From assembly GCA_021108415.1 (NCBI GenBank), contig JAIOQX010000005.1:1-64000 (forward strand): a stretch of 64,000 nucleotides of DNA, in the 5' to 3' direction. A program made the translations under genes and the position numbers. The notes under the pieces were generated by a model that was not told the DNA's origin, searched no databases, and saw nothing but the letters and a program-made list of their open reading frames with translations. This stretch comes from Acholeplasmataceae bacterium (GTDB lineage Bacteria > Bacillota_I > Bacilli_A > Acholeplasmatales > Acholeplasmataceae). Shown piece by piece: positions 1-64,000 of this stretch; the first letter of the stretch is position 1; each line of letters starts with the position of its first letter.

Positions 1-21
1 AGGAGGTTTTTACTGTTTTAT

Positions 22-47
22 CTATTAAAGTCCTTGACTTTTAATAG
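22..47. other. Imperfect hairpin near window start
   Basis: An inverted repeat CTATTAAAGTC (22-32) / GACTTTTAATAG (36-47) pairs with one bulged base. No T-run follows on either strand, so it is not a standard terminator. It may be the 3' part of a structure belonging to a gene left of the window. The rest of 48-273 holds AT-rich sequence with a candidate -10 TATAAT at 202-207 for the downstream lipoprotein, without a convincing -35. Confidence 0.3.
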
Positions 48-273
48 TTAGTCACATCCTCATATATCATATTATATCATGTTGATAAAAAAGTGCTTAT
101 TAATATTTGTTATAATTTTTGTGGGGTTTATCTGAGTTTAGATAAATAAAAATCAAAAATATAAATATGATAGATAAAGATATACAAAAGAAAAAAAATG
201 GTATAATATTTATATATAAGAAATACCACATCAAGATATATAAAAAATATTAAAATATTTCAAGGAGAACAAG

Positions 274-1470
274 ATGAGACGTATAGTGGGAATATTCCTC
301 TTTATAAGTGCGCTTATTTTTTTAGTAGGATGTGTAGAAGATACTGATGACTTAACTGATATAGATGGCACAGATGATATCGTTGATCAACCTATAGATG
401 ATATAGATGATATTGTTGATCAGCCAATAAATAATTTAGACACATATGGGTTTGAATTTGAAATGCTTTCATATACAAATCCTATGTTTAATGTAAATAT
501 TACAGATATAGTTTTTGATGTCATTCAAAGAAAAATACATTTCCATTATGAAATCCTAGATTATACAAACGCTTCTAGATATTATTTTGTTTACGGATAT
601 GAGCATAAAGATCAACGTCCATTTCATCCTCTTGGGCAAAATAATTTTAAATCAAGTACTGATTATACATTAGATTTGATTTATGATACCAATAATCCAG
701 AAGCTTATGTATCGGTTGAAATGGGAAGATATAGCGCATCTCTTTCAGTCATTGGAGAAAATGTAGCATCCAATTCTGCAGGGTTTAAATATAGAATCAA
801 ATCTATAGAATCTAGAGCAGAAATTGATGATTATAATATCTATTTACCAACTGATGATAATGATCCATATCATCAAGCAAATGCGATTTTTAATGTTCAT
901 GATCCAGAACAAACCATTACATCTGTAAACTTTGTTTTATCAGTTGTCTTTATGGATAATTATGTCGTAGAAGAACAAACCATAGAAGTCAATTCATCAA
1001 TGTATACGAATGATTGGTTAATCATTGAAACTGTGCATTTTGCAAATTTATCACCGACTGTTCGTTATCAAATAACAGCCTATATCAGTGGACATGATGG
1101 TCAATTTGAATATGAGCATGTTAAAATCGGAATATCTCAAAACGAGATGCAAAATAACTATTTTATAAGAGAAGCATTCCATGGTCTTTATTGCGAGATT
1201 CAATCTTCTGTCAAAACAGACGAGACAACACATATTATATTAAACGTTGTAAATGAAGGCATTTTTCAAATAGATGGAGAAACACCAGTTCTATATTTAA
1301 ATTTTTATCACACTAGAGCAGATTATGATCCATATTTAAGTATCGAACTTAACGAAGGTATAAACGATTTGATTTTAACGAATACAGAAATTACTTTGAG
1401 TAATATTATTAGAGTAGAAGATTTAGCACGCACGATTGTTTTTTCTCAAGCAGGTATATATACAAGTTAA
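274..1470 (+). CDS. Lipoprotein of unknown function with Asp-rich N-terminal repeat
   Basis: This is a predicted membrane-anchored lipoprotein of 398 residues. The N-terminus has two Arg, a hydrophobic stretch and a lipobox FLVGC, with Cys20 as the lipidation site. Directly after it comes an acidic linker in which an 11-residue unit (DDIVDQPI type) is repeated; the DNA copies lie at 373-396 and 406-429. The remainder looks beta-rich, with Tyr/Asn-rich segments, and gives no recognisable family. The ATG at 274 is preceded by AAGGAG at 262-267. It is monocistronic, since a terminator follows at 1501. A substrate-binding or surface adhesin role is possible, but nothing in the sequence decides it. 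Confidence 0.75.
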   Translation: MRRIVGIFLFISALIFLVGCVEDTDDLTDIDGTDDIVDQPIDDIDDIVDQPINNLDTYGFEFEMLSYTNPMFNVNITDIVFDVIQRKIHFHYEILDYTNASRYYFVYGYEHKDQRPFHPLGQNNFKSSTDYTLDLIYDTNNPEAYVSVEMGRYSASLSVIGENVASNSAGFKYRIKSIESRAEIDDYNIYLPTDDNDPYHQANAIFNVHDPEQTITSVNFVLSVVFMDNYVVEEQTIEVNSSMYTNDWLIIETVHFANLSPTVRYQITAYISGHDGQFEYEHVKIGISQNEMQNNYFIREAFHGLYCEIQSSVKTDETTHIILNVVNEGIFQIDGETPVLYLNFYHTRADYDPYLSIELNEGINDLILTNTEITLSNIIRVEDLARTIVFSQAGIYTS

Positions 1471-1500
1471 GTTGATAAATACTACATGAATAGACTCATA

Positions 1501-1532
1501 AAACCTCGTTTATTGAAAATGAGGTTTTTTTT
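1501..1532 (+). terminator. Rho-independent terminator
   Basis: Stem AAACCTC (1501-1507) pairs with GAGGTTT (1521-1527) and is followed by a T-run to 1532. It ends the lipoprotein transcript. Confidence 0.8.
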
Positions 1533-1635
1533 GATAGTTTTATTTAAAAACAATAAACTCTTGAAAATGTAATATTTAAAGATATATGCTAAAATAAAAG
1601 ATAAGAAAACAAGATGAAAAAACAAGGGGATATAT

Positions 1636-2388
1636 ATGAAATTAGTCAATTGGAATGTTAATGGATTTAGAGCAGTGATGAAAAAAGGATTTGAATCTTT
1701 TTTTAAAGATATAAATGCTGATATCTTTTCTATACAAGAAACGAAGATGCAAGAACTTCAAAAAGAATGGAGTTTTGATGGATATTATGAATATTGGAAT
1801 GATGCGGATAAAAAAGGTTATGCAGGTACTGCTGTATATACAAAGATTAAACCTAATGAAGTAATCTATGGTATTAATGGAGAAGGATATAATGATGAAG
1901 GTAGAGTAATCACCCTATCTTTCGATGAGTTTTATTTTGTAACATGTTATGTTCCAAATTCAAAGCGTGAGTTATTAAGATTAGAAGGTAGAATGGAATT
2001 TGAAGATTTAATGAGAGATTATTTAGTGAAACTCGATCAAGTTAAACCAGTAATCTATACAGGAGATTTAAATGTTGCGCATATGCCAATTGATTTAAAA
2101 CATCCAAATTCAAATACTAGAAATCCTGGCTTTACTGATGAAGAGAGAAATAAGTTTTCTTTACTTCTTGAAAAAGGCTTTGTAGATACATTTAGAACAC
2201 TTTATCCAGATACGATAAAATACAGTTGGTGGAGCTATATGTTTCAGTCAAGATTAAAAAACGTTGGATGGAGAATAGATTATTATATAGTCAGTCAAAG
2301 ACTGATGGATAAAGTAATTGATTCACAAATACTAACTGAAATAGAAGGCAGTGATCACTGCCCGGTAAGCTTAGATATTAAACTTTAA
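1636..2388 (+). CDS. xth: Exodeoxyribonuclease III / AP endonuclease
   Basis: DNA repair enzyme of the exonuclease III (ExoA/Xth) class in the endonuclease/exonuclease/phosphatase fold. It cuts 5' of abasic sites and removes 3' blocks using a divalent metal. The 250-residue length is normal for the family. Visible signature positions are NVNG near residue 7, metal-binding Glu35 in IQETK, Asp144 and Asn146 in TGDLN, the GWRIDYY segment, and the terminal Asp240-His241 in GSDHCPV. ATG 1636 has AAGGGG about 7 bases upstream. The DUF2161 gene starts 10 bp after the stop, so the two are probably co-transcribed, together with the small membrane genes that follow. Confidence 0.95.
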   Translation: MKLVNWNVNGFRAVMKKGFESFFKDINADIFSIQETKMQELQKEWSFDGYYEYWNDADKKGYAGTAVYTKIKPNEVIYGINGEGYNDEGRVITLSFDEFYFVTCYVPNSKRELLRLEGRMEFEDLMRDYLVKLDQVKPVIYTGDLNVAHMPIDLKHPNSNTRNPGFTDEERNKFSLLLEKGFVDTFRTLYPDTIKYSWWSYMFQSRLKNVGWRIDYYIVSQRLMDKVIDSQILTEIEGSDHCPVSLDIKL

Positions 2389-2398
2389 GAGGTTATAT

Positions 2399-3088
2399 AT
2401 GAGAGAAACAGAACTTTATCTACCTGTTAAAAACTTATTAATTTCACAAGGGTTTGATGTCAAAGCTGAGGTGAAAGACATAGATGTACTTGCTATGAAA
2501 GATGAGTTTATGCTTGCAGTAGAATTAAAGACAAAACTATCAATTAAATTAATATATCAAGCAATTGATCGGCAAAAGATTGTCGATCAAGTTTATATTG
2601 CACTTCCGAAATCAGCAATTAAAATTAGATCAGCTTCGTATAGAAACTTAAGTTATTTATTAAAAAGATTAGAAATCGGATTAATTTTAGTAGATGATCA
2701 AGTTGCTGAAGTCAATATAGAGGCAAATATCTATGATATGGAAAGATCAAGAACCAGATATAAAAAAAGAAAGCAACAAACTCTAAAAGAATTTCGCTTA
2801 AGAAAGTTTAATAAGAATACTGGTGGTACAAGAGATAAAAAGATAACCAGATATAAAGAATCAGTAATTGAGATTGCCGTCTATATGATTGAACATTATC
2901 CGTGTTCACCTAAAGAAATTAAAGCAGCAACTCACATCCAAAAGACAGCATCCATCCTACAAAAAAACTATGAAGGATATTTTTTAAGAGTCTCTAGAGG
3001 GTTATATCAAGTTAATGATGATAAAATTGAAGAGATATTAAAGTTAAAAAAATTGTTAAAAGAAGGTGTGTCAAATGAAAATAGCTAA
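2399..3088 (+). CDS. DUF2161-like PD-(D/E)XK nuclease-fold protein
   Basis: The 229-residue protein resembles the DUF2161 (COG5482) family, predicted PD-(D/E)XK phosphodiesterases of unknown substrate. The N-terminal domain shows the nuclease-core pattern: Asp29 in DIDVLA, then AVELKTK giving the E-x-K pair around residues 43-45. The middle is strongly basic (ERSRTRYKKRKQQ). The C-terminal part resembles a small winged helix ending in FLRVSRGLYQV. It lies 10 bp after xth and overlaps the next gene by 14 bp, suggesting one operon and perhaps a DNA-related job. The family assignment comes from memory of the motif pattern. Confidence 0.7.
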   Translation: MRETELYLPVKNLLISQGFDVKAEVKDIDVLAMKDEFMLAVELKTKLSIKLIYQAIDRQKIVDQVYIALPKSAIKIRSASYRNLSYLLKRLEIGLILVDDQVAEVNIEANIYDMERSRTRYKKRKQQTLKEFRLRKFNKNTGGTRDKKITRYKESVIEIAVYMIEHYPCSPKEIKAATHIQKTASILQKNYEGYFLRVSRGLYQVNDDKIEEILKLKKLLKEGVSNENS

Positions 3089-3431
3089 GATTATATCTGC
3101 AATCGGTGTACTTGCGATGACGATTGCTTTATTAAACGGATTTATTAATGGTAGTTTTTTTGATGATGGATCAATCATCTTAAACAATCCTTGGGGGATT
3201 GTTTCACTTGTTGATTTATATGTAGGATTTATTATATTTTCTATGTGGATTTACTTTCGAGAAGAAAAGAAGGTCTATAGTATTTTATGGATTATATCTG
3301 TAATGGTTTTAGGATTCTTCTCGGTTAGTGTATATGTTTTGATTGCTTTGATTAAAAGTAATAATGATTGGCTTGAATTCTTTTTGGGATATCAAAAAGA
3401 AAATCTTATTAAAGATTTAATTAAAAAATGA
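3075..3431 (+). CDS. Small membrane protein, unknown function
   Basis: A 118-residue protein with about three hydrophobic segments (near residues 5-23, 42-60 and 70-95) and a lysine-rich tail. I do not recognise a family. The start is placed at ATG 3075, which has AGAAGG 8 bases upstream, rather than at the GTG nine bases earlier. It overlaps the end of the DUF2161 gene and shares an ATGA junction with the next gene, so translation is probably coupled. Confidence 0.65.
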   Translation: MKIAKIISAIGVLAMTIALLNGFINGSFFDDGSIILNNPWGIVSLVDLYVGFIIFSMWIYFREEKKVYSILWIISVMVLGFFSVSVYVLIALIKSNNDWLEFFLGYQKENLIKDLIKK

Positions 3432-4099
3432 AAAATCTTTTAAAAGAAGTATCTGAAGAACTCATCTTAGTTTTGAAGGGCAGAACTCTAGATACATTGA
3501 TACCACCAATTTTATTCGCAATTGTTTTAAGTTTTTTTAATTTAGAAATTGCATTGGTGACCTCAGTTAGTCTAGCTGTTATTATATTAGGCATTAGAAT
3601 ATATAAGAAAGATGAAATCAAATATGCACTTTTTGGGTTTGTTGCTATTTCAATTGCTGCATTCTTTTCCTATTTAAATCAAAGTCCAGTTGATTATTTT
3701 ATTCCAGATATTATTGGTAGTGCATTATCTGTGATCATTGCGGCCATCTCTTTAGTTATTAGAAAACCAATGGCAGCATATTTATCACATTTAACAAGAG
3801 GATGGCCACTTGATTGGTTTTGGAGAGATGATGTTAGACCAGCTTATATGCAAGTGACTTACTTATGGTTTGCATATTTTATATTTAGAACCATATTAGA
3901 ATCAGCTATTTATTTAACTGGAAATGTTGGACGATTTGTATTGGTAAATACATTATTAGGCTTTCCGTTACTGATCTTGATATTGACTATAAGCTATATT
4001 TATGGCATTTATAGACTAAGAAAACTTGGTGGACCAGGTGTTGATGAATATATAAATGATAAAGAACCTCCTTATAAAGGTCAAACAAGAGGTTTTTAA
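3428..4099 (+). CDS. DUF3159-like integral membrane protein
   Basis: A 223-residue protein with roughly six membrane segments. The pattern (ILVLKGRTLDTLIPP, then a charged IRIYKKDEIKYAL loop, then RGWPLDWFWRDDVRPAY followed by TYLWFAYFIFRTILE) matches what I know of DUF3159, a family of uncharacterised membrane proteins related to intracellular-septation-protein-like folds. It starts inside the stop codon of the preceding gene (ATGA) and is the last gene of the xth operon. Its function is unknown. Confidence 0.6.
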   Translation: MKNLLKEVSEELILVLKGRTLDTLIPPILFAIVLSFFNLEIALVTSVSLAVIILGIRIYKKDEIKYALFGFVAISIAAFFSYLNQSPVDYFIPDIIGSALSVIIAAISLVIRKPMAAYLSHLTRGWPLDWFWRDDVRPAYMQVTYLWFAYFIFRTILESAIYLTGNVGRFVLVNTLLGFPLLILILTISYIYGIYRLRKLGGPGVDEYINDKEPPYKGQTRGF

Positions 4100-4117
4100 G
4101 ATAAAAAGTTTTTTTAC

Positions 4118-4145
4118 TTGTATTTAAAAAATATTGTGGTAAGAT
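4118..4145 (+). promoter_or_regulatory. Putative sigma-A promoter of the small RNA
   Basis: TTGTAT (4118-4123), a 16-bp spacer and TAAGAT (4140-4145). The predicted start at about 4151-4153 falls exactly at the first base of the long closing stem of the RNA that follows. Confidence 0.5.
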
Positions 4146-4150
4146 GAAGG

Positions 4151-4358
4151 TGTATTCCCCATATATAGATTTTTAGTTTTTACTGAATTGAAGATATTGT
4201 AAGGAATTAAGGATTCAATAGATTTAAAGCAAGATTTATGTTAATTACGTTTTAATATTTAAGTTTTTAATATTTAAGATTAGATTTAGTTTATATATAA
4301 TTGTTGGATTATATATGGGGAATACTCTAATATAAAGCACCTTTAAGAGGTGTTTTTT
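4151..4358 (+). ncRNA. Candidate structured small RNA, 6S-RNA-like
   Basis: This fills the 333-bp gap between two membrane genes, which has no credible ORF. A perfect 16-bp closing stem is formed by GTATTCCCCATATATA (4152-4167) and its exact complement at 4310-4325, enclosing about 142 nt. The interior has weaker pairings, such as TGAAT / ATTCA around 4190-4220, and a duplicated TTTTAATATTTAAG segment. A promoter starts at the stem base and an intrinsic terminator follows at 4338. A long closing stem around an AU-rich centre, with a total length near 200 nt, is the architecture of 6S RNA, the RNA polymerase-binding regulator. The identity is an inference. tmRNA, RNase P RNA and SRP RNA do not fit. 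Confidence 0.5.
4338..4358 (+). terminator. Rho-independent terminator of the small RNA
   Basis: CACCT (4338-4342), a 5-nt loop and AGGTG (4348-4352) are followed by six T residues. Confidence 0.75.
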
Positions 4359-4432
4359 ATTATATCAAAGCGTATTAAGAAAGGTTTTACTAAATCAGTG
4401 ATAAAATCGTTTTAATAAATGAGGTGATTGAT

Positions 4433-4843
4433 ATGGGATTTAAAGATCTATTTGTGATGTTTAAAACGGATACAACAAAGAAGTTTAAAGTAAGTGTAAT
4501 TGTTTCAATAGTCTTGTTTATCGTAATGATTGTTACTTTCTTGCATGGATTTTTATCTGTAAGATCAAATTATGTATATGATTTAAATACACATATAACA
4601 ATCATGTATTTTAGTTTTCTAGGTGGAATCATTGCATTTATGGTTAGAAACTTCTCTAAACATAAATTTTTTAAGGGTCTTGGATTGATTCTTTTAAAAG
4701 TCTTTGTGTTGCTAATAGCTGCTTATATTTTGTATGCATTAGCATTGCAAACATTGATCATTCCAGATTTATATATAAATGATACATTATTTATTTTAGC
4801 TACTTTGATAAGCATAACAATTATTAAACTTATTTTAGGCTAA
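4433..4843 (+). CDS. Four-helix membrane protein, unknown function
   Basis: A 136-residue protein with four predicted membrane helices (about residues 20-42, 58-76, 84-108 and 114-134) and a basic cytoplasmic N-terminus. No family is recognised. ATG 4433 is preferred over the upstream GTG 4424 because GAGGTG at 4421-4426 then sits at normal spacing. It follows the small-RNA terminator, so it needs its own promoter. Confidence 0.6.
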   Translation: MGFKDLFVMFKTDTTKKFKVSVIVSIVLFIVMIVTFLHGFLSVRSNYVYDLNTHITIMYFSFLGGIIAFMVRNFSKHKFFKGLGLILLKVFVLLIAAYILYALALQTLIIPDLYINDTLFILATLISITIIKLILG

Positions 4844-4882
4844 TCATGTTATAATATAAAAAAAGTTGAAGGAATTATTTAT

Positions 4883-5725
4883 ATGTATGTTGAAGTAGGC
4901 AATTTCTATTATTTTTTATATTTTGCAATCGCAATTTTAATTACGACAGGCTTAATCTTATATTTAAAAAATAAAGATGACAAGGTTAAAAGAAAAGTCA
5001 TCTTATTTTTGTTATTTTCTGCATTTGCCCTTCATTTTATCAAGTTATTATTTTATCCATATAATACAATGTTTCCAGAAATTATCAGAAAGTCATCATT
5101 TGAAAATGTATGTGCAGTTTCGACTTTGGTATTTCCATTTATATTTTTATCTAAGAGTAAGATTTTAAAAGATTATATGATTGTTGCGGGTATTTTTTCT
5201 GGATTTATAGCCTATATTTATCCTACAGAAGCAATATTTGACACCTTCGATAGTGTTTACTTTGGCATGAAAGGTGCATTTAGCTTTGATGTGATTAGGT
5301 TTTATTATGCGCATCTAGTGATTTTTCTAGCTCCATTTTTAATGGGATACTTTAAGCTTCATGAATTCAAATTCAAAAGACTCATCTTTTTACCAATTAT
5401 GATTATGCTCATGCTAACAACAATATATTTAAATGAAGTCATCTTGCTAAATTTAGGATGGATAGATCCTAATGGTTTTGGCGATGTGAATATAAGAAAC
5501 TCATCTTTCGTGTTTGGAGTTTCAGAACATTATAAAAATGCAGCAAGTATTTTTGATGTCTTTGTTTTTGACTTTTTAAAAACAAATCCATTTAACGGAA
5601 ACCAACAGTATTGGCCAGTTATTTGGATGATTGTTCCAATATTTGTGTATTCACCTATTTTAGCCTTGATATCAAATATACCGTTTTTTATACAAAATAA
5701 TGTTTCAAAATTGAGACATAAATAA
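4883..5725 (+). CDS. Integral membrane protein, possibly YwaF/TMEM164-like
   Basis: A 280-residue protein with about seven hydrophobic helices. The segment SSFENVCAVSTLVFPFIFLSKSKILKDYM, a cytosolic loop and LAPFLMGYF recall the YwaF (TIGR02206) family of membrane proteins, but I hold this loosely. ATG 4883 follows GAAGGA at 4867-4872. A -10-like TATAAT lies at 4850-4855. It is a single gene bounded by the terminator at 5755. Confidence 0.55.
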   Translation: MYVEVGNFYYFLYFAIAILITTGLILYLKNKDDKVKRKVILFLLFSAFALHFIKLLFYPYNTMFPEIIRKSSFENVCAVSTLVFPFIFLSKSKILKDYMIVAGIFSGFIAYIYPTEAIFDTFDSVYFGMKGAFSFDVIRFYYAHLVIFLAPFLMGYFKLHEFKFKRLIFLPIMIMLMLTTIYLNEVILLNLGWIDPNGFGDVNIRNSSFVFGVSEHYKNAASIFDVFVFDFLKTNPFNGNQQYWPVIWMIVPIFVYSPILALISNIPFFIQNNVSKLRHK

Positions 5726-5754
5726 AGTTTTTTCATTTTAAAATTATAAAAACA

Positions 5755-5800
5755 AACACTTTAGCATCTAGAATTCTAGATAAACTAAGGTGTTTTTTTA
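5755..5800 (+). terminator. Rho-independent terminator
   Basis: Stem AACACTTTAG (5755-5764) pairs with CTAAGGTGTT (5785-5794) through one G-T wobble, with an inner TCTAGAATTCTAGA palindrome and a T-run. Confidence 0.8.
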
Positions 5801-5852
5801 AATACATATCAAAGATATGAAAAAAACAATAAATAAAAAGTATAGAAAAGTG

Positions 5853-5881
5853 TTGACAACATATACTATGCAATGTATAAT
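5853..5881 (+). promoter_or_regulatory. Consensus promoter with embedded PadR-type operator
   Basis: TTGACA (5853-5858), exactly 17 bp, then TATAAT (5876-5881). The spacer carries a dyad ATAC-N8-GTAT, resembling operators used by PadR repressors. This suggests autorepression of the padR operon that follows. Confidence 0.75.
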
Positions 5882-5911
5882 ATAAGCCATAAGGTAGTAT
5901 GAGGTGAATTT

Positions 5912-6214
5912 ATGAAACAGCAAGTGAAAAAAGGAATTCTTGAAATATTCGTTTTAGCCATGCTCATGAAAGGTGATTCATATGGATACAAGATTGTAAA
6001 TGATCTTGTAGAACATATACCGATTACTGAATCAACGCTTTATCCAATCTTAAGAAGATTAGAAAAAGCAAATGAGTTAAATACTTATAATGAATTGTTT
6101 CAAGGAAGAAATAGAAAATATTATCAAATAACAAAAATTGGGAAAAAACATGTGGAAGAGTTCTTAATTGAATGGGAAGATGTTAGAAAAATTTTTGATA
6201 TATTGATGAAATGA
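5912..6214 (+). CDS. PadR family transcriptional regulator
   Basis: A 100-residue winged-helix repressor of the compact PadR-s2 type. The typical start KGILEIFVLAMLMKGDSYGYKIV, the recognition-helix segment ITESTLYPILRRLEKANEL and the wing FQGRNRKYYQIT are all present. It is followed 7 bp later by a DUF1700 (HAAS) gene and then a DUF4097 gene. In Firmicutes this trio forms a standard envelope-stress or lipid-active-compound responsive unit. A consensus promoter with an overlapping dyad suggests it represses its own operon. Confidence 0.9.
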   Translation: MKQQVKKGILEIFVLAMLMKGDSYGYKIVNDLVEHIPITESTLYPILRRLEKANELNTYNELFQGRNRKYYQITKIGKKHVEEFLIEWEDVRKIFDILMK

Positions 6215-6221
6215 GGATTAT

Positions 6222-6794
6222 ATGAAAACTTTTTTAAAAGAACTAGAAAAAGAATTAAAAAGCAGATTTTATGTCAATGAGGTTTCTGATATCATATCTT
6301 ATTATGAAGAGATGATACAAGAAAGATTATCTGATGGAGAACTTATAGAGGATATCTTAAGTGACTATGATGCAAAAGAAATCGCAAAATCAATGACAAC
6401 TGATGTCATCATGAAGCGTGCAAATGATACGTATAGAGTGGTTGCGAAAAGTTCAAAACAGCTTTTAAACTTCTTGTTGTCCACACCATTATTAGTCCCA
6501 ATTGGATTTGCATATATTATTATGCTTATTGTATTTGGGTCTATCATCTTAGGATTAGGTGCAGCCATTATTTCAACATTAACAGGTATTGTGATTGTTT
6601 TAGTTAATATGCTTGAATCTGGACTAGGTCAAGCAGAAATCTTTGCATTTGTTGGCTTATCATTAATCGGCTTTTCATTTATGGCTTTTATGTTTATGTG
6701 GTCTTCAAAAATTGCGATATACATTTCTAGACAGATGATTCAATTATTTAGTAAACTAGCTAAGAATAAGGAGAAAAAGTATGAAGATATTTAA
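6222..6794 (+). CDS. DUF1700 / HAAS signalling-domain membrane protein
   Basis: A 190-residue protein. The N-terminal ~75 residues match the HAAS/DUF1700 pattern (FLKELEKELKSR followed by ISYYEEMIQERLSDG and a DYDAKEIAKSM helix). After a linker come two or three membrane helices (about 88-125, 130-150 and 155-175). HAAS domains are thought to interact with PadR partners. It sits between padR and the DUF4097 gene and overlaps the latter by 14 bp. Confidence 0.85.
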   Translation: MKTFLKELEKELKSRFYVNEVSDIISYYEEMIQERLSDGELIEDILSDYDAKEIAKSMTTDVIMKRANDTYRVVAKSSKQLLNFLLSTPLLVPIGFAYIIMLIVFGSIILGLGAAIISTLTGIVIVLVNMLESGLGQAEIFAFVGLSLIGFSFMAFMFMWSSKIAIYISRQMIQLFSKLAKNKEKKYEDI

Positions 6795-7737
6795 TAGAAT
6801 CATTTTATTAGTATTTGTGATTGGTGTTAGTTTAGTAGCTGTAGCATTTAGTCAAGGTCTTGATTTAAGAAATCTTGGAGATTTCTTTATTGATGATGAA
6901 GCATATGGCGATCAAATAGAGTATGTATCTACAACAGTTATTGATGAGATAAATATTAATGTAGATACTAGACATATTATTGTCAAAGAATCAGAGACTG
7001 ATGATCTTTATCTTACATATTACTCAAAAGAAGATGACACGTGGACAATTAATGAATCAAATGGTGTTCTTTCTCTAATACAAAAAAGTCAACCAACATC
7101 TTTTTCTTGGTTTAAATTCAAATTTGGGTCTTATGAAGTGATGTCTTTGACACTATTTATACCTTCTGACTTGAGTCTAGATTATACATTATTAAGCGAT
7201 ACTGGTGAAATCAAATATATAGACGGGCCAAGTCAGGCTAATCATGTCAATGTTGAAACGGATACCGGAAGTATAAAATTAGAAAACATAGATTTAAATA
7301 GTTTGAGTGTTAAAGTTGATACAGGAACCGTCAGAGTAAAAGATTTAAACACATTACAAGATATAGATGTTTTAGTGGATACAGGTAGTGTATACGTCGA
7401 TGAAGTTACATCTAATAACCTAGATATATATACCAATACTGGAAGTATTATTGTCACTAATTCTTTTATATCAGCTCTTATGGATTTAGAAACTGATACA
7501 GGTTCAATTAATGTAGAGGAAAGTAGTGCAAATGCTTATGATCTGAGAAGTGATTTAGGATCAGTTGATTTTGAACATTCTACATTAGCTAATATGAGTT
7601 GTGATCTTCAAACTGATACAGGAAGTATTAGAGTTAATGGAGATGCTCAAGGCAAAACATATCGTTTAACAAATGGCTCTATTATGTTAAACATAGAAGT
7701 AGATACAGGCAGTATTACAGTTAATATATTAGATTAA
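6781..7737 (+). CDS. DUF4097 beta-helical surface protein
   Basis: A 318-residue protein with an N-terminal signal anchor (about residues 5-24), then a beta domain, then some nine turns of a repeat ending in DTGS or a close variant about every 20-23 residues (VETDTGSIKL, VKVDTGTVRV, VLVDTGSVYV and so on). This is the hallmark of DUF4097 (LiaG-like) single-stranded beta-helix proteins exposed outside the membrane. It is the last gene of the PadR operon and overlaps the DUF1700 gene. The ligand is unknown. Confidence 0.85.
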   Translation: MKIFNRIILLVFVIGVSLVAVAFSQGLDLRNLGDFFIDDEAYGDQIEYVSTTVIDEININVDTRHIIVKESETDDLYLTYYSKEDDTWTINESNGVLSLIQKSQPTSFSWFKFKFGSYEVMSLTLFIPSDLSLDYTLLSDTGEIKYIDGPSQANHVNVETDTGSIKLENIDLNSLSVKVDTGTVRVKDLNTLQDIDVLVDTGSVYVDEVTSNNLDIYTNTGSIIVTNSFISALMDLETDTGSINVEESSANAYDLRSDLGSVDFEHSTLANMSCDLQTDTGSIRVNGDAQGKTYRLTNGSIMLNIEVDTGSITVNILD

Positions 7738-7742
7738 AGAAA

Positions 7743-7780
7743 AAGCATCATATCAAAATTTGATATGATGCTTATTATTT
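7743..7780. terminator. Bidirectional terminator
   Basis: A 15-bp perfect dyad, AAGCATCATATCAAA (7743-7757) and its complement (7759-7773), lies between the convergent DUF4097 and gnd genes, with A- and T-rich flanks usable on both strands. Confidence 0.8.
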
Positions 7781-9234
7781 TATACGTTATAAGTAGTAGA
7801 AGATGTGTCTCCACCTTTACCAGTCCAATTGGTATGGAAGAATTCACCTGATTTCTTATCAACACGCTCATAGGTGTGAGCTCCAAAATAGTCTCTTTGA
7901 GCTTGTAATAGATTAGCAGGAAGTCTATCTGTGGTATATCCATCAAAATAGCTTAAAGCAGCGCTTAGCGCAGGTACAGGAATGCCATTTAAAACAGCAG
8001 TAGAGATGACTTTTCTCATGGATGGAAGACATGATTTAACTGTCTTTTCAAAATATGAATCTAATAGTAGATTTTCTAATTTTCCATTTTTTTCATATGC
8101 TGACTTGATCTTATCTAAAAAGACAGATCGAATAATACAACCGCTTCTCCACATCAATGCAATCCCACCGTAGTTTAAATTCCATTCATAAGCTTTTGCA
8201 GCTTCTTTCATTAAAGCATAACCTTGAGTGTATGAAAGAATCTTTGCGCCATATAGTGCTTTTTCTAAATCTTCTAAAAATGCTTCTTTGTTTTCTAATA
8301 CTTGAATGTCTTCTTTTGGATAAACTTTAGCAGCTTTAACTCTTTCATCTTTTTGAGATGATAAGAATCTAGAAAAAACGGATTCAGCAATTAAAGTTAA
8401 GCCAACACCCATGTCAAGTGCAGCATTAACGGTCCATTTTCCAGTTCCTTTTTGACCTGCTGTATCTTGGATTTTATCTATTAAATAAGTTCCATCTTTT
8501 TCTTTATATGCAAGAATATCTGCAGTAATTTCTATTAAGTAGCTATCCAGGTCACCTTTATTCCATTTAGAAAAAGTATGAGCCATGTCTTCATTAGATA
8601 AACCTAATAAAGACTTCATGATATGATAACTTTCAGAGATTAATTGAATATCACCATATTCAATACCATTATGAACCATTTTAACAAAATGACCTGCGCC
8701 ATCTTCACCGACCCAGTCACAACAAATGCCACCATCTGGGGCTTTTGCAGCTATTTTTTGTAAGATAGGTTTAACCAAAGGCCATGCCTCAGGTGAACCT
8801 CCAGGCATAATCGATGGACCTTTTAGGGCACCTTCTTCACCACCTGATACACCAGTTCCTATATATAAAAGATTGTGCTCTTTTAAATATTTTGTTCTTC
8901 TGTTTGTATCTGTATATAATGAATTACCGCCATCAATGATAACGTCTCCTTGATCAAGTAGAGGAATCAATTGATCAATAACTTGATCGACTGGATTTCC
9001 TGCTTTAATCATAAGCATGATTTTACGGGGTTTCTTTAATAAACTTACTAATTCTTTTAAGTCAGTTGTACCTGTAATTGGATAGTTTGATGCACGTCCA
9101 TTTAAAAAGGTATCTATAGTATCTTGTTTTCTTGATGAGACAACAACACTAAAACCTTTGCTTGCTATATTTAGGGCTAGATTTTCACCCATCACTGCAA
9201 TGCCTATTAATCCGATATCTGATAATTGTTTCAT
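7780..9234 (-). CDS. gnd: 6-phosphogluconate dehydrogenase, decarboxylating
   Basis: Oxidises 6-phosphogluconate to ribulose-5-phosphate plus CO2 with NADP reduction, in the oxidative pentose phosphate pathway. The 484-residue length is normal. Motifs are the nucleotide-binding IGIAVMGENLALNIASKG at the N-terminus, FVKMVHNGIEYGDIQLISE with the catalytic Lys, and GTGKWTVNAALDMGV. The C-terminal tail has FGAHTYERVDK and FHTNWTG, which contribute to the neighbouring active site. It is monocistronic and convergent with the DUF4097 gene. The upstream gap is shared with the divergent ureide-catabolism promoter region. Confidence 0.96.
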   Translation of the reverse strand: MKQLSDIGLIGIAVMGENLALNIASKGFSVVVSSRKQDTIDTFLNGRASNYPITGTTDLKELVSLLKKPRKIMLMIKAGNPVDQVIDQLIPLLDQGDVIIDGGNSLYTDTNRRTKYLKEHNLLYIGTGVSGGEEGALKGPSIMPGGSPEAWPLVKPILQKIAAKAPDGGICCDWVGEDGAGHFVKMVHNGIEYGDIQLISESYHIMKSLLGLSNEDMAHTFSKWNKGDLDSYLIEITADILAYKEKDGTYLIDKIQDTAGQKGTGKWTVNAALDMGVGLTLIAESVFSRFLSSQKDERVKAAKVYPKEDIQVLENKEAFLEDLEKALYGAKILSYTQGYALMKEAAKAYEWNLNYGGIALMWRSGCIIRSVFLDKIKSAYEKNGKLENLLLDSYFEKTVKSCLPSMRKVISTAVLNGIPVPALSAALSYFDGYTTDRLPANLLQAQRDYFGAHTYERVDKKSGEFFHTNWTGKGGDTSSTTYNV

Positions 9235-9402
9235 ATAATAACCTCGTTTCGTATTTTGCGTAAAACATTTATATCTTACATATTATTTTAACATAGGAAC
9301 GATGAACAAGACAAAACGAAACTAAAAAAAGAATAAATCTTACTTTAAAAAATTTAAGTAAAAAAAAACATATTCCCTCTTAATGAACATTAGTGTATAA
9401 AT

Positions 9403-9454
9403 ATTGTTGATAAACGACAATAAAATAGTTTTATTATTGTATGTAATAGACAAT
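9403..9454. promoter_or_regulatory. Twin inverted repeats ATTGT-N9-ACAAT, probable PucR operators
   Basis: Two 19-bp dyads of identical form, ATTGT-N9-ACAAT, lie at 9403-9421 and 9436-9454. Their centres are 33 bp apart, about three helical turns. The second ends just upstream of the expected -35 position of a promoter whose -10 is TATAAT (9476-9481) and which has no recognisable -35. This arrangement fits activator binding. The nearest regulator gene is the PucR-type gene at 10727-12283. Confidence 0.55.
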
Positions 9455-9475
9455 GAAGTAAAAACTAACTTCGCA

Positions 9476-9481
9476 TATAAT
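9476..9481 (+). promoter_or_regulatory. Putative -10 element of the amidohydrolase gene
   Basis: TATAAT with a predicted start near 9488. The -35 region (9453-9458) reads ATGAAG, far from consensus, consistent with a promoter dependent on the upstream operators. The leader would be only about 14 nt. Confidence 0.45.
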
Positions 9482-9501
9482 GAAATCAAGAGGTGATCTA
9501 T

Positions 9502-10692
9502 ATGTTTATATTAAAAAATGCATATTTAGTGCATGAAAACAAAACAGTAAATTTATTAGTGAATTTAAATAAGGTCAGAATACTAAATGAAAGTCTAGAT
9601 TCATTTGAACAAACAGATATTATAGATTTAGAAGGTAAAATGGTGTTAAGAGGTTTCTCAGATACTCACATGCATTTAGATAAAGCACTCATTGGAGATA
9701 AAGTCATCAATCAAAGTGGGACATTAGAAGAAGCAATCAAAATTATGACCTCATATAAACCAACCATGAGTGATGATGATATCTATGAGCGAATGAAAAA
9801 AGTTATAGATATGGCGTATGATAACGGAACAAGATATTTGAGAACCAACATTGATATAGATGAGGGTATTAAACTTAGAAGCTTAAAAATCATCCATAAA
9901 TTACGAGATGCATACAAACATAAGATGGTTATAGAAAGCATTGCATTTCCACAAGACAGTTTTTTAGGCAACGAAGAAAACTTTAAGTACTTAGAACAAG
10001 CTTTAAAACAAGGTGCAGATGTACTAGGTGGAATTCCAGCATATGATCTTGATCCTAGACAACATCTAAAGAGATTGTTTGAACTAGCAAAAAAATATGA
10101 TGTAGATTTAGATGTTCATATTGATGAAACAGATAATCCTAATACTTTAACGATTAAAGATTTAATTTCATTAACTAAAACATTTGATTATCAAGGTAGA
10201 GTTACAGCAGCACATTGTTGCTCATTAGCAAGTAATGATAAAGAAGTAGTTGATCAAATTTTAAAAGATGCAAAGTCCGCAGAGCTAAATATTGTTCCAC
10301 TACCAAGTACAAATCTTTACTTACAAGGTAGGGGAGATACAAAAAACATTAGAAGAGGAATCGCACCTATAAAATCAATTGTCTATGATCATAAAATTAA
10401 TATCTCAATAGGTTCTGATAATATTAGAGACCCATTTAATTGTTTTGGGAATGCTAAACCTTTAGAATCGGCTCTTATTTCAGCGCATGGTGCACAAATG
10501 GGGGCGACTGAAGACTTTAATGTATTATTTGATGCAATTAGTAAAAATGGTATGAAAATCATGCATAAAGATTACCATATTGAAAACGCAAAATTCTTCA
10601 TTGTCATAGATTCAACTTCACCAAGAGATGCGATCATTGGGGTTGCTCCGATATATGGATATATGGAAGATTATAAATTTATACTTAAGTAA
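9502..10692 (+). CDS. Amidohydrolase of the cytosine deaminase / AtzC group
   Basis: A 396-residue metal-dependent hydrolase of the amidohydrolase superfamily. Metal and catalytic positions match the cytosine deaminase pattern: His56-x-His58 (DTHMHLDKA), His206 (DVHIDETD), His238 (TAAHC) and Asp306 (GSDNIRDPF). This group includes cytosine and isocytosine deaminases and the s-triazine enzyme AtzC, which yields cyanuric acid. Beside a ring-opening amidohydrolase it probably supplies the ring substrate by deaminating an aminopyrimidine or aminotriazine; the exact substrate cannot be read from sequence. ATG 9502 is chosen over GTG 9493 because AGAGGTG (9489-9495) is then correctly spaced. It is transcribed alone and ends at a bidirectional terminator shared with the convergent pucR-type gene. 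Confidence 0.8.
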   Translation: MFILKNAYLVHENKTVNLLVNLNKVRILNESLDSFEQTDIIDLEGKMVLRGFSDTHMHLDKALIGDKVINQSGTLEEAIKIMTSYKPTMSDDDIYERMKKVIDMAYDNGTRYLRTNIDIDEGIKLRSLKIIHKLRDAYKHKMVIESIAFPQDSFLGNEENFKYLEQALKQGADVLGGIPAYDLDPRQHLKRLFELAKKYDVDLDVHIDETDNPNTLTIKDLISLTKTFDYQGRVTAAHCCSLASNDKEVVDQILKDAKSAELNIVPLPSTNLYLQGRGDTKNIRRGIAPIKSIVYDHKINISIGSDNIRDPFNCFGNAKPLESALISAHGAQMGATEDFNVLFDAISKNGMKIMHKDYHIENAKFFIVIDSTSPRDAIIGVAPIYGYMEDYKFILK

Positions 10693-10699
10693 TGAAAAT

Positions 10700-10728
10700 G
10701 GTATTGCTTTTTGCAATACCGTTTTTTT
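10700..10728. terminator. Bidirectional terminator
   Basis: GGTATTGC (10700-10707), a five-T loop, GCAATACC (10713-10720) and a T-run. It separates the convergent amidohydrolase and PucR-type genes. Confidence 0.8.
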
Positions 10729-12283
10729 ACTTATCACTGATATCTTCTAATAGGTTGATTTGAACATATAGAGCTAGATAAAAATCAAAGAAGTGACTTT
10801 TTATATTATTGATTCTATATCCTAATTTTTCGATTACAGATAATCTGTATTTTAATGAATTCGTGTGAATGTATAGTGCATCAGCTGTCTTCTTAATAGA
10901 AAATCTACATTGAATATATTTATAGATGGTGTTCATTAAAGGTAGGTTTGTTTTCTTTTCATAATCAAGTAATCTACCTATAATCGAAATAGAAAAATCA
11001 TGAAGTTCTTCATAGTTAAGTGACTTCAATAAACTTATAAGTCTAACGTGATTTTCATTAAAAATAGATAGGTCAATATTTTTTCTGTTTGCGTTGGTCA
11101 CTGTTTTAGAAAGTATTGCAAATACTTTTGGAATTTCATGAGCTTGGTCAATAGGATTAGAGTAGGCAAGCTTAATTTTAGTATTAGGAATATCAATTTC
11201 TAAGCGAGCATAAAGTAATTCTATTGTCTCTAAAATGTTAGATTCATAAGTTGTGTTCACGATAAATAGTATTAAATCATCCATGACAATATATCTAAGC
11301 GTTTTGTGAGGGATTTCCAACAATTCAATAATTAAACTTTGGATGCAGTAAACTGATTGCTGAGGGTTGTGTTCTCCTTTTATGGAAAACAACATCAAAA
11401 ATAATGGAAATTTCACATCCCAGTTATAAAACTGAGAAACTTCCATAAGTTCTTCGTTTGTGTTGTAATTCGAAGTTATATTACTGACAAAGCCCAATAG
11501 AAATTGATTTTGTCTCATAAAAATTTCTCTCTTTTTTTGAAAAACAAATATCGCAAGCATCTTATATATTTCTGCATAATTATATAAAAGATATCTCTTT
11601 TCTTCGGTGGTTAATAGAGCTATACGATAGATAATCTCATTACCATATTCAATGTTCGTTACATATAAGAGTAAATCTTTATCCTTAACAAGTGTATTTG
11701 TTGGATGAGAATACTTCTCATAATAAGATCTGATCACTTCATTTGAACAATGAAGTTTTTTTGATACTGGATTAAAAATTAGAACCTCTAAATCAGCTAT
11801 ATCCTTAGCACTTTCAACTAATGCTTCTGTAGAGGGATTATCACTTATGCTATTTAAGATATTAGTATAAAAAGGGGTTAGGTTGTTTCTGTTATATTCA
11901 CTACCCTGTATTTCGCTTAAAATAGAATTAAAAACAGTAGACAGATTTGCGTCATAATCAATGGTGATGATTGGAAAATTTAGAAGGCTTGCTTTTTCAA
12001 TGATTTCTTTTGGTATGCTTTCAACATATCTATGTATTTTAACGATAATACCAGAACTATTCTTTTTATCTAATATGTCTAAGAGCTTATTAAATAAAGC
12101 AACATCTTCTTTAATTGGATATAAGGTTGTTAGAATAAGTGAGTTTTCGATAACGTATTTTTCAAACTCTGGAGTTTCTAAAACTGAAACACTAGATACA
12201 AGTCGGTCTAGGTTAGTCTTACCAGTTAAAACTTCATAAGACTCAATGACGTTAATTTTTAAAAGTTGACTTAATTTAATCAT
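10727..12283 (-). CDS. PucR-type transcriptional regulator
   Basis: A 518-residue cytoplasmic regulator. The N-terminal ~125 residues match the PucR sensor domain (LSQLLKINVIESYEVLTG, then VIENSLILTTLYPIKED and SGIIVKI...IPKEIIEKA). The C-terminal ~60 residues hold the helix-turn-helix typical of PucR/CdaR proteins (YIQCRFSIKKTADALYIHTNSLKYRLSVIEKLG). PucR controls purine/ureide use in Bacillus subtilis. Here the gene lies between the amidohydrolase and the ring-opening gene and is divergent from the main catabolic operon, so it is the likely local activator. An inverted repeat just upstream (12320-12344) may serve autoregulation. Confidence 0.9.
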   Translation of the reverse strand: MIKLSQLLKINVIESYEVLTGKTNLDRLVSSVSVLETPEFEKYVIENSLILTTLYPIKEDVALFNKLLDILDKKNSSGIIVKIHRYVESIPKEIIEKASLLNFPIITIDYDANLSTVFNSILSEIQGSEYNRNNLTPFYTNILNSISDNPSTEALVESAKDIADLEVLIFNPVSKKLHCSNEVIRSYYEKYSHPTNTLVKDKDLLLYVTNIEYGNEIIYRIALLTTEEKRYLLYNYAEIYKMLAIFVFQKKREIFMRQNQFLLGFVSNITSNYNTNEELMEVSQFYNWDVKFPLFLMLFSIKGEHNPQQSVYCIQSLIIELLEIPHKTLRYIVMDDLILFIVNTTYESNILETIELLYARLEIDIPNTKIKLAYSNPIDQAHEIPKVFAILSKTVTNANRKNIDLSIFNENHVRLISLLKSLNYEELHDFSISIIGRLLDYEKKTNLPLMNTIYKYIQCRFSIKKTADALYIHTNSLKYRLSVIEKLGYRINNIKSHFFDFYLALYVQINLLEDISDK

Positions 12284-12319
12284 ATGTAACTCCTTTTTAT
12301 TTTATTATATCAAAAAAAT

Positions 12320-12344
12320 TAACAAAAAACCTATTTTGTTGTTA
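12320..12344. promoter_or_regulatory. Inverted repeat TAACAA-N13-TTGTTA in the divergent control region
   Basis: TAACAA (12320-12325) and TTGTTA (12339-12344) form a dyad 37 bp upstream of the pucR-type start codon. It may be a regulator site, but it differs from the ATTGT-N9-ACAAT pair near 9.4 kb. Confidence 0.3.
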
Positions 12345-12396
12345 GAAAGCGATATATAAAAGGTATTCCATTTGTAACTTATGCACATATATTTTA

Positions 12397-12410
12397 TGAA
12401 AACGCTTTGA
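12397..12410. promoter_or_regulatory. cre-like site (CcpA box) upstream of the ring-opening gene
   Basis: TGAAAACGCTTTGA matches 13 of 14 positions of the catabolite-response element TGWAANCGNTNWCA. It lies 59 bp before the ring-opening amidohydrolase start and overlaps candidate promoter hexamers, including TATACT at 12411-12416. It suggests the pathway is shut down when preferred sugars are present, if the organism has CcpA. Confidence 0.5.
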
Positions 12411-12468
12411 TATACTTAAAGCGAAAACAAAGAGTATTAGAAAATATAGAAAGGATTTGAATTGGATT

Positions 12469-13575
12469 ATGCAAAAAATTAATGTATTTAAAATTCCAAT
12501 GTCTGCACCAGATGATTTAACAGAATTTAAAAAACTTGTTGATGAAAAACAAATTATCGCGAATGATATTATTGCAGTATTGGGAAAAACTGAAGGTAAT
12601 GGTTGTGTTAATGATTTTACAAGGGCACTATCTACAACGGTGTTAAAATCGTATTTAGCTAAAGAGTTAAACTTAGAGGAAAATGATGTGCTACATAAAG
12701 TAGCTTTCGTGATGTCAGGTGGAACTGAAGGTGTCATGGCACCACATGCAACTGTATTTACTAAATCAGATGTTGCTACTAAAAGAAGAGAGGGCAAATA
12801 TTTAGTTGCATCATCAGGATACACTAGAGATTTTCTTCCAGAAGAAATTGGAACTGTAGTGATGGTTCAAGAGGTTGCAAGAGTAGTTAAAGAATTGATG
12901 AAAGATGCTGGACTAGATAGTACAGATGATGTTCATTTTGTTCAAATAAAATGTCCTCTACTTACATCTGATCGAATTCAAGACGCATATGATAGAGGAT
13001 TTGATGTAGTTGTAACTGACACATATAAATCTATGGGCTATTCAAGAGGTGCTTCAGCACTAGGTGTTGCAGTTGCACTTGGAGAAGTAGAGTCAGAAAA
13101 AGTGACAAATGAAGTTATTTGTCATGATTGGTCATTTTATTCGAGTGTTGCATCAACTTCAGCTGGTATTGAGTTAATGAATTGCGAAATTATATTATTA
13201 GGTAACTCTAATAATTCAGCATCAGATCTTTCAGTTGGACATAGTGTCATGAAAGATGCAATTGATTTAGAAGCAATTATCGAAGCTTTAGATAGCGCTG
13301 GAATGAAAGTTGATAAACTACCTACTAAAGAGCAAGCAAAAGATATAGTTAATGTATTAGCTAAAGCTGAAGCAAGTACGAAAGGTAAAGTTAGAGGTAG
13401 AAGAAATACAATGCTAACAGATTCTGACATAAATCATACAAGACATGCTAGAGCAGTTGTTAATGGAGTCATTGCCGCTGTTGTCGGAGATCCTATGGTT
13501 TATGTATCTGGTGGTGGAGAGCATCAAGGTCCTGATGGTGGCGGACCAATTGCAGTTATTATTAATAAGAAATAA
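12469..13575 (+). CDS. Ring-opening amidohydrolase (cyanuric acid hydrolase / barbiturase family)
   Basis: A 368-residue member of the AtzD/TrzD/barbiturase family, which hydrolytically opens cyanuric acid (to carboxybiuret, then biuret) or barbiturate (to ureidomalonate). The three-fold repeated architecture with Ser-Lys pairs is visible: Lys40 in LGKTEGNG with Ser83 in MSGGTEG; Lys161 in VQIKCPLLT with a Ser near 229-231; a third-domain Lys (around 299) with Ser347 in [16 protein letters not shown]. Length matches AtzD (about 360). ATG 12469 is preferred to TTG 12457, which would sit directly on the AAGGA at 12451-12455. It is the first gene of a ten-kilobase operon. The choice between cyanurate and barbiturate cannot be made by eye. 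Confidence 0.88.
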
Positions 13576-13616
13576 ATAAACAAAAAAAATAAAAAAATAG
13601 AAGGGTAGAAAAACTT

Positions 13617-14918
13617 ATGAATTTAATTTTAATGCTTATCCCGTTGTTCGTAATTGTTTTCTTCTTAGTGAAGAAAAAACACATGCTTGTTGCAGGTATA
13701 TTTGGAGGTGTTGCAGCTATCGTGATTTCTTGGATCTTAGTTGCTACAGGTGAATTAGAAGCTGGTTTGAAGTTTGGTGATATTCAAAACTTGATCGTAA
13801 ATGTTGGTATCAAAGATATGCTTTCTAAATATTTAGTACCTGTTATCTATGCAGCTGGTGCTGTAATGATTGCTCGTTCTGGATCTATTAAAGCTTTAAT
13901 TGAATTATTAAACCGTAAATTAAAAGGTAGACTAGCTTGGCTAGCTGCTGCAATCGTATTAGTTCAAGCATTGGCTACTTATATGGCGGGTCTTGGTGCT
14001 GGGAACACTATGGTAATCGCACCGTTAATGTTTGCAGCTGTAGGATTTATTCCAGAAGTAGTTGCAGGTATGGCTATTGCAACTGCAATTGGATTTACAA
14101 CTTCTCCTGCTTCAACTGAAACTGGCTTAGCGGCAAATGCTGCAGGTATGGAAGTTGGTGCATTTGCTAACATGATGTTACCTGTAACAATTATTGTATT
14201 CTTACTAGGTGCCGCACTTGCTTTTTATGGAGTACATAAGAGACGTAATTTATTGAGAACTAATGATGCATCTCAAAGTGAATTTGCTGGTAAAACAAAT
14301 AAAGATTTAGCATTAATGATTATCCCTACGTTAGTATTCTTATTGTTAGTAATCTTTGGTGGAAAATTAAATGGATTGTTCCCAATACCAGTATTTGTTC
14401 CAATTATTAATTTAATCATTGCTGCTGTATTATGTGTTGTTTTCTGCAAGGAAGATGCAAATAAAGTTAGTGAAAATTTAATTGATGGTTCACGTTTCAT
14501 TTTAACTACATTGTTTGGTGTTGGTATATTCTTAGGATTTATTAACATGATTGCGTTCTTAGGAACATTTGCTGAATTAGCAGGATTGATTGCTAATGCT
14601 CCAGAATGGATTATTGTATTTCTAGCTTGTGTTGTCGCATTTATTATTGCGATTCCTTCAGGTGCATTTGCTGCAGGTGTATTGACATTGATCTTACCTA
14701 CAATGATATTGATTCCTGGATTATCTCCATTAGCATTTGGATTAATCGCTGTATCAGTTGGTTTAGGTACACAAATAAGTCCAGTACAAATTAATATTGC
14801 TGCATTAAGTGAAGGATTTAAAGTTTCTATATTTGAAGTTATTCAAGGAAACTTAAAGTTTGTATTAGTTGCTGCTGGTTTAGTATTTACTACAGCTTTA
14901 ATCGTAGGTATTATATAA
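13617..14918 (+). CDS. Ion-transporter-superfamily permease (GntP/DcuC/CitMHS-like)
   Basis: A 433-residue polytopic membrane protein with about eleven hydrophobic helices. Two internal half-repeats each carry a Ser/Pro-rich re-entrant-type segment (FTTSPASTETGLAANAAG near 160-180 and LGTQISPVQINIAALSEG near 378-395), a plan seen in the ion transporter superfamily that moves organic anions. It lies 41 bp after the ring-opening gene in the same operon. It may import the substrate or export an organic acid product such as malonate; the family does not decide this. Confidence 0.7.
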   Translation: MNLILMLIPLFVIVFFLVKKKHMLVAGIFGGVAAIVISWILVATGELEAGLKFGDIQNLIVNVGIKDMLSKYLVPVIYAAGAVMIARSGSIKALIELLNRKLKGRLAWLAAAIVLVQALATYMAGLGAGNTMVIAPLMFAAVGFIPEVVAGMAIATAIGFTTSPASTETGLAANAAGMEVGAFANMMLPVTIIVFLLGAALAFYGVHKRRNLLRTNDASQSEFAGKTNKDLALMIIPTLVFLLLVIFGGKLNGLFPIPVFVPIINLIIAAVLCVVFCKEDANKVSENLIDGSRFILTTLFGVGIFLGFINMIAFLGTFAELAGLIANAPEWIIVFLACVVAFIIAIPSGAFAAGVLTLILPTMILIPGLSPLAFGLIAVSVGLGTQISPVQINIAALSEGFKVSIFEVIQGNLKFVLVAAGLVFTTALIVGII

Positions 14919-14948
14919 TTATTAGAATTTAATATACTATTAATATAT

Positions 14949-15008
14949 AAGGGATCTTTTATGGTTAATAAGCAATTTTGCTTTTTAGATCATTATAAAA
15001 GATTCCTT
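14949..15008 (+). other. Nested hairpin in operon leader before the NCS2 permease
   Basis: Outer arms AAGGGATCTTTTAT (14949-14962) and ATAAAAGATTCCTT (14995-15008) pair over 14 bp with one wobble, and enclose a smaller hairpin AAGCA / TGCTT followed by five T (around 14970-14986). The inner hairpin looks like a weak terminator and the outer stem could compete with or stabilise it. Possible roles are partial termination or mRNA processing between the IT permease and NCS2 genes. Confidence 0.45.
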
Positions 15009-15030
15009 TGTATTTCGATGAGGTGAGTTT

Positions 15031-16341
15031 ATGGCTAAAACTGAATTAATATACAACATAAATGATAAACCCAAAAATAAAAAAGATTTATTTTTATATA
15101 GTCTACAATGGATTATGATTATGTTTTATCCAGTTGTTTGGGGTTATTCAATTGTTGGGCTTGGTTTAGAACTTACAGGTGAAGAATTAGGTCTTTATAT
15201 GGTTCGAGTAGTCTTTATGATAGGTGTTACTACACTCGTTCAAGTATCTGTAGGACATCAGTTATCAATGGTCTCAGGACCAAATATTATTCCATCACTA
15301 GCGATTGTTGCAGCCTTTGCAGTTGGGGGTAAAGACTATGCATTGCAATCTTTTAATGCATATATTATCGCAGGCTTTGTTGTTGCTATATTAGGCTTTT
15401 TAGGTGTGTTTAGTAAAATTGGTAAAGTATGGACACCTTTGGTATCTGGTGCTATGATTATGATGGTTGGTCTATCAACAAGTGCAGTTGGGATTAGCTT
15501 GATTAGTAATCAAGGATTAGGATTAGCGTTTTATGTTGGGATTTTACTAGCTCTTATTTGTGGATACTTATCAATTAAGGGTAAGGGCTTACTAGCGAGT
15601 ATACCTGTTTTGATAACAATTGTTTTGGGATACTTGATATTTATTGTGACTAATCAACTTGATTGGGAACTAGTTAGAAGTATGCCGGTTGTAACGCTTC
15701 CAAAGTTATTTCCTTATGGTGTTAAATTCCCACCGATTGATCTCATCATTATTATGATTATTGTTAATATATTTTCTGCAGTTAATCTATATGGAAATAT
15801 ACAAGGTTACTCACAAATTGTTGGACAAAAGCAAACACAAAAAGATGAAAAGAGGTACTTTTCAATCTTTGGTATGGTTGAAGGTGTGATTGCATCAATC
15901 TTTGGTGTACCAAGTCATGTAGCCTATGGTGAGAATTTAGGATTTGTATTGCTAACTAGAATTGCATCTAGAATTTTTATCATCATCGCAAGTATTGCAT
16001 TTATTGTATTTAGTTTCTTTGGAAATATTGGAGGACTAATGGCAGCGATGCCAAGTGCAGTTGCTGGAGCAGTCTTACTGGGTGTGGCATCAACTTTAAT
16101 TGGCATAGGTGCTAAAAACTGGCATCAAAGTCAAACATTTGAAACTAGAGAAATCTTTATCGTTGGTTTTTCTATATTTCTAGCATTTGGTTTAAGTGTA
16201 TTGCCAGAAAACTTTTATCAAGAAATACCAAGAATTGTGGGAACATTGTTTAAAAATCCTGTAATTACTGTTATTATAATTGCTGTTATATTAGAACAGA
16301 TTATATTTAAAGAAAAGAAAAAGGAGTCGAATAATGTCTAA
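15031..16341 (+). CDS. NCS2-type nucleobase permease
   Basis: A 436-residue membrane protein with 12-14 predicted helices, in the NCS2 (xanthine/uracil permease) family. Typical features are the QWIMIMFYPVVWGYSIV start, VGHQLSMVSGPN in the substrate loop, NIQGYSQIVGQ, and YGENLGFVLLTRIASR, the last corresponding to the conserved Asn-containing segment of helix 10. These carriers import nucleobases by proton or sodium symport. In this operon the substrate is probably the ring compound opened by the upstream hydrolase. The stop overlaps the start of the next gene by 8 bp. Confidence 0.82.
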   Translation: MAKTELIYNINDKPKNKKDLFLYSLQWIMIMFYPVVWGYSIVGLGLELTGEELGLYMVRVVFMIGVTTLVQVSVGHQLSMVSGPNIIPSLAIVAAFAVGGKDYALQSFNAYIIAGFVVAILGFLGVFSKIGKVWTPLVSGAMIMMVGLSTSAVGISLISNQGLGLAFYVGILLALICGYLSIKGKGLLASIPVLITIVLGYLIFIVTNQLDWELVRSMPVVTLPKLFPYGVKFPPIDLIIIMIIVNIFSAVNLYGNIQGYSQIVGQKQTQKDEKRYFSIFGMVEGVIASIFGVPSHVAYGENLGFVLLTRIASRIFIIIASIAFIVFSFFGNIGGLMAAMPSAVAGAVLLGVASTLIGIGAKNWHQSQTFETREIFIVGFSIFLAFGLSVLPENFYQEIPRIVGTLFKNPVITVIIIAVILEQIIFKEKKKESNNV

Positions 16342-17197
16342 AATTAGAAGTTATGAATCGTTTTATTCAAAAAATAGAGACTTAATGTTAGAAAGAGTTA
16401 ATGAAGCTTATGAAGTATTTAAAAAAACAAAAACATATGAATATCCTAAATGGTTATATGGAAATCCTATTGGAAAAATTATAAAATTAGAAGTAGAAGA
16501 TAATCCGAACTTTGGTGACACAGCATATATAGAAATGGATTCTGCAAGAACTGCATTTTTATCAATTGATATGCAAACAGATTTTTGTGGAAAAAATGGA
16601 TATGTTGATGTGATGGGATACGACCTTTCACTTACTGCACAAGCTTTGGATCCAATCAAAAATGCACTTGATGTAGTTAGAAAAACTGATATGAAAGTAA
16701 TTCATACAAGAGAAGGGCATGATCCTGATTTATCTGATGCGCCATTTAATAAAATATTAAGATCCAAAATTATAGGCCAAGGAGTCGGTATTGGTGAAAT
16801 TCCTAAAAATGGATTAGGTCGACTTTTGGTTAGAGGACAAGAAAACTGGGATATTCAAAAAGATGTATATCCAATTGCTGGCGAGCATGTGGTTGATAAA
16901 GCAGGAAAAGGTGCTTTTGGATCTTCAACATTACATATGTTATTAAAAAACTTAGGGGTTACACATCTTGTAATCTCTGGTATTACAACAGATGTATGCG
17001 TCCATACAATTATGAGAGAAGCTAATGATTATGGATATTGGTGCATTTTAATGAAAGATGGAACGGGTGCAACCGATTATGATAATCATTTGGCTGCGAT
17101 TAAATCGATTAAGATGCAAGGTGGAGTTTTTGGAAATGTTACTGATTCTAAGAAATTGATAGATGCTGTTAAAACAGCATTTGCAAATAAATCATAA
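16334..17197 (+). CDS. Isochorismatase-family amidohydrolase (biuret hydrolase-like), long form
   Basis: A 287-residue cysteine hydrolase of the isochorismatase/nicotinamidase fold. The catalytic triad is readable: Asp79 (LSIDMQTDFC), Lys189 (VVDKAGKGAF) and Cys222 (GITTDVCVHTIMREAND). The KAGKGAF and TTDVCVHTxMREAND strings are typical of biuret, triuret and ureidoacrylate amidohydrolases. A ~65-residue N-terminal extension distinguishes it from its paralogue at 23.5 kb. ATG 16334 follows AAAGGAG (16319-16325) and overlaps the permease gene. Likely role: removal of ammonia from a linear ureide produced by ring opening. Confidence 0.85.
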   Translation: MSKIRSYESFYSKNRDLMLERVNEAYEVFKKTKTYEYPKWLYGNPIGKIIKLEVEDNPNFGDTAYIEMDSARTAFLSIDMQTDFCGKNGYVDVMGYDLSLTAQALDPIKNALDVVRKTDMKVIHTREGHDPDLSDAPFNKILRSKIIGQGVGIGEIPKNGLGRLLVRGQENWDIQKDVYPIAGEHVVDKAGKGAFGSSTLHMLLKNLGVTHLVISGITTDVCVHTIMREANDYGYWCILMKDGTGATDYDNHLAAIKSIKMQGGVFGNVTDSKKLIDAVKTAFANKS

Positions 17198-17221
17198 ACA
17201 AACACAAAGGAGCTGGGGGAT

Positions 17222-18028
17222 ATGGATACAAACTTAAAGATAATTGCAATCGATCAAGAGATTTATGAAATGATTAAAGATTATAAAGCATTTATATATG
17301 CAATCCATAATAACTCACTTCATTTATCTGTGTCCAATACTTTAGTTACACTCGGAGATAAAATTCCAGAAGGTAAGCATCATATTGTTACTGATAAAAA
17401 CATTATATTTAGTGAATTAAATATTAGAAAATATCAAAAAGCATATATAGAAGAAAATTTCTTATATGTAGGTGATTTAAAACTGGACATAGATAATCTG
17501 TCGATTAAGGATTATCAAAGTTATGACTTGACTTATAAAATGAGAGATGATATAGATTTAATTATCATTCAATTACTAGATATAATTGATAAGCATATTG
17601 AAAGTCAGATGTTTGTGAAATATAATCCTAGCATCATGAAAATAGTTTTAAATCGAGTAAATCAATTTTTAGATAAACCTAATTTAATTCATGCAAAACT
17701 TATTTTGGGGCTTGGACAAGGATTAACTCCATATGGTGATGATATTCTTGTTGGATATATCATGGGATGTAATACAATTGGACAATCAATTGATTGGATA
17801 GAAGAATTAGTAGAGCTAGCAAATGAAAAAACAACGAAGCTCAGTGCACAAAACATTAAAGATACTCATAAGCGCATATATTCCAATATTTATGCGGATA
17901 TGATAGAAGAATTGTTTAAGAAAAATAAAACGGAACATGCAATGAAAATGATGAACATTGGAGATACCAGTGGTGTGGGTATGCTTCTAGGATTTCTGCA
18001 TGGCATAAAAAAAGAGCGAGGGATATAA
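17222..18028 (+). CDS. allH: DUF2877 protein, oxamate carbamoyltransferase subunit AllH-like
   Basis: A 268-residue protein of the DUF2877 family (E. coli YlbF, 271 aa). The diagnostic segment is LGLGQGLTPYGDDILVGYIMG at about 160-180. In E. coli, allF, allG and allH (formerly fdrA, ylbE and ylbF) together encode oxamic transcarbamylase, which makes carbamoyl phosphate and oxamate from oxalurate. Here the same three genes are adjacent and coupled (the stop TAA shares a base with the next ATG). The partner genes point to a different carbamoyl donor than oxalurate. A strong RBS (AAAGGAG) precedes ATG 17222. Confidence 0.82.
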   Translation: MDTNLKIIAIDQEIYEMIKDYKAFIYAIHNNSLHLSVSNTLVTLGDKIPEGKHHIVTDKNIIFSELNIRKYQKAYIEENFLYVGDLKLDIDNLSIKDYQSYDLTYKMRDDIDLIIIQLLDIIDKHIESQMFVKYNPSIMKIVLNRVNQFLDKPNLIHAKLILGLGQGLTPYGDDILVGYIMGCNTIGQSIDWIEELVELANEKTTKLSAQNIKDTHKRIYSNIYADMIEELFKKNKTEHAMKMMNIGDTSGVGMLLGFLHGIKKERGI

Positions 18029-19560
18029 TGAAAGATTTTAAAGTATTAAAAAACTCATATTATGATTCAGTAACTCTAATGAGTACAACTGTAGCAATAA
18101 AAAAAGCATTAAATCTTAAAGATTTAGTTATGTTTATGGGTACAGATATGAATAAAGATATGATGGATTCAGTTGGTCTATACGATCAAGTGTTCGATGA
18201 AGCGACTCCTAATGATTTATTATTAGGCGCAGAGATGGAAGAAAAAAATGAAGATTGGGCAGAGCAAGTTATTGAACAATTAAGTAATAAGAATAAAAAA
18301 CAGGATAATACAGATACTGTTTATAAAACAATATCACAAGCAAAAGAAGCTAAGGATAGCAACATCGCTATTATTAGTGTTCCTGGTATATATGCTGCAA
18401 ATGAGGCATATAAAGCTTTGGAAAATAACATGCATGTCATGTTGTTTAGTGATAACGTTAGTGTTGAAGATGAAATCGCATTAAAAGATTTAGCCATCAA
18501 AAAAGATCTTTTAGTTATGGGTCCAGATTGTGGAACAGCTATTATTAATGGTAAAGGATTATGTTTTGCAAACATAGTTTCTAAAGGCAATATTGGATTA
18601 GTTGCAGCAAGTGGAACCGGATTACAGGAAGTGACTGTTATTATTGACAGATTTGGTGGAGGAATCACACAAGCAATAGGTGTTGGTGGACGTGATTTAT
18701 CAGAAGCAGTAGGTGGAAAGATGATGCTTAAGAGCATTGATGCACTAAATTCTGATGATCAAACTGAAGTTATTGTATTAATCAGTAAACCTCCTCATAA
18801 GACCGTTTTAGATAAGATCATTAAAAAATTAGAAACTGTAAATAAAAAAGTAGTTGTCTGTTTATTAGATGCTATAGTTGACCAAAATATCGACAATGTA
18901 TATTTTGTATCTACATTAACTGAAGCTGGTCAAAAAGCACTAGAACTTATTGGTAAGAAGACACCTAATTTAACAGAATTAGATCATGAATTAAAAGCAA
19001 ATATAGAAAACGAAAAAGATTTAAAAGCTAAATCTCAAACTAAAGTAAAAGGTTTATTCTGTGGAGGTACATTAACTGCTGAAGCATTAAGTGTTTTAAG
19101 AGATGACTTAAAAGATATAACAAGTAATGTTGCTAAAAAAGTAGATGAAAAAATGAAAGATCCAATGAAGAGTAATGGGCATAACTTAGTAGATCTGGGA
19201 GATGATATTTTTACACAAGGTAAACCTCATCCAATGATTGAACCTACTATTAGATTGGATCGCATTTTATTAGAAGCGAAAAACCCTGAAACTTCAGTTA
19301 TCCTTTTGGATTTCGAATTAGGACTTGGATCACATGATGATCCAGTCGGTGTTACTATTGATACAATGATAGAAGCTAGACAACTCGCTAAAAATGAGGG
19401 TAGACACATCTCTTTTGTAGCATATGTTTGCGGAACTGATAAAGATTCTCAAGGATTAGAAAAATCAGAAAAGCAATTAAGAGATCAAGGTGTATTTGTA
19501 GCGAAAACCAATGCACATGCAGCATTAATTGCTGCAGCAATTGTAGGAGGTGCAGTATGA
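18028..19560 (+). CDS. allF: FdrA-like protein, oxamate carbamoyltransferase subunit AllF-like
   Basis: A 510-residue protein related to FdrA and to succinyl-CoA synthetase alpha subunits. A Rossmann-type region near 100-165 (AIISVPGIYAANEAYKAL, MGPDCGTAIINGKGLCFAN) is followed by VAASGTGLQEVTVIIDRFGGGITQAIGVGGRDLSEAVGG, the FdrA signature. The C-terminal half contains VILLDFELGLGSHDDPVG. It is one subunit of the three-part transcarbamylase. It overlaps allH by 1 bp and allG by 4 bp (ATGA), so equal expression of subunits is expected. No separate CoA function is implied by context. Confidence 0.88.
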   Translation: MKDFKVLKNSYYDSVTLMSTTVAIKKALNLKDLVMFMGTDMNKDMMDSVGLYDQVFDEATPNDLLLGAEMEEKNEDWAEQVIEQLSNKNKKQDNTDTVYKTISQAKEAKDSNIAIISVPGIYAANEAYKALENNMHVMLFSDNVSVEDEIALKDLAIKKDLLVMGPDCGTAIINGKGLCFANIVSKGNIGLVAASGTGLQEVTVIIDRFGGGITQAIGVGGRDLSEAVGGKMMLKSIDALNSDDQTEVIVLISKPPHKTVLDKIIKKLETVNKKVVVCLLDAIVDQNIDNVYFVSTLTEAGQKALELIGKKTPNLTELDHELKANIENEKDLKAKSQTKVKGLFCGGTLTAEALSVLRDDLKDITSNVAKKVDEKMKDPMKSNGHNLVDLGDDIFTQGKPHPMIEPTIRLDRILLEAKNPETSVILLDFELGLGSHDDPVGVTIDTMIEARQLAKNEGRHISFVAYVCGTDKDSQGLEKSEKQLRDQGVFVAKTNAHAALIAAAIVGGAV

Positions 19561-20969
19561 GCGTGAATAAATTATTTAGTGAAGATCTAAAAATAGTTAA
19601 TGTTGGATCTCCTAGTTTTAAAAATGATTATGAATCACAAAATCTTGATTATGTACATCTTGAATGGAGACCACCTGCAAGTGGTGACATTAAATTATTA
19701 TCATTGCTAAACAAGGTTAGACCAAATATGGATGTAATTAATAAAGCAAATGATGAAGTTGTCTCAAAAATAAAGGCAGCAGAAGCAAAACTTGTCTCAG
19801 TGAAAAAAGCTATTGATGTCATTCCTGGAATGACGTCACATATGATTCTTCATTCGGGACCTCCAATCGCATTCGAAAAAATGGCTGGACCTATGAAAGG
19901 CGCAATCATTGGTGCAATTATGTATGAAGGGCTAGCTGAAAACCATGAAGATGCCCTAAAATTAGCACTATCTGGAGCAATTACTTTTGATAGTGCACAT
20001 CATCATAATGCAGTAGGACCAATGGCGGGTATTGTCTCTGCTTCAATGGCTGTTCATGTACTTTATAATGAAACACATGGTAACTACAGTTACTGTACTA
20101 TCAATGAAGGCCTTGGAAAAGTACTACGTTATGGTGCAAATAGTAAAGAAGTGCTAACGCGTCTTAAATTTATGGAAGAAGTAGTTATGCCAGTTTTAAA
20201 TCAAGCAGTCGAAATTGCTGGTGGAATTGATATCAAATCATTGATCACTCAAGCACTTCATATGGGTGATGAATGTCACAATAGAAATAAAGCCTCATCA
20301 GCGTTATTTTTAAGAGAAGTTGCTGGATATATTGTTGAAACTAATTTTTCTGATGAAATGAAAAAACAAACACTTAATTTTATAAAAAATAATGAACACT
20401 ATTTCTTGAATTTATCTATGCCTTACTGTAAACTAGCATTAGATAGTGCAAGAGGAACTAAAGACTCTACAGTCGTGGTAGCTATGAGTAGAAATGGTGT
20501 AGATTTTGGAATTCAATTAGCACATAGCGATAAATGGTTTACTGCTCCTGCTAATTATGTTAAGGGTTTAATGTTTCCTGGATTTACAGAAGAAGATGCA
20601 GCTCCAGATATTGGAGATAGTGCAATCACCGAAACCTGTGGTATAGGTGGATTTGCAATGGGTGGAGCACCAGCAATTGTTCAATTTGTCGGTGGTGTTG
20701 TCAAACAAGCATTTGATTATTCAAGAGAAATGCATCAAATTACTGCAGGAGCACATCAAGTATTTACATTGCCACCACTAGATTTTATGCCAACAGCTTT
20801 AGGCATTGACATCTTAAAGGTTGTAGAAAGCAATATCTTACCAATTATTAATACAGGGATGGCACATAAAGAAGCTGGCGTTGGCCAAGTTGGTGCAGGA
20901 TTAGTTAGTCCACCAATGGCTTGTTTTGAAAAAGCACTAGAAGACTACGTAAAGGGAGAAAGAAAATGA
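19557..20969 (+). CDS. allG: DUF1116 protein, oxamate carbamoyltransferase subunit AllG-like
   Basis: A 470-residue DUF1116 family protein (E. coli YlbE). Family features include YVHLEWRPPASGD near the N-terminus, HSGPPIAFEKMAGPMKGA, TFDSAHHHNAVGPMAGI with clustered His residues, and GMAHKEAGVGQVGAGLVSPP at the C-terminus. Together with the FdrA-like and DUF2877 partners it should form the enzyme that transfers or phosphorolyses a carbamoyl group. It starts in an ATGA overlap with allF and ends in an ATGA overlap with carbamate kinase, tying carbamoyl phosphate formation to its use. Confidence 0.88.
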   Translation: MSVNKLFSEDLKIVNVGSPSFKNDYESQNLDYVHLEWRPPASGDIKLLSLLNKVRPNMDVINKANDEVVSKIKAAEAKLVSVKKAIDVIPGMTSHMILHSGPPIAFEKMAGPMKGAIIGAIMYEGLAENHEDALKLALSGAITFDSAHHHNAVGPMAGIVSASMAVHVLYNETHGNYSYCTINEGLGKVLRYGANSKEVLTRLKFMEEVVMPVLNQAVEIAGGIDIKSLITQALHMGDECHNRNKASSALFLREVAGYIVETNFSDEMKKQTLNFIKNNEHYFLNLSMPYCKLALDSARGTKDSTVVVAMSRNGVDFGIQLAHSDKWFTAPANYVKGLMFPGFTEEDAAPDIGDSAITETCGIGGFAMGGAPAIVQFVGGVVKQAFDYSREMHQITAGAHQVFTLPPLDFMPTALGIDILKVVESNILPIINTGMAHKEAGVGQVGAGLVSPPMACFEKALEDYVKGERK

Positions 20970-21895
20970 AAATATTAGTCGCATTAGGTGGTAATGCTCT
21001 TGGAGATAATCCAAGTGAGCAAAAAGAATTAGTAAAACATGCTGCACAAAGTATCGTTGATTTAGTTGCAGATGGGCATAGTGTAGTAGTCGTTCATGGA
21101 AATGGACCACAAGTAGGCATGATCCAAAGTTCATTTGAAAATGCACATGAGGTAAAAAATACGATTCCTTTAATGCCGCTTCCAGAATGTGGAGCAATGA
21201 GTATAGGATATATCGGATATCATTTACAAAATGCGATTGGAAATTCACTTCTAGCTAGAAATATTGATAAAAAGGTTGCTACAATTGTGACTCAAACAGT
21301 TGTGGATAAAGATGATCCTGCATTTATAAATCCTACAAAACCTATCGGTAGATTTTATTCAAAAGATGAATCTGTACAAATGGTAAAAGAATTAGGGATA
21401 ACAATGGTAGAAGATTCAGGTAGAGGATATCGTCAAGTTGTCGCAAGTCCAAAACCGGTAGATATCGTTGAAAAAGATGTAATAAGTACACTAATTGATT
21501 CTGGATATGTTGTCATCGCAGCTGGCGGGGGAGGTATTCCTGTCATTAAAACAGATAAGTTAACTGGAGTGAGTGCAGTCATAGATAAAGACTTTAGTAG
21601 TGCAAAATTAGCAGAACTTATTAAAGCTGATGTTTTTGTTATACTTACGGGAGTCAGTAAAGTTTGCATAAACTTTAACAAACCAGATCAAAAAGAATTC
21701 TCAAATATGAGTATTAAAGAAGCAAATTATTATATTAAAACTGGTGAATTCGGAAAAGGTAGTATGGAACCTAAAGTGCAAGCTGCAGTTTCATTTGTTG
21801 AACATAATCCAAATGGAAAAGCAATAATAGCTTCACTTGAAGAAGCAGCTCTAGCTATTAAGGGACAAACAGGAACTAGTATTTCTAAAGACTAA
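20966..21895 (+). CDS. allK: Carbamate kinase, catabolic
   Basis: A 309-residue amino acid kinase-fold enzyme that converts carbamoyl phosphate and ADP to ATP and carbamate (then NH3 and CO2). Motifs are VALGGNALGD at the start, VVVHGNGPQVGMIQSSFE, PLPECGAMSIGYIGYHLQNAI, and AAGGGGIPVIK in the nucleotide region. It overlaps allG by 4 bp and is the last gene before a strong terminator, so the operon ends with the energy-conserving step. No arginine deiminase genes are nearby, so carbamoyl phosphate must come from the AllFGH-like enzyme. An arcC-like enzyme is the alternative name. Confidence 0.95.
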   Translation: MKILVALGGNALGDNPSEQKELVKHAAQSIVDLVADGHSVVVVHGNGPQVGMIQSSFENAHEVKNTIPLMPLPECGAMSIGYIGYHLQNAIGNSLLARNIDKKVATIVTQTVVDKDDPAFINPTKPIGRFYSKDESVQMVKELGITMVEDSGRGYRQVVASPKPVDIVEKDVISTLIDSGYVVIAAGGGGIPVIKTDKLTGVSAVIDKDFSSAKLAELIKADVFVILTGVSKVCINFNKPDQKEFSNMSIKEANYYIKTGEFGKGSMEPKVQAAVSFVEHNPNGKAIIASLEEAALAIKGQTGTSISKD

Positions 21896-21904
21896 ATCAT
21901 AAAT

Positions 21905-21940
21905 AGCGCATGACATAACAATTGTTTTTGTGCGCTTTTT
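21905..21940 (+). terminator. Rho-independent terminator closing the main catabolic operon
   Basis: AGCGCA (21905-21910) pairs with TGCGCT (21931-21936) around an inner AACAATTGTT palindrome, followed by T residues. Confidence 0.75.
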
Positions 21941-21964
21941 AAGATTTGTAGAATAGCTAAGTTT

Positions 21965-21992
21965 AATTCTTATTTTTTAAAAAATAAGAATT
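21965..21992. repeat. 28-bp perfect palindrome upstream of the second permease
   Basis: AATTCTTATTTTTT followed by its exact complement AAAAAATAAGAATT, centred at 21978/21979, between the operon terminator and the RBS of the next gene. It could be an operator or an RNA hairpin. No T-run follows, so it is not a normal terminator in the forward direction. Confidence 0.55.
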
Positions 21993-22009
21993 TAATATGG
22001 AGGTATATA

Positions 22010-23545
22010 ATGAAAATAAAATATTTTGAAAAAAGCGACTGGAATGGTTTTTTTGGATTATTTACAAATAATTTAACAAACGTTCTAGTTATGGCAAGTC
22101 TATTAAGTGCTGTAGTTGGTCTACCAGGAAATATCGTCTATGGTAGGATACTTCCTGCAGTTGGATTATCAATTTTAATGTCATCTGTTTATTACACATT
22201 TATGGCAATTAAATTAGCAAAAAAAGAAAAAAGAAACGATGTAACTGCACTGCCTGCAGGAACCAGTGTTCCACACATGTTCTTGATTGTATTTTTAATT
22301 ATAGGTCCAGTATACTGGGCAACTGGCGATGCATATCTTGCATGGGCTGCTGGTCTTGTTTGGTCTCTACTTGAAGGTGTAATTGAGTTACTTGGTAGCT
22401 TTGTAGGAACAAAAATAAGAAAAGTAGTGCCAAGAGCTGCAATGCTCGGATCACTTGCAGGGGTATCAATTACTTATATCGCATTAAATCCTGCTTTTAG
22501 TATTTTTGCAATTCCATATATTGGTATGGTTGCACTAGCTATTGTCCTATTAGGGTGGATTGGTAAAGTTAAGATGCCATTTAACATTCCTGTTGGTTTA
22601 GTTGCAATCGTCGTTGGTGTTGTAATTGGATGGACAAGTGGATTAATGGATGGTGTTGTATTAGCAGATAGTTTTAGTAATATTACAATGGGTATACCAG
22701 TACCAAGTATTAGCAGATATATTGATGGATTTAAAGAAGCCGTTCCTTTCTTGTTTGCAGCCATTCCATTAGGTATTTATAACTTCTTTGAAACAATTGA
22801 TAATTGTGAGTCAGCAGCTGTTGCTGGTGATCATTATTCAACTAAAGAAGCAATGATCGCTGATGGTGCAACGACAATATTAGGATCACTATTTGGAAAT
22901 CCATTTCCTACAGCAATCTTTATTGGACATCCCGGTTGGAAAGAAGCTGGAGCTAAGATAGGATATTCAGCTGCTGGAGGATTAGCAATATTTGTTTTAA
23001 CTACATTTGGACTATTCTCTGTATTGTTAAATATCATTCCAGTCGTTGCAATTCTTCCAATTCTGCTTTATATTGGTATTGTCATTACAACTCAAGCATT
23101 TACAAGTGTTAAACATAAATATGCACCAGCTGTCGTACTTGCAATTGTCCCTGCACTAGCAGACTGGACAAGAAATGCAGTAGACATAGCTGTAGGTGCT
23201 GCAGGTACATCTGCTGCAGATATTGGATATGGAACTTTAAATAATGCAGGTCTGAACTATGAAGGTATGATGAGTTTAGGAGCTGGAAGTATTATTGTTG
23301 GTATCATTTTAGGATCTTTAGCGGTATATATTATTGACCATAAATTCTTGCATTCAACGATCGTTACTTCATTAGCAGCTGTTCTATCATTCTTTGGAAT
23401 CATTCATGCTGGTACTGTTGCAATTAATGCCAACTTAGGTATGACAATAGGATATGCAGCTATGGCAGTTATATTCTTTGGATATTATATGTACTATAAG
23501 AAAAACGAGGTGATTGTTGATGAGAGAATACCAAGTAGTAGCTAA
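22010..23545 (+). CDS. NCS2-related nucleobase/xanthine-uracil permease
   Basis: A 511-residue membrane protein with about 13 helices. The start WNGFFGLFTNNLTNVLVMASLL, the TALPAGTSVPHMFLIVF loop, GIYNFFETIDNCESAAVAGDHYSTKEAM and NPFPTAIFIGHPGWKE resemble the group of permeases annotated as xanthine/uracil/vitamin C permease relatives. It differs clearly from the NCS2 gene at 15.0 kb, so the island has two separate base-type carriers. ATG 22010 has GGAGG at 21999-22003. It is followed with a 26-bp overlap by the second isochorismatase-type gene. Confidence 0.75.
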   Translation: MKIKYFEKSDWNGFFGLFTNNLTNVLVMASLLSAVVGLPGNIVYGRILPAVGLSILMSSVYYTFMAIKLAKKEKRNDVTALPAGTSVPHMFLIVFLIIGPVYWATGDAYLAWAAGLVWSLLEGVIELLGSFVGTKIRKVVPRAAMLGSLAGVSITYIALNPAFSIFAIPYIGMVALAIVLLGWIGKVKMPFNIPVGLVAIVVGVVIGWTSGLMDGVVLADSFSNITMGIPVPSISRYIDGFKEAVPFLFAAIPLGIYNFFETIDNCESAAVAGDHYSTKEAMIADGATTILGSLFGNPFPTAIFIGHPGWKEAGAKIGYSAAGGLAIFVLTTFGLFSVLLNIIPVVAILPILLYIGIVITTQAFTSVKHKYAPAVVLAIVPALADWTRNAVDIAVGAAGTSAADIGYGTLNNAGLNYEGMMSLGAGSIIVGIILGSLAVYIIDHKFLHSTIVTSLAAVLSFFGIIHAGTVAINANLGMTIGYAAMAVIFFGYYMYYKKNEVIVDERIPSSS

Positions 23546-24182
23546 ACCCTATGAATTTGATTTTGATCTAAAAAAAACTGCACTACTTATTATTGATATG
23601 CAAAGAGACTTTTGTGAAGTAGGTGGCTTTGGCGAAGCATTAGGCAATGATGTTACACCGACTAAATCTATTGTTCCTACAGTCAAAAAAATATTAGATA
23701 GAGCAAGAGCAAAAAACATGTTTATAGTTCATACTAGAGAAGGTCATCGACCTGATATGAGTGATGTACCTAAAGCAAAAAAAAGAAGATTTGATTCTAT
23801 TGGTGAAGAAGGACCTATGGGAAAAATCCTTATTCGGGGTGAATTTGGTCACGATATTGTTGAAGAATTAAAACCGATAAAAGGGGAAGTTATTCTTGAT
23901 AAACCTGGTAAAGGAGCATTTTATCAAACCGATCTTCAATTAATCTTAGAAACTAAAGGTATCGAGAGTTTAATTGTTTGTGGGGTAACAACTCATGTTT
24001 GTGTGCATTCGACCATTAGAGAGGCAAATGATAGGGGATATGAGTGTTTAATGATTGAAGATGGCACTGCAGCTTTTGATCCACAAGATCAAATAGCGGC
24101 TATCCGTATGATTAATCAGCAAGGTGGTATTTTTGGATGGACCACAACTTCTGATGAACTTATCAAAGCATTAAGTGAGTAA
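23520..24182 (+). CDS. Isochorismatase-family amidohydrolase (biuret hydrolase-like), short form
   Basis: A 220-residue cysteine hydrolase. The catalytic residues by motif are Asp26 (LIIDMQRDFC), Lys128 (ILDKPGKGAF) and Cys161 (GVTTHVCVHSTIREANDRGYECL). The KPGKGAFYxTDL and TTHVCVHSTxREANDRG strings are those I associate with biuret amidohydrolase (BiuH). It lacks the N-terminal extension of the paralogue at 16.3 kb. ATG 23520 is chosen over two upstream TTG codons because GAGGTG (23507-23512) then has 7-bp spacing. If the pathway substrate is cyanuric acid, this is the best candidate for biuret to allophanate plus NH3. Triuret, ureidoacrylate or malonamate are alternatives. Confidence 0.85.
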   Translation: MREYQVVAKPYEFDFDLKKTALLIIDMQRDFCEVGGFGEALGNDVTPTKSIVPTVKKILDRARAKNMFIVHTREGHRPDMSDVPKAKKRRFDSIGEEGPMGKILIRGEFGHDIVEELKPIKGEVILDKPGKGAFYQTDLQLILETKGIESLIVCGVTTHVCVHSTIREANDRGYECLMIEDGTAAFDPQDQIAAIRMINQQGGIFGWTTTSDELIKALSE

Positions 24183-24197
24183 GCTAGGAGAGATTTA

Positions 24198-24311
24198 ATG
24201 AATAAATTTTTGGTAGTATGTGAGATAAAAGAGGAATCTAGAAAACTAGACTTTCAAAAAGTTCTTTTTAGTATCACAAATATAAACAAATCAAATCTAG
24301 ATAAAATATAA
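24198..24311 (+). CDS. 37-residue ORF, possible leader peptide
   Basis: A short ORF, MNKFLVVCEIKEESRKLDF and onward to the stop at 24309-24311, with AGGAG (24186-24190) 7 bases before its ATG. It starts 15 bp after the isochorismatase-type gene, and its stop codon sits at the foot of the terminator hairpin at 24311-24336. No family is recognised. It is either a small protein of the catabolic operon or a leader whose translation affects the terminator ahead of upp. The RBS argues for real translation. Confidence 0.45.
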   Translation: MNKFLVVCEIKEESRKLDFQKVLFSITNINKSNLDKI

Positions 24312-24336
24312 AAAAAGGCAAACGTTTGCCTTTTTT
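24311..24336 (+). terminator. Terminator or attenuator before upp
   Basis: A perfect dyad AAAAAAGGCAAAC / GTTTGCCTTTTTT ending in six T residues. Only 21 bp separate it from the upp start codon, too little for a separate promoter, so readthrough or attenuation probably feeds upp. Confidence 0.75.
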
Positions 24337-24357
24337 AACAAGAAAGTAGGAAATTAT

Positions 24358-24981
24358 ATGAGTTTACATGTATTTAAACACCCTTTGATGAAACACAAAA
24401 TGAGTATCATTAGAGATAAAAATTGTAGTACAAAAATGTTTAGAGAAGTCGTTGAGGAATTAAGTGCTTTGATGGTGTATGAGGTTAGTAGAGATTTTGA
24501 GCTCAATGAAATTGAACTTGAAACACCTATTAGTAAAACTATAGGATATGAGCTAGCTAAAGATATTGTAATAGTTCCTATTCTAAGAGCTGGACTTGGA
24601 ATGACTCAAGGCATTCAAAATATGATTCCTAGTGTTAAAATCGCACATGTTGGCATGTATAGAGACCATGATACACTGCAACCTCAAGTTTATTATGCAA
24701 AATACCCAAAAAATATTTCTACAAGTAAGTGTTTTATATTAGATCCCTTACTTGCTACTGGAGGTAGCATTTCAAAGGCTATAGAGTTTTTAACGGAACA
24801 AGGTGTTAAAGATATTACTGTTCTATCGATTATTGGCGTACAAGTTGGTGTTGATAAAATATTAAGCAAGTATCCAAATGTTGATATTTATCTAATTAGT
24901 TTAGATGAAAAATTAAATGATGATGCATATATTGTTCCTGGTTTAGGTGATGCTGGAGATAGATTGTTTGGCACAAAGTAA
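24358..24981 (+). CDS. upp: Uracil phosphoribosyltransferase
   Basis: Salvages uracil with PRPP to UMP in the cytosol. The 207-residue length is typical. Key segments are VPILRAGLGM, HVGMYRDHDTLQPQVYYAKYP, the PRPP loop FILDPLLATGGS (usually DPMLATGGS), and the uracil-binding C-terminus AYIVPGLGDAGDRLFGTK. The RBS is AGTAGGA. It lies just after the ureide island, separated only by a terminator/attenuator, so it may share transcription with the second catabolic unit. Confidence 0.95.
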   Translation: MSLHVFKHPLMKHKMSIIRDKNCSTKMFREVVEELSALMVYEVSRDFELNEIELETPISKTIGYELAKDIVIVPILRAGLGMTQGIQNMIPSVKIAHVGMYRDHDTLQPQVYYAKYPKNISTSKCFILDPLLATGGSISKAIEFLTEQGVKDITVLSIIGVQVGVDKILSKYPNVDIYLISLDEKLNDDAYIVPGLGDAGDRLFGTK

Positions 24982-24997
24982 TTTAAGATAAAGAAAA

Positions 24998-25034
24998 AAA
25001 TACAAATCATAAACTTTATAATTTGTATTTTTTA
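24998..25034. terminator. Bidirectional terminator
   Basis: AAATACAAATCAT (24998-25010) pairs with ATAATTTGTATTT (25018-25030), with A-rich and T-rich flanks, between the convergent upp and membrane-protein genes. Confidence 0.75.
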
Positions 25035-25373
25035 TTATAGTTTATTGGATTGGTTGAGCTTAAATAATACAAATTCTATAATGACACCGTAAGCAAAGCC
25101 TGCAAAAAATCCCATTAGATCTAGAAAATTTGTTGCGCTATAAAACGCAAAAGAAACAAGCGCTCCAACAAGTAGACCTCTTAGCAAAGATAGCTTTAAG
25201 GATTTTAAACTAGGTAGTAGGCCAATAAGTGCACCTAGAATAACTCTGTTATACCAAAATGATAAAAGATAACTAAACGATGCATGATCAGGTAATCTTA
25301 AAGATGCACCAACAATACAAAAGATACCTAGGATTGCTCCAAGTATCATGCCATAAATTAATTTTTTATGCAT
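25035..25373 (-). CDS. Small membrane protein, unknown function
   Basis: A 112-residue protein with four hydrophobic segments (about 5-24, 43-56, 63-82 and 85-104), rich in Gly and small residues (GMILGAILGIFCIVGAS, LRGLLVGALVSFAF). No family is recognised. Its start codon lies after a correctly placed AAGGGATG on the minus strand, and it has its own terminator. It is divergent from the 25465 gene. Confidence 0.6.
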   Translation of the reverse strand: MHKKLIYGMILGAILGIFCIVGASLRLPDHASFSYLLSFWYNRVILGALIGLLPSLKSLKLSLLRGLLVGALVSFAFYSATNFLDLMGFFAGFAYGVIIEFVLFKLNQSNKL

Positions 25374-25464
25374 ATAACCACATCCCTTTAAGTGTATTAT
25401 ATACGATTTTTTTATGGATGTGCAATATATGCTATAATTAATGTAAATAAATAGGAGGGGTATG

Positions 25465-25959
25465 ATGGCTAGATATAGTAATTACTCAAGAGTGCAAATC
25501 ATGTTTTTAAAATCAAATTCTTCTCGAAATAGAAGCAATGCACATCAAACAAGAATCAATAAAATCCGCAAAATTAGAAATAAAGTTGAGTATTTTAATC
25601 CTAATGAGACTTGGGATCAAGCATATCGTAGAAATCTAGTGAAATTAGTATTAATGATTTTGCTTTACATATATTCTAATGATGATGGAAAAGTTAGTAG
25701 AAAAGAATTAAAGCAAGTTAAGATATTACTAAAACAAGAAAAACTTGTATTAAATAAAGATGATCATACAGAGGTATATAATTTAGCAATTAAAGAACTA
25801 ACTTCATCTGCATTCTTTTCATATATCCAAGAAAATGGATATGAAGTAAGTATATTTAATGATGCATGTGATAGAGCAAAATCAAATATTATTAAAAGTA
25901 GAAAATATTACAAATTATTAGAGGATCTTAAAGAACAATTTAGAGCATATATTGAGTAA
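25465..25959 (+). CDS. Hypothetical basic protein, weakly TerB-like
   Basis: A 164-residue protein with a highly basic N-terminus (about 45 residues rich in Arg, Asn and Ser), then a helical domain. The stretch IYSNDDGKVSRKELKQVKILLKQE resembles the acidic-loop start of TerB-type helical bundles, but similarity is slight. It has no signal peptide or membrane helix except a possible short one at about 62-75. ATG 25465 is preferred over 25462 by spacing from AGGAGGGG. It is a single gene with a terminator. Confidence 0.55.
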   Translation: MARYSNYSRVQIMFLKSNSSRNRSNAHQTRINKIRKIRNKVEYFNPNETWDQAYRRNLVKLVLMILLYIYSNDDGKVSRKELKQVKILLKQEKLVLNKDDHTEVYNLAIKELTSSAFFSYIQENGYEVSIFNDACDRAKSNIIKSRKYYKLLEDLKEQFRAYIE

Positions 25960-25974
25960 ATTTTAATAAAAATT

Positions 25975-26036
25975 AAAACATCTTATCACAAGCCTATGAA
26001 TAACTTATATAGGGATTTGAGATAAGGTGTTTTTTT
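25975..26036 (+). terminator. Rho-independent terminator
   Basis: A long imperfect stem (AAAACATCTTATC at 25975-25987 against GATAAGGTGTTTT from 26021) with further pairing inside (CCTAT/ATAGG) and a T-run. Confidence 0.8.
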
Positions 26037-26170
26037 AGAGTTTGAAAGTATTATACGCTATAAATATGTTATGATATAAGTAGAGAATAAAAAAGATTTT
26101 TAAATATAAAATAAGATATGATGATGGCAGGTCAAAATGTCTTAAATTAAAACTAACTTCGGAGGAAAAT

Positions 26171-27604
26171 ATGTTTAATAACGTTAAGGAAATGATTGCT
26201 TACACAAATGAAAAAGATGTAAAAGTAATCGATTTTAAAGTCACTGATCTAGTCGGATCATGGAGAAGAGTATCTATAACAAAACAAAAGTTAAATGAAG
26301 ATATTATGCGTAAAGGTATAGGGTTTGATGCGTCATCTTATGGATTTTCAACAGTTGAAAATTCTGATATGATGATGGTTCCAGATGTTAAAACTTGCTA
26401 TCTTGATCCAACAGCTAAAGTCTCTACATTAACATGTATAGCAGATATCTATATGATAAAAGATCAAAAGTTTTTTAGATTTGAAGATGATCCTAGATAT
26501 ATTGCTCAAAAAGCTGAAAAGTATATCTTAGATAGTGGATATATGGATGAAATATTACTTGGACCAGAGTTTGAGTTTTATGTACTTGATCATATCTCAT
26601 ATGAAAACAAAAATGAACATATGGAAGTTAAGATTGATAGTAAGCAAGCTAAATGGAATATGGGGAAAAGTGATGTCCAAAATTTAGGCAATAAAGTTGG
26701 AAACCATAAAGGCTATCATCTAGATTCTCCACTTGATGCAAGTTATGATTTTAGAACCAATGTTGTGATTAAAGCAGAAGAGATAGATATACCGATTAAG
26801 TATCATCACGGAGAAAATGGTGGACCAGGTCAAGTTGAGATAGAAGTAGAGTTCGCATCTATTGTTGAGATGGCTGATCGTTCTATGAAACTTAAACACT
26901 TATTAAAGAACTTAGCACTTGAAGAACAAAAAGTGATTACCTTTTTACCAAAACCATTCTCAGATGAATGTGGTTCAGGCATGCATGTTCATATTCAAGT
27001 AAAAAAAGATGGAAAATATATCATGTATGATGAAAATGGTTATTCTAAACTATCTAAAATCGCACATTACATGATGGGTGGCTTGTTAAAGCATGCTAGA
27101 AGCTTAACAGCTCTTACCAATCCAACAACAAATTCATATAAAAGATTAATTCCTGGATTTGAAGCACCTGTAAGCATTGCATACGCAACAGCTAATAGAA
27201 GTTCAATCATTCGTATCCCAGGATATACATTAGATAAATCAGAAAAGAGATTTGAATATAGATCACCTGATGCGATGAGTAATCCTTATTTAGTCTATGC
27301 AGCATTAATGATGGCAGCAATCGATGGTATTGAAAATAAGATTGATCCATCTCAATTAGGATATGGACCATATGATGTAAATCTATATGATCTTCCGCTA
27401 GACCAGAGAAACAAAATTGGACAATTACCTAAAGACTTGCTAGAATCGATAGATGCAATTGAAGCAGATCATGAGTACTTAACAAAACATGGTATTTTTA
27501 CAAAATCGATGATTGATAGTCATAATCAAAAACTTAGAAAAGATCATGAAGCGCTAGCTAAACTACCGCATCCTTATGAGTTTGAGTTATATTTTAATAG
27601 ATAA
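26171..27604 (+). CDS. glnA: Glutamine synthetase, type I
   Basis: Forms glutamine from glutamate, ammonia and ATP. The 477-residue length fits class I. Conserved segments are VTDLVGSWRRVSI near the N-terminus, GIGFDASSYGF, LGPEFEFYVLD (metal Glu), NGGPGQVEIEV, SGMHVHIQV, NPTTNSYKRLIPGFEAP, and a C-terminal NLYDLP loop. The NLYDLP tyrosine is the position that is adenylylated in class I-beta enzymes; whether this organism has an adenylyltransferase is unknown. An M20 amidohydrolase gene follows by 17 bp. Near the ammonia-releasing ureide island, it offers a route to assimilate the nitrogen. Confidence 0.96.
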   Translation: MFNNVKEMIAYTNEKDVKVIDFKVTDLVGSWRRVSITKQKLNEDIMRKGIGFDASSYGFSTVENSDMMMVPDVKTCYLDPTAKVSTLTCIADIYMIKDQKFFRFEDDPRYIAQKAEKYILDSGYMDEILLGPEFEFYVLDHISYENKNEHMEVKIDSKQAKWNMGKSDVQNLGNKVGNHKGYHLDSPLDASYDFRTNVVIKAEEIDIPIKYHHGENGGPGQVEIEVEFASIVEMADRSMKLKHLLKNLALEEQKVITFLPKPFSDECGSGMHVHIQVKKDGKYIMYDENGYSKLSKIAHYMMGGLLKHARSLTALTNPTTNSYKRLIPGFEAPVSIAYATANRSSIIRIPGYTLDKSEKRFEYRSPDAMSNPYLVYAALMMAAIDGIENKIDPSQLGYGPYDVNLYDLPLDQRNKIGQLPKDLLESIDAIEADHEYLTKHGIFTKSMIDSHNQKLRKDHEALAKLPHPYEFELYFNR

Positions 27605-27621
27605 TAAATTGGAGATATTTT

Positions 27622-28746
27622 ATGGATAAAAGATTAAAAAAATATAGATGTGATTTGCATCAAATACCAGAATTACAATTTGATTTATTTAAAACATCTT
27701 TATACATAAAAACTGAATTGACACAAATGGGATTTGAGCTTTATCCAACTGCTAAAACAGGATGGATTGCATATAAAAAAGGAAAGCTAGATACAGCAAT
27801 TGCTTTTAGATCTGATATGGATGGACTACCTGTGAGTGAAAAATCTGATCACCCCACACCTTCCATGCATCAAGGAAATATGCACGCATGTGGACATGAT
27901 GGACATATGGCGATGCTTTTAGGATTTGCATATGCAATCAAAGATATTGATCTACAAGGTCAATCTATCGTCTTGATTTTTCAACCAGCTGAAGAATTTC
28001 CAGGTGGTGCAAAAGTCATCATTGAAGAAGGTATGTTGGATAAATTTAAAGTAGAAAAAATATTTGGAATTCATTTATATCCAGGACTTAAACAAGGCAT
28101 GTATGGAGTCGTTAAAGGCCCTATGATGGCAAGAAACGGTGAATTCGATTTAACGATGACTGGAAAGTCTGCACATGGTGCACAACCTCATTTAGGCAAT
28201 GATGTCATCGTTGCATCAAGTCAATTAATCTCGCAATTCCAAACCATTATCTCAAGAAATATAGATCCATTTGATCAAAGTGTCTTAACGGTTGGAACGA
28301 TTAAAGGTGGAGAGGCAAGAAACATCATTGCTCAAGAAGTGAAAATGAGCGGAACCATTCGTGCGTTTAAAGACTCTGTTTATAATCAAATTAAAGATCG
28401 AATGGAAAAAATGATTCAAGGTACAAAATTAGGATTTGATTTAGAAGTTGATTATGAGATGAAAGATTTTTATCCAGTTGTATATAACGATGAAACTCTT
28501 GTCGATCAAGTTATTAAAGATTTAGATAAAGATAGTTATGCATTCATACAACCAATGATGTTTGCAGAAGACTTTGCGTTTTATCAACAAAAAGTACCTG
28601 GCATGTTCACCATGCTAGGCACTAAAAATGAGATAAAAGGATATACACATCCACTACATAGTTGTTATTTTAATTTTGATGAAGCAGTTTTAATCAAGGG
28701 TGTTGAGTTGTATATGTCTATTGCAAAAACAAATAACTTAATATAG
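27622..28746 (+). CDS. M20 family amidohydrolase / deacylase
   Basis: A 374-residue zinc hydrolase of the M20 peptidase fold, related to N-acetyldiaminopimelate deacetylases and N-acyl-amino-acid hydrolases. It shows FRSDMDGLPVSE, the metal motif HACGHDGHMA, catalytic PAEEFPGGA, the dimerisation domain around GKSAHGAQPHLGNDVI, and a C-terminal metal-binding MFAEDFAFY and THPLHS. It probably removes an acyl group from an amino acid; the substrate cannot be chosen. It shares an operon with glnA and ends at a clear terminator. Confidence 0.9.
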   Translation: MDKRLKKYRCDLHQIPELQFDLFKTSLYIKTELTQMGFELYPTAKTGWIAYKKGKLDTAIAFRSDMDGLPVSEKSDHPTPSMHQGNMHACGHDGHMAMLLGFAYAIKDIDLQGQSIVLIFQPAEEFPGGAKVIIEEGMLDKFKVEKIFGIHLYPGLKQGMYGVVKGPMMARNGEFDLTMTGKSAHGAQPHLGNDVIVASSQLISQFQTIISRNIDPFDQSVLTVGTIKGGEARNIIAQEVKMSGTIRAFKDSVYNQIKDRMEKMIQGTKLGFDLEVDYEMKDFYPVVYNDETLVDQVIKDLDKDSYAFIQPMMFAEDFAFYQQKVPGMFTMLGTKNEIKGYTHPLHSCYFNFDEAVLIKGVELYMSIAKTNNLI

Positions 28747-28752
28747 AAAAAT

Positions 28753-28782
28753 AAAAGTAGTTCAAATCGAACTACTTTTTTC
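28753..28782. terminator. Terminator between convergent operons
   Basis: AAAAGTAGTTC (28753-28763), a 5-nt loop, GAACTACTTTT (28769-28779) and a T-run. It serves glnA-M20 and probably serA on the other strand. Confidence 0.85.
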
Positions 28783-28786
28783 ATGT

Positions 28787-29947
28787 CTATAACAATCTGA
28801 CTTTTTGTACATGTTTATTTTCTTTTAATGAAGAGAGAACTTTTGAATCTATTTGACTATCTATATCTAAAACAATGACACCATAACCATTTCGATATGC
28901 TTGATAAGCATGAACAGCAGTTGGTGTTTGACCGATAATTTCTGAAACAACAGATTCTCTTATTGATTCATCTGATTTATATAAAACGGAAAGTCTAGAT
29001 AAAGATGTTTTTTCTTCTAAATGAATATCTGGATAATTCACACTATTTTTTATAATACCGACTTCTAAATAGTTCTTGACTTGAAGAGCTGCCATCATTG
29101 CACAGTTTTCTTCAGCTTCAGCTGTAGATGCACCTAAATGAGGGATTGCAATCACATGGTCCATATTAGCTGTTTTAAAATTAGGAAAATCAGTAACATA
29201 GGCACTAATCTTTCGATCATTTAAAGCTTCTTCTAAGTCTTGATCACAAACTAATTGATCTCTTGCAAAGTTAAGAAGAACAACACCATCTTTCATTTTT
29301 TTCATCACATCTTTATTAATGATGTGTTTTGTATGATCATTTAAAGGTAGGTGAAGTGAGATATAATCAGATGATGCATAAATCTCATCATTAGATTTAG
29401 CAATCTTCATAGATTCAGGTAGGATTTCACCTTTAATCACGTCAAGATTTCTATCATAACCTAAAACATCCATACCAAGGGCTGCACAAGATCTAGCTAG
29501 TTTTAGTCCTATAGCACCTAAACCGATGATCCCTATTGTTTTTCCAAATATTTCAGTTCCAGCAAATTGTTTTTTTGCTGATTCAATTGATTTTTGGATA
29601 TCAGCATCTGCTTTATTCTTACTAATCCAACTTAGTGCATCTCCGACATGTCTACTTGCCATGATCATGCCAGCAATGGTTAATTCTTTAACAGCATTTG
29701 CGTTTGCACCTGGCGTATTAAATACAACAATACCTTGATCAGCAAATGTATCTAGGGGAATGTTATTGACACCAACACCAGCTCTTGCAACTGCAAGAAC
29801 ACTTGGATCAAGTTTTGTTTCATGCATTTTAGCACTACGTACTAAAATAGCATCAACATCTTTTATATCATCCACCATATGATAATTATCAGGTAACAAG
29901 GAAAGTCCTTTAGATGATATATTATTTAAACAATGAATTTTATACAT
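28787..29947 (-). CDS. serA: D-3-phosphoglycerate dehydrogenase
   Basis: First step of serine biosynthesis: 3-phosphoglycerate plus NAD to 3-phosphohydroxypyruvate. 386 residues. It has the substrate-binding segment AGVGVNNIPLDTFADQGIVVFNTPGANANAV, the NAD site GKTIGIIGLGAIGLKLA, catalytic His in IPHLGASTAEAEENCA, and a C-terminal ACT-like domain (YRNGYGVIVLDID) that may sense serine. The start at 29947 is favoured by AAGGTGG (29953-29959); a GTG nine bases upstream would overlap that site. It is the last gene of the DUF1015-serC-serA operon. Confidence 0.94.
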   Translation of the reverse strand: MYKIHCLNNISSKGLSLLPDNYHMVDDIKDVDAILVRSAKMHETKLDPSVLAVARAGVGVNNIPLDTFADQGIVVFNTPGANANAVKELTIAGMIMASRHVGDALSWISKNKADADIQKSIESAKKQFAGTEIFGKTIGIIGLGAIGLKLARSCAALGMDVLGYDRNLDVIKGEILPESMKIAKSNDEIYASSDYISLHLPLNDHTKHIINKDVMKKMKDGVVLLNFARDQLVCDQDLEEALNDRKISAYVTDFPNFKTANMDHVIAIPHLGASTAEAEENCAMMAALQVKNYLEVGIIKNSVNYPDIHLEEKTSLSRLSVLYKSDESIRESVVSEIIGQTPTAVHAYQAYRNGYGVIVLDIDSQIDSKVLSSLKENKHVQKVRLL

Positions 29948-29959
29948 AAAAACCACCTT

Positions 29960-31042
29960 CTATATGTTTTCTTTTTCGAATTTTTCCATAAACGCAACCA
30001 ATGCTTTAACACCATCGATTGGCATTGCATTGTACATAGATGCTCTCATACCACCAGTAGAGCGATGGCCTTTAATGTTTACAATATTATTTTCCTTAGC
30101 TTGTGCGATAAATTTGGCATCTATTTCAGGGTTGTTTGTTTTAAAGCTTACATTCATTAACGATCTAGATTCTTTTTCTACAGTACCTTTAAATAGTTGA
30201 CTTTGATCAAGATAATCATAGAGAAGTGCTGCTTTTTCTTCATTAATTTTTTGGATAGCTTTGATACCACCTAAGTTTAATAACCATTTAAAGACTTTAC
30301 CACATAAGTAAATGCCATAAGTAGGAGGTGTATTATACATAGAACCTTTTTCAACATGAATATCATATCTCATCATAACTGGCATATTTTCTGGTAGATC
30401 AGTACGAACTAAATCTTCTCTAATGATGACAATTGTAGTACCTGCTGGTCCTACATTTTTTTGAGCACCTGCATAAAGTAATCCAAATTTAGTCACATCG
30501 ATTTCTTCAGATAAAATAGAAGAAGAAATATCAGTTACTAGAATATGGCCTTTTGCATTTGGAAGTTTTTTGAATTTTGTACCATAAATTGTATTGTTAT
30601 CACACATATGAAGGTAATCAGCATCATCTGATAATAATAGATCAGAAACATCTGGAATGTATGAGAAGTTTTTATCTTCTGATGAAGCAACGATATTTAT
30701 CTTTCCAAATTTTTTAGCTTCTTTTGCTGCTTTTTTAGCCCAAGCTCCTGTAACGATGTAATCAGCAACTCCATTTTTCAATAGATTCATAGGAATCATT
30801 GAAAACTGAGTAGTTGCTCCACCTTGAAGGAACAACACTTTATAATTGCTTGGAATATTCATTAAAGTTCTTAAATCGTTTTGTGCATCATCTAAAATCT
30901 TTTGAAACATTGCAGATCTGTGACTCATTTCCATCACTGACATGCCATTGTTTTGGTAATCTAGCATCTCAGCTGCAGCTTCTTGTAATACCGCTTCAGG
31001 TAGAACTCCTGGACCGGCAGAAAAATTATATACTCTTTTCAT
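29960..31042 (-). CDS. serC: Phosphoserine aminotransferase
   Basis: PLP enzyme that transaminates 3-phosphohydroxypyruvate with glutamate to phosphoserine. 360 residues, as usual. Signature segments are YNFSAGPGVLPEAVLQEAA at the start, SHRSAMFQKI, LFLQGGATTQFSMIPMNLL, the PLP lysine in YAGAQKNVGPAGTTIVII, and GHRSTGGMRASMYNAMP near the end. It overlaps the DUF1015 gene by 4 bp on the upstream side and lies 12 bp before serA. Confidence 0.96.
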   Translation of the reverse strand: MKRVYNFSAGPGVLPEAVLQEAAAEMLDYQNNGMSVMEMSHRSAMFQKILDDAQNDLRTLMNIPSNYKVLFLQGGATTQFSMIPMNLLKNGVADYIVTGAWAKKAAKEAKKFGKINIVASSEDKNFSYIPDVSDLLLSDDADYLHMCDNNTIYGTKFKKLPNAKGHILVTDISSSILSEEIDVTKFGLLYAGAQKNVGPAGTTIVIIREDLVRTDLPENMPVMMRYDIHVEKGSMYNTPPTYGIYLCGKVFKWLLNLGGIKAIQKINEEKAALLYDYLDQSQLFKGTVEKESRSLMNVSFKTNNPEIDAKFIAQAKENNIVNIKGHRSTGGMRASMYNAMPIDGVKALVAFMEKFEKENI

Positions 31043-32292
31043 ATTTTTCTCCTTTTTTCTTTAAAATTTATGTTTTTAATAAATCTAGATTCTAAATAAT
31101 ATCTTTTTGCAGTAGCACTACCCATAGAAAAGGATTTTCTTGGAAGTACTTTTCCCATTTGAACAAATGGAAACAAATCTTTTTTAGCTAATATAGGCAT
31201 ATGAATACCAATAGAATTTTGATGTTTATCACAAATACTAATCAGTTCATCATCTCCATGGATATAGTCTATCATTGAATCAGCATGATAAGTTAAATAG
31301 TTATCAATAAAACTTTGGATCTGCTCGTAAGCCAATGCTGTAGATTTTGGGACATAAAATGGAATTTTTCCATCTTCTTTAGTATATATCCAAGACTCTA
31401 CATCTTGATCAATGGCATCTTGTAGTTCTTTAATAAATGATTTATCAACATTAAATAAAACTCTGTGTATGCCTTCAAAGTCTAGACCTTTATCATAAAT
31501 GTTAACAACTTCAACTAATGCAAATCTTGCTGGATGGTTTTTGATTTCTTTTTTAGATAAGTTCACTTTGACTTCTTCCCAATGTGTTTTAGCAGTAGCA
31601 AGCGAATGATTACCATCTCCAACGATAAACAATATAGGATCTTTAGGGTCTGTGATTAAACTATAAAAATCATTAATAATAGGCTTACAGTCAGTAATTT
31701 GATAGCCTCTGATATGACCACCATTCATGTTAAGATCAAAATCATAAACAATATTTAAGTCATCTTTTTTGGCAAAAAGATTTTCTAAAATATTTAATTT
31801 ATCATCATTTGCCAACAACATCACATGTGTTAATTCAAGTGGTGCATGTTTTCTTATATGAACTCTTGGGGGAATTCTTGATAAGATTGTATGTTCTGTG
31901 CTTCTAATTAATGGTTTTGTTGATAAATTGAAATCATAAGTTTCTAAATCAATTGAAAGCATGAGACCTAATCTTGTTTTTTGATCCAATGTTTTTCTTT
32001 CAACTAAAATCATAGAAGGGCCTAGATTTTTAAAGACACCTGTATTTATAAAATGATGCATATTCATGTTAATAAACTTTATCGTGTCGTCTGACATCTT
32101 TTCTAAATAAACTTCAGGTAAAATCATGTCGTATGTAGAGGGTTCAATACCAATAAGATTTTTTAAATGTTCCCAATATTCTGGTTGACTTGTAAATTGA
32201 TCACAAGCCACAACTGACCATTTTTCATAATTTATCTTGTCATTTGGTAGAAGAATATCTTTAACTACAATTGGTTTTTCTTTTAAGCGCAT
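31039..32292 (-). CDS. DUF1015 family protein in the serine operon
   Basis: A 417-residue protein of the DUF1015 family. Recognisable family segments are VACDQFTSQPEYWE, LILVERKT-type strand, GLMLSIDLETYDF, RSTEHTILSRIPPRVHIRKHAPLELTHVMLLANDD, and FIVGDGNHSLATAK. It heads the operon and overlaps serC by 4 bp. Many Firmicutes keep DUF1015 beside serC and serA. No phosphoserine phosphatase gene is in this operon, so DUF1015 may act on phosphoserine or serine metabolism; this is inference. The biochemical role is not established to my knowledge. Confidence 0.85.
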   Translation of the reverse strand: MRLKEKPIVVKDILLPNDKINYEKWSVVACDQFTSQPEYWEHLKNLIGIEPSTYDMILPEVYLEKMSDDTIKFINMNMHHFINTGVFKNLGPSMILVERKTLDQKTRLGLMLSIDLETYDFNLSTKPLIRSTEHTILSRIPPRVHIRKHAPLELTHVMLLANDDKLNILENLFAKKDDLNIVYDFDLNMNGGHIRGYQITDCKPIINDFYSLITDPKDPILFIVGDGNHSLATAKTHWEEVKVNLSKKEIKNHPARFALVEVVNIYDKGLDFEGIHRVLFNVDKSFIKELQDAIDQDVESWIYTKEDGKIPFYVPKSTALAYEQIQSFIDNYLTYHADSMIDYIHGDDELISICDKHQNSIGIHMPILAKKDLFPFVQMGKVLPRKSFSMGSATAKRYYLESRFIKNINFKEKRRKI

Positions 32293-32435
32293 ATCAATAA
32301 AACCCCGTTTCTTTTTGATACTTTATTCATAATTTTAGAGAAAAATTAAATTACGAATATAAGCATAAATTTTAGAAATTTTGTTGGTATTAAAATGTCA
32401 TAAATCAAATGTTTGTTTCCAAAATAATTTTAACA

Positions 32436-32449
32436 TGAAAGCGCTTTTA
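32436..32449. promoter_or_regulatory. cre-like site between DUF1015-serCA and the MFS gene
   Basis: TGAAAGCGCTTTTA resembles the CcpA catabolite-response consensus, with the central AAAGCGCTTT fully palindromic. It lies in the 229-bp divergent control region, 73 bp before the MFS gene. Confidence 0.45.
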
Positions 32450-32521
32450 TTACAACCCGACTTATATGTTTTGTCTATAAATGATGTTATAATATACATA
32501 TGATAAATATAGGAGTAAATG

Positions 32522-33772
32522 ATGGAGCAATTAAGTGCACACAAAAAACAGATAACTAAATTTGGGTTTTATGGATTGTTGAAAAATTTAAGGTTTTTTG
32601 AACCTTATTTAATCATTTATTTTTTATTAGCTCAATTAAATTTATTTCACATTGGTCTTTTAATTTCAATTAGAGAGATTATTATCTATCTATTTGAAAT
32701 TCCCTCTGGTGTGATTGCAGATCGTTATGGTAAGAAAACAGAGTTAGTTATATGCTTTATCTTTTATTTAGCATCGTTTTTAATGTTTTTTATCTCAACT
32801 GAATTTTATATGTTTGCGATCTCTATGATTTTATATGCACTAGGAGAAGCATTTAGGTCTGGAACTCATAAATCTATGATCATGGCATATATTGATAAAC
32901 ATGAGATAAAAGTCTCAAAGACTAAGATCTATGGTCTAACAAGATCTTATTCTTTAATTGGTTCAATGATCGCAAGTATTGTATCGATTGGACTTGTTTT
33001 ATGGTTACCAGAGATTAAATATTTGTTTTTGTTTGCGATGATACCTTATACACTTGATTTATTATTAATCTTAAGTTATCCAAGTTATTTAAATGATAGA
33101 AAAGATGTTAAATTTTCTTATAAATCATTTTTAATGCATGGATTTGAAAGTATCAAATATACATTAACAAAAGGAAAGGTACGAGGCGCAATTTTTAATT
33201 CAGCATCTTATCAAGCAACTTTTAAGAGTATTAAAGATTATATTCAACCAATTTTATTAACTGTATCTCTTTCTTTGGTTTTATTTTCTTCATTAACCGA
33301 TGAAGAAAATACGAAGGTATACATTGGATTAATCTATGCGGTTATTTATTTGATAAGTGCAGTATCAAGTAAAAATGCATATCGTGTTAAAAAATTTGGA
33401 CAAACAAAACAAATCATATCATTTATGTGGTTTTTAACAGGTGTTTCTATGATTGCATTAAGCATCTTTCTTGATTCCATTTGGGTTGTCTTTCTTGTGT
33501 TTTTATCGTTATATATCATGATGAATATTAGAAGACCTTTAATGGTTGAGACGATTGGTGATGTAAGTGATCCAGATAATAGAGCAACCGTCTTAAGTGT
33601 TGAATCACAAATGACATCTTTAATGATTGTTATTGGTGCACCATTAATTGGTCTATTAGCTGAATATTCGATGCGTACATTGTTTATGAGTTTTGGTATA
33701 TTGATGTTTATCATATTTATTAGCTCTGTTTATATTAACAACAAAAATGTGAAAAACCCCATAGATATTTAA
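32522..33772 (+). CDS. Major facilitator superfamily transporter
   Basis: A 416-residue membrane protein with about 12 helices. The MFS loop 2-3 motif is present as SGVIADRYGKKTELV, with an earlier FGFYGLLKNLRFFEPYLIIYFLL first helix. The second-half counterpart is degenerate (RVKKFGQTKQI). The pattern resembles putative drug or small-molecule exporters. It is a single gene. ATG 32522 is preferred over 32519 by spacing from AGGAG (32511-32515). Substrate unknown. Confidence 0.85.
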   Translation: MEQLSAHKKQITKFGFYGLLKNLRFFEPYLIIYFLLAQLNLFHIGLLISIREIIIYLFEIPSGVIADRYGKKTELVICFIFYLASFLMFFISTEFYMFAISMILYALGEAFRSGTHKSMIMAYIDKHEIKVSKTKIYGLTRSYSLIGSMIASIVSIGLVLWLPEIKYLFLFAMIPYTLDLLLILSYPSYLNDRKDVKFSYKSFLMHGFESIKYTLTKGKVRGAIFNSASYQATFKSIKDYIQPILLTVSLSLVLFSSLTDEENTKVYIGLIYAVIYLISAVSSKNAYRVKKFGQTKQIISFMWFLTGVSMIALSIFLDSIWVVFLVFLSLYIMMNIRRPLMVETIGDVSDPDNRATVLSVESQMTSLMIVIGAPLIGLLAEYSMRTLFMSFGILMFIIFISSVYINNKNVKNPIDI

Positions 33773-33896
33773 ATAGCATTTGAAAATTATGGGCTACAAT
33801 CCATTATTGAAGGATTTTTGAAATGTTTATGGTAATATGAGTTAGAAGTTAACAATTTAATGAATAACCCATATAAAAAAACAGGAGAAATATATT

Positions 33897-34748
33897 ATGA
33901 AAATAGCAGTATTAACCGATTCAGGTTCAAATTTACAACCAGAATACCTTAAAAAACACAAAAACTTATTTGTAGTGCCTCTTATGATTATTGCAGATGG
34001 AAAAAGCTATAGAGATCAAAAAGAAATCACCGCAGAAGAAGTATATGCACAAATTGATGAAAAAGACTTTTCAACAAGCTTACCTGAAATAGGTGATTTA
34101 AAACAAACGATTGAACAAATTAAAAAAGAAGGATATACTGATTTACTCGTCATCAATATATCATCAGGTCTGTCAGGAACCTATAATGCATTTAGAATTG
34201 AGCTAGAAGCGACTAAAGGCATTAATATCACTCAATATGATACTAAAACGATTGGTGCAGGACAAGGTTACTTAGTAGAACAAGCTATAGAGCTTGCAGA
34301 TAAAAACGTTGAAGTTAAAGATATATTAAAAGCTTTAATGAAACAACGTAAAGATGATTCACTAGCTTTATATACCATTGGAACATTAAAGTATTTGAAA
34401 AAAGGCGGACGTATTGGTAAAGTCGAAGGTACCATTGGCGATCTTCTACATCTTAAGCCAGTCATTAGTGTAGATTTAGAAGGTGTGTATGTCACACTTG
34501 CTAAAGGATTTGGATTAAAGAGATCTTTAATGACGATGAAAAATTTGTTTGTTGAAAAATTCCAAAATTTCAAAATAGATTTAACCGTTCACTATGGTAA
34601 CGGAAAAGAAAAAGCAGAAGAGTTGGCACAAATGATGATGAAGGTATTAAATGTTAGAACACTTACCTTATCTCCATTAACCCCTGTTTTAGGCATTCAT
34701 ACAGGTCCTGAATTCTTTTCATATTGTGGTAGAAAAGTAGAAGAATAA
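33897..34748 (+). CDS. DegV family fatty-acid-binding protein
   Basis: A 283-residue cytosolic protein of the DegV/FakB family, which binds a single fatty acid and, as FakB, presents it to the kinase FakA for phosphorylation. Typical segments are IAVLTDSGSNLQPEY, PLMIIADGKSYRD, STSLPEIGDLKQTIEQ, INISSGLSGTYNAFR, GTLKYLKKGGRIGKVEGTIGDLLHLKPVIS, and the terminal LGIHTGPEFFSYCG. It is transcribed alone; ATG 33897 follows AGGAG (33883-33887). Confidence 0.93.
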   Translation: MKIAVLTDSGSNLQPEYLKKHKNLFVVPLMIIADGKSYRDQKEITAEEVYAQIDEKDFSTSLPEIGDLKQTIEQIKKEGYTDLLVINISSGLSGTYNAFRIELEATKGINITQYDTKTIGAGQGYLVEQAIELADKNVEVKDILKALMKQRKDDSLALYTIGTLKYLKKGGRIGKVEGTIGDLLHLKPVISVDLEGVYVTLAKGFGLKRSLMTMKNLFVEKFQNFKIDLTVHYGNGKEKAEELAQMMMKVLNVRTLTLSPLTPVLGIHTGPEFFSYCGRKVEE

Positions 34749-34760
34749 AATTTTATATAA

Positions 34761-34792
34761 ATCCTTAGCACAAGTTGCTAAGGATTTTTTTA
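34761..34792 (+). terminator. Rho-independent terminator
   Basis: AATCCTTAGCA (34761-34771), a 5-nt loop, TGCTAAGGATT (34777-34787) and a run of T. Confidence 0.9.
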
Positions 34793-34857
34793 TGTCAAAA
34801 TAGCAAATTAGTGATAAGATAAAGTATATAAACTCTAAATAAAAAAGAGGCGTATTT

Positions 34858-35688
34858 ATGAAAGTCTACTGTTTAATTGAAGATACACAGATAAACCATC
34901 ATTTTGGTAGTGAACATGGGGTTAGTTTTTATATTGAAACAAAGCATCATAAAGTGTTGTTTGATGTTGGACAAAGTTCACTTTTTATATCTAACGCAAA
35001 ACAATTTGGCATTGACTTAAGTTTAGTTGATATTGTTGTTATCTCACATGGTCATTATGATCATGGTGGTGGATTAGATGATTTTATGCGAATCAATAAA
35101 CACGCTAAGATTTATATACAAGAAAATGCATTTGATTTATTTTATTCGATGAGAAAACAAGACGAATATACATATATTGGACTTGATCAGAAATTATCTG
35201 ATTCTAATAGATTTGTAAAAATCAAAGGTAATTTTAAAATCGATGATCAATTGTTTATCATGGCAGATGTAAATGCAAATCTATTTTTTCCAAATAGCAA
35301 TCATACCATGTATAAAAAAATTGATGGAAAATATGTGTTAGATGATTTTAAACACGAACAAAACTTGATTGTCACAGACAATCATAAAGTTGCGCTATTT
35401 GCTGGCTGTGGGCATAAAGGTATTATAAATATCATTAATCAAAGCCAAAAACTCATCGAAAATAATAACTTATCACACGTGTTTGGTGGATTTCATTTAA
35501 AAAGCAGATTTAAAGCATATGAAGAATCTAGTCAAAATATAGATGATATTGCGATGATTATGAAACATAAACATATAAACACATACTATACAGGGCATTG
35601 TACAGGTTCTTATGCATTTGATCGGATGAAAAATATTTTAGACGAGCGTCTATTGTATTTTCATCCAGGAGATTTAATTGAATTATAA
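34858..35688 (+). CDS. MBL-fold metallohydrolase
   Basis: A 276-residue metallo-beta-lactamase-fold protein. The zinc motif is SHGHYDHGGGLDDF (residues about 62-75). Downstream ligands are probably in FAGCGHKGIINII and in TGHCTGSYAFDRM. The overall plan (HGVSFYIETKHHKVLFDVGQS start, GGFHL, YYTGHCTG) matches the group related to the dihydropterin-type phosphate synthase annotation in archaea and bacteria, whose true substrates are mostly unknown. It is a single gene with RBS AAGAGG. Confidence 0.85.
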   Translation: MKVYCLIEDTQINHHFGSEHGVSFYIETKHHKVLFDVGQSSLFISNAKQFGIDLSLVDIVVISHGHYDHGGGLDDFMRINKHAKIYIQENAFDLFYSMRKQDEYTYIGLDQKLSDSNRFVKIKGNFKIDDQLFIMADVNANLFFPNSNHTMYKKIDGKYVLDDFKHEQNLIVTDNHKVALFAGCGHKGIINIINQSQKLIENNNLSHVFGGFHLKSRFKAYEESSQNIDDIAMIMKHKHINTYYTGHCTGSYAFDRMKNILDERLLYFHPGDLIEL

Positions 35689-35710
35689 GCTTATGATGCG
35701 TTTTGTTCGC

Positions 35711-35739
35711 TTGTATTTAAAAGCTAAGTTATTTATGAT
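35711..35739 (+). promoter_or_regulatory. Putative promoter of the MacB-type ABC operon
   Basis: TTGTAT (35711-35716), 17 bp, then TATGAT (35734-35739). Confidence 0.55.
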
Positions 35740-35776
35740 AAACTTAAGTTAATCAAAAGGAAGTTAGGTATCTTTT

Positions 35777-36457
35777 ATGGCTCAAATTAAAGTAGCTTCT
35801 CTACAAAAATCATATAAGACAGGAAAATTGGTCACTCCAGTATTAAGAGGTATCGATTTTGTTGTAAAAGAATCAGAGTTTATCTCAATTGTTGGACCTT
35901 CAGGATCAGGAAAATCTACACTGCTTTATGTTTTAAGTGGACTAGAATCATATGATCAAGGTGAAGTCTATATGTTTGATCAATTATTAACTGACTATAA
36001 TGACCATCAAAAAGCTAAATTAAGAAGTCAAGATATAGGATTTGTATTTCAATTTTATAACTTAATGCCTAATTTAACAGCATATGAAAATGTATTGCTA
36101 GCCTCAGTATTAGGCTCTCAAAAATCAAAAAAAGAAGTCCTTGATATTTTAGAGATCGTCGGTATGAAGGACTATAAGGACTATTATCCATCTCAATTAT
36201 CTGGTGGTATGCAACAAAGAGTTGCGATCGCAAGATGTTTAATTAACGATCCTAAAATTATATTTGCAGATGAACCGATTGGAAATTTAGATTATGCAAA
36301 TGGTATAAAGATCATGGAACTGTTTAAAACACTTAATCAAACGTATCATAAGACCATTCTTATGGTAACTCACAATATAGAGTCAACATCATATGGCACA
36401 AGAACTCTGCATATGCTAGATGGAAAGGTGATTGATGATGAGAAAAAGTCTCAATAG
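35777..36457 (+). CDS. ABC transporter ATP-binding protein, MacB/LolD type
   Basis: A 226-residue ATPase. Walker A is VGPSGSGKST, the Q-loop lies in FVFQFYNLMPNLTAYENV, the signature is LSGGMQQRVAIARCL, Walker B is KIIFADEPIGNLD and the switch His is in MVTHN. The FQFYNLMPNLTAYENV string is typical of the MacB/LolD group that pairs with FtsX-like permeases. It overlaps the permease gene by 20 bp. It is probably a mechanotransmission-type system moving lipoproteins or peptides; the exact substrate is unclear. Confidence 0.93.
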   Translation: MAQIKVASLQKSYKTGKLVTPVLRGIDFVVKESEFISIVGPSGSGKSTLLYVLSGLESYDQGEVYMFDQLLTDYNDHQKAKLRSQDIGFVFQFYNLMPNLTAYENVLLASVLGSQKSKKEVLDILEIVGMKDYKDYYPSQLSGGMQQRVAIARCLINDPKIIFADEPIGNLDYANGIKIMELFKTLNQTYHKTILMVTHNIESTSYGTRTLHMLDGKVIDDEKKSQ

Positions 36458-38954
36458 ACTTTTATTTGCTTGGCGTTATGCATTAAAAAACTTCATCTTT
36501 AATCCAATGCGCTCTTTTTTATTAACTGTTGGATTTTTAGGTATTTTTGTAGTCATCATTCTAGCATTTTCTATGAATGATTTTTTTAGAATCTATTATG
36601 TTAATAAATTAGAAGAAAAGTACCAATCATTTGATATGGTGATGAATATCAGTTCAAGTGGTGATGCACGCTTTTTTTCTATCTCTCAAATGAATTTAAA
36701 TGATGATGTCAGCCAAATGATAGAAGATAAGGCTGTTTTTTTTGAGTTTGATGTTTTATTAGAAACCAATCAAACAGATAGAGTTTATGTACATGTTTTT
36801 TCATCAAGTAAAGAAGACTTATCAAAAATATCTACATATACGAATGATGAGATAGATTTAGCTGATGATGAGATGATAATTACAAAGTCTTTCTCAGAAA
36901 CATATGGATTAAATATCGATGATAGTGTATCTTTATTTGCTAGAGAAACACAAAAGACTTTTATCATCAAAGATATCATCGATGATGGACATCTTTTTAT
37001 TGAAAACTCTATTTTCATAGATAAAGATGAGTCATTATTATTCTTTCTTTCTTCATTAAGTCCAAGCCTAGATAGCTTGCCATCTTCATTGCTAAAAAAT
37101 ATGTATAATTTTGTCTATATAGATATTAAGCCTGAGTATTCATATAATCAATTAGCCCAATCTTTGCAAGATATATCACAATATGAGAAGCTTTCATTCA
37201 CACAAACCATAGATCAAAACGCTGTAGATCATTTTGTATCAAGGAATATATCCATCTTTTCTATGATGCTAAGTATTGTTTTTGTGTCTATTTTGTTTGT
37301 TTTACAGACAACTTTATTGGTATATTTTAATGAAAAGAAAGTTATCTTTTCTCAAGTTCATGTTTTAGGAGGTAAAAAACAATTTTCTTTAAGTTTAGTA
37401 TTAATTGAGATGTTTACCTTTTTTATGCTTTCATTTGTCATATCGATTTGGGTTACAAATTTTATCTTAGATTTTGGCATTAATTATCTTAAGATCAATT
37501 TAGTATACGACATTCAGTTCGTGCATTTAATCTATGCATTGATTACGGTCTTATTGTTTTCAGTTGTAATGGTTGTGTATTACTTTAATACGTTTTATCA
37601 AACATCAGATGTTAATCATCTAAAAGAAGAAGGTAGGGAAGTAAGTTTTAATTTTAAAAAATCATTATCAATACTTGCTGGAACAATTTTGGTATATATT
37701 TTATTTGAAATCAATTTTATCAATCAGTTGTTTGGAAAATTATCTGTAATTGTTCAGATCTTATTAGCAATCATCTTTATGTTCGTATTTGCTAAAGTTA
37801 GTTTAAGAGCTATTATATTTATTTTAGGTAAATTTAAGGAAAAGAATTTGTTATATTATCATTTATCTATGATGGTATCTAAAAAAGCATTTAAGCATTA
37901 TACATCAGTCATACTAATCGCATTTTTAACAATTATGCTATTAATTTTTACAAATGGGTATATGGACATAAGATCAGATAGTTATCGAAATGGTTATCAA
38001 ACTGACTTTATCTTAACGCATATCGTTACAGGATTTGATGATGTATATGATGAAATAAAAGAACTTGATCATGTTGAAGATTCCATAAAAGTAGGATTGT
38101 ATACTGAAGTATTTGTAGTTGAACAAAATCAAACAATTAGTCAATTAATATCTATTGATCAAGATCAGATATCGACATTTTTTAATCTTGATATTAATCA
38201 AGAAGACTTAAATGATTTAGATGATGAGTCAAGATTAAAAATATTACTTCCAGATAGATATTATAAATTATATGGGCTTGAAATTGGTGACCAAATTGAT
38301 ATTTATGTAAATCCTACATATAAAACACAAAGCTTTTATATATCAGGATTTTTTGAGAAACAGCTAGGAGATTTGGCATTTACAAATATGCATAAAGTTT
38401 TAAGCGGACAAAGTCCATATCAAGCGATTATCCTTAATTCTAATATAGATAAAAATACGTTAAGAGATGAACTTTTAGATTTGTTTAGCGATCAAATGAT
38501 TCGCATCACAGATGTGAATCAATCTATGGATAGACTGATCTATGAAATGGAAAGAGTAGCTGTTTATATTACAGTTATCTTATCGTTAATTATAGGATGT
38601 TTTGTGATAGCAATGATCAATCACGCACATTTATTATTTGTGCAAGTGAAATCTAATTATGCAAGACTTTATGTAATTGGTTATTCAAAAAAGAGAATGG
38701 TATTAACCCTAATAAAAGAAGGTTTGATTACTTTAATAGTCTTTTATGTAACCTCAAGTATTGGATATATTGTCATTGCATCATATTTTTCAGATTTATC
38801 TATTCTATTTGGAGAGTATGAGCCAGTCAAATTTAGTGCAGTACCATTATTATATGGAGCAGTTATCATTACATTAGTTTTTTCTGTGCAATATGCTATA
38901 TACATATATCAAGTTTTACATATCAAATTATCAGAAATCATTAAATCTTATTAA
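36438..38954 (+). CDS. FtsX-like ABC permease, large
   Basis: A permease of about 838 residues with two FtsX/MacB-like units. The first helix (about 20-42) is followed by a ~220-residue extracytoplasmic domain and three helices near 265-375. Around 400-470 lie two extra helices, then a second long external domain (about 500-690) and a last helix group (about 705-835). The start is placed at ATG 36438 by spacing from AAAGGTGA; ATG 36435 and TTG 36432 are alternatives. It is translated with the upstream ATPase. A lipoprotein follows about 120 bp later and could be its client. Confidence 0.85.
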   Translation: MRKSLNRLLFAWRYALKNFIFNPMRSFLLTVGFLGIFVVIILAFSMNDFFRIYYVNKLEEKYQSFDMVMNISSSGDARFFSISQMNLNDDVSQMIEDKAVFFEFDVLLETNQTDRVYVHVFSSSKEDLSKISTYTNDEIDLADDEMIITKSFSETYGLNIDDSVSLFARETQKTFIIKDIIDDGHLFIENSIFIDKDESLLFFLSSLSPSLDSLPSSLLKNMYNFVYIDIKPEYSYNQLAQSLQDISQYEKLSFTQTIDQNAVDHFVSRNISIFSMMLSIVFVSILFVLQTTLLVYFNEKKVIFSQVHVLGGKKQFSLSLVLIEMFTFFMLSFVISIWVTNFILDFGINYLKINLVYDIQFVHLIYALITVLLFSVVMVVYYFNTFYQTSDVNHLKEEGREVSFNFKKSLSILAGTILVYILFEINFINQLFGKLSVIVQILLAIIFMFVFAKVSLRAIIFILGKFKEKNLLYYHLSMMVSKKAFKHYTSVILIAFLTIMLLIFTNGYMDIRSDSYRNGYQTDFILTHIVTGFDDVYDEIKELDHVEDSIKVGLYTEVFVVEQNQTISQLISIDQDQISTFFNLDINQEDLNDLDDESRLKILLPDRYYKLYGLEIGDQIDIYVNPTYKTQSFYISGFFEKQLGDLAFTNMHKVLSGQSPYQAIILNSNIDKNTLRDELLDLFSDQMIRITDVNQSMDRLIYEMERVAVYITVILSLIIGCFVIAMINHAHLLFVQVKSNYARLYVIGYSKKRMVLTLIKEGLITLIVFYVTSSIGYIVIASYFSDLSILFGEYEPVKFSAVPLLYGAVIITLVFSVQYAIYIYQVLHIKLSEIIKSY

Positions 38955-39076
38955 CAATTAGATTATAGATTAAATAATTGCTATTTCTATTACGAAGTAA
39001 TATAATGGAAATAACTAATACACACAATATAATATTTAACATTTATGGGATTAGTTTCATAAAAAAGGAGGATACA

Positions 39077-41899
39077 ATGAAAAAAATTATTTTATTATTT
39101 GTTTTTATATCTTTTGTTTTCGGGCTTGCAGCTTGTAACAAAGAAGTTGATGTTGATTTAGAGTCACCAACTAATGTTGCAATAACAGGTGATGTTGTAA
39201 GTTGGGATGCCGTTGCAGAAGCGGATTCATATATTGTTTTTATTAATACGACAGAAGTTCCTGTACAAACAACTTCTTATAATTTAGCACTTCAAGAACT
39301 TGCAGCTGGAGATTATTCAATCTCAGTTGTTGCGGTTAAGGATGAAAAGATATCTTTACCATCTACAGTATTACCTTATACTGTTGAAGCAGATGTAAAC
39401 ACTCAATTAAATGCACCTACAGGTGTTTCAATCACAAATGGCATACTTACTTGGACAGCTGTAACAGGAGCTACAAGCTATACAGTTCATGTGGGTTCAC
39501 AAACTTTCACATCGACTCAAGCAACTTTTAACTTATCTCAACAATCATTTGCTGTAGGTAGTTATCAAGTTTATGTAGTTGCAACAGCAGGTACAGATGA
39601 ATCAGCTAATTCAGCAAGTGTTACTTATGTTGTTGAACTTAATGTTGAACAAGATGCGATTAAATTAGCAGTTATTAGAAAAATGGACAGTTCATATACA
39701 CTTGATTTAGATGAAGATGATTTTGAAGATGAATATGAATACAATGAGTATTTAAATGCATTAGATATGGCAAATGCTTATTCAACTGGCGTTCTTATGA
39801 ATGGTATGTCAGAAGTTGATGCAATTGCATTATTCAATGAAGTTTTTCTTATGGTAGGTCTTCTAGCAGATGATATGACAGTTGATGAAATCATTATGGG
39901 ATTTGATATCTTTGATGATTACGATATGGAATCCATTGATGTTGCAAACATGCTATATGAATTAGTATATGCAATGCTAGATGTTAACATTAGAGATTTA
40001 GAGTGGAGAATTACATACGAAGAAGAACAATTACCAGACATTCAAGCTAGAATGGATGCTATTACTTCTTCAGCAACATATCTTGCAGCGTATAACTATA
40101 TGAAATCATTTGCAACTCCTGCTCAAGAAGATGCAGTAGATGCATTATTCTCTGGCCAATATGGAGAAATCATTAGTTCAATGTATGAAATTTCAAATTA
40201 TGCATTATATGGTGGATATCCAATGGAACCAAGTTATTATTCAGATGATCCAATGGTAGTAGGATATATCCAAGATTTAATGGATTTATCTGTAGCGATT
40301 ATAGCTGATAGTGAAGGCACTGCATATTTTGAAAATATTTATAATACAATTAGCGAATTATACAATCTAAATAATATAATTTATTGGGATTTCAATTTTG
40401 TCCAAATGTATATTGATGAATATGAAGATGAAATCTTAACACAAGAAGAAATTAAAGTTATATTTGAAGATAATAAAGATGAAATTATTGATTCAATCGT
40501 TGTTGTCATTGACTTTGTATTAACATTTGAAGAATCACTTTCTCAAAATACAATAGATACAATTAAAGATATGATTGATGGCGAAGAATTAACTATGGCA
40601 GAAATGTTTACTTTAAAAGATGAACTTGTTATTGTTTTAGAAACAGCAATGCCATCAGCTCAAGATTTTACAACAGTTTATGAAACAATGTTTATCATTG
40701 GTGGAAGTGTTGCTGGTGTTGACATGACAGATTATATGAGCTACGCAGCATTTTTAGGTCAAGCAGATGCGCTTGCAATCGATTTAATGTTAGCTTTAGT
40801 ATCTGATATTGATCAAACGCTAATCGATGATGCAATGGCAATCTTAGCTGATGCAGAAGATGAATACGGTATGATTGATTTAGAAAACAATCCAGAAGTC
40901 GCAATCGAATTTATATTATTTGTTGTTGATTTTATGGAAGATTTCGCAGTAGATAATGCAGTTACAATCTCTGCAATGCAAGCATTAGTTACTGATGAAA
41001 TGTTAGAAGATATATATGTCATGGTATTTGATTTAATCAGCGAGCAAATCGAAAATGATGAAATGGGAATTGATCCAGATGAAAAAGCAATCATCTTAAG
41101 CTTCTTAGATGATATGGCATTAGAGTTTGACACATATAAAGCACTAGTTGATATTTTTGGTGATACAACTTCAGATGTTCTATCATATATGATTGATTCT
41201 GAATTAAGTTTAATAGAAACAATTATTAATTTAGAAGCTGGCGACGGTATGAGTATGGTATCATTCTTAACTGATATTGCTTCAATTATCGGTGAAATCA
41301 ATAATATTGATATTGAAATCTTTGATGAAGTAGATTCAGCACAACTTCAAGTATTGTTTGATGCATTAGAATTACCATTAAGAACAATCTTCGAAATCAA
41401 TGAACCAGAATTAGACTTTGATGCAATATATGCAGCACTAGTTCCTGAGTTAAAAACAATTATGTTAAATGTAATTTCATTACAATCTGATATATTAGAA
41501 AACGCTGATAGCATTACAAGTTTATCATTAATAGCTATCATAACTAATACCAATTTAGGAAACTATGAAATGGGCTTATATTCAGCAATCATTACTGTAA
41601 TGAGTGATACATTAACTCCAGCAAATGAAACGATGATTCTAGATACTTTAGATATCATATTTGATGATATCCTATCAAACCAAGATATCTTAGATGTAAC
41701 CATGATGCAGCAATCATTTGTTGATGATCTTAAGTTAGATACAGTAGATGCAGTTCAAAGCTTTATTGATGAATTCCAAGCACTTGGTCTACTTGACTTT
41801 GATAATTTAACAGTATTAGAAGAAGAAAGAATAAATGATTTCTTTGCAGATATCATGAGTGTCCTTGTATACGAAGAAGAAATATACATAGGTAAATAA
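39077..41899 (+). CDS. Large lipoprotein with two Fn3-like domains and a long acidic helical region
   Basis: A 940-residue predicted lipoprotein. The start at 39077 is set by AAGGAGG (39065-39071) and gives a signal peptide with lipobox GLAAC. Two fibronectin-type-III-like repeats follow (about 30-100 and 108-190), each starting with a SPTNVAITGDVVSWDAV-like strand and containing ADSYIVFI or ATSYTVHV. The remaining ~740 residues are acidic and helical, rich in Asp, Glu, Met and Ile (DEDDFEDEYEYNEYLNA and many ETIxDMxD segments), with no family recognised. It is probably surface-exposed. It follows the MacB-type permease but has its own leader. Confidence 0.8.
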   Translation: MKKIILLFVFISFVFGLAACNKEVDVDLESPTNVAITGDVVSWDAVAEADSYIVFINTTEVPVQTTSYNLALQELAAGDYSISVVAVKDEKISLPSTVLPYTVEADVNTQLNAPTGVSITNGILTWTAVTGATSYTVHVGSQTFTSTQATFNLSQQSFAVGSYQVYVVATAGTDESANSASVTYVVELNVEQDAIKLAVIRKMDSSYTLDLDEDDFEDEYEYNEYLNALDMANAYSTGVLMNGMSEVDAIALFNEVFLMVGLLADDMTVDEIIMGFDIFDDYDMESIDVANMLYELVYAMLDVNIRDLEWRITYEEEQLPDIQARMDAITSSATYLAAYNYMKSFATPAQEDAVDALFSGQYGEIISSMYEISNYALYGGYPMEPSYYSDDPMVVGYIQDLMDLSVAIIADSEGTAYFENIYNTISELYNLNNIIYWDFNFVQMYIDEYEDEILTQEEIKVIFEDNKDEIIDSIVVVIDFVLTFEESLSQNTIDTIKDMIDGEELTMAEMFTLKDELVIVLETAMPSAQDFTTVYETMFIIGGSVAGVDMTDYMSYAAFLGQADALAIDLMLALVSDIDQTLIDDAMAILADAEDEYGMIDLENNPEVAIEFILFVVDFMEDFAVDNAVTISAMQALVTDEMLEDIYVMVFDLISEQIENDEMGIDPDEKAIILSFLDDMALEFDTYKALVDIFGDTTSDVLSYMIDSELSLIETIINLEAGDGMSMVSFLTDIASIIGEINNIDIEIFDEVDSAQLQVLFDALELPLRTIFEINEPELDFDAIYAALVPELKTIMLNVISLQSDILENADSITSLSLIAIITNTNLGNYEMGLYSAIITVMSDTLTPANETMILDTLDIIFDDILSNQDILDVTMMQQSFVDDLKLDTVDAVQSFIDEFQALGLLDFDNLTVLEEERINDFFADIMSVLVYEEEIYIGK

Positions 41900-41917
41900 A
41901 TATTTGTATTACAAAAT

Positions 41918-41951
41918 AAAACAGTTGGAAATTTTTCCAACTGTTTTTTTT
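41918..41951. terminator. Terminator
   Basis: AAACAGTTGGAA (from 41919) pairs with TTCCAACTGTTT (41935-41946), followed by T residues, between convergent genes. Confidence 0.85.
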
Positions 41952-41966
41952 GTTTATATGATTAGA

Positions 41967-42602
41967 TTATTTAAGAAATTTAAAAAGTTTAGATAAATAT
42001 TTTAAATGTATAGAAATCATAGGTCCAACTGCTATAGCTAGGATAAATGAGCCTAAGTTTACTGCACCAAAACCTATTTGAGCAATATATCCGATCAATG
42101 TTGCTAAGGCAATCGCGAATAATTCGATTAATATACGCATCGTAAAGAATTTTTTTATTTTAAATATTTTCATACCCATTAAAGTAAGTTCTTCATAGAC
42201 CATTGCTGGATATGTTGAGATCACCATGATTGCTAAGCCAAATGTTAAGAGTATTGCACCAAACACATAAAAGATTAGTTGGAATTCAACAGCTGTGAGT
42301 AGACGACCTTTGAAGACTACGATATTCCAAAAGTCAACAGCTAAGGCTATACCTATAATTGGAATTAATATCGATAAGTATTTCTTTTCTCTCCTATATA
42401 AAGAAACTACAGCCAATACAGAGACATTTACGATAAAACTAGCGGTACCAATCGTAATTTTTGTCCCATCTGATAAGTTTTTAGCGACTGCATCCCATGC
42501 ACCAGCTCCAAGTGTAGAACTATAAACGACATTAATACCTAAAGCAATAATGATAATACCTAGCGTATAGAGACTAATTTTTAAATATAAATGATTTTTC
42601 AT
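41967..42602 (-). CDS. YczE/YitT-type membrane protein
   Basis: A 211-residue membrane protein with about six helices. It starts KISLYTLGIIIIALGINVVYSSTLGAGAWDAVAKNLS, the pattern of the YczE/YyaS/YitT family, in which an early GxGAWD segment is typical. The start at 42602 is selected by GGAGG (42607-42611) on the minus strand. The family's role is not firmly known. It is a single gene. Confidence 0.75.
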   Translation of the reverse strand: MKNHLYLKISLYTLGIIIIALGINVVYSSTLGAGAWDAVAKNLSDGTKITIGTASFIVNVSVLAVVSLYRREKKYLSILIPIIGIALAVDFWNIVVFKGRLLTAVEFQLIFYVFGAILLTFGLAIMVISTYPAMVYEELTLMGMKIFKIKKFFTMRILIELFAIALATLIGYIAQIGFGAVNLGSFILAIAVGPMISIHLKYLSKLFKFLK

Positions 42603-42727
42603 GAAACCTCCAGCAGATGATTTATACATCTGTTCTTTGCTTTATAAGCAAACGCAAATCTATTATATCACAACAAATGATAAACGTAATGTTATCGTAA
42701 GATTAACATGATTTGTTGACTTAAAAG

Positions 42728-42756
42728 TTTACATTTATTAAAAAAAAAGATATAAT
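42728..42756 (+). promoter_or_regulatory. Promoter of the kinase-ABC operon
   Basis: TTTACA (42728-42733), 17 bp, TATAAT (42751-42756), start near 42763, just before the RBS of the next gene. Confidence 0.7.
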
Positions 42757-42777
42757 CTTATAAAATAGGGTGTTAAT

Positions 42778-43512
42778 ATGAAAGAAATCTTAAAAGAAGG
42801 TCATATGGCAACTGTATATATCGATAATGATACAGCGTATAAAACATACGATGATTTTTATCCTGAAGAATGGATTGATAAAGAAATCTATATTCATGAT
42901 ATCTTAATAGAAAAAACGAGTTTAAAAGTTGCGAAAATGATTAAGATAAGTGCACATGAAATTAAAATGCCTTTTTTGAATCAAAAAACTTTAGAAACTG
43001 ATATCATTGATAAATTTAATCATATTAAATTAATAGATTTTGTTCACTTACAATCAAGAATTAATGCTTATGTTGGATTAGAATTAGAAAATGCACATAT
43101 CGTATTTAAAAGATGGATTTTAAGCTCACAACTAGGTGTAGATGTTAAGCGTATCGCTTTAAATATATTGGAAAAGTTAGAATATAAGAACCATTTATGT
43201 CATTTTGATTATCAACCTTCACATGTAGTAGTCAACATTGATCAATATTATGTTATGGATTGGATTCATGCTAAACTTGCTAATCCTATTTTGGATATGG
43301 CAAGTACATATATTATATTGAGATTGAAATCCTATAAATTAGCACATCAATATCTTTATAAACTCATTGATATGATGGATATAAAAAAAGAAGATATCTA
43401 TCAAGTGATACCTTTGATGGCTGCCATCAAAATGATAGAATCTGATGACATATATGCACATAAAGTGTTAACCACTCTAGTTTTTGACCCACAAAACAAA
43501 GATATTATATAA
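42778..43512 (+). CDS. APH-fold small-molecule kinase-like protein
   Basis: A 244-residue protein with an aminoglycoside-phosphotransferase-like fold. The catalytic loop is readable as LCHFDYQPSHVVVN (His-x-Asp, with a downstream Asn) and the metal motif as YVMDWIHAKLANPILDMA. The N-terminal lobe is short (GHMATVYIDNDTAYKTY, with Lys as the ATP-site candidate). It may phosphorylate a small hydroxyl compound or be an antibiotic-modification relative. It starts an operon with a DrrAB-like exporter and a thioredoxin-like protein. Confidence 0.75.
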   Translation: MKEILKEGHMATVYIDNDTAYKTYDDFYPEEWIDKEIYIHDILIEKTSLKVAKMIKISAHEIKMPFLNQKTLETDIIDKFNHIKLIDFVHLQSRINAYVGLELENAHIVFKRWILSSQLGVDVKRIALNILEKLEYKNHLCHFDYQPSHVVVNIDQYYVMDWIHAKLANPILDMASTYIILRLKSYKLAHQYLYKLIDMMDIKKEDIYQVIPLMAAIKMIESDDIYAHKVLTTLVFDPQNKDII

Positions 43513-43523
43513 GGAAGGATAAA

Positions 43524-44435
43524 ATGATGGATGAAATATTAGCAGTCAAGCATTTGGTTAAATCGTATAAAGAAATTATTGCAGTCAACGACATCTCTTT
43601 TTCAGTGAAAAGAGGGAGTCTTTTTGCTTTTTTAGGGCCTAATGGTGCTGGAAAATCAACAACTATTAACGTGATCACAACCCTTTTAGAAAAAGATAGT
43701 GGAGAGGTTATGATTAATGGGAAAACAGACGATAAGTATTTTAGAGAAAAAATAGGTGTTGTTTTTCAAAATAATGTATTAGATGATGTATTAACGGTAA
43801 AAGAAAACTTACTATATAGAGGTGCTCTATATCTTAAAACTAAAGAGAAGGTCTTAGAAAGATATGCAGAACTTGCAGAATTTTTAAACTTAACAGAGTT
43901 TGAAAATCAAAAGTTTAAAACTTTATCTGGCGGACAAAAAAGAAGAACAGAAATTGCTCGTGCACTTTTTGCCAATCCTGAAATCTTATTATTAGATGAA
44001 CCGACTACAGGGCTAGATCCTGAAACTAGACAAATTGTTTGGAAGGTTATCGAGCAATTAAAAGAAGAAAAAGGAATCACTATATTTTTAACAACACATT
44101 ACATGGAAGAAGCTGCAAATGCAGATCATGTCGTTATCATTAATAAGGGTAAGATTATGGTTGAAGGTACACCTGCGTTTTTAAAAGAAAAATATAGCTA
44201 TGATCGTATCAAAATTGTAGCACATGATAAAAATGAGTTTAAAAAAGCATTAGAATCACTAGATAAAGCATATACAAAAATAGCTGATCAATTTATCATC
44301 ATCGTTAAAGATACAAAAGAAACACTAAACTTAATTGAAAATTTAAAAGATCATATTAAACAACTTGAAGTTGTTAAAGGTTCTATGGATGATGTTTTTG
44401 TCAATGTAGTTGGAAAGGATTCTCTATATGTATGA
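43524..44435 (+). CDS. ABC transporter ATP-binding protein (drug/ABC-2 type)
   Basis: A 303-residue ATPase of the DrrA/CcmA type. Walker A is GPNGAGKST, the signature is LSGGQKRRTEIARAL, Walker B is EILLLDEPTTGLDPETR and the switch is TTHYMEEA. A C-terminal ~80-residue domain (KIVAHDKNEFKKAL onward) is typical of ABC-2 exporters. ATG 43524 or 43527 may be used; AAGGA precedes both. It overlaps the permease gene by 8 bp. Confidence 0.93.
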   Translation: MMDEILAVKHLVKSYKEIIAVNDISFSVKRGSLFAFLGPNGAGKSTTINVITTLLEKDSGEVMINGKTDDKYFREKIGVVFQNNVLDDVLTVKENLLYRGALYLKTKEKVLERYAELAEFLNLTEFENQKFKTLSGGQKRRTEIARALFANPEILLLDEPTTGLDPETRQIVWKVIEQLKEEKGITIFLTTHYMEEAANADHVVIINKGKIMVEGTPAFLKEKYSYDRIKIVAHDKNEFKKALESLDKAYTKIADQFIIIVKDTKETLNLIENLKDHIKQLEVVKGSMDDVFVNVVGKDSLYV

Positions 44436-45324
44436 GTTTAATTCATTAGTCAAAAGACATATGTTAAAATTTTTAAGAGATAAAACAGCAATCTTTTTCT
44501 CATTTCTAAGTGTTTTAATTTTGCTGGTTTTATATTTTGCGTTTCTTGGAGAAAACTTTGTTTCTGAGCTTAGAGATCCTGCTTATGCTAGCATGTTAGA
44601 CCCTGGTTTAATTGATTATTTAAAAATAAGCAATATGATGGGTGGCATATTAGTCATTAATACAGTCTCACTTTCTCTAGGTATTATGGGTAACATAATC
44701 ACTGATTTAGAAAAAAGATCACTTGATGCTTATTTAGTAACACCAGTTAAGAGATATAAAATAGTTTTTAGTTATTATGTATCATCCATTATAGTAACTG
44801 CGTTTTTTACAATTGTCATGTGGGGATTAATCATTATCTATCTTGGTATACAAAGTGGATATTGGTTCCCGTTATCTGTTATTATTTATGCAACGCTATT
44901 ATTAATATTTTTCACCTTTATTTCAGCATCACTCATGATCTATTTAGTGACTTTGTTAAAATCAGTTAATGCTTTTGGTACGCTATCAGGTATCTTAGGG
45001 ACTTTAATTGGATTTATGTGTGGGATTTATATGCCGTTGGTTTTATTTTCAAAGACAGTTCAAAATGTTGCGTCTGTCATACCATTTACGCAAATGACTA
45101 TCTTATTAAAAAATGTATTATTAGAAGAACCGATGAGATTACTGACTCAAAGCTTTGGGTCTAATCAAGCTGAAACTGAATTGAGACCATATTTTGGGAT
45201 GACTGAAATTGGTTTATTTGGAACAGAAGTCCATATGCTCTGGCTAATGATTGGTTCAGCTTTACTTGCAGGACTATTATTATATCTTGGGTATAGAAAT
45301 ATGATTAAAAAGATCAAACAATAA
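44428..45324 (+). CDS. ABC-2 type permease
   Basis: A 298-residue membrane protein with about six helices, the partner of the preceding ATPase. It has the ABC-2 pattern: RHMLKFLRDKTAIFFSFLSVLILLVLY helix, an external loop, and GTLIGFMCGIYMPLVLFSKTVQNVASVIPFTQMT close to the consensus of DrrB-like exporters. The start at 44428 is set by AAAGGA (44414-44419). The substrate is unknown. Confidence 0.88.
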   Translation: MYEFNSLVKRHMLKFLRDKTAIFFSFLSVLILLVLYFAFLGENFVSELRDPAYASMLDPGLIDYLKISNMMGGILVINTVSLSLGIMGNIITDLEKRSLDAYLVTPVKRYKIVFSYYVSSIIVTAFFTIVMWGLIIIYLGIQSGYWFPLSVIIYATLLLIFFTFISASLMIYLVTLLKSVNAFGTLSGILGTLIGFMCGIYMPLVLFSKTVQNVASVIPFTQMTILLKNVLLEEPMRLLTQSFGSNQAETELRPYFGMTEIGLFGTEVHMLWLMIGSALLAGLLLYLGYRNMIKKIKQ

Positions 45325-45337
45325 TTAAGGGGTTAAA

Positions 45338-45601
45338 ATGAGTAAATTATATATGTTAACAAAACCAAACTGTCCAAATTGTTCAAAATTAAAATTATAT
45401 TTAAAAACGGCATTAAAAGATCAATATAAAGATGATATTACGATTGTTGATAAAGAAGAAAACTATGAGTTGTTCTTTTCTATGGTTAAAAAATATATGG
45501 TCCTTGCCCTACCCGTCTTGATTAAAGATGAAGATATCTTAATTGATGTGAGTCCACAAAAAGTTAAAGCTTTTTTAGAAAAATATACAAAAAAAAGCTA
45601 A
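45338..45601 (+). CDS. Thioredoxin/glutaredoxin-like small protein
   Basis: An 87-residue protein with the redox motif CPNC (TKPNCPNCSKLKLYL, Cys12 and Cys15) followed by a beta-strand and a cis-Pro candidate (LALPVLI). The length fits glutaredoxin or thioredoxin-like electron carriers. It follows the exporter genes by 13 bp, probably in the same operon. The redox partner is unknown. Confidence 0.8.
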   Translation: MSKLYMLTKPNCPNCSKLKLYLKTALKDQYKDDITIVDKEENYELFFSMVKKYMVLALPVLIKDEDILIDVSPQKVKAFLEKYTKKS

Positions 45602-45636
45602 TGATAAACATCAGCTTTTAAAGTTCATATGAGATG

Positions 45637-45667
45637 AGAGGCTTATAAATATAAGTCTCTTTTTTTA
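45637..45667 (+). terminator. Rho-independent terminator overlapping the convergent gene's end
   Basis: AGAGGCTTAT (45637-45646) pairs with ATAAGTCTCT (45651-45660) through one G-T wobble, followed by seven T residues. It overlaps the stop codon of the convergent permease gene. Confidence 0.65.
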
Positions 45668-46434
45668 TAGAAAATAAAGGTAAACGTAGAGGTTGTAGCA
45701 AATATAGCAATAGATAAAATAATATAGAAAATATTAAATTCACCAAGTAACATCGCATTTGCTGGAAAGTATTGAAAAGGAATTAAAAACTTTATAAAAT
45801 CTAGTTTTCCATCAACCATAGTAATTAAGACTGATATCAGGTAAGTTCCCATTAAAGCTGCAATGGTTAATGATCCTGATTTTTTATATTGTTTAAGCAT
45901 TGCAGATAAAATCATTCCAAGTCCTAAAAATATAATTTGAGTTAGAAAAGCACCAATCGACAAATTAATAATAAAATTAAAATATTGATCACTTCGATCA
46001 AATCTTAGATACGATAAACAAATAACAGTTAATAGTAAGACATTGATGAGCAATGAATAAATTACAGAAACGATCAATTTAGATTTAATAACTTGAGTTC
46101 TTTTAACAGGAAGTGTAAATAAGTATTCTGCAGTTTTATCTTTTTCTTCTTTAGAGATGATATTAGATCCTAATAGACCTGAATAAATGGTTAAAGGTAG
46201 AAAAATATATAAACTAACCAATGATATATAACCTTCAGGTGTTGTAATATCAGTAATAGATGCACCTAATGCTTGAAAAAGAAATTCAAAACTTTCCATA
46301 GCATCTATGATTTCGGAATTTCCCGCAAAGCTTTGAAATTCCCAAGTAACGATGTACATAATTAATGATAGAGGAATTAACCAAATAAGAAAGGATTTAA
46401 GATTTGCTTTTAATTCTCTTTTTATAATATTCAT
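45643..46434 (-). CDS. ABC-2 family permease subunit
   Basis: A 263-residue membrane protein with six predicted helices. It starts INIIKRELKANLKSFLIWLIPLSLIMYIV, typical of ABC-2 permeases of the NatB or bacitracin-type export groups, with SNIISKEEKDKTAEYLFTLPVKRTQVIKSKL as the conserved loop. It is the last gene of a three-gene operon (ATPase and two permeases) on the minus strand. GGAGGAT precedes the ATG. Confidence 0.85.
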   Translation of the reverse strand: MNIIKRELKANLKSFLIWLIPLSLIMYIVTWEFQSFAGNSEIIDAMESFEFLFQALGASITDITTPEGYISLVSLYIFLPLTIYSGLLGSNIISKEEKDKTAEYLFTLPVKRTQVIKSKLIVSVIYSLLINVLLLTVICLSYLRFDRSDQYFNFIINLSIGAFLTQIIFLGLGMILSAMLKQYKKSGSLTIAALMGTYLISVLITMVDGKLDFIKFLIPFQYFPANAMLLGEFNIFYIILSIAIFATTSTFTFIFYKKRDLYL

Positions 46435-46444
46435 AACATCCTCC

Positions 46445-47248
46445 TTATAATGATGAGATATTTCTTTTATTGTATAAGAAATAACTCATAGGTATTGAAA
46501 TGATAATCATTGCTATCGTAATAAGTACATAACCCCAGTGATGATTTGAGTTAACTAAGATATAATTTGGTTCAAAATGAGCATATGGAGATAATATATT
46601 AAAAAAACTAAAAGATAACATTGATCCAAGTGCTGAAATGATATATAACCCAAAACCTAATCCCATAGAATAACTTAGCACACTACTGACTTTTTTTACA
46701 GATACTGAGATTAATAAACTTAAAGAGAAGAACACAAGTTGAAGAAATGCAAAAGAGGTTAAAATTAGAATCACTTTAGATAATTCAAATGTTTCATCGC
46801 CCTTTACGATATATAGGATTGATATTGTAGCAATCCACATACATATATTAGTTATCAGTAGACTAGTTAAAGCTGCACCTATTTTTGATATAAAAATCTT
46901 TAATCTATTTATAGGTTTTGTTAATAAGAAATCTGCTGTAAATTCTCTTTCTTCAACACTTAAGATATGAAATCCATAATTAGATGCTTGTATCGCTAAT
47001 GGGATATAGATCATAGATACTGTTAAAGAGAAATAACCTAATAGACTAGAAATGGGTAGATCAGCGTTCATGCCAAAGATTGCTAAAAATTCTTCAGGAA
47101 AACTAGCCATAATGGATTCAAGTGCACCAGTATCTGATGCAATCATTGGGAAAAACAACATATAAAAAGCTAAACCTAAAGGTACAGATAGTGACCATAT
47201 AATGGTAGAGTTTTTTAATTGTGAAAACTCAAATTTATATATATTCAT
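46445..47248 (-). CDS. ABC-2 family permease subunit
   Basis: A 267-residue permease with six helices, paralogous in plan to the preceding entry: MNIYKFEFSQLKNSTIIWSLSVPLGLAFYMLF start and ILSVEEREFTADFLLTKPINRLKIFISK loop. The start at 47248 is favoured over 47254 by spacing from AGGTGA on the minus strand. It probably forms a heterodimer with the 45643-46434 product. Convergent to an unrelated second exporter operon. Confidence 0.85.
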   Translation of the reverse strand: MNIYKFEFSQLKNSTIIWSLSVPLGLAFYMLFFPMIASDTGALESIMASFPEEFLAIFGMNADLPISSLLGYFSLTVSMIYIPLAIQASNYGFHILSVEEREFTADFLLTKPINRLKIFISKIGAALTSLLITNICMWIATISILYIVKGDETFELSKVILILTSFAFLQLVFFSLSLLISVSVKKVSSVLSYSMGLGFGLYIISALGSMLSFSFFNILSPYAHFEPNYILVNSNHHWGYVLITIAMIIISIPMSYFLYNKRNISSL

Positions 47249-47259
47249 AATCATATCAC

Positions 47260-48132
47260 CTACTCGTAGTAGTGCATAAAGATTTCTTCAAGGGTTGGAT
47301 CTTCAATTGAAATATCTTTTATATTAAGCACTGATAGGATTTTTATGATTTGATTAACATCGCCTTTAAAGAAAAAGGTAACTTTATCATCTTGTTGAAC
47401 TAATTGTGTCACACCATCAATCTCAAATTTGCCATGATTTAAGTTTTTGCCAGTAATTAAGAACTTTTTATATGAATCGTTTTTTAAACTCTTAATATCT
47501 TGTACACTTATAATTTCACCATTTTTTATAATTGCAACTCTATTACAAAGTTGTTGAACTTCACTTAGGATATGAGAACTAAATAAAACAGTAACTCCAC
47601 GTTTATTTTCTTGTTCAATTAGATTAAAGAATTTTTGTTGCATCAAAGGATCTAAACCTGTAGTCGGTTCATCTAAGATGAGTAATTTTGGACTATGAAG
47701 TAGTCCTTGAACAATTCCTACTTTCTTCTTATTTCCATAAGATAGATCTTGAATTTTTCTGTTTAAGTCTAGTTCCATTATCTCTGCAAGTTCACTAATT
47801 CTAGCAGAGCAATCTTTATCATAAAAACTAGCTGAATAATTAAGAAGATCAATAACCTTCATTTTGTCATAATAAAAAATCTCAGATGGAAGGTAGCCAA
47901 TTTCTTTTCTAACTTCACTTCCAAATTCGATGGCATCTTTACCAAAGATAGTTGCAGTTCCACTGGTTGGATAAATTAGAGATAGCATCGTTCTAATGGT
48001 TGTAGATTTTCCAGCACCGTTTGGACCAATAAATCCAAAAATTTCGCCTTCTTTGACTGATAAATTTACATCCTTGCAGCCTTTAGCTTTTCCATAATAT
48101 TTCGTTAGATCTTTGAGTTCGATAACATTCAT
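47260..48132 (-). CDS. ABC transporter ATP-binding protein
   Basis: A 290-residue ATPase heading the operon with the two ABC-2 permeases. Walker A is GPNGAGKST, the signature is LSYGNKKKVGIVQGL (a YG variant of LSGG), Walker B is KLLILDEPTTGLDPLMQ and the switch is FSSHILSEV. The LSYGNKKK form is common in this group of export ATPases. The C-terminal ~85 residues form an accessory domain. The promoter region is shared with the pst operon on the other side. Confidence 0.93.
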   Translation of the reverse strand: MNVIELKDLTKYYGKAKGCKDVNLSVKEGEIFGFIGPNGAGKSTTIRTMLSLIYPTSGTATIFGKDAIEFGSEVRKEIGYLPSEIFYYDKMKVIDLLNYSASFYDKDCSARISELAEIMELDLNRKIQDLSYGNKKKVGIVQGLLHSPKLLILDEPTTGLDPLMQQKFFNLIEQENKRGVTVLFSSHILSEVQQLCNRVAIIKNGEIISVQDIKSLKNDSYKKFLITGKNLNHGKFEIDGVTQLVQQDDKVTFFFKGDVNQIIKILSVLNIKDISIEDPTLEEIFMHYYE

Positions 48133-48253
48133 GTTTGTTCTCCTTAGTTGGATTTGTATAGTAGTATTTTACACTTTATTAAGATTGATTACAATGAATT
48201 AAAAAAAACTTATCATATTGCACATATTTGCTCTATTTTTTTATTTTCTTTGA

Positions 48254-48319
48254 TTTACACTTTATTTACAAAACTCTTACTAAAATATGATTTCTAATAA
48301 ATTATATATTGGTTATAAT
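48254..48319 (+). promoter_or_regulatory. PHO box and promoter of the pst-pho operon
   Basis: Three hexamers spaced exactly 11 bp apart (5-bp gaps): TTTACA (48254), TTTACA (48265) and CTTACT (48276). This is the repeat geometry of PhoP binding sites in Bacillus. The -10 is TATAAT (48314-48319) and the -35 (TTTCTA) is poor, as expected for a promoter activated by phosphorylated PhoP. The phoP-like and phoR-like genes lie at the end of this operon, giving positive feedback. Confidence 0.7.
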
Positions 48320-48350
48320 GAAATCGAAAAAATAAAAGGAGAACGAAAAA

Positions 48351-49301
48351 ATGAAAATAATGAAAAGTTTAAGTTTAGTTTTATTAGTTGCATCAGCATT
48401 GATGTTAACTGCATGTAATAGTGGTGATTCATTTGAAACAGATAGTAACATAACAGTTTATACAAGAGATACAACTTCTGGTACAAGAGCTGGTTTTATG
48501 GGTGGTATTGGATTTTCTGAAGCTGAATCAAGTGATGATGTATTAGTTGAAGGTTTTGTAATTAAAGATAACACAGGTATTATGACTTCAATGGCAACAG
48601 ATGAATATGGTATTGGATATGTATCACTTGCAAGTTTAACAGATGATATTAAAGGTTTATCTTTTGAAGGTGTTGAACCAACTGTTGACAATGTCATTAA
48701 TAATACATATGGATTAAAAAGACCATTTAATTGGATGGTTCGTCAATCAGGTGATTTTCCAAATGAAACAGTTGAAGATCTAGTTGAAGCATTTATCGCA
48801 TTCTTAGAAACAACAGATGCTGCAGATATTATAAATAATGCTGGAGCTGTTGCACTACCTGCAACACAAACTTGGGATGATATTAAAGCAGATTATCCAG
48901 TAACAAATCAAGATAATAGTGGTGTCACTGTTAGATTTGGTGGATCAGATTCTATTCAAAAAGTAGCAGAAGCATTAACACAAGCATTTGTTGCAAAAGC
49001 AGGTAACTTTGTAGCAGATCATGACCATACAGGATCAGGAGATGCTTATAAGAGAGTTGTTGGTGATCAAAAAGATGAATCTGTAGGAAAAGATGTAGGA
49101 TTTGCATCAAGACCATTTAAAGATTCAGAATTAGAAGTTGGTGGTGTTGCATTAAATAGCGAACTTTATGGACAACTCGCATGGGATGCAATTGTTGCAA
49201 TCGTTCACGTAAATAACCCATTAAGCAATGTAACAGCTGATGATTTAAAGAAAATATATAATGGATCTTATTTAAAATGGTCAGATTTAATTAGTGAATA
49301 A
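48351..49301 (+). CDS. pstS: Phosphate-binding lipoprotein, circularly permuted PstS
   Basis: High-affinity phosphate receptor on the outer face of the membrane, feeding PstCAB. 316 residues with lipobox LTAC (Cys22). The fold halves are in swapped order. The first half (about 33-170) has TRDTTSGTRAGF (Arg39, Ser43, Gly44, Thr45), GIGYVSLASL, RPFNWMV and IINNAGAVALP, which in ordinary PstS make up the C-terminal part. The second half (about 190-316) has RFGGSDSIQKVAEAL, DHTGSGDAYKRV, VGFASRPF and HVNNPLSNVTADDLKKIYNGSYLKWSDLI, normally the N-terminal part. All phosphate-loop motifs are kept. ATG 48351 follows AAAGGAG. Confidence 0.85.
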   Translation: MKIMKSLSLVLLVASALMLTACNSGDSFETDSNITVYTRDTTSGTRAGFMGGIGFSEAESSDDVLVEGFVIKDNTGIMTSMATDEYGIGYVSLASLTDDIKGLSFEGVEPTVDNVINNTYGLKRPFNWMVRQSGDFPNETVEDLVEAFIAFLETTDAADIINNAGAVALPATQTWDDIKADYPVTNQDNSGVTVRFGGSDSIQKVAEALTQAFVAKAGNFVADHDHTGSGDAYKRVVGDQKDESVGKDVGFASRPFKDSELEVGGVALNSELYGQLAWDAIVAIVHVNNPLSNVTADDLKKIYNGSYLKWSDLISE

Positions 49302-49319
49302 AATATAAAATGAATGACG

Positions 49320-49344
49320 ATAAAAGACCTGCTTGGTCTTTTAT
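49320..49344 (+). terminator. Intercistronic hairpin between pstS and pstC
   Basis: ATAAAAGACC, loop TGCTT, GGTCTTTTAT: a perfect 10-bp stem without a T-tail beyond the stem. It is a likely partial terminator or mRNA stabiliser that leaves pstS more abundant than the channel genes. Confidence 0.55.
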
Positions 49345-49364
49345 TGCGTGTAGAGGATGATGAT

Positions 49365-50324
49365 ATGTTACAACAATTGATGGATATAAGAAAATCAAAA
49401 AATGGTAAAAATAAAATGGTTGACGTGATCGTAAGATGGGTGTTATTCTTTCTTGCAATCTTATCATCATCATTTATTTTTATGATCGTGGGCGTTATTT
49501 TATTTGAAGGTATTACACCATTTATTTCAGATAATGGTGGATTAGGCAATGTGAATTTTTTCAAGTTTATCACAGGCGATGTTTGGCTTAGGGGAGAAGC
49601 ATTTAATTCTAATTTATATAGTGTAGGCTTTATCATTATATCGACGATGTATATTGCCTTTCTATCATTATTAATTAGTTTCCCAATTGGTGTATTAACT
49701 GCGTTATTTATCGCAAAAATTGCACCTAAAAAACTTGCAGAAAGTTTAAGAACAGTTACTGAATTGCTCGCATCAATTCCATCTATTATATATGGATTAT
49801 TCGGTGCAGGATTGGTTTTAAAGGTTGTTTATGAACTTAGTGCATTAGTTGGATATCAATCCAAAGGGGGAAATTCGGTTTTATCTACGGTCATCGTTTT
49901 AGCAATTATGACCATTCCTACGATTACCTCTATATCAGAGGTTGCGATCAGATCTGTTGATAAAGAGATTATACATGGGTCATTAGCACTAGGTGCATCA
50001 CCTATGCAAACCAATTTTAAAGTTGTCTTATCAGCTGCAAAATCAGGAATCTTTACATCTGCAATCCTAGGGATTGGTAGAGTTCTAGGCGAGGCAACTG
50101 CTGTAAGTTTAGTTGCCGGAGGGAGAAGATCTGGATTATCTTTTGATATTCTTGATACAACATCAACACTAACAACAACCATGTTAGAAGGCATGAAAGA
50201 AACAGCTGGTCTTGATTATGACATCAGATTTTCAGTAGGTATTATTTTGATGATTGTTATTTTATTGACAAATCTGATTTTAAACATTATTAAACGTAAG
50301 GTGGGACATGTCGATGTTAAATAG
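49365..50324 (+). CDS. pstC: Phosphate ABC transporter permease PstC
   Basis: A 319-residue membrane protein with six helices, one of two channel subunits of the Pst transporter. Signature segments are FEGITPFISDNGG, LLISFPIGVLTALFIAKIAPKKLAE, ELLASIPSIIYGLFGA and HGSLALGASPMQTNFKVVLSAAKSGIFTSAILGIGRVLGEATAV, the EAA loop that docks on PstB. The start at 49365 is chosen because AGAGG (49352-49356) is suitably spaced; an upstream ATG 49314 would run through the intercistronic hairpin. Confidence 0.9.
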   Translation: MLQQLMDIRKSKNGKNKMVDVIVRWVLFFLAILSSSFIFMIVGVILFEGITPFISDNGGLGNVNFFKFITGDVWLRGEAFNSNLYSVGFIIISTMYIAFLSLLISFPIGVLTALFIAKIAPKKLAESLRTVTELLASIPSIIYGLFGAGLVLKVVYELSALVGYQSKGGNSVLSTVIVLAIMTIPTITSISEVAIRSVDKEIIHGSLALGASPMQTNFKVVLSAAKSGIFTSAILGIGRVLGEATAVSLVAGGRRSGLSFDILDTTSTLTTTMLEGMKETAGLDYDIRFSVGIILMIVILLTNLILNIIKRKVGHVDVK

Positions 50325-51519
50325 AAAAACAAAAGAAAACATGTATCTAGGTGTTACTTATGCTTCAGCATTCTTTTCACTTGGCGTTTTATTAATGATT
50401 ATAGGCTTTGTGTTTGTCAATGGATTTAAATTGTTAAACTTTGATTTAATTACACATAATTATACTGCTGTGACTTATATATCTGATTTAAATGAAGGAT
50501 ATGATTTAGATATCTATCAAACAACTAAGACTTTTGATCAAGATACTTATTATTCAGAGAAATGGGGATTGGCTTTAACTGATGACACAAATCTTCAAGG
50601 TAAAAATGTAATTGTTGTGACATATGTTGATCCCGAGTCACCTTTAAAAGATTTAAACAATAAAGGTGTTGGATCACTCACATTATCCTTAACCAAAGAT
50701 TATGAAATTATTCGAATTGCTTTTGATGGATCAGCAAGTGCATTATCATCTAGAGGGGCACAAAACATGATTACACTCCTTGATCTAGAAGATGATATTA
50801 GAGAATTAGAGTTTCAAACAACAGGTGGAGGGATTAGAGGATCAATTCTTACAACAATCTATTTGATTGGACTCACATTAATCTTTGCGCTTCCTATTGG
50901 TATAGGGGCTGCCATTTATTTAAATGAATATGCTAAAAATAATAAGTTTAATCGATTATTAAGAACTTTTATTGAAACACTTACAGGTGTACCATCAATT
51001 ATTTATGGATTAATGGGCCTAGCTATATTTGTTCCAATTACAATTAAATTAACATCCGCAACAACAGGAAATCTAATATCTGGGTCTATGACATTAGCAG
51101 TGATTTTATTACCAATCATCATTAGAACAACAGAAGAAAGCTTAAAAGTTGTCCCAGATGACTATAGATTCGCTTCCTTAGCGCTTGGTGCAAGCAAGAC
51201 GCAAACTGTATTCAAGGTAATCCTTCCAAGCGCATTTAGTGGCATATTAACCGCAACGCTTCTAGCAATAGGAAGAATCATTGGAGAGAGTGCAGCATTA
51301 GTTTTTGCAATCGGTGTTTCGATTAAAGATGAAATTCATTTAACCGATCGATCAACATCACTAGCGGTTCATATTTGGTCAATGATGACAGATGAGCCAG
51401 CAAATATAGAATTATCATCAACAATTGCGATTATTATTTTGATGATGGTACTTATATTAAATATATCAGTAAAATTAATATCAAAAAGATTTATGAGAAA
51501 GTTTGGTGTCGTACAATGA
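50314..51519 (+). CDS. pstA: Phosphate ABC transporter permease PstA with extra external domain
   Basis: A 401-residue subunit, about 100 residues longer than typical PstA. Helix 1 (about 12-38) is followed by a ~115-residue external insertion (about 42-160) before [37 protein letters not shown], the normal continuation. The EAA loop is [46 protein letters not shown]. The insertion includes [31 protein letters not shown], which has a PDZ-like look. ATG 50314 is preferred (AAGGTGG at 50298-50304); ATG 50308 is possible. It overlaps pstC by 11 bp and pstB by 4 bp. Confidence 0.88.
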
Positions 51520-52283
51520 TAAATAAAAATCTTAAAACCTTTAGTATAAAAAACCTAGATTTGTTTTATGGAGAAAAACAAGCATTAAAACAAATTGAAT
51601 TAGATGTATATGAAAAAGAAGTAACAGCTTTAATTGGGCCATCTGGATGCGGAAAATCGACATTTTTAAGAGTATTAAATCGAATGAATGATTTGATTGC
51701 TTCTTGTAAAATCAGTGGTGATGTATCTTATCACGACCAAGATATTTATAAAGAAGGGACAGATATCATAGAACTTAGAACTAAAGTTGGTATGGTATTT
51801 CAAAAACCCAATCCATTTCCAATGAGCATTTATGATAACATTACCTATGGACCTAAATGCCAAGGCATTAAGAATAAACAAGTCTTAAATGATATCGTTG
51901 AAAAGAGCTTAAAACAAGCAGCGATTTGGGATGAAGTAAAAGATCGATTAAAAGAAAGTGCACTATCTTTATCTGGTGGTCAGCAACAAAGACTTTGTAT
52001 CGCAAGAACGATTGCGATGAAGCCTGAAGTTATATTAATGGATGAACCAACCAGTGCGCTAGATCCGGTTGCAACCGCAAAGATTGAAGATTTAATCGTT
52101 GATTTAAAAAAAGAATATACCATTGTTATTGTTACGCATAACATGCAGCAAGCTGCACGTATATCTGATAAAACAGCATTTTTCTTAATGGGAGAAGTTA
52201 TTGAATTTGGAGATACAAATCATATGTTTTCTACCCCTAAGCACAAACAAACAGAATCTTATATAACCGGTAGATTTGGATAA
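51516..52283 (+). CDS. pstB: Phosphate ABC transporter ATP-binding protein PstB
   Basis: A 255-residue ATPase that powers phosphate import. Walker A is [20 protein letters not shown], the last part being a PstB hallmark. The Q-loop is [19 protein letters not shown], also diagnostic. The signature is [16 protein letters not shown], Walker B is [14 protein letters not shown], and the switch is [12 protein letters not shown]. It starts in an ATGA overlap with pstA and ends 13 bp before phoU. Confidence 0.97.
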
Positions 52284-52296
52284 AAGGAGAAAAAAA

Positions 52297-52959
52297 ATGA
52301 CATTAAGACAACATTTAGAAGAAATGATTGAAGCGTTAAAGAAGAATGTAGCACATATGGCAGACCTAGCTTTAGCTAATTTAAGAGAAGGACTTGTTGC
52401 ATTTAAAGATGGAGATCAAGAACTAGCAAAACTAGTTATTAAAAAAGATGATGAAGTAGATCGCTATGAAGAAGAAATCGCAAAACTTGCGTTAAACATT
52501 ATTTGGAGAGAACAACCACTTGCAAGCGATTTAAGATTAGTTACAGGTATCTTAAAATTAATCACTGATTTAGAAAGAATCGGAGATCATGCGACAGACA
52601 TTGCAGAAATGACACTTCACTTAGAAGGACAAACCAATAAAAGACTACTTCCAATTACGACACAAATGGCTGAAATAGTTGAAGAGATGGTTTTATTAAG
52701 CATCAAAGGATTGGTACAAGTCAATGAAAATATCGCTCATGAAGTAATTCAAAAAGATGACGAAGTCGATCAATTGTTTCAACAACTCATTCTAAAGATG
52801 ACAACCGAGTTAAAACATGATAAAATTGATGCAAATGAATTAATCTATATTTTGATGGTAGCTAAATACTTTGAACGTGTTGGAGACCATGCAGTTAATA
52901 TTGCACAATGGATTATATTTATTGTTAAAGGTACGCATAAAAATACCTTGTTATTCTAA
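52297..52959 (+). CDS. phoU: Phosphate signalling regulator PhoU
   Basis: A 220-residue all-helical cytosolic protein with two three-helix bundles. Metal-binding E/DxxxD-type motifs are seen as KKDDEVDRYEEEI (about 48-60), repeated as QKDDEVDQLFQQL (about 155-167). Each bundle has the RIGDHATDIAE or RVGDHAVNIAQW helix. It links Pst transporter state to PhoR activity and limits phosphate uptake. The start at 52297 follows AAAGGAG (52283-52289). Confidence 0.95.
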   Translation: MTLRQHLEEMIEALKKNVAHMADLALANLREGLVAFKDGDQELAKLVIKKDDEVDRYEEEIAKLALNIIWREQPLASDLRLVTGILKLITDLERIGDHATDIAEMTLHLEGQTNKRLLPITTQMAEIVEEMVLLSIKGLVQVNENIAHEVIQKDDEVDQLFQQLILKMTTELKHDKIDANELIYILMVAKYFERVGDHAVNIAQWIIFIVKGTHKNTLLF

Positions 52960-52971
52960 GGAGGTCATTCA

Positions 52972-53634
52972 ATGGCAGTTATATATTTTATAGAAGATGA
53001 CAAAGACATTCAATATGTGATTGAAAAAACAATTGAAAATGCCGGATTTAAAGGTCTTGGATTTTCATCTGCACAACCTTTTTTTGATGCGTATAAACTC
53101 AATAAACCTGATATGGTTTTACTTGATATTATGTTACCTGATACATCAGGTGTAGAGATCTTAAAACTGATTAGAAAAATGGATAAAAAAATACCAGTCA
53201 TGATGATCTCAGCGCTTCAAAATGAGATGGATAAAGTGATTGCCCTTGACGCAGGTGCAGATGATTATATGACCAAGCCATTTGGCGTTTTAGAATTAAC
53301 ATCAAGATTACAAGCAAGACTTAGAAATGTTCAAGGTGATCATATCTTTAGTTTTGAAAATGTCAAAATTGATGATCATAAACATACATGTATGATTGAT
53401 AAAAAAGAAGTGTATTTAACCAATAAAGAATATGATATTTTAAGATTATTAATTAAAAATCAAAGTGGTGTTGTCTCTAAAGAAGATATTTTTAAATCAA
53501 TTTGGCAAACAGATTTTATTGGAGAAACAAGAACACTTGATATGCACATCAAATCATTAAGACAAAAATTAAAAGAAAATCAATCTGATTTAGAAATTAA
53601 AACCATACGTGGGGTAGGGTATCAAATCAAATGA
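52972..53634 (+). CDS. phoP: PhoP-like response regulator, OmpR family
   Basis: A 220-residue two-component regulator. The receiver domain has the acidic pocket IEDDKD (Asp9-Asp10), phospho-acceptor Asp52 in VLLDIMLP and a conserved Lys in YMTKPFG. The C-terminal winged helix includes LTNKEYDILRLLIKNQSGVVSKEDIFKSIW and RTLDMHIKSLRQKL. Its place after phoU and directly before a PhoR-type kinase (ATGA overlap), under a PHO box, supports the phosphate assignment. Confidence 0.9.
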   Translation: MAVIYFIEDDKDIQYVIEKTIENAGFKGLGFSSAQPFFDAYKLNKPDMVLLDIMLPDTSGVEILKLIRKMDKKIPVMMISALQNEMDKVIALDAGADDYMTKPFGVLELTSRLQARLRNVQGDHIFSFENVKIDDHKHTCMIDKKEVYLTNKEYDILRLLIKNQSGVVSKEDIFKSIWQTDFIGETRTLDMHIKSLRQKLKENQSDLEIKTIRGVGYQIK

Positions 53635-55313
53635 AAAAAGCGATTATAAGAAATAATATGTTGTTGTTGCTAAGTGCATTGACGTTATTTTTTGTGATTG
53701 CATTTATATCCTTGTATCAAATTGAAAAAAAACATCAAACCTCATTGATGTCTTTTTTGATAGATGAAGTAGAAACCAGTTATGTAAACTTTGATGAAAG
53801 TGATTTTGAATTTGTTCAACAATTTTCACAAAATGATAGAAGAATTACGATATTAGATGCTAACGGTTTTGTATTAGCAGACACGCATGATGATGCAGTG
53901 GGTAAAGATAAAAGCCAAAGACCAGAGATTCTTGATCTTGGATCGATTCAGTCAAGAAAATCTGATACGATTGGTGTTGAATTACTCTATATCGCTAAAC
54001 AACTAGATAACGATATGTATATCAGAGTCTCAATACCATATGAGTCTCAAATAAGCACATATAACCAATCTATTTGGATTTTTATTATAAGTTCGATCAT
54101 CATTTCAATTGTCTATTACATAGGGCTTAAAAAGGTGAATAGCAATTTATTGAAACCATGGGATAAAGTAAAAGATGGATTGAGTTTATTAAATCAAGGT
54201 AAATATCAGATGATGTCTTTAAATAGCAATTATCCTGAGATTAACGATATCCTGCATGAGATGAATCAAATCAATTATGATACATCACTAAATCTGATAC
54301 ACATTAAAAATTATCAAAAACAATCAAATGAAATATTAAATGAAATCAAACAAGTTATTTTATTATTTGATCATGAAAAAAACTTAATTTTTTATAACTC
54401 AAAAGCTAAAGATTTATTTGACTTAAATGAAGATCTTTTAAACAAAAACAGCTATAACTTTATTAGAGACCATGAGTTAGAAAATGCGATTGATAAAACT
54501 ATTGATTTTGATCAATTATTCCACAAAGATATTAAAATTAATAATCAATATTATGATACGTTTGTCCTACCACTTCATACAGAATCTAGTTCAAATGAAT
54601 TTGCTAAAGTTTTAGTAACATTAAAAGATGTCACAGAAGATAGACAATTAGGTCAAATGAAAAAAGATTTTATTTCACATGCATCACATGAACTTAAATC
54701 ACCTTTAGCTGCGATTCGAGGATATGCAGAATTGATTCAACTAGATATGTTGAAAAAACAAGAAGAAGTTAAAAATGTATCAGGAAAAATTGTTGAACAA
54801 ACAAAATTTATGAATGCATTAGTCGAAGATATGCTGATGTTATCTAGATTAGAAAACATTAAAGAAGAACATTTCCAAGATATTGAATTATCTAGTATTT
54901 GTTCAAAAGTCATTACTGGATTAAAGCAAGTTTACAAAGATAAGCATATTAAACTTATATTTGATAAAGAAGCATTAATCTATCACGCAGATCCGATAGA
55001 TTTTGCTAAACTCTTTAAAAATTTAATTGAAAATGCTTATAAATATTCACCTCAAAAAAGTGTGATCAAAGTGTCTTTAACAAAGACAGAAGATCAAAAG
55101 GTATGCTTTAGCGTAAGTGATCAAGGCATTGGTATCGATAAAGAACAACAGTCTAGAATATTTGAAAGATTTTATAGAGTGGATAAAGGTAGACTAGAAG
55201 GTGGTACAGGATTAGGTCTAGCTATAGTGAAACATATTGTGATTAAATATAATGGTGAAATTAAGTTAACATCAGCATTACAAAAAGGAACTGAAATTAA
55301 GGTTATATTATAA
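53631..55313 (+). CDS. phoR: PhoR-like sensor histidine kinase
   Basis: A 560-residue membrane kinase. Helix 1 (about 8-28) is followed by an external domain (about 29-138), helix 2 (about 139-158), a linker, a PAS-like domain (about 228-330), a HisKA domain with phospho-acceptor His in FISHASHELKSPLAAIRGYAEL (about 350), and a HATPase domain with N-box NLIENAYKYS, G1 DQGIGID and G2 GGTGLGLAIV. It forms a two-component pair with the preceding regulator (4-bp overlap) and ends the pst-pho operon at a terminator. Confidence 0.92.
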   Translation: MKKAIIRNNMLLLLSALTLFFVIAFISLYQIEKKHQTSLMSFLIDEVETSYVNFDESDFEFVQQFSQNDRRITILDANGFVLADTHDDAVGKDKSQRPEILDLGSIQSRKSDTIGVELLYIAKQLDNDMYIRVSIPYESQISTYNQSIWIFIISSIIISIVYYIGLKKVNSNLLKPWDKVKDGLSLLNQGKYQMMSLNSNYPEINDILHEMNQINYDTSLNLIHIKNYQKQSNEILNEIKQVILLFDHEKNLIFYNSKAKDLFDLNEDLLNKNSYNFIRDHELENAIDKTIDFDQLFHKDIKINNQYYDTFVLPLHTESSSNEFAKVLVTLKDVTEDRQLGQMKKDFISHASHELKSPLAAIRGYAELIQLDMLKKQEEVKNVSGKIVEQTKFMNALVEDMLMLSRLENIKEEHFQDIELSSICSKVITGLKQVYKDKHIKLIFDKEALIYHADPIDFAKLFKNLIENAYKYSPQKSVIKVSLTKTEDQKVCFSVSDQGIGIDKEQQSRIFERFYRVDKGRLEGGTGLGLAIVKHIVIKYNGEIKLTSALQKGTEIKVIL

Positions 55314-55315
55314 AA

Positions 55316-55337
55316 AAAAGAGCAGAAATGCTCTTTT
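55316..55337 (+). terminator. Rho-independent terminator of the pst-pho operon
   Basis: AAAAGAGCA (55316-55324), a 4-nt loop, TGCTCTTTT (55329-55337). Directly after the phoR stop. Confidence 0.8.
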
Positions 55338-55348
55338 AAATTTATAAA

Positions 55349-55423
55349 TGGCAGGGATAACAGGATTTGAACCCGTACTAACGGTTTTGGAGACCGCTGT
55401 GCTACCATTGACACCATATCCCT
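55349..55423 (-). tRNA. trnW: tRNA-Trp (CCA)
   Basis: A complete cloverleaf reads on the minus strand: acceptor AGGGATA (55417-55423) with TATCCCT (55353-55359), discriminator G and encoded CCA (55349-55351). The anticodon CCA is at 55388-55390, and GGGTTCAAATCC forms the T-arm. The CCA anticodon reads only UGG, in line with UGA being used as a stop in this window. Confidence 0.95.
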
Positions 55424-55436
55424 AACAGCATGTATT

Positions 55437-55466
55437 AGTATAGCATAATTAAGGATTAAAATGCAA
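55437..55466 (-). promoter_or_regulatory. Promoter of tRNA-Trp
   Basis: On the minus strand: TTGCAT (55461-55466), an 18-bp spacer and TATACT (55437-55442). The start falls about 7 bases before the tRNA 5' end. Confidence 0.65.
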
Positions 55467-55493
55467 TTATTAATACAAAGAAAAAGACGAAAA

Positions 55494-56480
55494 TTATTTT
55501 TCGTCTTTTGTATCTATATCTTCATCTTTAAATATAACTTCAGGGTTTTTCACATCTGCTTGTTTACTTGCTAATCTTTTTTTGTATTGTATACGTCCCA
55601 TAACCATCTTATGGAAGAACAAGAAGTAAGTGATGACTACAATCAATAATACATATAGAACCATGATTCTCCAGATTGCACCATTATAAGGTGTAAGATC
55701 ATCTTGTTCATTAATTAAATTATAAGTTGAAAGATCATCTTCAGTTAATCCATCTGTTCCAAAGTCATCTTGTAGTTGATATAAATCTTGATCGATATTA
55801 AATGTAGAATCTTTTAAGAATGCTGCATCTCTATATTCTACTTTCGATCCCACAAATAAAGGAACTTCATTAAAAATATATTGATCATCATCATTAGCCT
55901 CTCCATTTGAGTACTCTAATGTGATGTTTTCAACAGTCGCATAAGTTTCAGGAGCATCTTCATCTTCATTTGGTATGAGCAAATAGTTTTCTGCATCAAA
56001 TAAGAATAAAGCAGGAACATTGTAAATACTAAAAGGTAGAAGTGGATCATAATAGACACTACCGATAGTCGAAAACTCTTCTTCAACTAGTAAAGTGTTG
56101 TCACTTAAAGTTACAGTAATTTTTAAAACTGGATCAACTAATAATTCTCCATCTTCGATGATTGCGATATTATTAACAACAAACATCATCCCATCATATG
56201 AAACATCTCCATAAGTAATGCCTATTGCATAAGCGGTTAAATTAAATTGATAATCACCAGACTCACTAGTATATTGATATAGGATAGGAGATTCTCTATA
56301 ATAATCTATAGTTAGTAATGTATTTAGACCTTTTAATAAAGTTTCGTCATCATCAATATAATCTCTTATTTCTGCATCATAATATTCTTGGAGTTTTGCT
56401 GTATAAGCATATCTATATACAATAACTGATATAAATACAATTGCAAGAGCGTAAATTGATCGCCCAATCCATTTCATCAT
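55494..56480 (-). CDS. Bitopic surface protein of unknown function
   Basis: A 328-residue protein with an N-terminal membrane anchor (about 8-24), a ~240-residue external domain rich in Asp, Tyr and Thr, a second membrane helix (about 268-290, WRIMVLYVLLIVVITYFLFF) and a charged cytoplasmic tail ending in DEDIDTKDEK. No family is recognised. The start ATG (56480) has AAAGGTG 9 bases upstream on the minus strand. It is transcribed alone between tRNA genes. Confidence 0.65.
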   Translation of the reverse strand: MMKWIGRSIYALAIVFISVIVYRYAYTAKLQEYYDAEIRDYIDDDETLLKGLNTLLTIDYYRESPILYQYTSESGDYQFNLTAYAIGITYGDVSYDGMMFVVNNIAIIEDGELLVDPVLKITVTLSDNTLLVEEEFSTIGSVYYDPLLPFSIYNVPALFLFDAENYLLIPNEDEDAPETYATVENITLEYSNGEANDDDQYIFNEVPLFVGSKVEYRDAAFLKDSTFNIDQDLYQLQDDFGTDGLTEDDLSTYNLINEQDDLTPYNGAIWRIMVLYVLLIVVITYFLFFHKMVMGRIQYKKRLASKQADVKNPEVIFKDEDIDTKDEK

Positions 56481-56561
56481 ATAAAATCACACCTTTCCTA
56501 AAATATAATACATGATATATATAAAATAGGCAACCAAATCAAAAAAATTACATAATTTCAC

Positions 56562-56589
56562 TTTACAAATCACAAAAATATTGTATAAT
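56562..56589 (+). promoter_or_regulatory. Promoter of the tRNA-His/Gln pair
   Basis: TTTACA (56562-56567), 16 bp, then TATAAT (56584-56589). Confidence 0.7.
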
Positions 56590-56609
56590 AGTAATTGCGC
56601 AATAGACTT

Positions 56610-56687
56610 GGCGGTTGTGGTGAAGTGGTTAACACATCGGATTGTGGTTCCGACATTGCGAGGGTTCGATTCCCTTCAGCCGCCCCA
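56610..56687 (+). tRNA. trnH: tRNA-His (GTG)
   Basis: Acceptor GCGGTTG (56611-56617) pairs with CAGCCGC (56677-56683), and CCA is encoded. The anticodon GTG is at 56644-56646 and the T-arm contains GGGTTCGATTCCC. An extra 5' G at 56610 can pair with discriminator C84, the histidine-specific -1 G. Confidence 0.95.
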
Positions 56688-56698
56688 TTATATTTACT

Positions 56699-56772
56699 AG
56701 GCCCATAGCCAAGGGGTAAGGCAAGGGACTTTGACTCCCTCACCGTTGGTTCAAATCCAGCTGGGCCTACCA
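56699..56772 (+). tRNA. trnQ: tRNA-Gln (TTG)
   Basis: Acceptor AGGCCCA (56699-56705) pairs with TGGGCCT (56762-56768); discriminator A and CCA are encoded. The anticodon TTG is at 56731-56733 in the loop CTTTGAC. It is 11 bp after tRNA-His, so probably co-transcribed. Confidence 0.95.
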
Positions 56773-56782
56773 TTAAAAAGAC

Positions 56783-56809
56783 AAAGAAATGAGAAATCAT
56801 TTCTTTTTT
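56783..56809 (+). terminator. Rho-independent terminator of the tRNA pair
   Basis: AAAGAAATGA (56783-56792), loop GAAA, TCATTTCTTT (56797-56806) and further T residues. Confidence 0.8.
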
Positions 56810-56874
56810 CTTTAAAAAATAAAAAAAGTAAAATTACATGAAAAACCTTACTATGAAATAGGAGGTTTAAAATA

Positions 56875-58431
56875 ATGAAAAAAATATTGATTTTTATCGT
56901 TTTATTAAGTGTAAGTTTTATTTGTTTTAATCAAAGCAGTTATGCGATGAAAGAGAATCTTCCAACAGGAAGAAACTATTTTGATTTTAGGTTAATGCTA
57001 AAAAATCCAGGAGACGAACAAACCTATTATACAATCGAAGCTTTTAAGGTCAAACCTAACACAGATTATACATTTGTGATGAGCCAAGCTTTTTTAAAAG
57101 ATCTTTATCCAAATATAGAAAATGAGGTTTTAGCCATCACCTTTTATCCAACCACAGAAGTTCTTGATTATCCTTATATAAAGGATGAAATAAATGGTTT
57201 GGTTTATGTAGAATTTACAAATACAGGGGAACATATTGGAATAGATTCTATACATATACCAGAAAATCATATATCTCCAAACTATGAAATGGTTTTATAT
57301 GAGGGAGATTACAGTGATTTTTTTGGATTTGAGCCATATCTATCAAATGATGAACAAATCAATCATCAAGGCAAATTACTTATCAATTATGATCAACTCT
57401 TATCACTAGAAACAATATCATCTTATATAGATGCGACGAATCCTCTTGATGAAGCTATAAGTCTTGATGTCACATCAGATACATATTCATCAAGTGATAA
57501 AAGCCCTGGATTATATGAGATTATCTATGAAGCAAATTATAACCAAATAAAAAAACAATTCTTTTTGATGATTGAAGTAGAAGATTTGACACCACCAGTT
57601 ATTTCAATTACAGAACCTATTGAAGTACCATTAGTTGATAAAGTGGGTATCAATACAATAAAGACATATATTTCAGTATCAGATAATGTTGATGACATGG
57701 ATTACCATGATTTAACGGTCACTCAAGATACATATTCAACTGCAACGAATATAGGAACTTATTCAATAACTGTATCTGCAACTGATACGAGTGGGAATCT
57801 TTCTACATTAACTTTTGATGTGGATTTGATAGATACGATGGGACCTACCATTAAAGGGACTGATGAGATTTATTTATACGTCGGAGACGATACTTTATCT
57901 CATGAAGATATATTGAGCTATTATACAGTTACTGATGATGTTGGAGTCAATCAAAACAATTTACATATATCTTTAGACCAGTACTTAGCTCAAACAGAAG
58001 TTGGTGTTTATCATATTGTTATCTCAGCTACGGATTACGCATCAAATAGAACAGATAAAGATGTCTATATTCACGTGATAGACAATAGAGGACCTGAGTT
58101 TAATATAAATGAGGCATATATCATCACTGTCACGCCAGAAGAGCTTAAAAGCGATTCTGATATCATTAGTTGGTTATCTTTAAAATTAGAAGATGAAGGT
58201 ATACATGCAACTCATTTAAACATAGATCATAACGAGTATGCTTTAAGAGGATCTACAAAAGGACAGTATTATGTCTATTTAAATTATGAAGTTGATGATC
58301 AAATATATCAAACAAGAGTTTTAATGGATGTTGTGGATGAATCTGGATTTGAATTCAAACCAATTTATCTATTATCCTTAATTCCAGTTGTACCAATTGC
58401 AGCAGTTTTAATCATGAGAAAGAAAAAGTAA
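56875..58431 (+). CDS. Surface protein with Ig-like domains and C-terminal anchor
   Basis: A 518-residue secreted protein. The signal peptide ends near SSYA (residue 24). After a ~160-residue N-terminal domain come about three Ig/HYR-like repeats, each with a linker of the LTPPVISI or MGPTIKGTDEIYLYVGDD type and the YSITVSATDTSGNLST or YHIVISATDYASNRTD end. A C-terminal membrane helix (IYLLSLIPVVPIAAVLIM) followed by RKKKK anchors it to the membrane, replacing wall anchoring. It is likely an adhesin or cell-surface protein. GGAGG precedes the ATG. Confidence 0.8.
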   Translation: MKKILIFIVLLSVSFICFNQSSYAMKENLPTGRNYFDFRLMLKNPGDEQTYYTIEAFKVKPNTDYTFVMSQAFLKDLYPNIENEVLAITFYPTTEVLDYPYIKDEINGLVYVEFTNTGEHIGIDSIHIPENHISPNYEMVLYEGDYSDFFGFEPYLSNDEQINHQGKLLINYDQLLSLETISSYIDATNPLDEAISLDVTSDTYSSSDKSPGLYEIIYEANYNQIKKQFFLMIEVEDLTPPVISITEPIEVPLVDKVGINTIKTYISVSDNVDDMDYHDLTVTQDTYSTATNIGTYSITVSATDTSGNLSTLTFDVDLIDTMGPTIKGTDEIYLYVGDDTLSHEDILSYYTVTDDVGVNQNNLHISLDQYLAQTEVGVYHIVISATDYASNRTDKDVYIHVIDNRGPEFNINEAYIITVTPEELKSDSDIISWLSLKLEDEGIHATHLNIDHNEYALRGSTKGQYYVYLNYEVDDQIYQTRVLMDVVDESGFEFKPIYLLSLIPVVPIAAVLIMRKKK

Positions 58432-58458
58432 AAATATCATAAAAGTTTGAAAAAAGAA

Positions 58459-58487
58459 TTGACACTTTTGTAAAAAAAAGGTATAAT
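58459..58487 (+). promoter_or_regulatory. Consensus promoter of tRNA-Leu
   Basis: TTGACA (58459-58464), 17 bp, TATAAT (58482-58487), 9 bases before the tRNA. Confidence 0.85.
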
Positions 58488-58496
58488 TCTTTTTGC

Positions 58497-58581
58497 GCGG
58501 GTATGGCGGAATTGGCAGACGCACTAGACTTAGGATCTAGCGCCTTACGGCGTGCAGGTTCAACTCCTGTTACCCGCACCA
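58497..58581 (+). tRNA. trnL: tRNA-Leu (TAG)
   Basis: An 85-nt class II tRNA with a long variable arm (CGCCTTACGGCGT). Acceptor GCGGGTA (58497-58503) pairs with TACCCGC (58571-58577); A and CCA follow. The anticodon TAG is at 58531-58533. Confidence 0.95.
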
Positions 58582-58594
58582 ACTTTTTAAAAGA

Positions 58595-58614
58595 AGCGAC
58601 TTCGTCGTTTTTTT
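58595..58614 (+). terminator. Rho-independent terminator of tRNA-Leu
   Basis: Short stem AGCGAC / GTCGTT around TTC, then seven T residues. Confidence 0.65.
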
Positions 58615-58750
58615 ATTTGGAGAGATGAATTTTATAATCTTTTTAAACTGAATTAAATATATGTGAAATTCTGAAAAAGGCTTAAAAAAAAGCCTAAAAT
58701 GAGTTATAATATCTTATGGTATGCTCGTTTTATTTAAAAGGAGGAATATG

Positions 58751-59206
58751 ATGATTAAAATAGGAACAAAAGTCCAAGATTTTAGTTTGCCTGATGCCAA
58801 CGATAAGATACACACTTTGAGTGATTATAAAGGCAAAAAGGTAGTCATCTATTTTTATCCAAAAGATTTAACATCAGGATGTACAACACAAGCTTGTGCA
58901 TTTAGAGATTCATATGATGAATTTAAAAAACATGATATCATCGTCATTGGAATTTCGAAAGATAGTGTGAAAAGTCATAAAAAATTTGTCGAAACACATG
59001 ACCTTCCATTTATATTATTAAGTGATGAAAAGATTGAAGTTTGCAAATATTTTGAAGTATATGTAGAAAAAAGCATGTACGGTAGAAAATATATGGGTGT
59101 CAATCGTTCAACGTTTATTTTAGATGAAGAGGGTATCATTACACACATTTTTGAAAAGGCATCTCCAAAAGAGAATGCAGCTGATATATTAAAAGTTTTA
59201 ATTTAG
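58751..59206 (+). CDS. bcp: Thiol peroxidase Bcp (peroxiredoxin)
   Basis: A 151-residue atypical 2-Cys peroxiredoxin (PrxQ/BCP) that reduces peroxides using thioredoxin. The peroxidatic Cys lies in YPKDLTSGCTTQACAFRD: first Cys as the peroxidatic residue and the second, five residues later, as the resolving one. The sequence RSTFILDEEGIITHIFEK is also typical. ATG 58751 has AAGGAGG at 6-bp spacing; ATG 58748 is an alternative. It lies 26 bp before the oxygen-sensitive PFOR gene, so it may protect it. Confidence 0.93.
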   Translation: MIKIGTKVQDFSLPDANDKIHTLSDYKGKKVVIYFYPKDLTSGCTTQACAFRDSYDEFKKHDIIVIGISKDSVKSHKKFVETHDLPFILLSDEKIEVCKYFEVYVEKSMYGRKYMGVNRSTFILDEEGIITHIFEKASPKENAADILKVLI

Positions 59207-59232
59207 ATATAGAATTTTAGGAGGAAGTATTT

Positions 59233-62200
59233 ATGGTAGCTAAGAAAGTTATTAAATCAATGGATGGTAACGAAGCCGCAGCTTATTGCTCATACGCTTT
59301 TACCGAAGTAGCTGGTATTTATCCAATTACACCATCCTCACCAATGGCACAATATGTTGACCTTTGGGCATCAGGAGGCAAGAAGAATTTATTCGGAATG
59401 CCAGTTAAAATTATCGAAATGCAAAGTGAAGCAGGTGCTGCTGGTACAGTGCATGGGTCATTACAGATGGGTGTATTGACCACAACATATACCGCTTCGC
59501 AAGGTTTACTATTAAAGATACCAAACATGTATAAGATTGCTGGTCAAATGTTACCAGGTGTTATCCATGTTGCTGCAAGATCGATTGCAGCACAAGCATT
59601 ATCAATCTTTGGTGATCACCAAGATGTAATGGCTGCAAGACAAACAGGGTTTGCCTTCCTAGCATCTACATCTGTTCAATCATCTATGGATTTAGCAGGT
59701 ATTGCACATTTAGCTGCAATCAAATCTAGCATTCCATTTGTTCATTTCTTTGATGGATTTAGAACATCACATGAAGTTCAATCAATTGAAGTGATGGATT
59801 ATGAAGTATTTGATCGCTTATTAGATAGAGACATGGTTGCTAAATTTAGAGCACACGGATTAAATCCTGAAAGACCTGTAACAAGAGGGACTGCTCAAAG
59901 TGATGATGTTTATTTCCAAACTAAAGTACTACAAGGTACACATTACGAAGTTGTACCTGATATCGTAAATGATTATATGCAAGAAATCTCTAAAGTAACT
60001 GGTAGAGATTATGCACCATTTACTTATTATGGTGATAAAGATGCTACTGATGTAGTCATCGCAATGGGTTCTGTTTGTGAATCATCTAAACAATCTATTG
60101 ATTATTTAATGGAACAAGGTAAAAAAGTTGGTTTATTAACTGTTCACCTATATCGTCCATTTAGTGCTAAGTATTTCTTAGACAAAATGCCTAAAACAGT
60201 TAAACGTATAACTGTATTAGACAGAACAATGGAAGCTGGAGCAACCGGAAACCCATTATATCTAGACGTTAAATCAATTTATTATGGTGCTAAAGATCAA
60301 CCACAAATCTTAGGTGGTATCTATGGTCTATCATCAAAAGATACAACGCCTGCAATGATTGTTTCAGTATTTGAAAACATGACAGGTGAACAAAAAGACC
60401 AATTTACAGTAGGTATTAATGATGATGTTACACATACTTCATTAACTATTGATAAAACACTAGACTTAACTGATGAAAATACAACTGAATTATTATTCTT
60501 TGGTTTAGGTTCAGATGGTACTGTTGGTGCGTCTAAAAACATTACAAAAATCATTGGTGATAATACTTCATTTTACTCACAAGCTTATGCGTCTTATGAC
60601 TCTAAAAAAGCTGGTGGTGTTACACGTATGCACTTAAGATTTTCAGACAAACCAATCCGTTCTACTTATTTAGTAAACTATCCAAACTTTGTTTCATGTT
60701 CAACTGACACATATCTTAGAAAATATGATATGTTAAAAGGCTTGAAACAAGAAGGTACATTCTTATTAAATACACAAACTCCAAAAGAAGATATTGAAAC
60801 ACTTCTTCCAAATAAAGTTAAACGTCAACTTGCAATTAAAAAAGCTAAGTTCTATATCATTAACGCTGTAGACCTTGCTTATGAAATTGGATTAGGCAGA
60901 AGAATTAATACAATTATGCAATCTGCATTCTTTAAATTAAATGCACATTTATTAGATGCTGATGAAGCAAATAAATTAATGAAAAAATATGCTAAAAAAG
61001 CTTATGGCCGTAAAGGTGATGCAGTTGTTAAATTAAACGAACAAGCAATCGATGCAGGATATATCAACTTAGTAGAAGTTCAAGTTAAACCAGAATGGGC
61101 TACTTTAGAAGATGTTGTAGAAAATCATGATGACAAACGTCCTGATTTCGTTAAAAAAATCGCAGATATCGTTAATGCAATTGAAGGGGATTCTCTTCCA
61201 GTATCAGCATTCTTAGGTTATGAAGATGCACATATGGAAAATGGATCAACTGCATATGAAAAACGTGGTATTGCAAATTATGTACCTGAATGGAGAAGCG
61301 AAAATTGTATTCAATGTAATCAATGTGTATTTGCTTGTCCACATGGTGTCATCAGATCATTCTTATCAACAGACCAAGAAGAAGCTAATGCACCTGAAGG
61401 CGCTAAATTCATTGATGCTAAAGGTAAAGACATGGCAGGATACAAATTCTCTATTCAAGTTTCAACACTTGATTGTACAGAATGTGGTGTCTGTGTTGAA
61501 GTATGTCCTACTAAAGAAAAATCACTTGCTATGGTTCCAATCGGAACTGAATTGGCTCATGGTTCACAAGAAATCGCTGATTATTTCTTTAATGAAGTAA
61601 CATATAAAGATATGGGAGATAACAATCCTAAGAATATGAGTTTCAGACAACCATTATTTGAATTCTCTGGAGCATGTGCTGGTTGTGGTGAAACACCATA
61701 TATTAAAGCATTGACTCAACTTTATGGAGATCATTTAGTGATTGCAAATGCGACAGGATGTTCATCAATTTATGGTGGTTCATTCCCTGCAACTCCTTAT
61801 ACTACAAATGCTGAAGGTTTTGGTCCAGCTTGGGCAAACTCATTATTTGAAGATAATGCAGAATTTGGATTTGGTATGAGAATCGCATATGAAACCATAA
61901 GAGATAGAATTCAAACAATTTTATTTGATCATTTAGAAGAAATGCCTGAAAAACTAAGAGGTTTATCTCAAGAATGGTTAGACAATAGAAAAGATGCTGA
62001 AATCACTAGAAGATTAAAAGTTGAAATCGTAGCTGAATTAGAAAAAATTGATCAAGCTTATGCAAAAGATTTACTAGATGTTAAAGATTACTTTGCTAAA
62101 GTTTCACAATGGATCTTAGGTGGAGACGGTTGGGCTTATGATATTGGTTATGGTGGTATTGACCATGTAATGGCAAACACTGAAGATGTTAATATCTTAG

Positions 62201-62775
62201 TTTTAGATACAGAAGTTTACTCTAATACAGGTGGACAATCATCTAAATCAGCGCCTACAGGATCTATTGCTAAGTTTACAGCTGCTGGTAAGAACACGAA
62301 GAAAAAAGACCTAGCTGCAATCGCAATGAGCTATGGACATGTCTTTGTTGCTCAAGTATCAGCTGGTGCTTCTCAAGCTCAAGTTGTTAAAGCATTAAAA
62401 GAAGCTGAAAGCTATGATGGACCATCAATTGTTATTGCTTATTCACCATGTATCGAACACGGTATTAAAGGTGGATTAACTAATTCATTTGCACAAGGTA
62501 AACTTGCTACAGAATGTGGATATTGGCCAACATTTAGATATGACCCAAGAAGAGAAATAGAAGGCAAAAATCCATTCCAAATTGATAGTAGAAAACCAGT
62601 ATGGGATAAATATCATGATTACTTATTAAATGAAGCTAGATACTCACAATTAGCTCAAATCAATCCTGATCATGCTGCTGATTTACTTGACAGAAATAAA
62701 CAAGATGCTCAAAAACGTTGGAAGATGTATCAAAGATATCTAGCTATGGATTATTCGCTAGAAGAACAAGAATAA
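59233..62775 (+). CDS. nifJ: Pyruvate:ferredoxin (flavodoxin) oxidoreductase
   Basis: A single-chain 1180-residue PFOR that converts pyruvate and CoA to acetyl-CoA and CO2 with reduction of ferredoxin or flavodoxin. The N-terminal segment YPITPSSPMAQYVDLWASGG and the GDHQDVMAARQTGFAFLAS stretch carry the pyruvate/CoA region. Two [4Fe-4S] motifs, CIQCNQCVFACP and CTECGVCVEVCP, lie near 695-760, with another Cys pair in SGACAGCGETPY. The TPP site is GDGWAYDIGYGGIDHVM with DTEVYSNTGGQSSKS. It indicates anaerobic fermentation and follows bcp by 26 bp. Confidence 0.97.
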   Translation: MVAKKVIKSMDGNEAAAYCSYAFTEVAGIYPITPSSPMAQYVDLWASGGKKNLFGMPVKIIEMQSEAGAAGTVHGSLQMGVLTTTYTASQGLLLKIPNMYKIAGQMLPGVIHVAARSIAAQALSIFGDHQDVMAARQTGFAFLASTSVQSSMDLAGIAHLAAIKSSIPFVHFFDGFRTSHEVQSIEVMDYEVFDRLLDRDMVAKFRAHGLNPERPVTRGTAQSDDVYFQTKVLQGTHYEVVPDIVNDYMQEISKVTGRDYAPFTYYGDKDATDVVIAMGSVCESSKQSIDYLMEQGKKVGLLTVHLYRPFSAKYFLDKMPKTVKRITVLDRTMEAGATGNPLYLDVKSIYYGAKDQPQILGGIYGLSSKDTTPAMIVSVFENMTGEQKDQFTVGINDDVTHTSLTIDKTLDLTDENTTELLFFGLGSDGTVGASKNITKIIGDNTSFYSQAYASYDSKKAGGVTRMHLRFSDKPIRSTYLVNYPNFVSCSTDTYLRKYDMLKGLKQEGTFLLNTQTPKEDIETLLPNKVKRQLAIKKAKFYIINAVDLAYEIGLGRRINTIMQSAFFKLNAHLLDADEANKLMKKYAKKAYGRKGDAVVKLNEQAIDAGYINLVEVQVKPEWATLEDVVENHDDKRPDFVKKIADIVNAIEGDSLPVSAFLGYEDAHMENGSTAYEKRGIANYVPEWRSENCIQCNQCVFACPHGVIRSFLSTDQEEANAPEGAKFIDAKGKDMAGYKFSIQVSTLDCTECGVCVEVCPTKEKSLAMVPIGTELAHGSQEIADYFFNEVTYKDMGDNNPKNMSFRQPLFEFSGACAGCGETPYIKALTQLYGDHLVIANATGCSSIYGGSFPATPYTTNAEGFGPAWANSLFEDNAEFGFGMRIAYETIRDRIQTILFDHLEEMPEKLRGLSQEWLDNRKDAEITRRLKVEIVAELEKIDQAYAKDLLDVKDYFAKVSQWILGGDGWAYDIGYGGIDHVMANTEDVNILVLDTEVYSNTGGQSSKSAPTGSIAKFTAAGKNTKKKDLAAIAMSYGHVFVAQVSAGASQAQVVKALKEAESYDGPSIVIAYSPCIEHGIKGGLTNSFAQGKLATECGYWPTFRYDPRREIEGKNPFQIDSRKPVWDKYHDYLLNEARYSQLAQINPDHAADLLDRNKQDAQKRWKMYQRYLAMDYSLEEQE

Positions 62776-62789
62776 TTAATATATATATT

Positions 62790-62829
62790 AAACTGTATGG
62801 TGCATTTCATGTATCATACAGTTTTTTTT
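62790..62829 (+). terminator. Rho-independent terminator after PFOR
   Basis: AAACTGTATG (62790-62799) pairs with CATACAGTTT (62815-62824), with an eight-T tail. Confidence 0.85.
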
Positions 62830-62841
62830 ACTATATTTACT

Positions 62842-62869
62842 TTGACTTTTTGAAAAAAAAGATTAAAAT
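62842..62869 (+). promoter_or_regulatory. Putative promoter of the last lipoprotein
   Basis: TTGACT (62842-62847), 16 bp, then TAAAAT (62864-62869). Confidence 0.5.
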
Positions 62870-62900
62870 AGTATAAAAGAAATAGGAGAGGACACTTTAT

Positions 62901-64000
62901 ATGAAAAATGCATTTATGAAAAGATTATCACTGATTCTACTTTTGTTTACAATGATTTTTACAATTGTAGCATGTGGTGATGGGGAGGATCCTGTTGACC
63001 CAATTGACCCAACAGATCCTGTAACGTTTGTCGTTACATTTAATACAAATGGAGGTAGCGCAGTTGCAAATCAAACTGTTGAAGAAGACGCAGTAGCAAC
63101 TATGCCAGCTAATCCAACTAAAGAAGGGTTTACTTTTAGCTATTGGTATACAAGTGATGAAAATGTAGAATATGTTTTTACAACTGCGGTGACTGCAGCA
63201 CTTACACTTAATGCTAAATGGGAAGAAGTTATTCCAGAAGGCCCTACAGATGAAGATTTAATTGCTGAAGATATAGCTGCTCTAGAAGCTGATTTTTATA
63301 TTAACAATCTTCAACTTGATTTACCAATTAGAGGTGAAATTAATAGAAGTAGAATTACTTGGAAGAGTGATTCAACTAATGTCTCTGATGCAGGTATTAT
63401 TTTACCGCTTGCAATGGGATCAACACCTGAGGTTCAAACAATCAAAGGTACGTTCACTTTAAATGACGCAAGAGTTGAACATATATTTAATGTTAATGTT
63501 CCAGTTTATGAAGAAGTTGTGATCGCAAGCTCAAGATCAGTTGATTTTGAAAACTTAACAACTGAATATACAGTTGCAGATGGTAGTATCGATCTATTTT
63601 TTGAAGCAGATGGATATGTCCCATATGTTAATGTCATTGACTTTTTAGAATTATTAGATGGATTTGTTGATTCTGAAGTAGAATTCACATTTACTCAAGA
63701 TGTAGATTCTTTAGAAATATTTTATCAATATTATGATGAAGATGAAGATCAAACATATGACTTAATTGTTACTATTAACGCAACAGATAATACAATCACT
63801 ACAAATGACCCAGGATTCTATTGGGCTTATGTATATTCAACAGAAACGAATTATGGTCGTCATATTGAATATGATAACGATAATCCAGATGCATATTTTG
63901 ATGAAGGTGAAGATATTATTTATGATCTTGATCTATACAATTTAGATATGGCTATCTATGAAAATGAGATTTTGCTTCCTTATTATATAGTCAATCAATT
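62901..64000 (+). CDS. Lipoprotein with InlB-type repeat, cut by the window end
   Basis: An open reading frame of at least 366 codons without a stop before the window ends. The N-terminus MKRLSLILLLFTMIFTIVACGDG carries a lipobox (IVAC), after which comes a short DP-rich linker (DPVDPIDPTDP). Residues about 45-110 form an InlB B-repeat (Flg_new type): VTFNTNGGSAVANQTVEEDAV through FSYWYTSDE and LTLNAKWEE. An Ig-like atypical domain follows (INRSRITWKSDSTNVSDAG). The remainder, including FFEADGYVPYVNVIDFLELL, is unassigned but recalls the N-terminal parts of surface S41-peptidase lipoproteins. ATG 62901 follows AGGAGAGG. Confidence 0.8.
   Translation, partial: MKNAFMKRLSLILLLFTMIFTIVACGDGEDPVDPIDPTDPVTFVVTFNTNGGSAVANQTVEEDAVATMPANPTKEGFTFSYWYTSDENVEYVFTTAVTAALTLNAKWEEVIPEGPTDEDLIAEDIAALEADFYINNLQLDLPIRGEINRSRITWKSDSTNVSDAGIILPLAMGSTPEVQTIKGTFTLNDARVEHIFNVNVPVYEEVVIASSRSVDFENLTTEYTVADGSIDLFFEADGYVPYVNVIDFLELLDGFVDSEVEFTFTQDVDSLEIFYQYYDEDEDQTYDLIVTINATDNTITTNDPGFYWAYVYSTETNYGRHIEYDNDNPDAYFDEGEDIIYDLDLYNLDMAIYENEILLPYYIVNQ

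Follow-up and report, generated by a model that had tools for sequence, protein, structure and literature searches.

In Escherichia coli, AllF, AllG and AllH form a three-subunit enzyme that reversibly converts oxalurate into carbamoyl phosphate and oxamate; their genes share one operon with that of the catabolic carbamate kinase AllK and adjoin the allantoin genes (PMC11326118). Two pathways have been described for cyanuric acid, both hydrolytic (PMC6219798), and in the described routes the energy of the ureide bonds is wasted. In Pseudomonas sp. ADP (atzDGEHF), AtzD opens the ring, and the resulting carboxybiuret passes directly to the following enzyme (PMC6219798), while the biuret route of Rhizobium leguminosarum 3841 associates AtzD with a BiuH-type enzyme (PMC5806882, PMC6219798). 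Triuret is degraded in Herbaspirillum along a TrtA-TrtB-BiuH-AtzF route; TrtA has the same product as AtzD, carboxybiuret, a compound that loses CO2 to form biuret and has a half-life of ~20 min (PMC7948467). Finally, biuH-trtA-allFGHK neighbourhoods occur in comammox bacteria and AOA, and the comammox allFGHK genes beside biuH and trtA have been interpreted as serving oxalurate degradation (PMC12625717).

The window analysed here is a 64,000-nt stretch of DNA from a small fermenting bacterium of the Acholeplasmataceae (assembly GCA_021108415.1, contig JAIOQX010000005.1, positions 1-64,000, forward strand). It harbors a same-strand unit (12469-24981) comprising AtzD, permeases, a BiuH-signature hydrolase, AllHFGK, a TrtA-like hydrolase and a second uracil phosphoribosyltransferase. 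This unit is best read as an operon that degrades cyanuric acid, and probably triuret or biuret as well, with an AllFGH-type carbamoyltransferase standing in for the customary hydrolases on a carboxybiuret route, a reading to which we assign a probability of about 0.6. That the operon as a whole serves cyanuric acid breakdown is very likely, while the chances that carboxybiuret itself is the direct AllFGH substrate are evenly balanced. An AllFGH-type enzyme in a cyanuric acid pathway is a route for which no description was found: the literature searched, which included few subscription journals, yielded no proposal that AllFGH takes part in degrading cyanuric acid, triuret or biuret and no report of carboxybiuret phosphorolysis.

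The core of the unit is formed by AllH (17222..18028, + strand; PF11392, 68 bits), the FdrA-type subunit AllF (18028..19560, +; NF004760 FdrA, 484 bits versus a cut-off of 433; PDB 3dmy, 263 bits), AllG (19557..20969, +; PF06545, 314 bits; PDB 3clq, 431 bits) and the catabolic carbamate kinase AllK (20966..21895, +; TIGR00746, 370 bits versus a cut-off of 358). The close coupling of these genes, already claimed in an earlier note made from the sequence, holds: all four are complete and overlap by 1, 4 and 4 bp at the AllH/AllF, AllF/AllG and AllG/AllK junctions, respectively. AllH, AllF, AllG and the kinase pass curated family cut-offs, the three subunits and the kinase as operon partner are all present as in E. 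coli, and AllF and AllG are 38% and 45% identical to their E. coli counterparts. AllK is the only carbamate kinase found in this genome, with one match in a genome-wide search. The AlphaFold2 model of AllH is confident (pLDDT 94.9), and a fold search with it returned no PDB match at E<=0.001. The gene order is HFGK, whereas it is FGHK in E. coli, and the small domain that ends AllF in E. coli instead starts AllG in the window, AllG residues 8-54 matching positions 508-554 of the FdrA profile.

Upstream of AllHFGK lie, in this order, AtzD, a DcuC-like permease, an NCS2 permease and the BiuH-like hydrolase. AtzD (12469..13575, +) is a cyanuric acid amidohydrolase by its match to NF052395 (541 bits versus a cut-off of 360) and by its similarity to the solved Moorella cyanuric acid enzyme (PDB 6bum, 513 bits). 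Its start was set at the ATG at 12469, the open reading frame beginning with a TTG at 12457. The active-site Ser-Lys dyads and Arg are conserved by position (K40, R52, S83, K161, S231), and the third dyad is conserved by motif in the alignment with the Moorella structure. Barbiturase was considered as the identity of the ring opener and ruled out (304 bits versus 513 bits, together with the NF052395 score). A triazine or pyrimidine ring opener, as formerly proposed, is hence present, and the proposal is narrowed to cyanuric acid specifically.

The full extent of the unit and two hydrolases of biuret/triuret type go beyond what had been noticed previously. The residues separating TrtA from BiuH were taken from PMC7948467. 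The first hydrolase (16334..17197, +) scores 278 bits with NF050097, under the cut-off of 370, and matches PDB BiuH better than TrtA (246 versus 149 bits). It has an N-terminal extension of ~66 residues and bears the catalytic triad with the full BiuH set, Y35, Y41, D160, T187 and V205, a signature shared with the enzymes of two other loci (L024 and L165). The second, a TrtA-like cysteine hydrolase (23514..24182, +), is slightly closer to PDB TrtA (245 bits) than to BiuH (225-226 bits) and displays a third signature type, F35, N41, H160, F187 and I205. Compared to the TrtA second-shell residues (F35, N41, E160, Y187, I205), F35, N41 and I205 are kept, whereas E160 is replaced by H and Y187 by F; the enzyme belongs to a TrtA-like set (F35, N41, I205) common to about 20 loci. 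With H in place of the TrtA E160, triuret activity is an unsure prediction. The window thus shares TrtA-like and BiuH-type hydrolases with Herbaspirillum, from which it differs by the H160/F187 variant, by AllFGHK as the downstream enzymes and by the lack of AtzF.

The window genome is 1.78 Mb long in 6 contigs and 99.85% complete, so that gene absences carry weight. AtzE and AtzF are not found above cut-off in it, and the place that they hold in Pseudomonas sp. ADP is taken by a phosphate-dependent carbamoyltransferase and a kinase. Allophanate hydrolase was not found above cut-off in 13 genomes; in contrast to R. leguminosarum 3841, the window has AllFGHK instead of this enzyme, and BiuH is optional in the clade of AtzD- and TrtA-like-linked AllFGH copies to which the window belongs. 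The only PF01425 amidase of the genome scores 125 bits versus the 511 needed for an allophanate hydrolase; GatA was also tried and rejected as its identity (228 bits versus 481 needed), leaving a general amidase. No urease was found in the window genome, and three short partial matches in other genomes (24-27 bits), lying within other open frames, were taken as other amidohydrolases. The absence of allantoinase, which had been noticed from the stretch alone, extends to the genome, where the best match reaches 22.7 bits versus a cut-off of 358, the genome-wide search of the allantoin pathway being limited to allantoinase.

Linkage between AtzD and AllFGH was evaluated by AtzD-first searches, which are unbiased with respect to AllG, and loci found through AllG were excluded as independent evidence. 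Among 150 relatives, AtzD occurs in four, all with AllG nearby on the same contig; AllG itself occurs in 14 of the 150, the four AtzD genomes being among them (hypergeometric, 5e-5). AllHFG is found near AtzD at 4/4 AtzD loci in the family of the window. AtzD is present in 9/249 Tissierellales genomes, and AllH-AllF-AllG follow downstream in the AtzD operon in 7/7 evaluable cases, AtzD being the last gene of its contig in the other two. As the arrangement recurs in further genera and in a second class, it is not due to chance. The search based on AllG returned Acholeplasmataceae MAGs as close relatives and, as named strains, Tissierella pigra, T. simiarum and Clostridium ultunense. A second operon form, with a TrtA-like gene but without AtzD, characterizes most of the Acholeplasmataceae as well as T. 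creatinophila, and the operon of the window is a hybrid of the two forms.

The phylogeny is consistent with these contexts. In the AllG tree, 30 rows (12 AtzD-linked, 11 TrtA-like-linked and 7 linked to neither) form one group with an SH-aLRT of 97, and the same group (29 rows) is obtained for AllF with an SH-aLRT of 97, both trees being quick searches without bootstrap in which the E. coli branch is long. The clade contains Bacillota and Acholeplasmataceae copies and is devoid of xanthine dehydrogenase/cyclase or allantoin context; the E. coli copies and those linked to xanthine dehydrogenase/cyclase genes fall outside it, as do, on long branches, the copies that a Spirochaetales MAG (L077) and Nitrospira (L111) carry beside TrtA-like genes. 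The comammox and AOA neighbourhoods resemble the window in that AllFGHK adjoins TrtA and BiuH, but they contain no AtzD, and the Nitrospira AllG is not a member of its clade. The earlier note had suggested that copies next to ring-opening amidohydrolases might form a clade of their own; they do, with TrtA-like-linked copies included. It had also held that tight clustering with oxalurate-specific homologues, or an allantoin pathway elsewhere in the genome, would speak against a new substrate, and neither was seen. Within the clade, AtzD and TrtA-like contexts alternate, with at least five AtzD changes on starred branches of the AllG tree and three in the AllF tree. As the upstream enzyme is interchanged while AllFGH stays the same, a shared intermediate is suggested. 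Under a strict 90/90 rule for group-specific residues, AllF E430 alone passes: it is present in 23/23 AtzD/TrtA-linked copies of the clade, while the position is V in E. coli and V, I or M in 52/53 copies linked to xanthine dehydrogenase/cyclase. E430 may be a signal of specificity or of ancestry, with which it is confounded.

Context and phylogeny, namely the missing allantoinase and the separate clade, thus bear out the earlier expectation that the specificity of AllFGH has probably shifted, as far as sequence can predict. For the shifted enzyme, we infer the following scheme, annotation and gene neighbourhood being arguments from association. AtzD is strongly predicted, at the family level, to open cyanuric acid to carboxybiuret, and the TrtA-like hydrolase probably supplies carboxybiuret from triuret. 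AllFGH would then split carboxybiuret with phosphate into carbamoyl phosphate and allophanate, and possibly act again to convert allophanate into carbamoyl phosphate and carbamate. AllK, as expected from its family, would transfer the phosphate of carbamoyl phosphate to ADP, forming ATP, and BiuH would rescue the biuret arising from spontaneous decarboxylation by converting it to allophanate. The net outcome would be 3 CO2, 3 NH3 and one or two ATP per cyanuric acid, by substrate-level phosphorylation. Carboxybiuret shares with oxalurate the H2N-CO-NH-CO- head and the carboxylate, the latter being absent from biuret. More tentatively, a carboxybiuret carbamoyltransferase acting twice, first on carboxybiuret and then on allophanate, would let AtzD, AllFGH and AllK alone convert cyanuric acid into 3 CO2, 3 NH3 and two ATP, a third, phosphorolytic route for cyanuric acid and triuret and a new carbamoyl-phosphate-based fermentation alongside those of arginine, agmatine and allantoin.

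At a threshold of E<1e-25, 7/10 AtzD-positive genomes outside the family of the window contain no hydrolase of BiuH/TrtA type; these seven, all with AtzD and AllFGH, include T. pigra, T. simiarum and C. ultunense, and in those of them searched neither allophanate hydrolase nor AtzE was found above cut-off. This suggests that AllFGH probably acts there directly on the AtzD product, although these genomes could possess an unrelated biuret hydrolase instead. A somewhat unlikely alternative is that AllFGH uses allophanate only: carboxybiuret would decarboxylate spontaneously, BiuH would turn biuret into allophanate, and AllFGH, replacing allophanate hydrolase, would yield carbamoyl phosphate and carbamate, with one ATP. 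The BiuH-signature enzymes of the window, L024 and L165, the retention of BiuH by the window genome, the missing allophanate hydrolase and the presumably close resemblance in shape of allophanate and oxalurate fit this scheme, but it leaves the seven genomes with no known source of allophanate. The earlier proposal of allophanate as a substrate is therefore kept in part: allophanate is a likely second or alternative substrate, but alone it does not account for the AtzD and AllFGH operons of the seven BiuH-less genomes, which carboxybiuret explains. Ureidomalonate, the other ureide proposed, is unlikely for this clade and, if used anywhere, would fit the clade linked to xanthine dehydrogenase/cyclase.

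Two further alternatives have little probability. AllFGH might split biuret itself into carbamoyl phosphate and urea, which would leave the cell, since the window genome has no urease; spontaneous formation of biuret from carboxybiuret and the lack of BiuH in the seven genomes are compatible with this, yet biuret has no carboxylate, unlike the known substrate oxalurate, and the window genome already owns a BiuH-type enzyme for biuret, making this scheme improbable. Least probable of all is that AllFGH is still an oxalurate/oxamate enzyme placed beside AtzD by a general “ureide island” association, in line with the reading given for nitrifiers in PMC12625717: family membership, with three subunits and AllK in order, and the identities to E. 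coli AllF and AllG favor it, but allantoinase is absent from the genome, no allantoin genes adjoin any member of the clade, and this clade is separate and almost completely linked to AtzD or TrtA-like genes.

If such a transcarbamylase route operates, fermenting bacteria would gain ATP from a molecule devoid of oxidisable carbon. The AllFGH family, assigned only in 2024, would acquire a second class of substrate, and the automatic label “oxamate carbamoyltransferase” would be wrong in many genomes. A possible role is suggested in bacteria of gut, manure and digesters, which are exposed to triazine waste or to products of the oxidation of uric acid; cultivable strains relevant to this question include T. 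pigra, T. simiarum and C. ultunense.

The remaining genes of the locus encode transporters, a regulator and accessory enzymes. The DcuC-like permease (13617..14918, +) has no Pfam match and a weak DcuC match (21 bits), its AlphaFold2 model has a pLDDT of 42, and its assignment draws on synteny: it adjoins each AtzD examined in the clade, wherever the contig continues. It is followed by an NCS2 permease of xanthine/uracil type (15031..16341, +; PF00860, 174 bits). Downstream of AllHFGK, a predicted membrane permease (22010..23545, +), without Pfam or NCBIfam match, displays conserved synteny with TrtA-like hydrolases and precedes that of the window. A search for riboswitches returned four tRNAs only, and promoter-like sites (80) are not in excess of the shuffle mean (87). 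On the 5' side of AtzD, a divergent PucR-family transcriptional regulator (10727..12283, - strand; PF07905, 87 bits; HTH_30, 42 bits) has counterparts adjoining nearly all operons of the AtzD/TrtA-linked clade. Next to it, an amidohydrolase resembling cytosine deaminase and AtzC (9493..10692, +; PRK07572, 232 bits, under the cut-off of 438; PDB cytosine deaminase, 146 bits; AtzC, 125 bits) is probably an upstream ring deaminase, of ammelide type or for cytosine, associated with the operon and not part of its core; in Tissierella, a cytosine-deaminase-like homologue lies between AtzD and the DcuC-like gene. The unit is terminated by the second uracil phosphoribosyltransferase (24358..24981, +; TIGR01091, 262 bits), a paralogue of the upp copy located elsewhere in the genome (G000:C1:558355), and in relatives this paralogue likewise comes after AllHFGK.

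The subunits of the carbamoyltransferase are not delimited in the same way in the window and in E. coli. In the window (AllF and AllG together, 18028-20969), the N-terminus of AllG corresponds to the small domain that ends the E. coli reference AllF (L021, about 508-554); the AllF/AllG boundary therefore differs, as this domain is located at the start of AllG in the former and at the C-terminus of AllF in the latter. The predicted model of AllH (17222-18028, pLDDT of 94.9) exhibits a strand-rich N-terminal half and a helical C-terminal half. A fold search of the PDB with this model returned no match at E≤0.001, and the modelled fold is possibly one without a solved structure so far.

At the residues that separate TrtA from BiuH, the TrtA-like hydrolase encoded at 23514-24182 carries F35, N41, H160, F187, and I205, a third type intermediate between the two enzymes. 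This type is common to about 20 loci and tied to AllFGHK; such hydrolases may act on triuret or on a novel substrate. The TrtA-like gene is partnered by one conserved permease family of the operon (22010-23545), and AtzD by another (13617-14918), both devoid of a Pfam hit. The window genome harbors two uracil phosphoribosyltransferase genes (24358-24981 in the window and G000:C1:558355-558960); the one in the window is the last operon gene in nearly all Acholeplasmataceae copies.

At ~50 loci of Bacillota, Spirochaetota, and Chloroflexota (L050 and L056-L115; for example L065, L100, L101, and L109), AllFGH adjoins a PF04199 cyclase, three xanthine-dehydrogenase-type subunits, and an NCS2 permease; genes for an amidase and a CoA-transferase III are often present as well. 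Such a gene set could represent a candidate route from uracil via barbiturate to ureidomalonate, from which AllFGH would then yield carbamoyl phosphate and malonamate.

In Nitrospira sp. RSF12 (L111, L174), BiuH and TrtA with full signatures adjoin AllHFGK. The published oxalurate reading of allFGHK beside biuH and trtA (PMC12625717) may need the same revision as in the window clade, although the AllF of RSF12 harbors a valine at position 430.

Among relatives, a genome of the same genus (G001), listed with 7% contamination, contains two near-identical operon copies ~99 kb apart (L022, G001:C1:1647500; L023, G001:C1:1747000). In the copy of genome G059 (L031), AllF comes directly after the first permease; AllH is missing, as are the TrtA-like gene and the second permease, through either real loss or an assembly fault.
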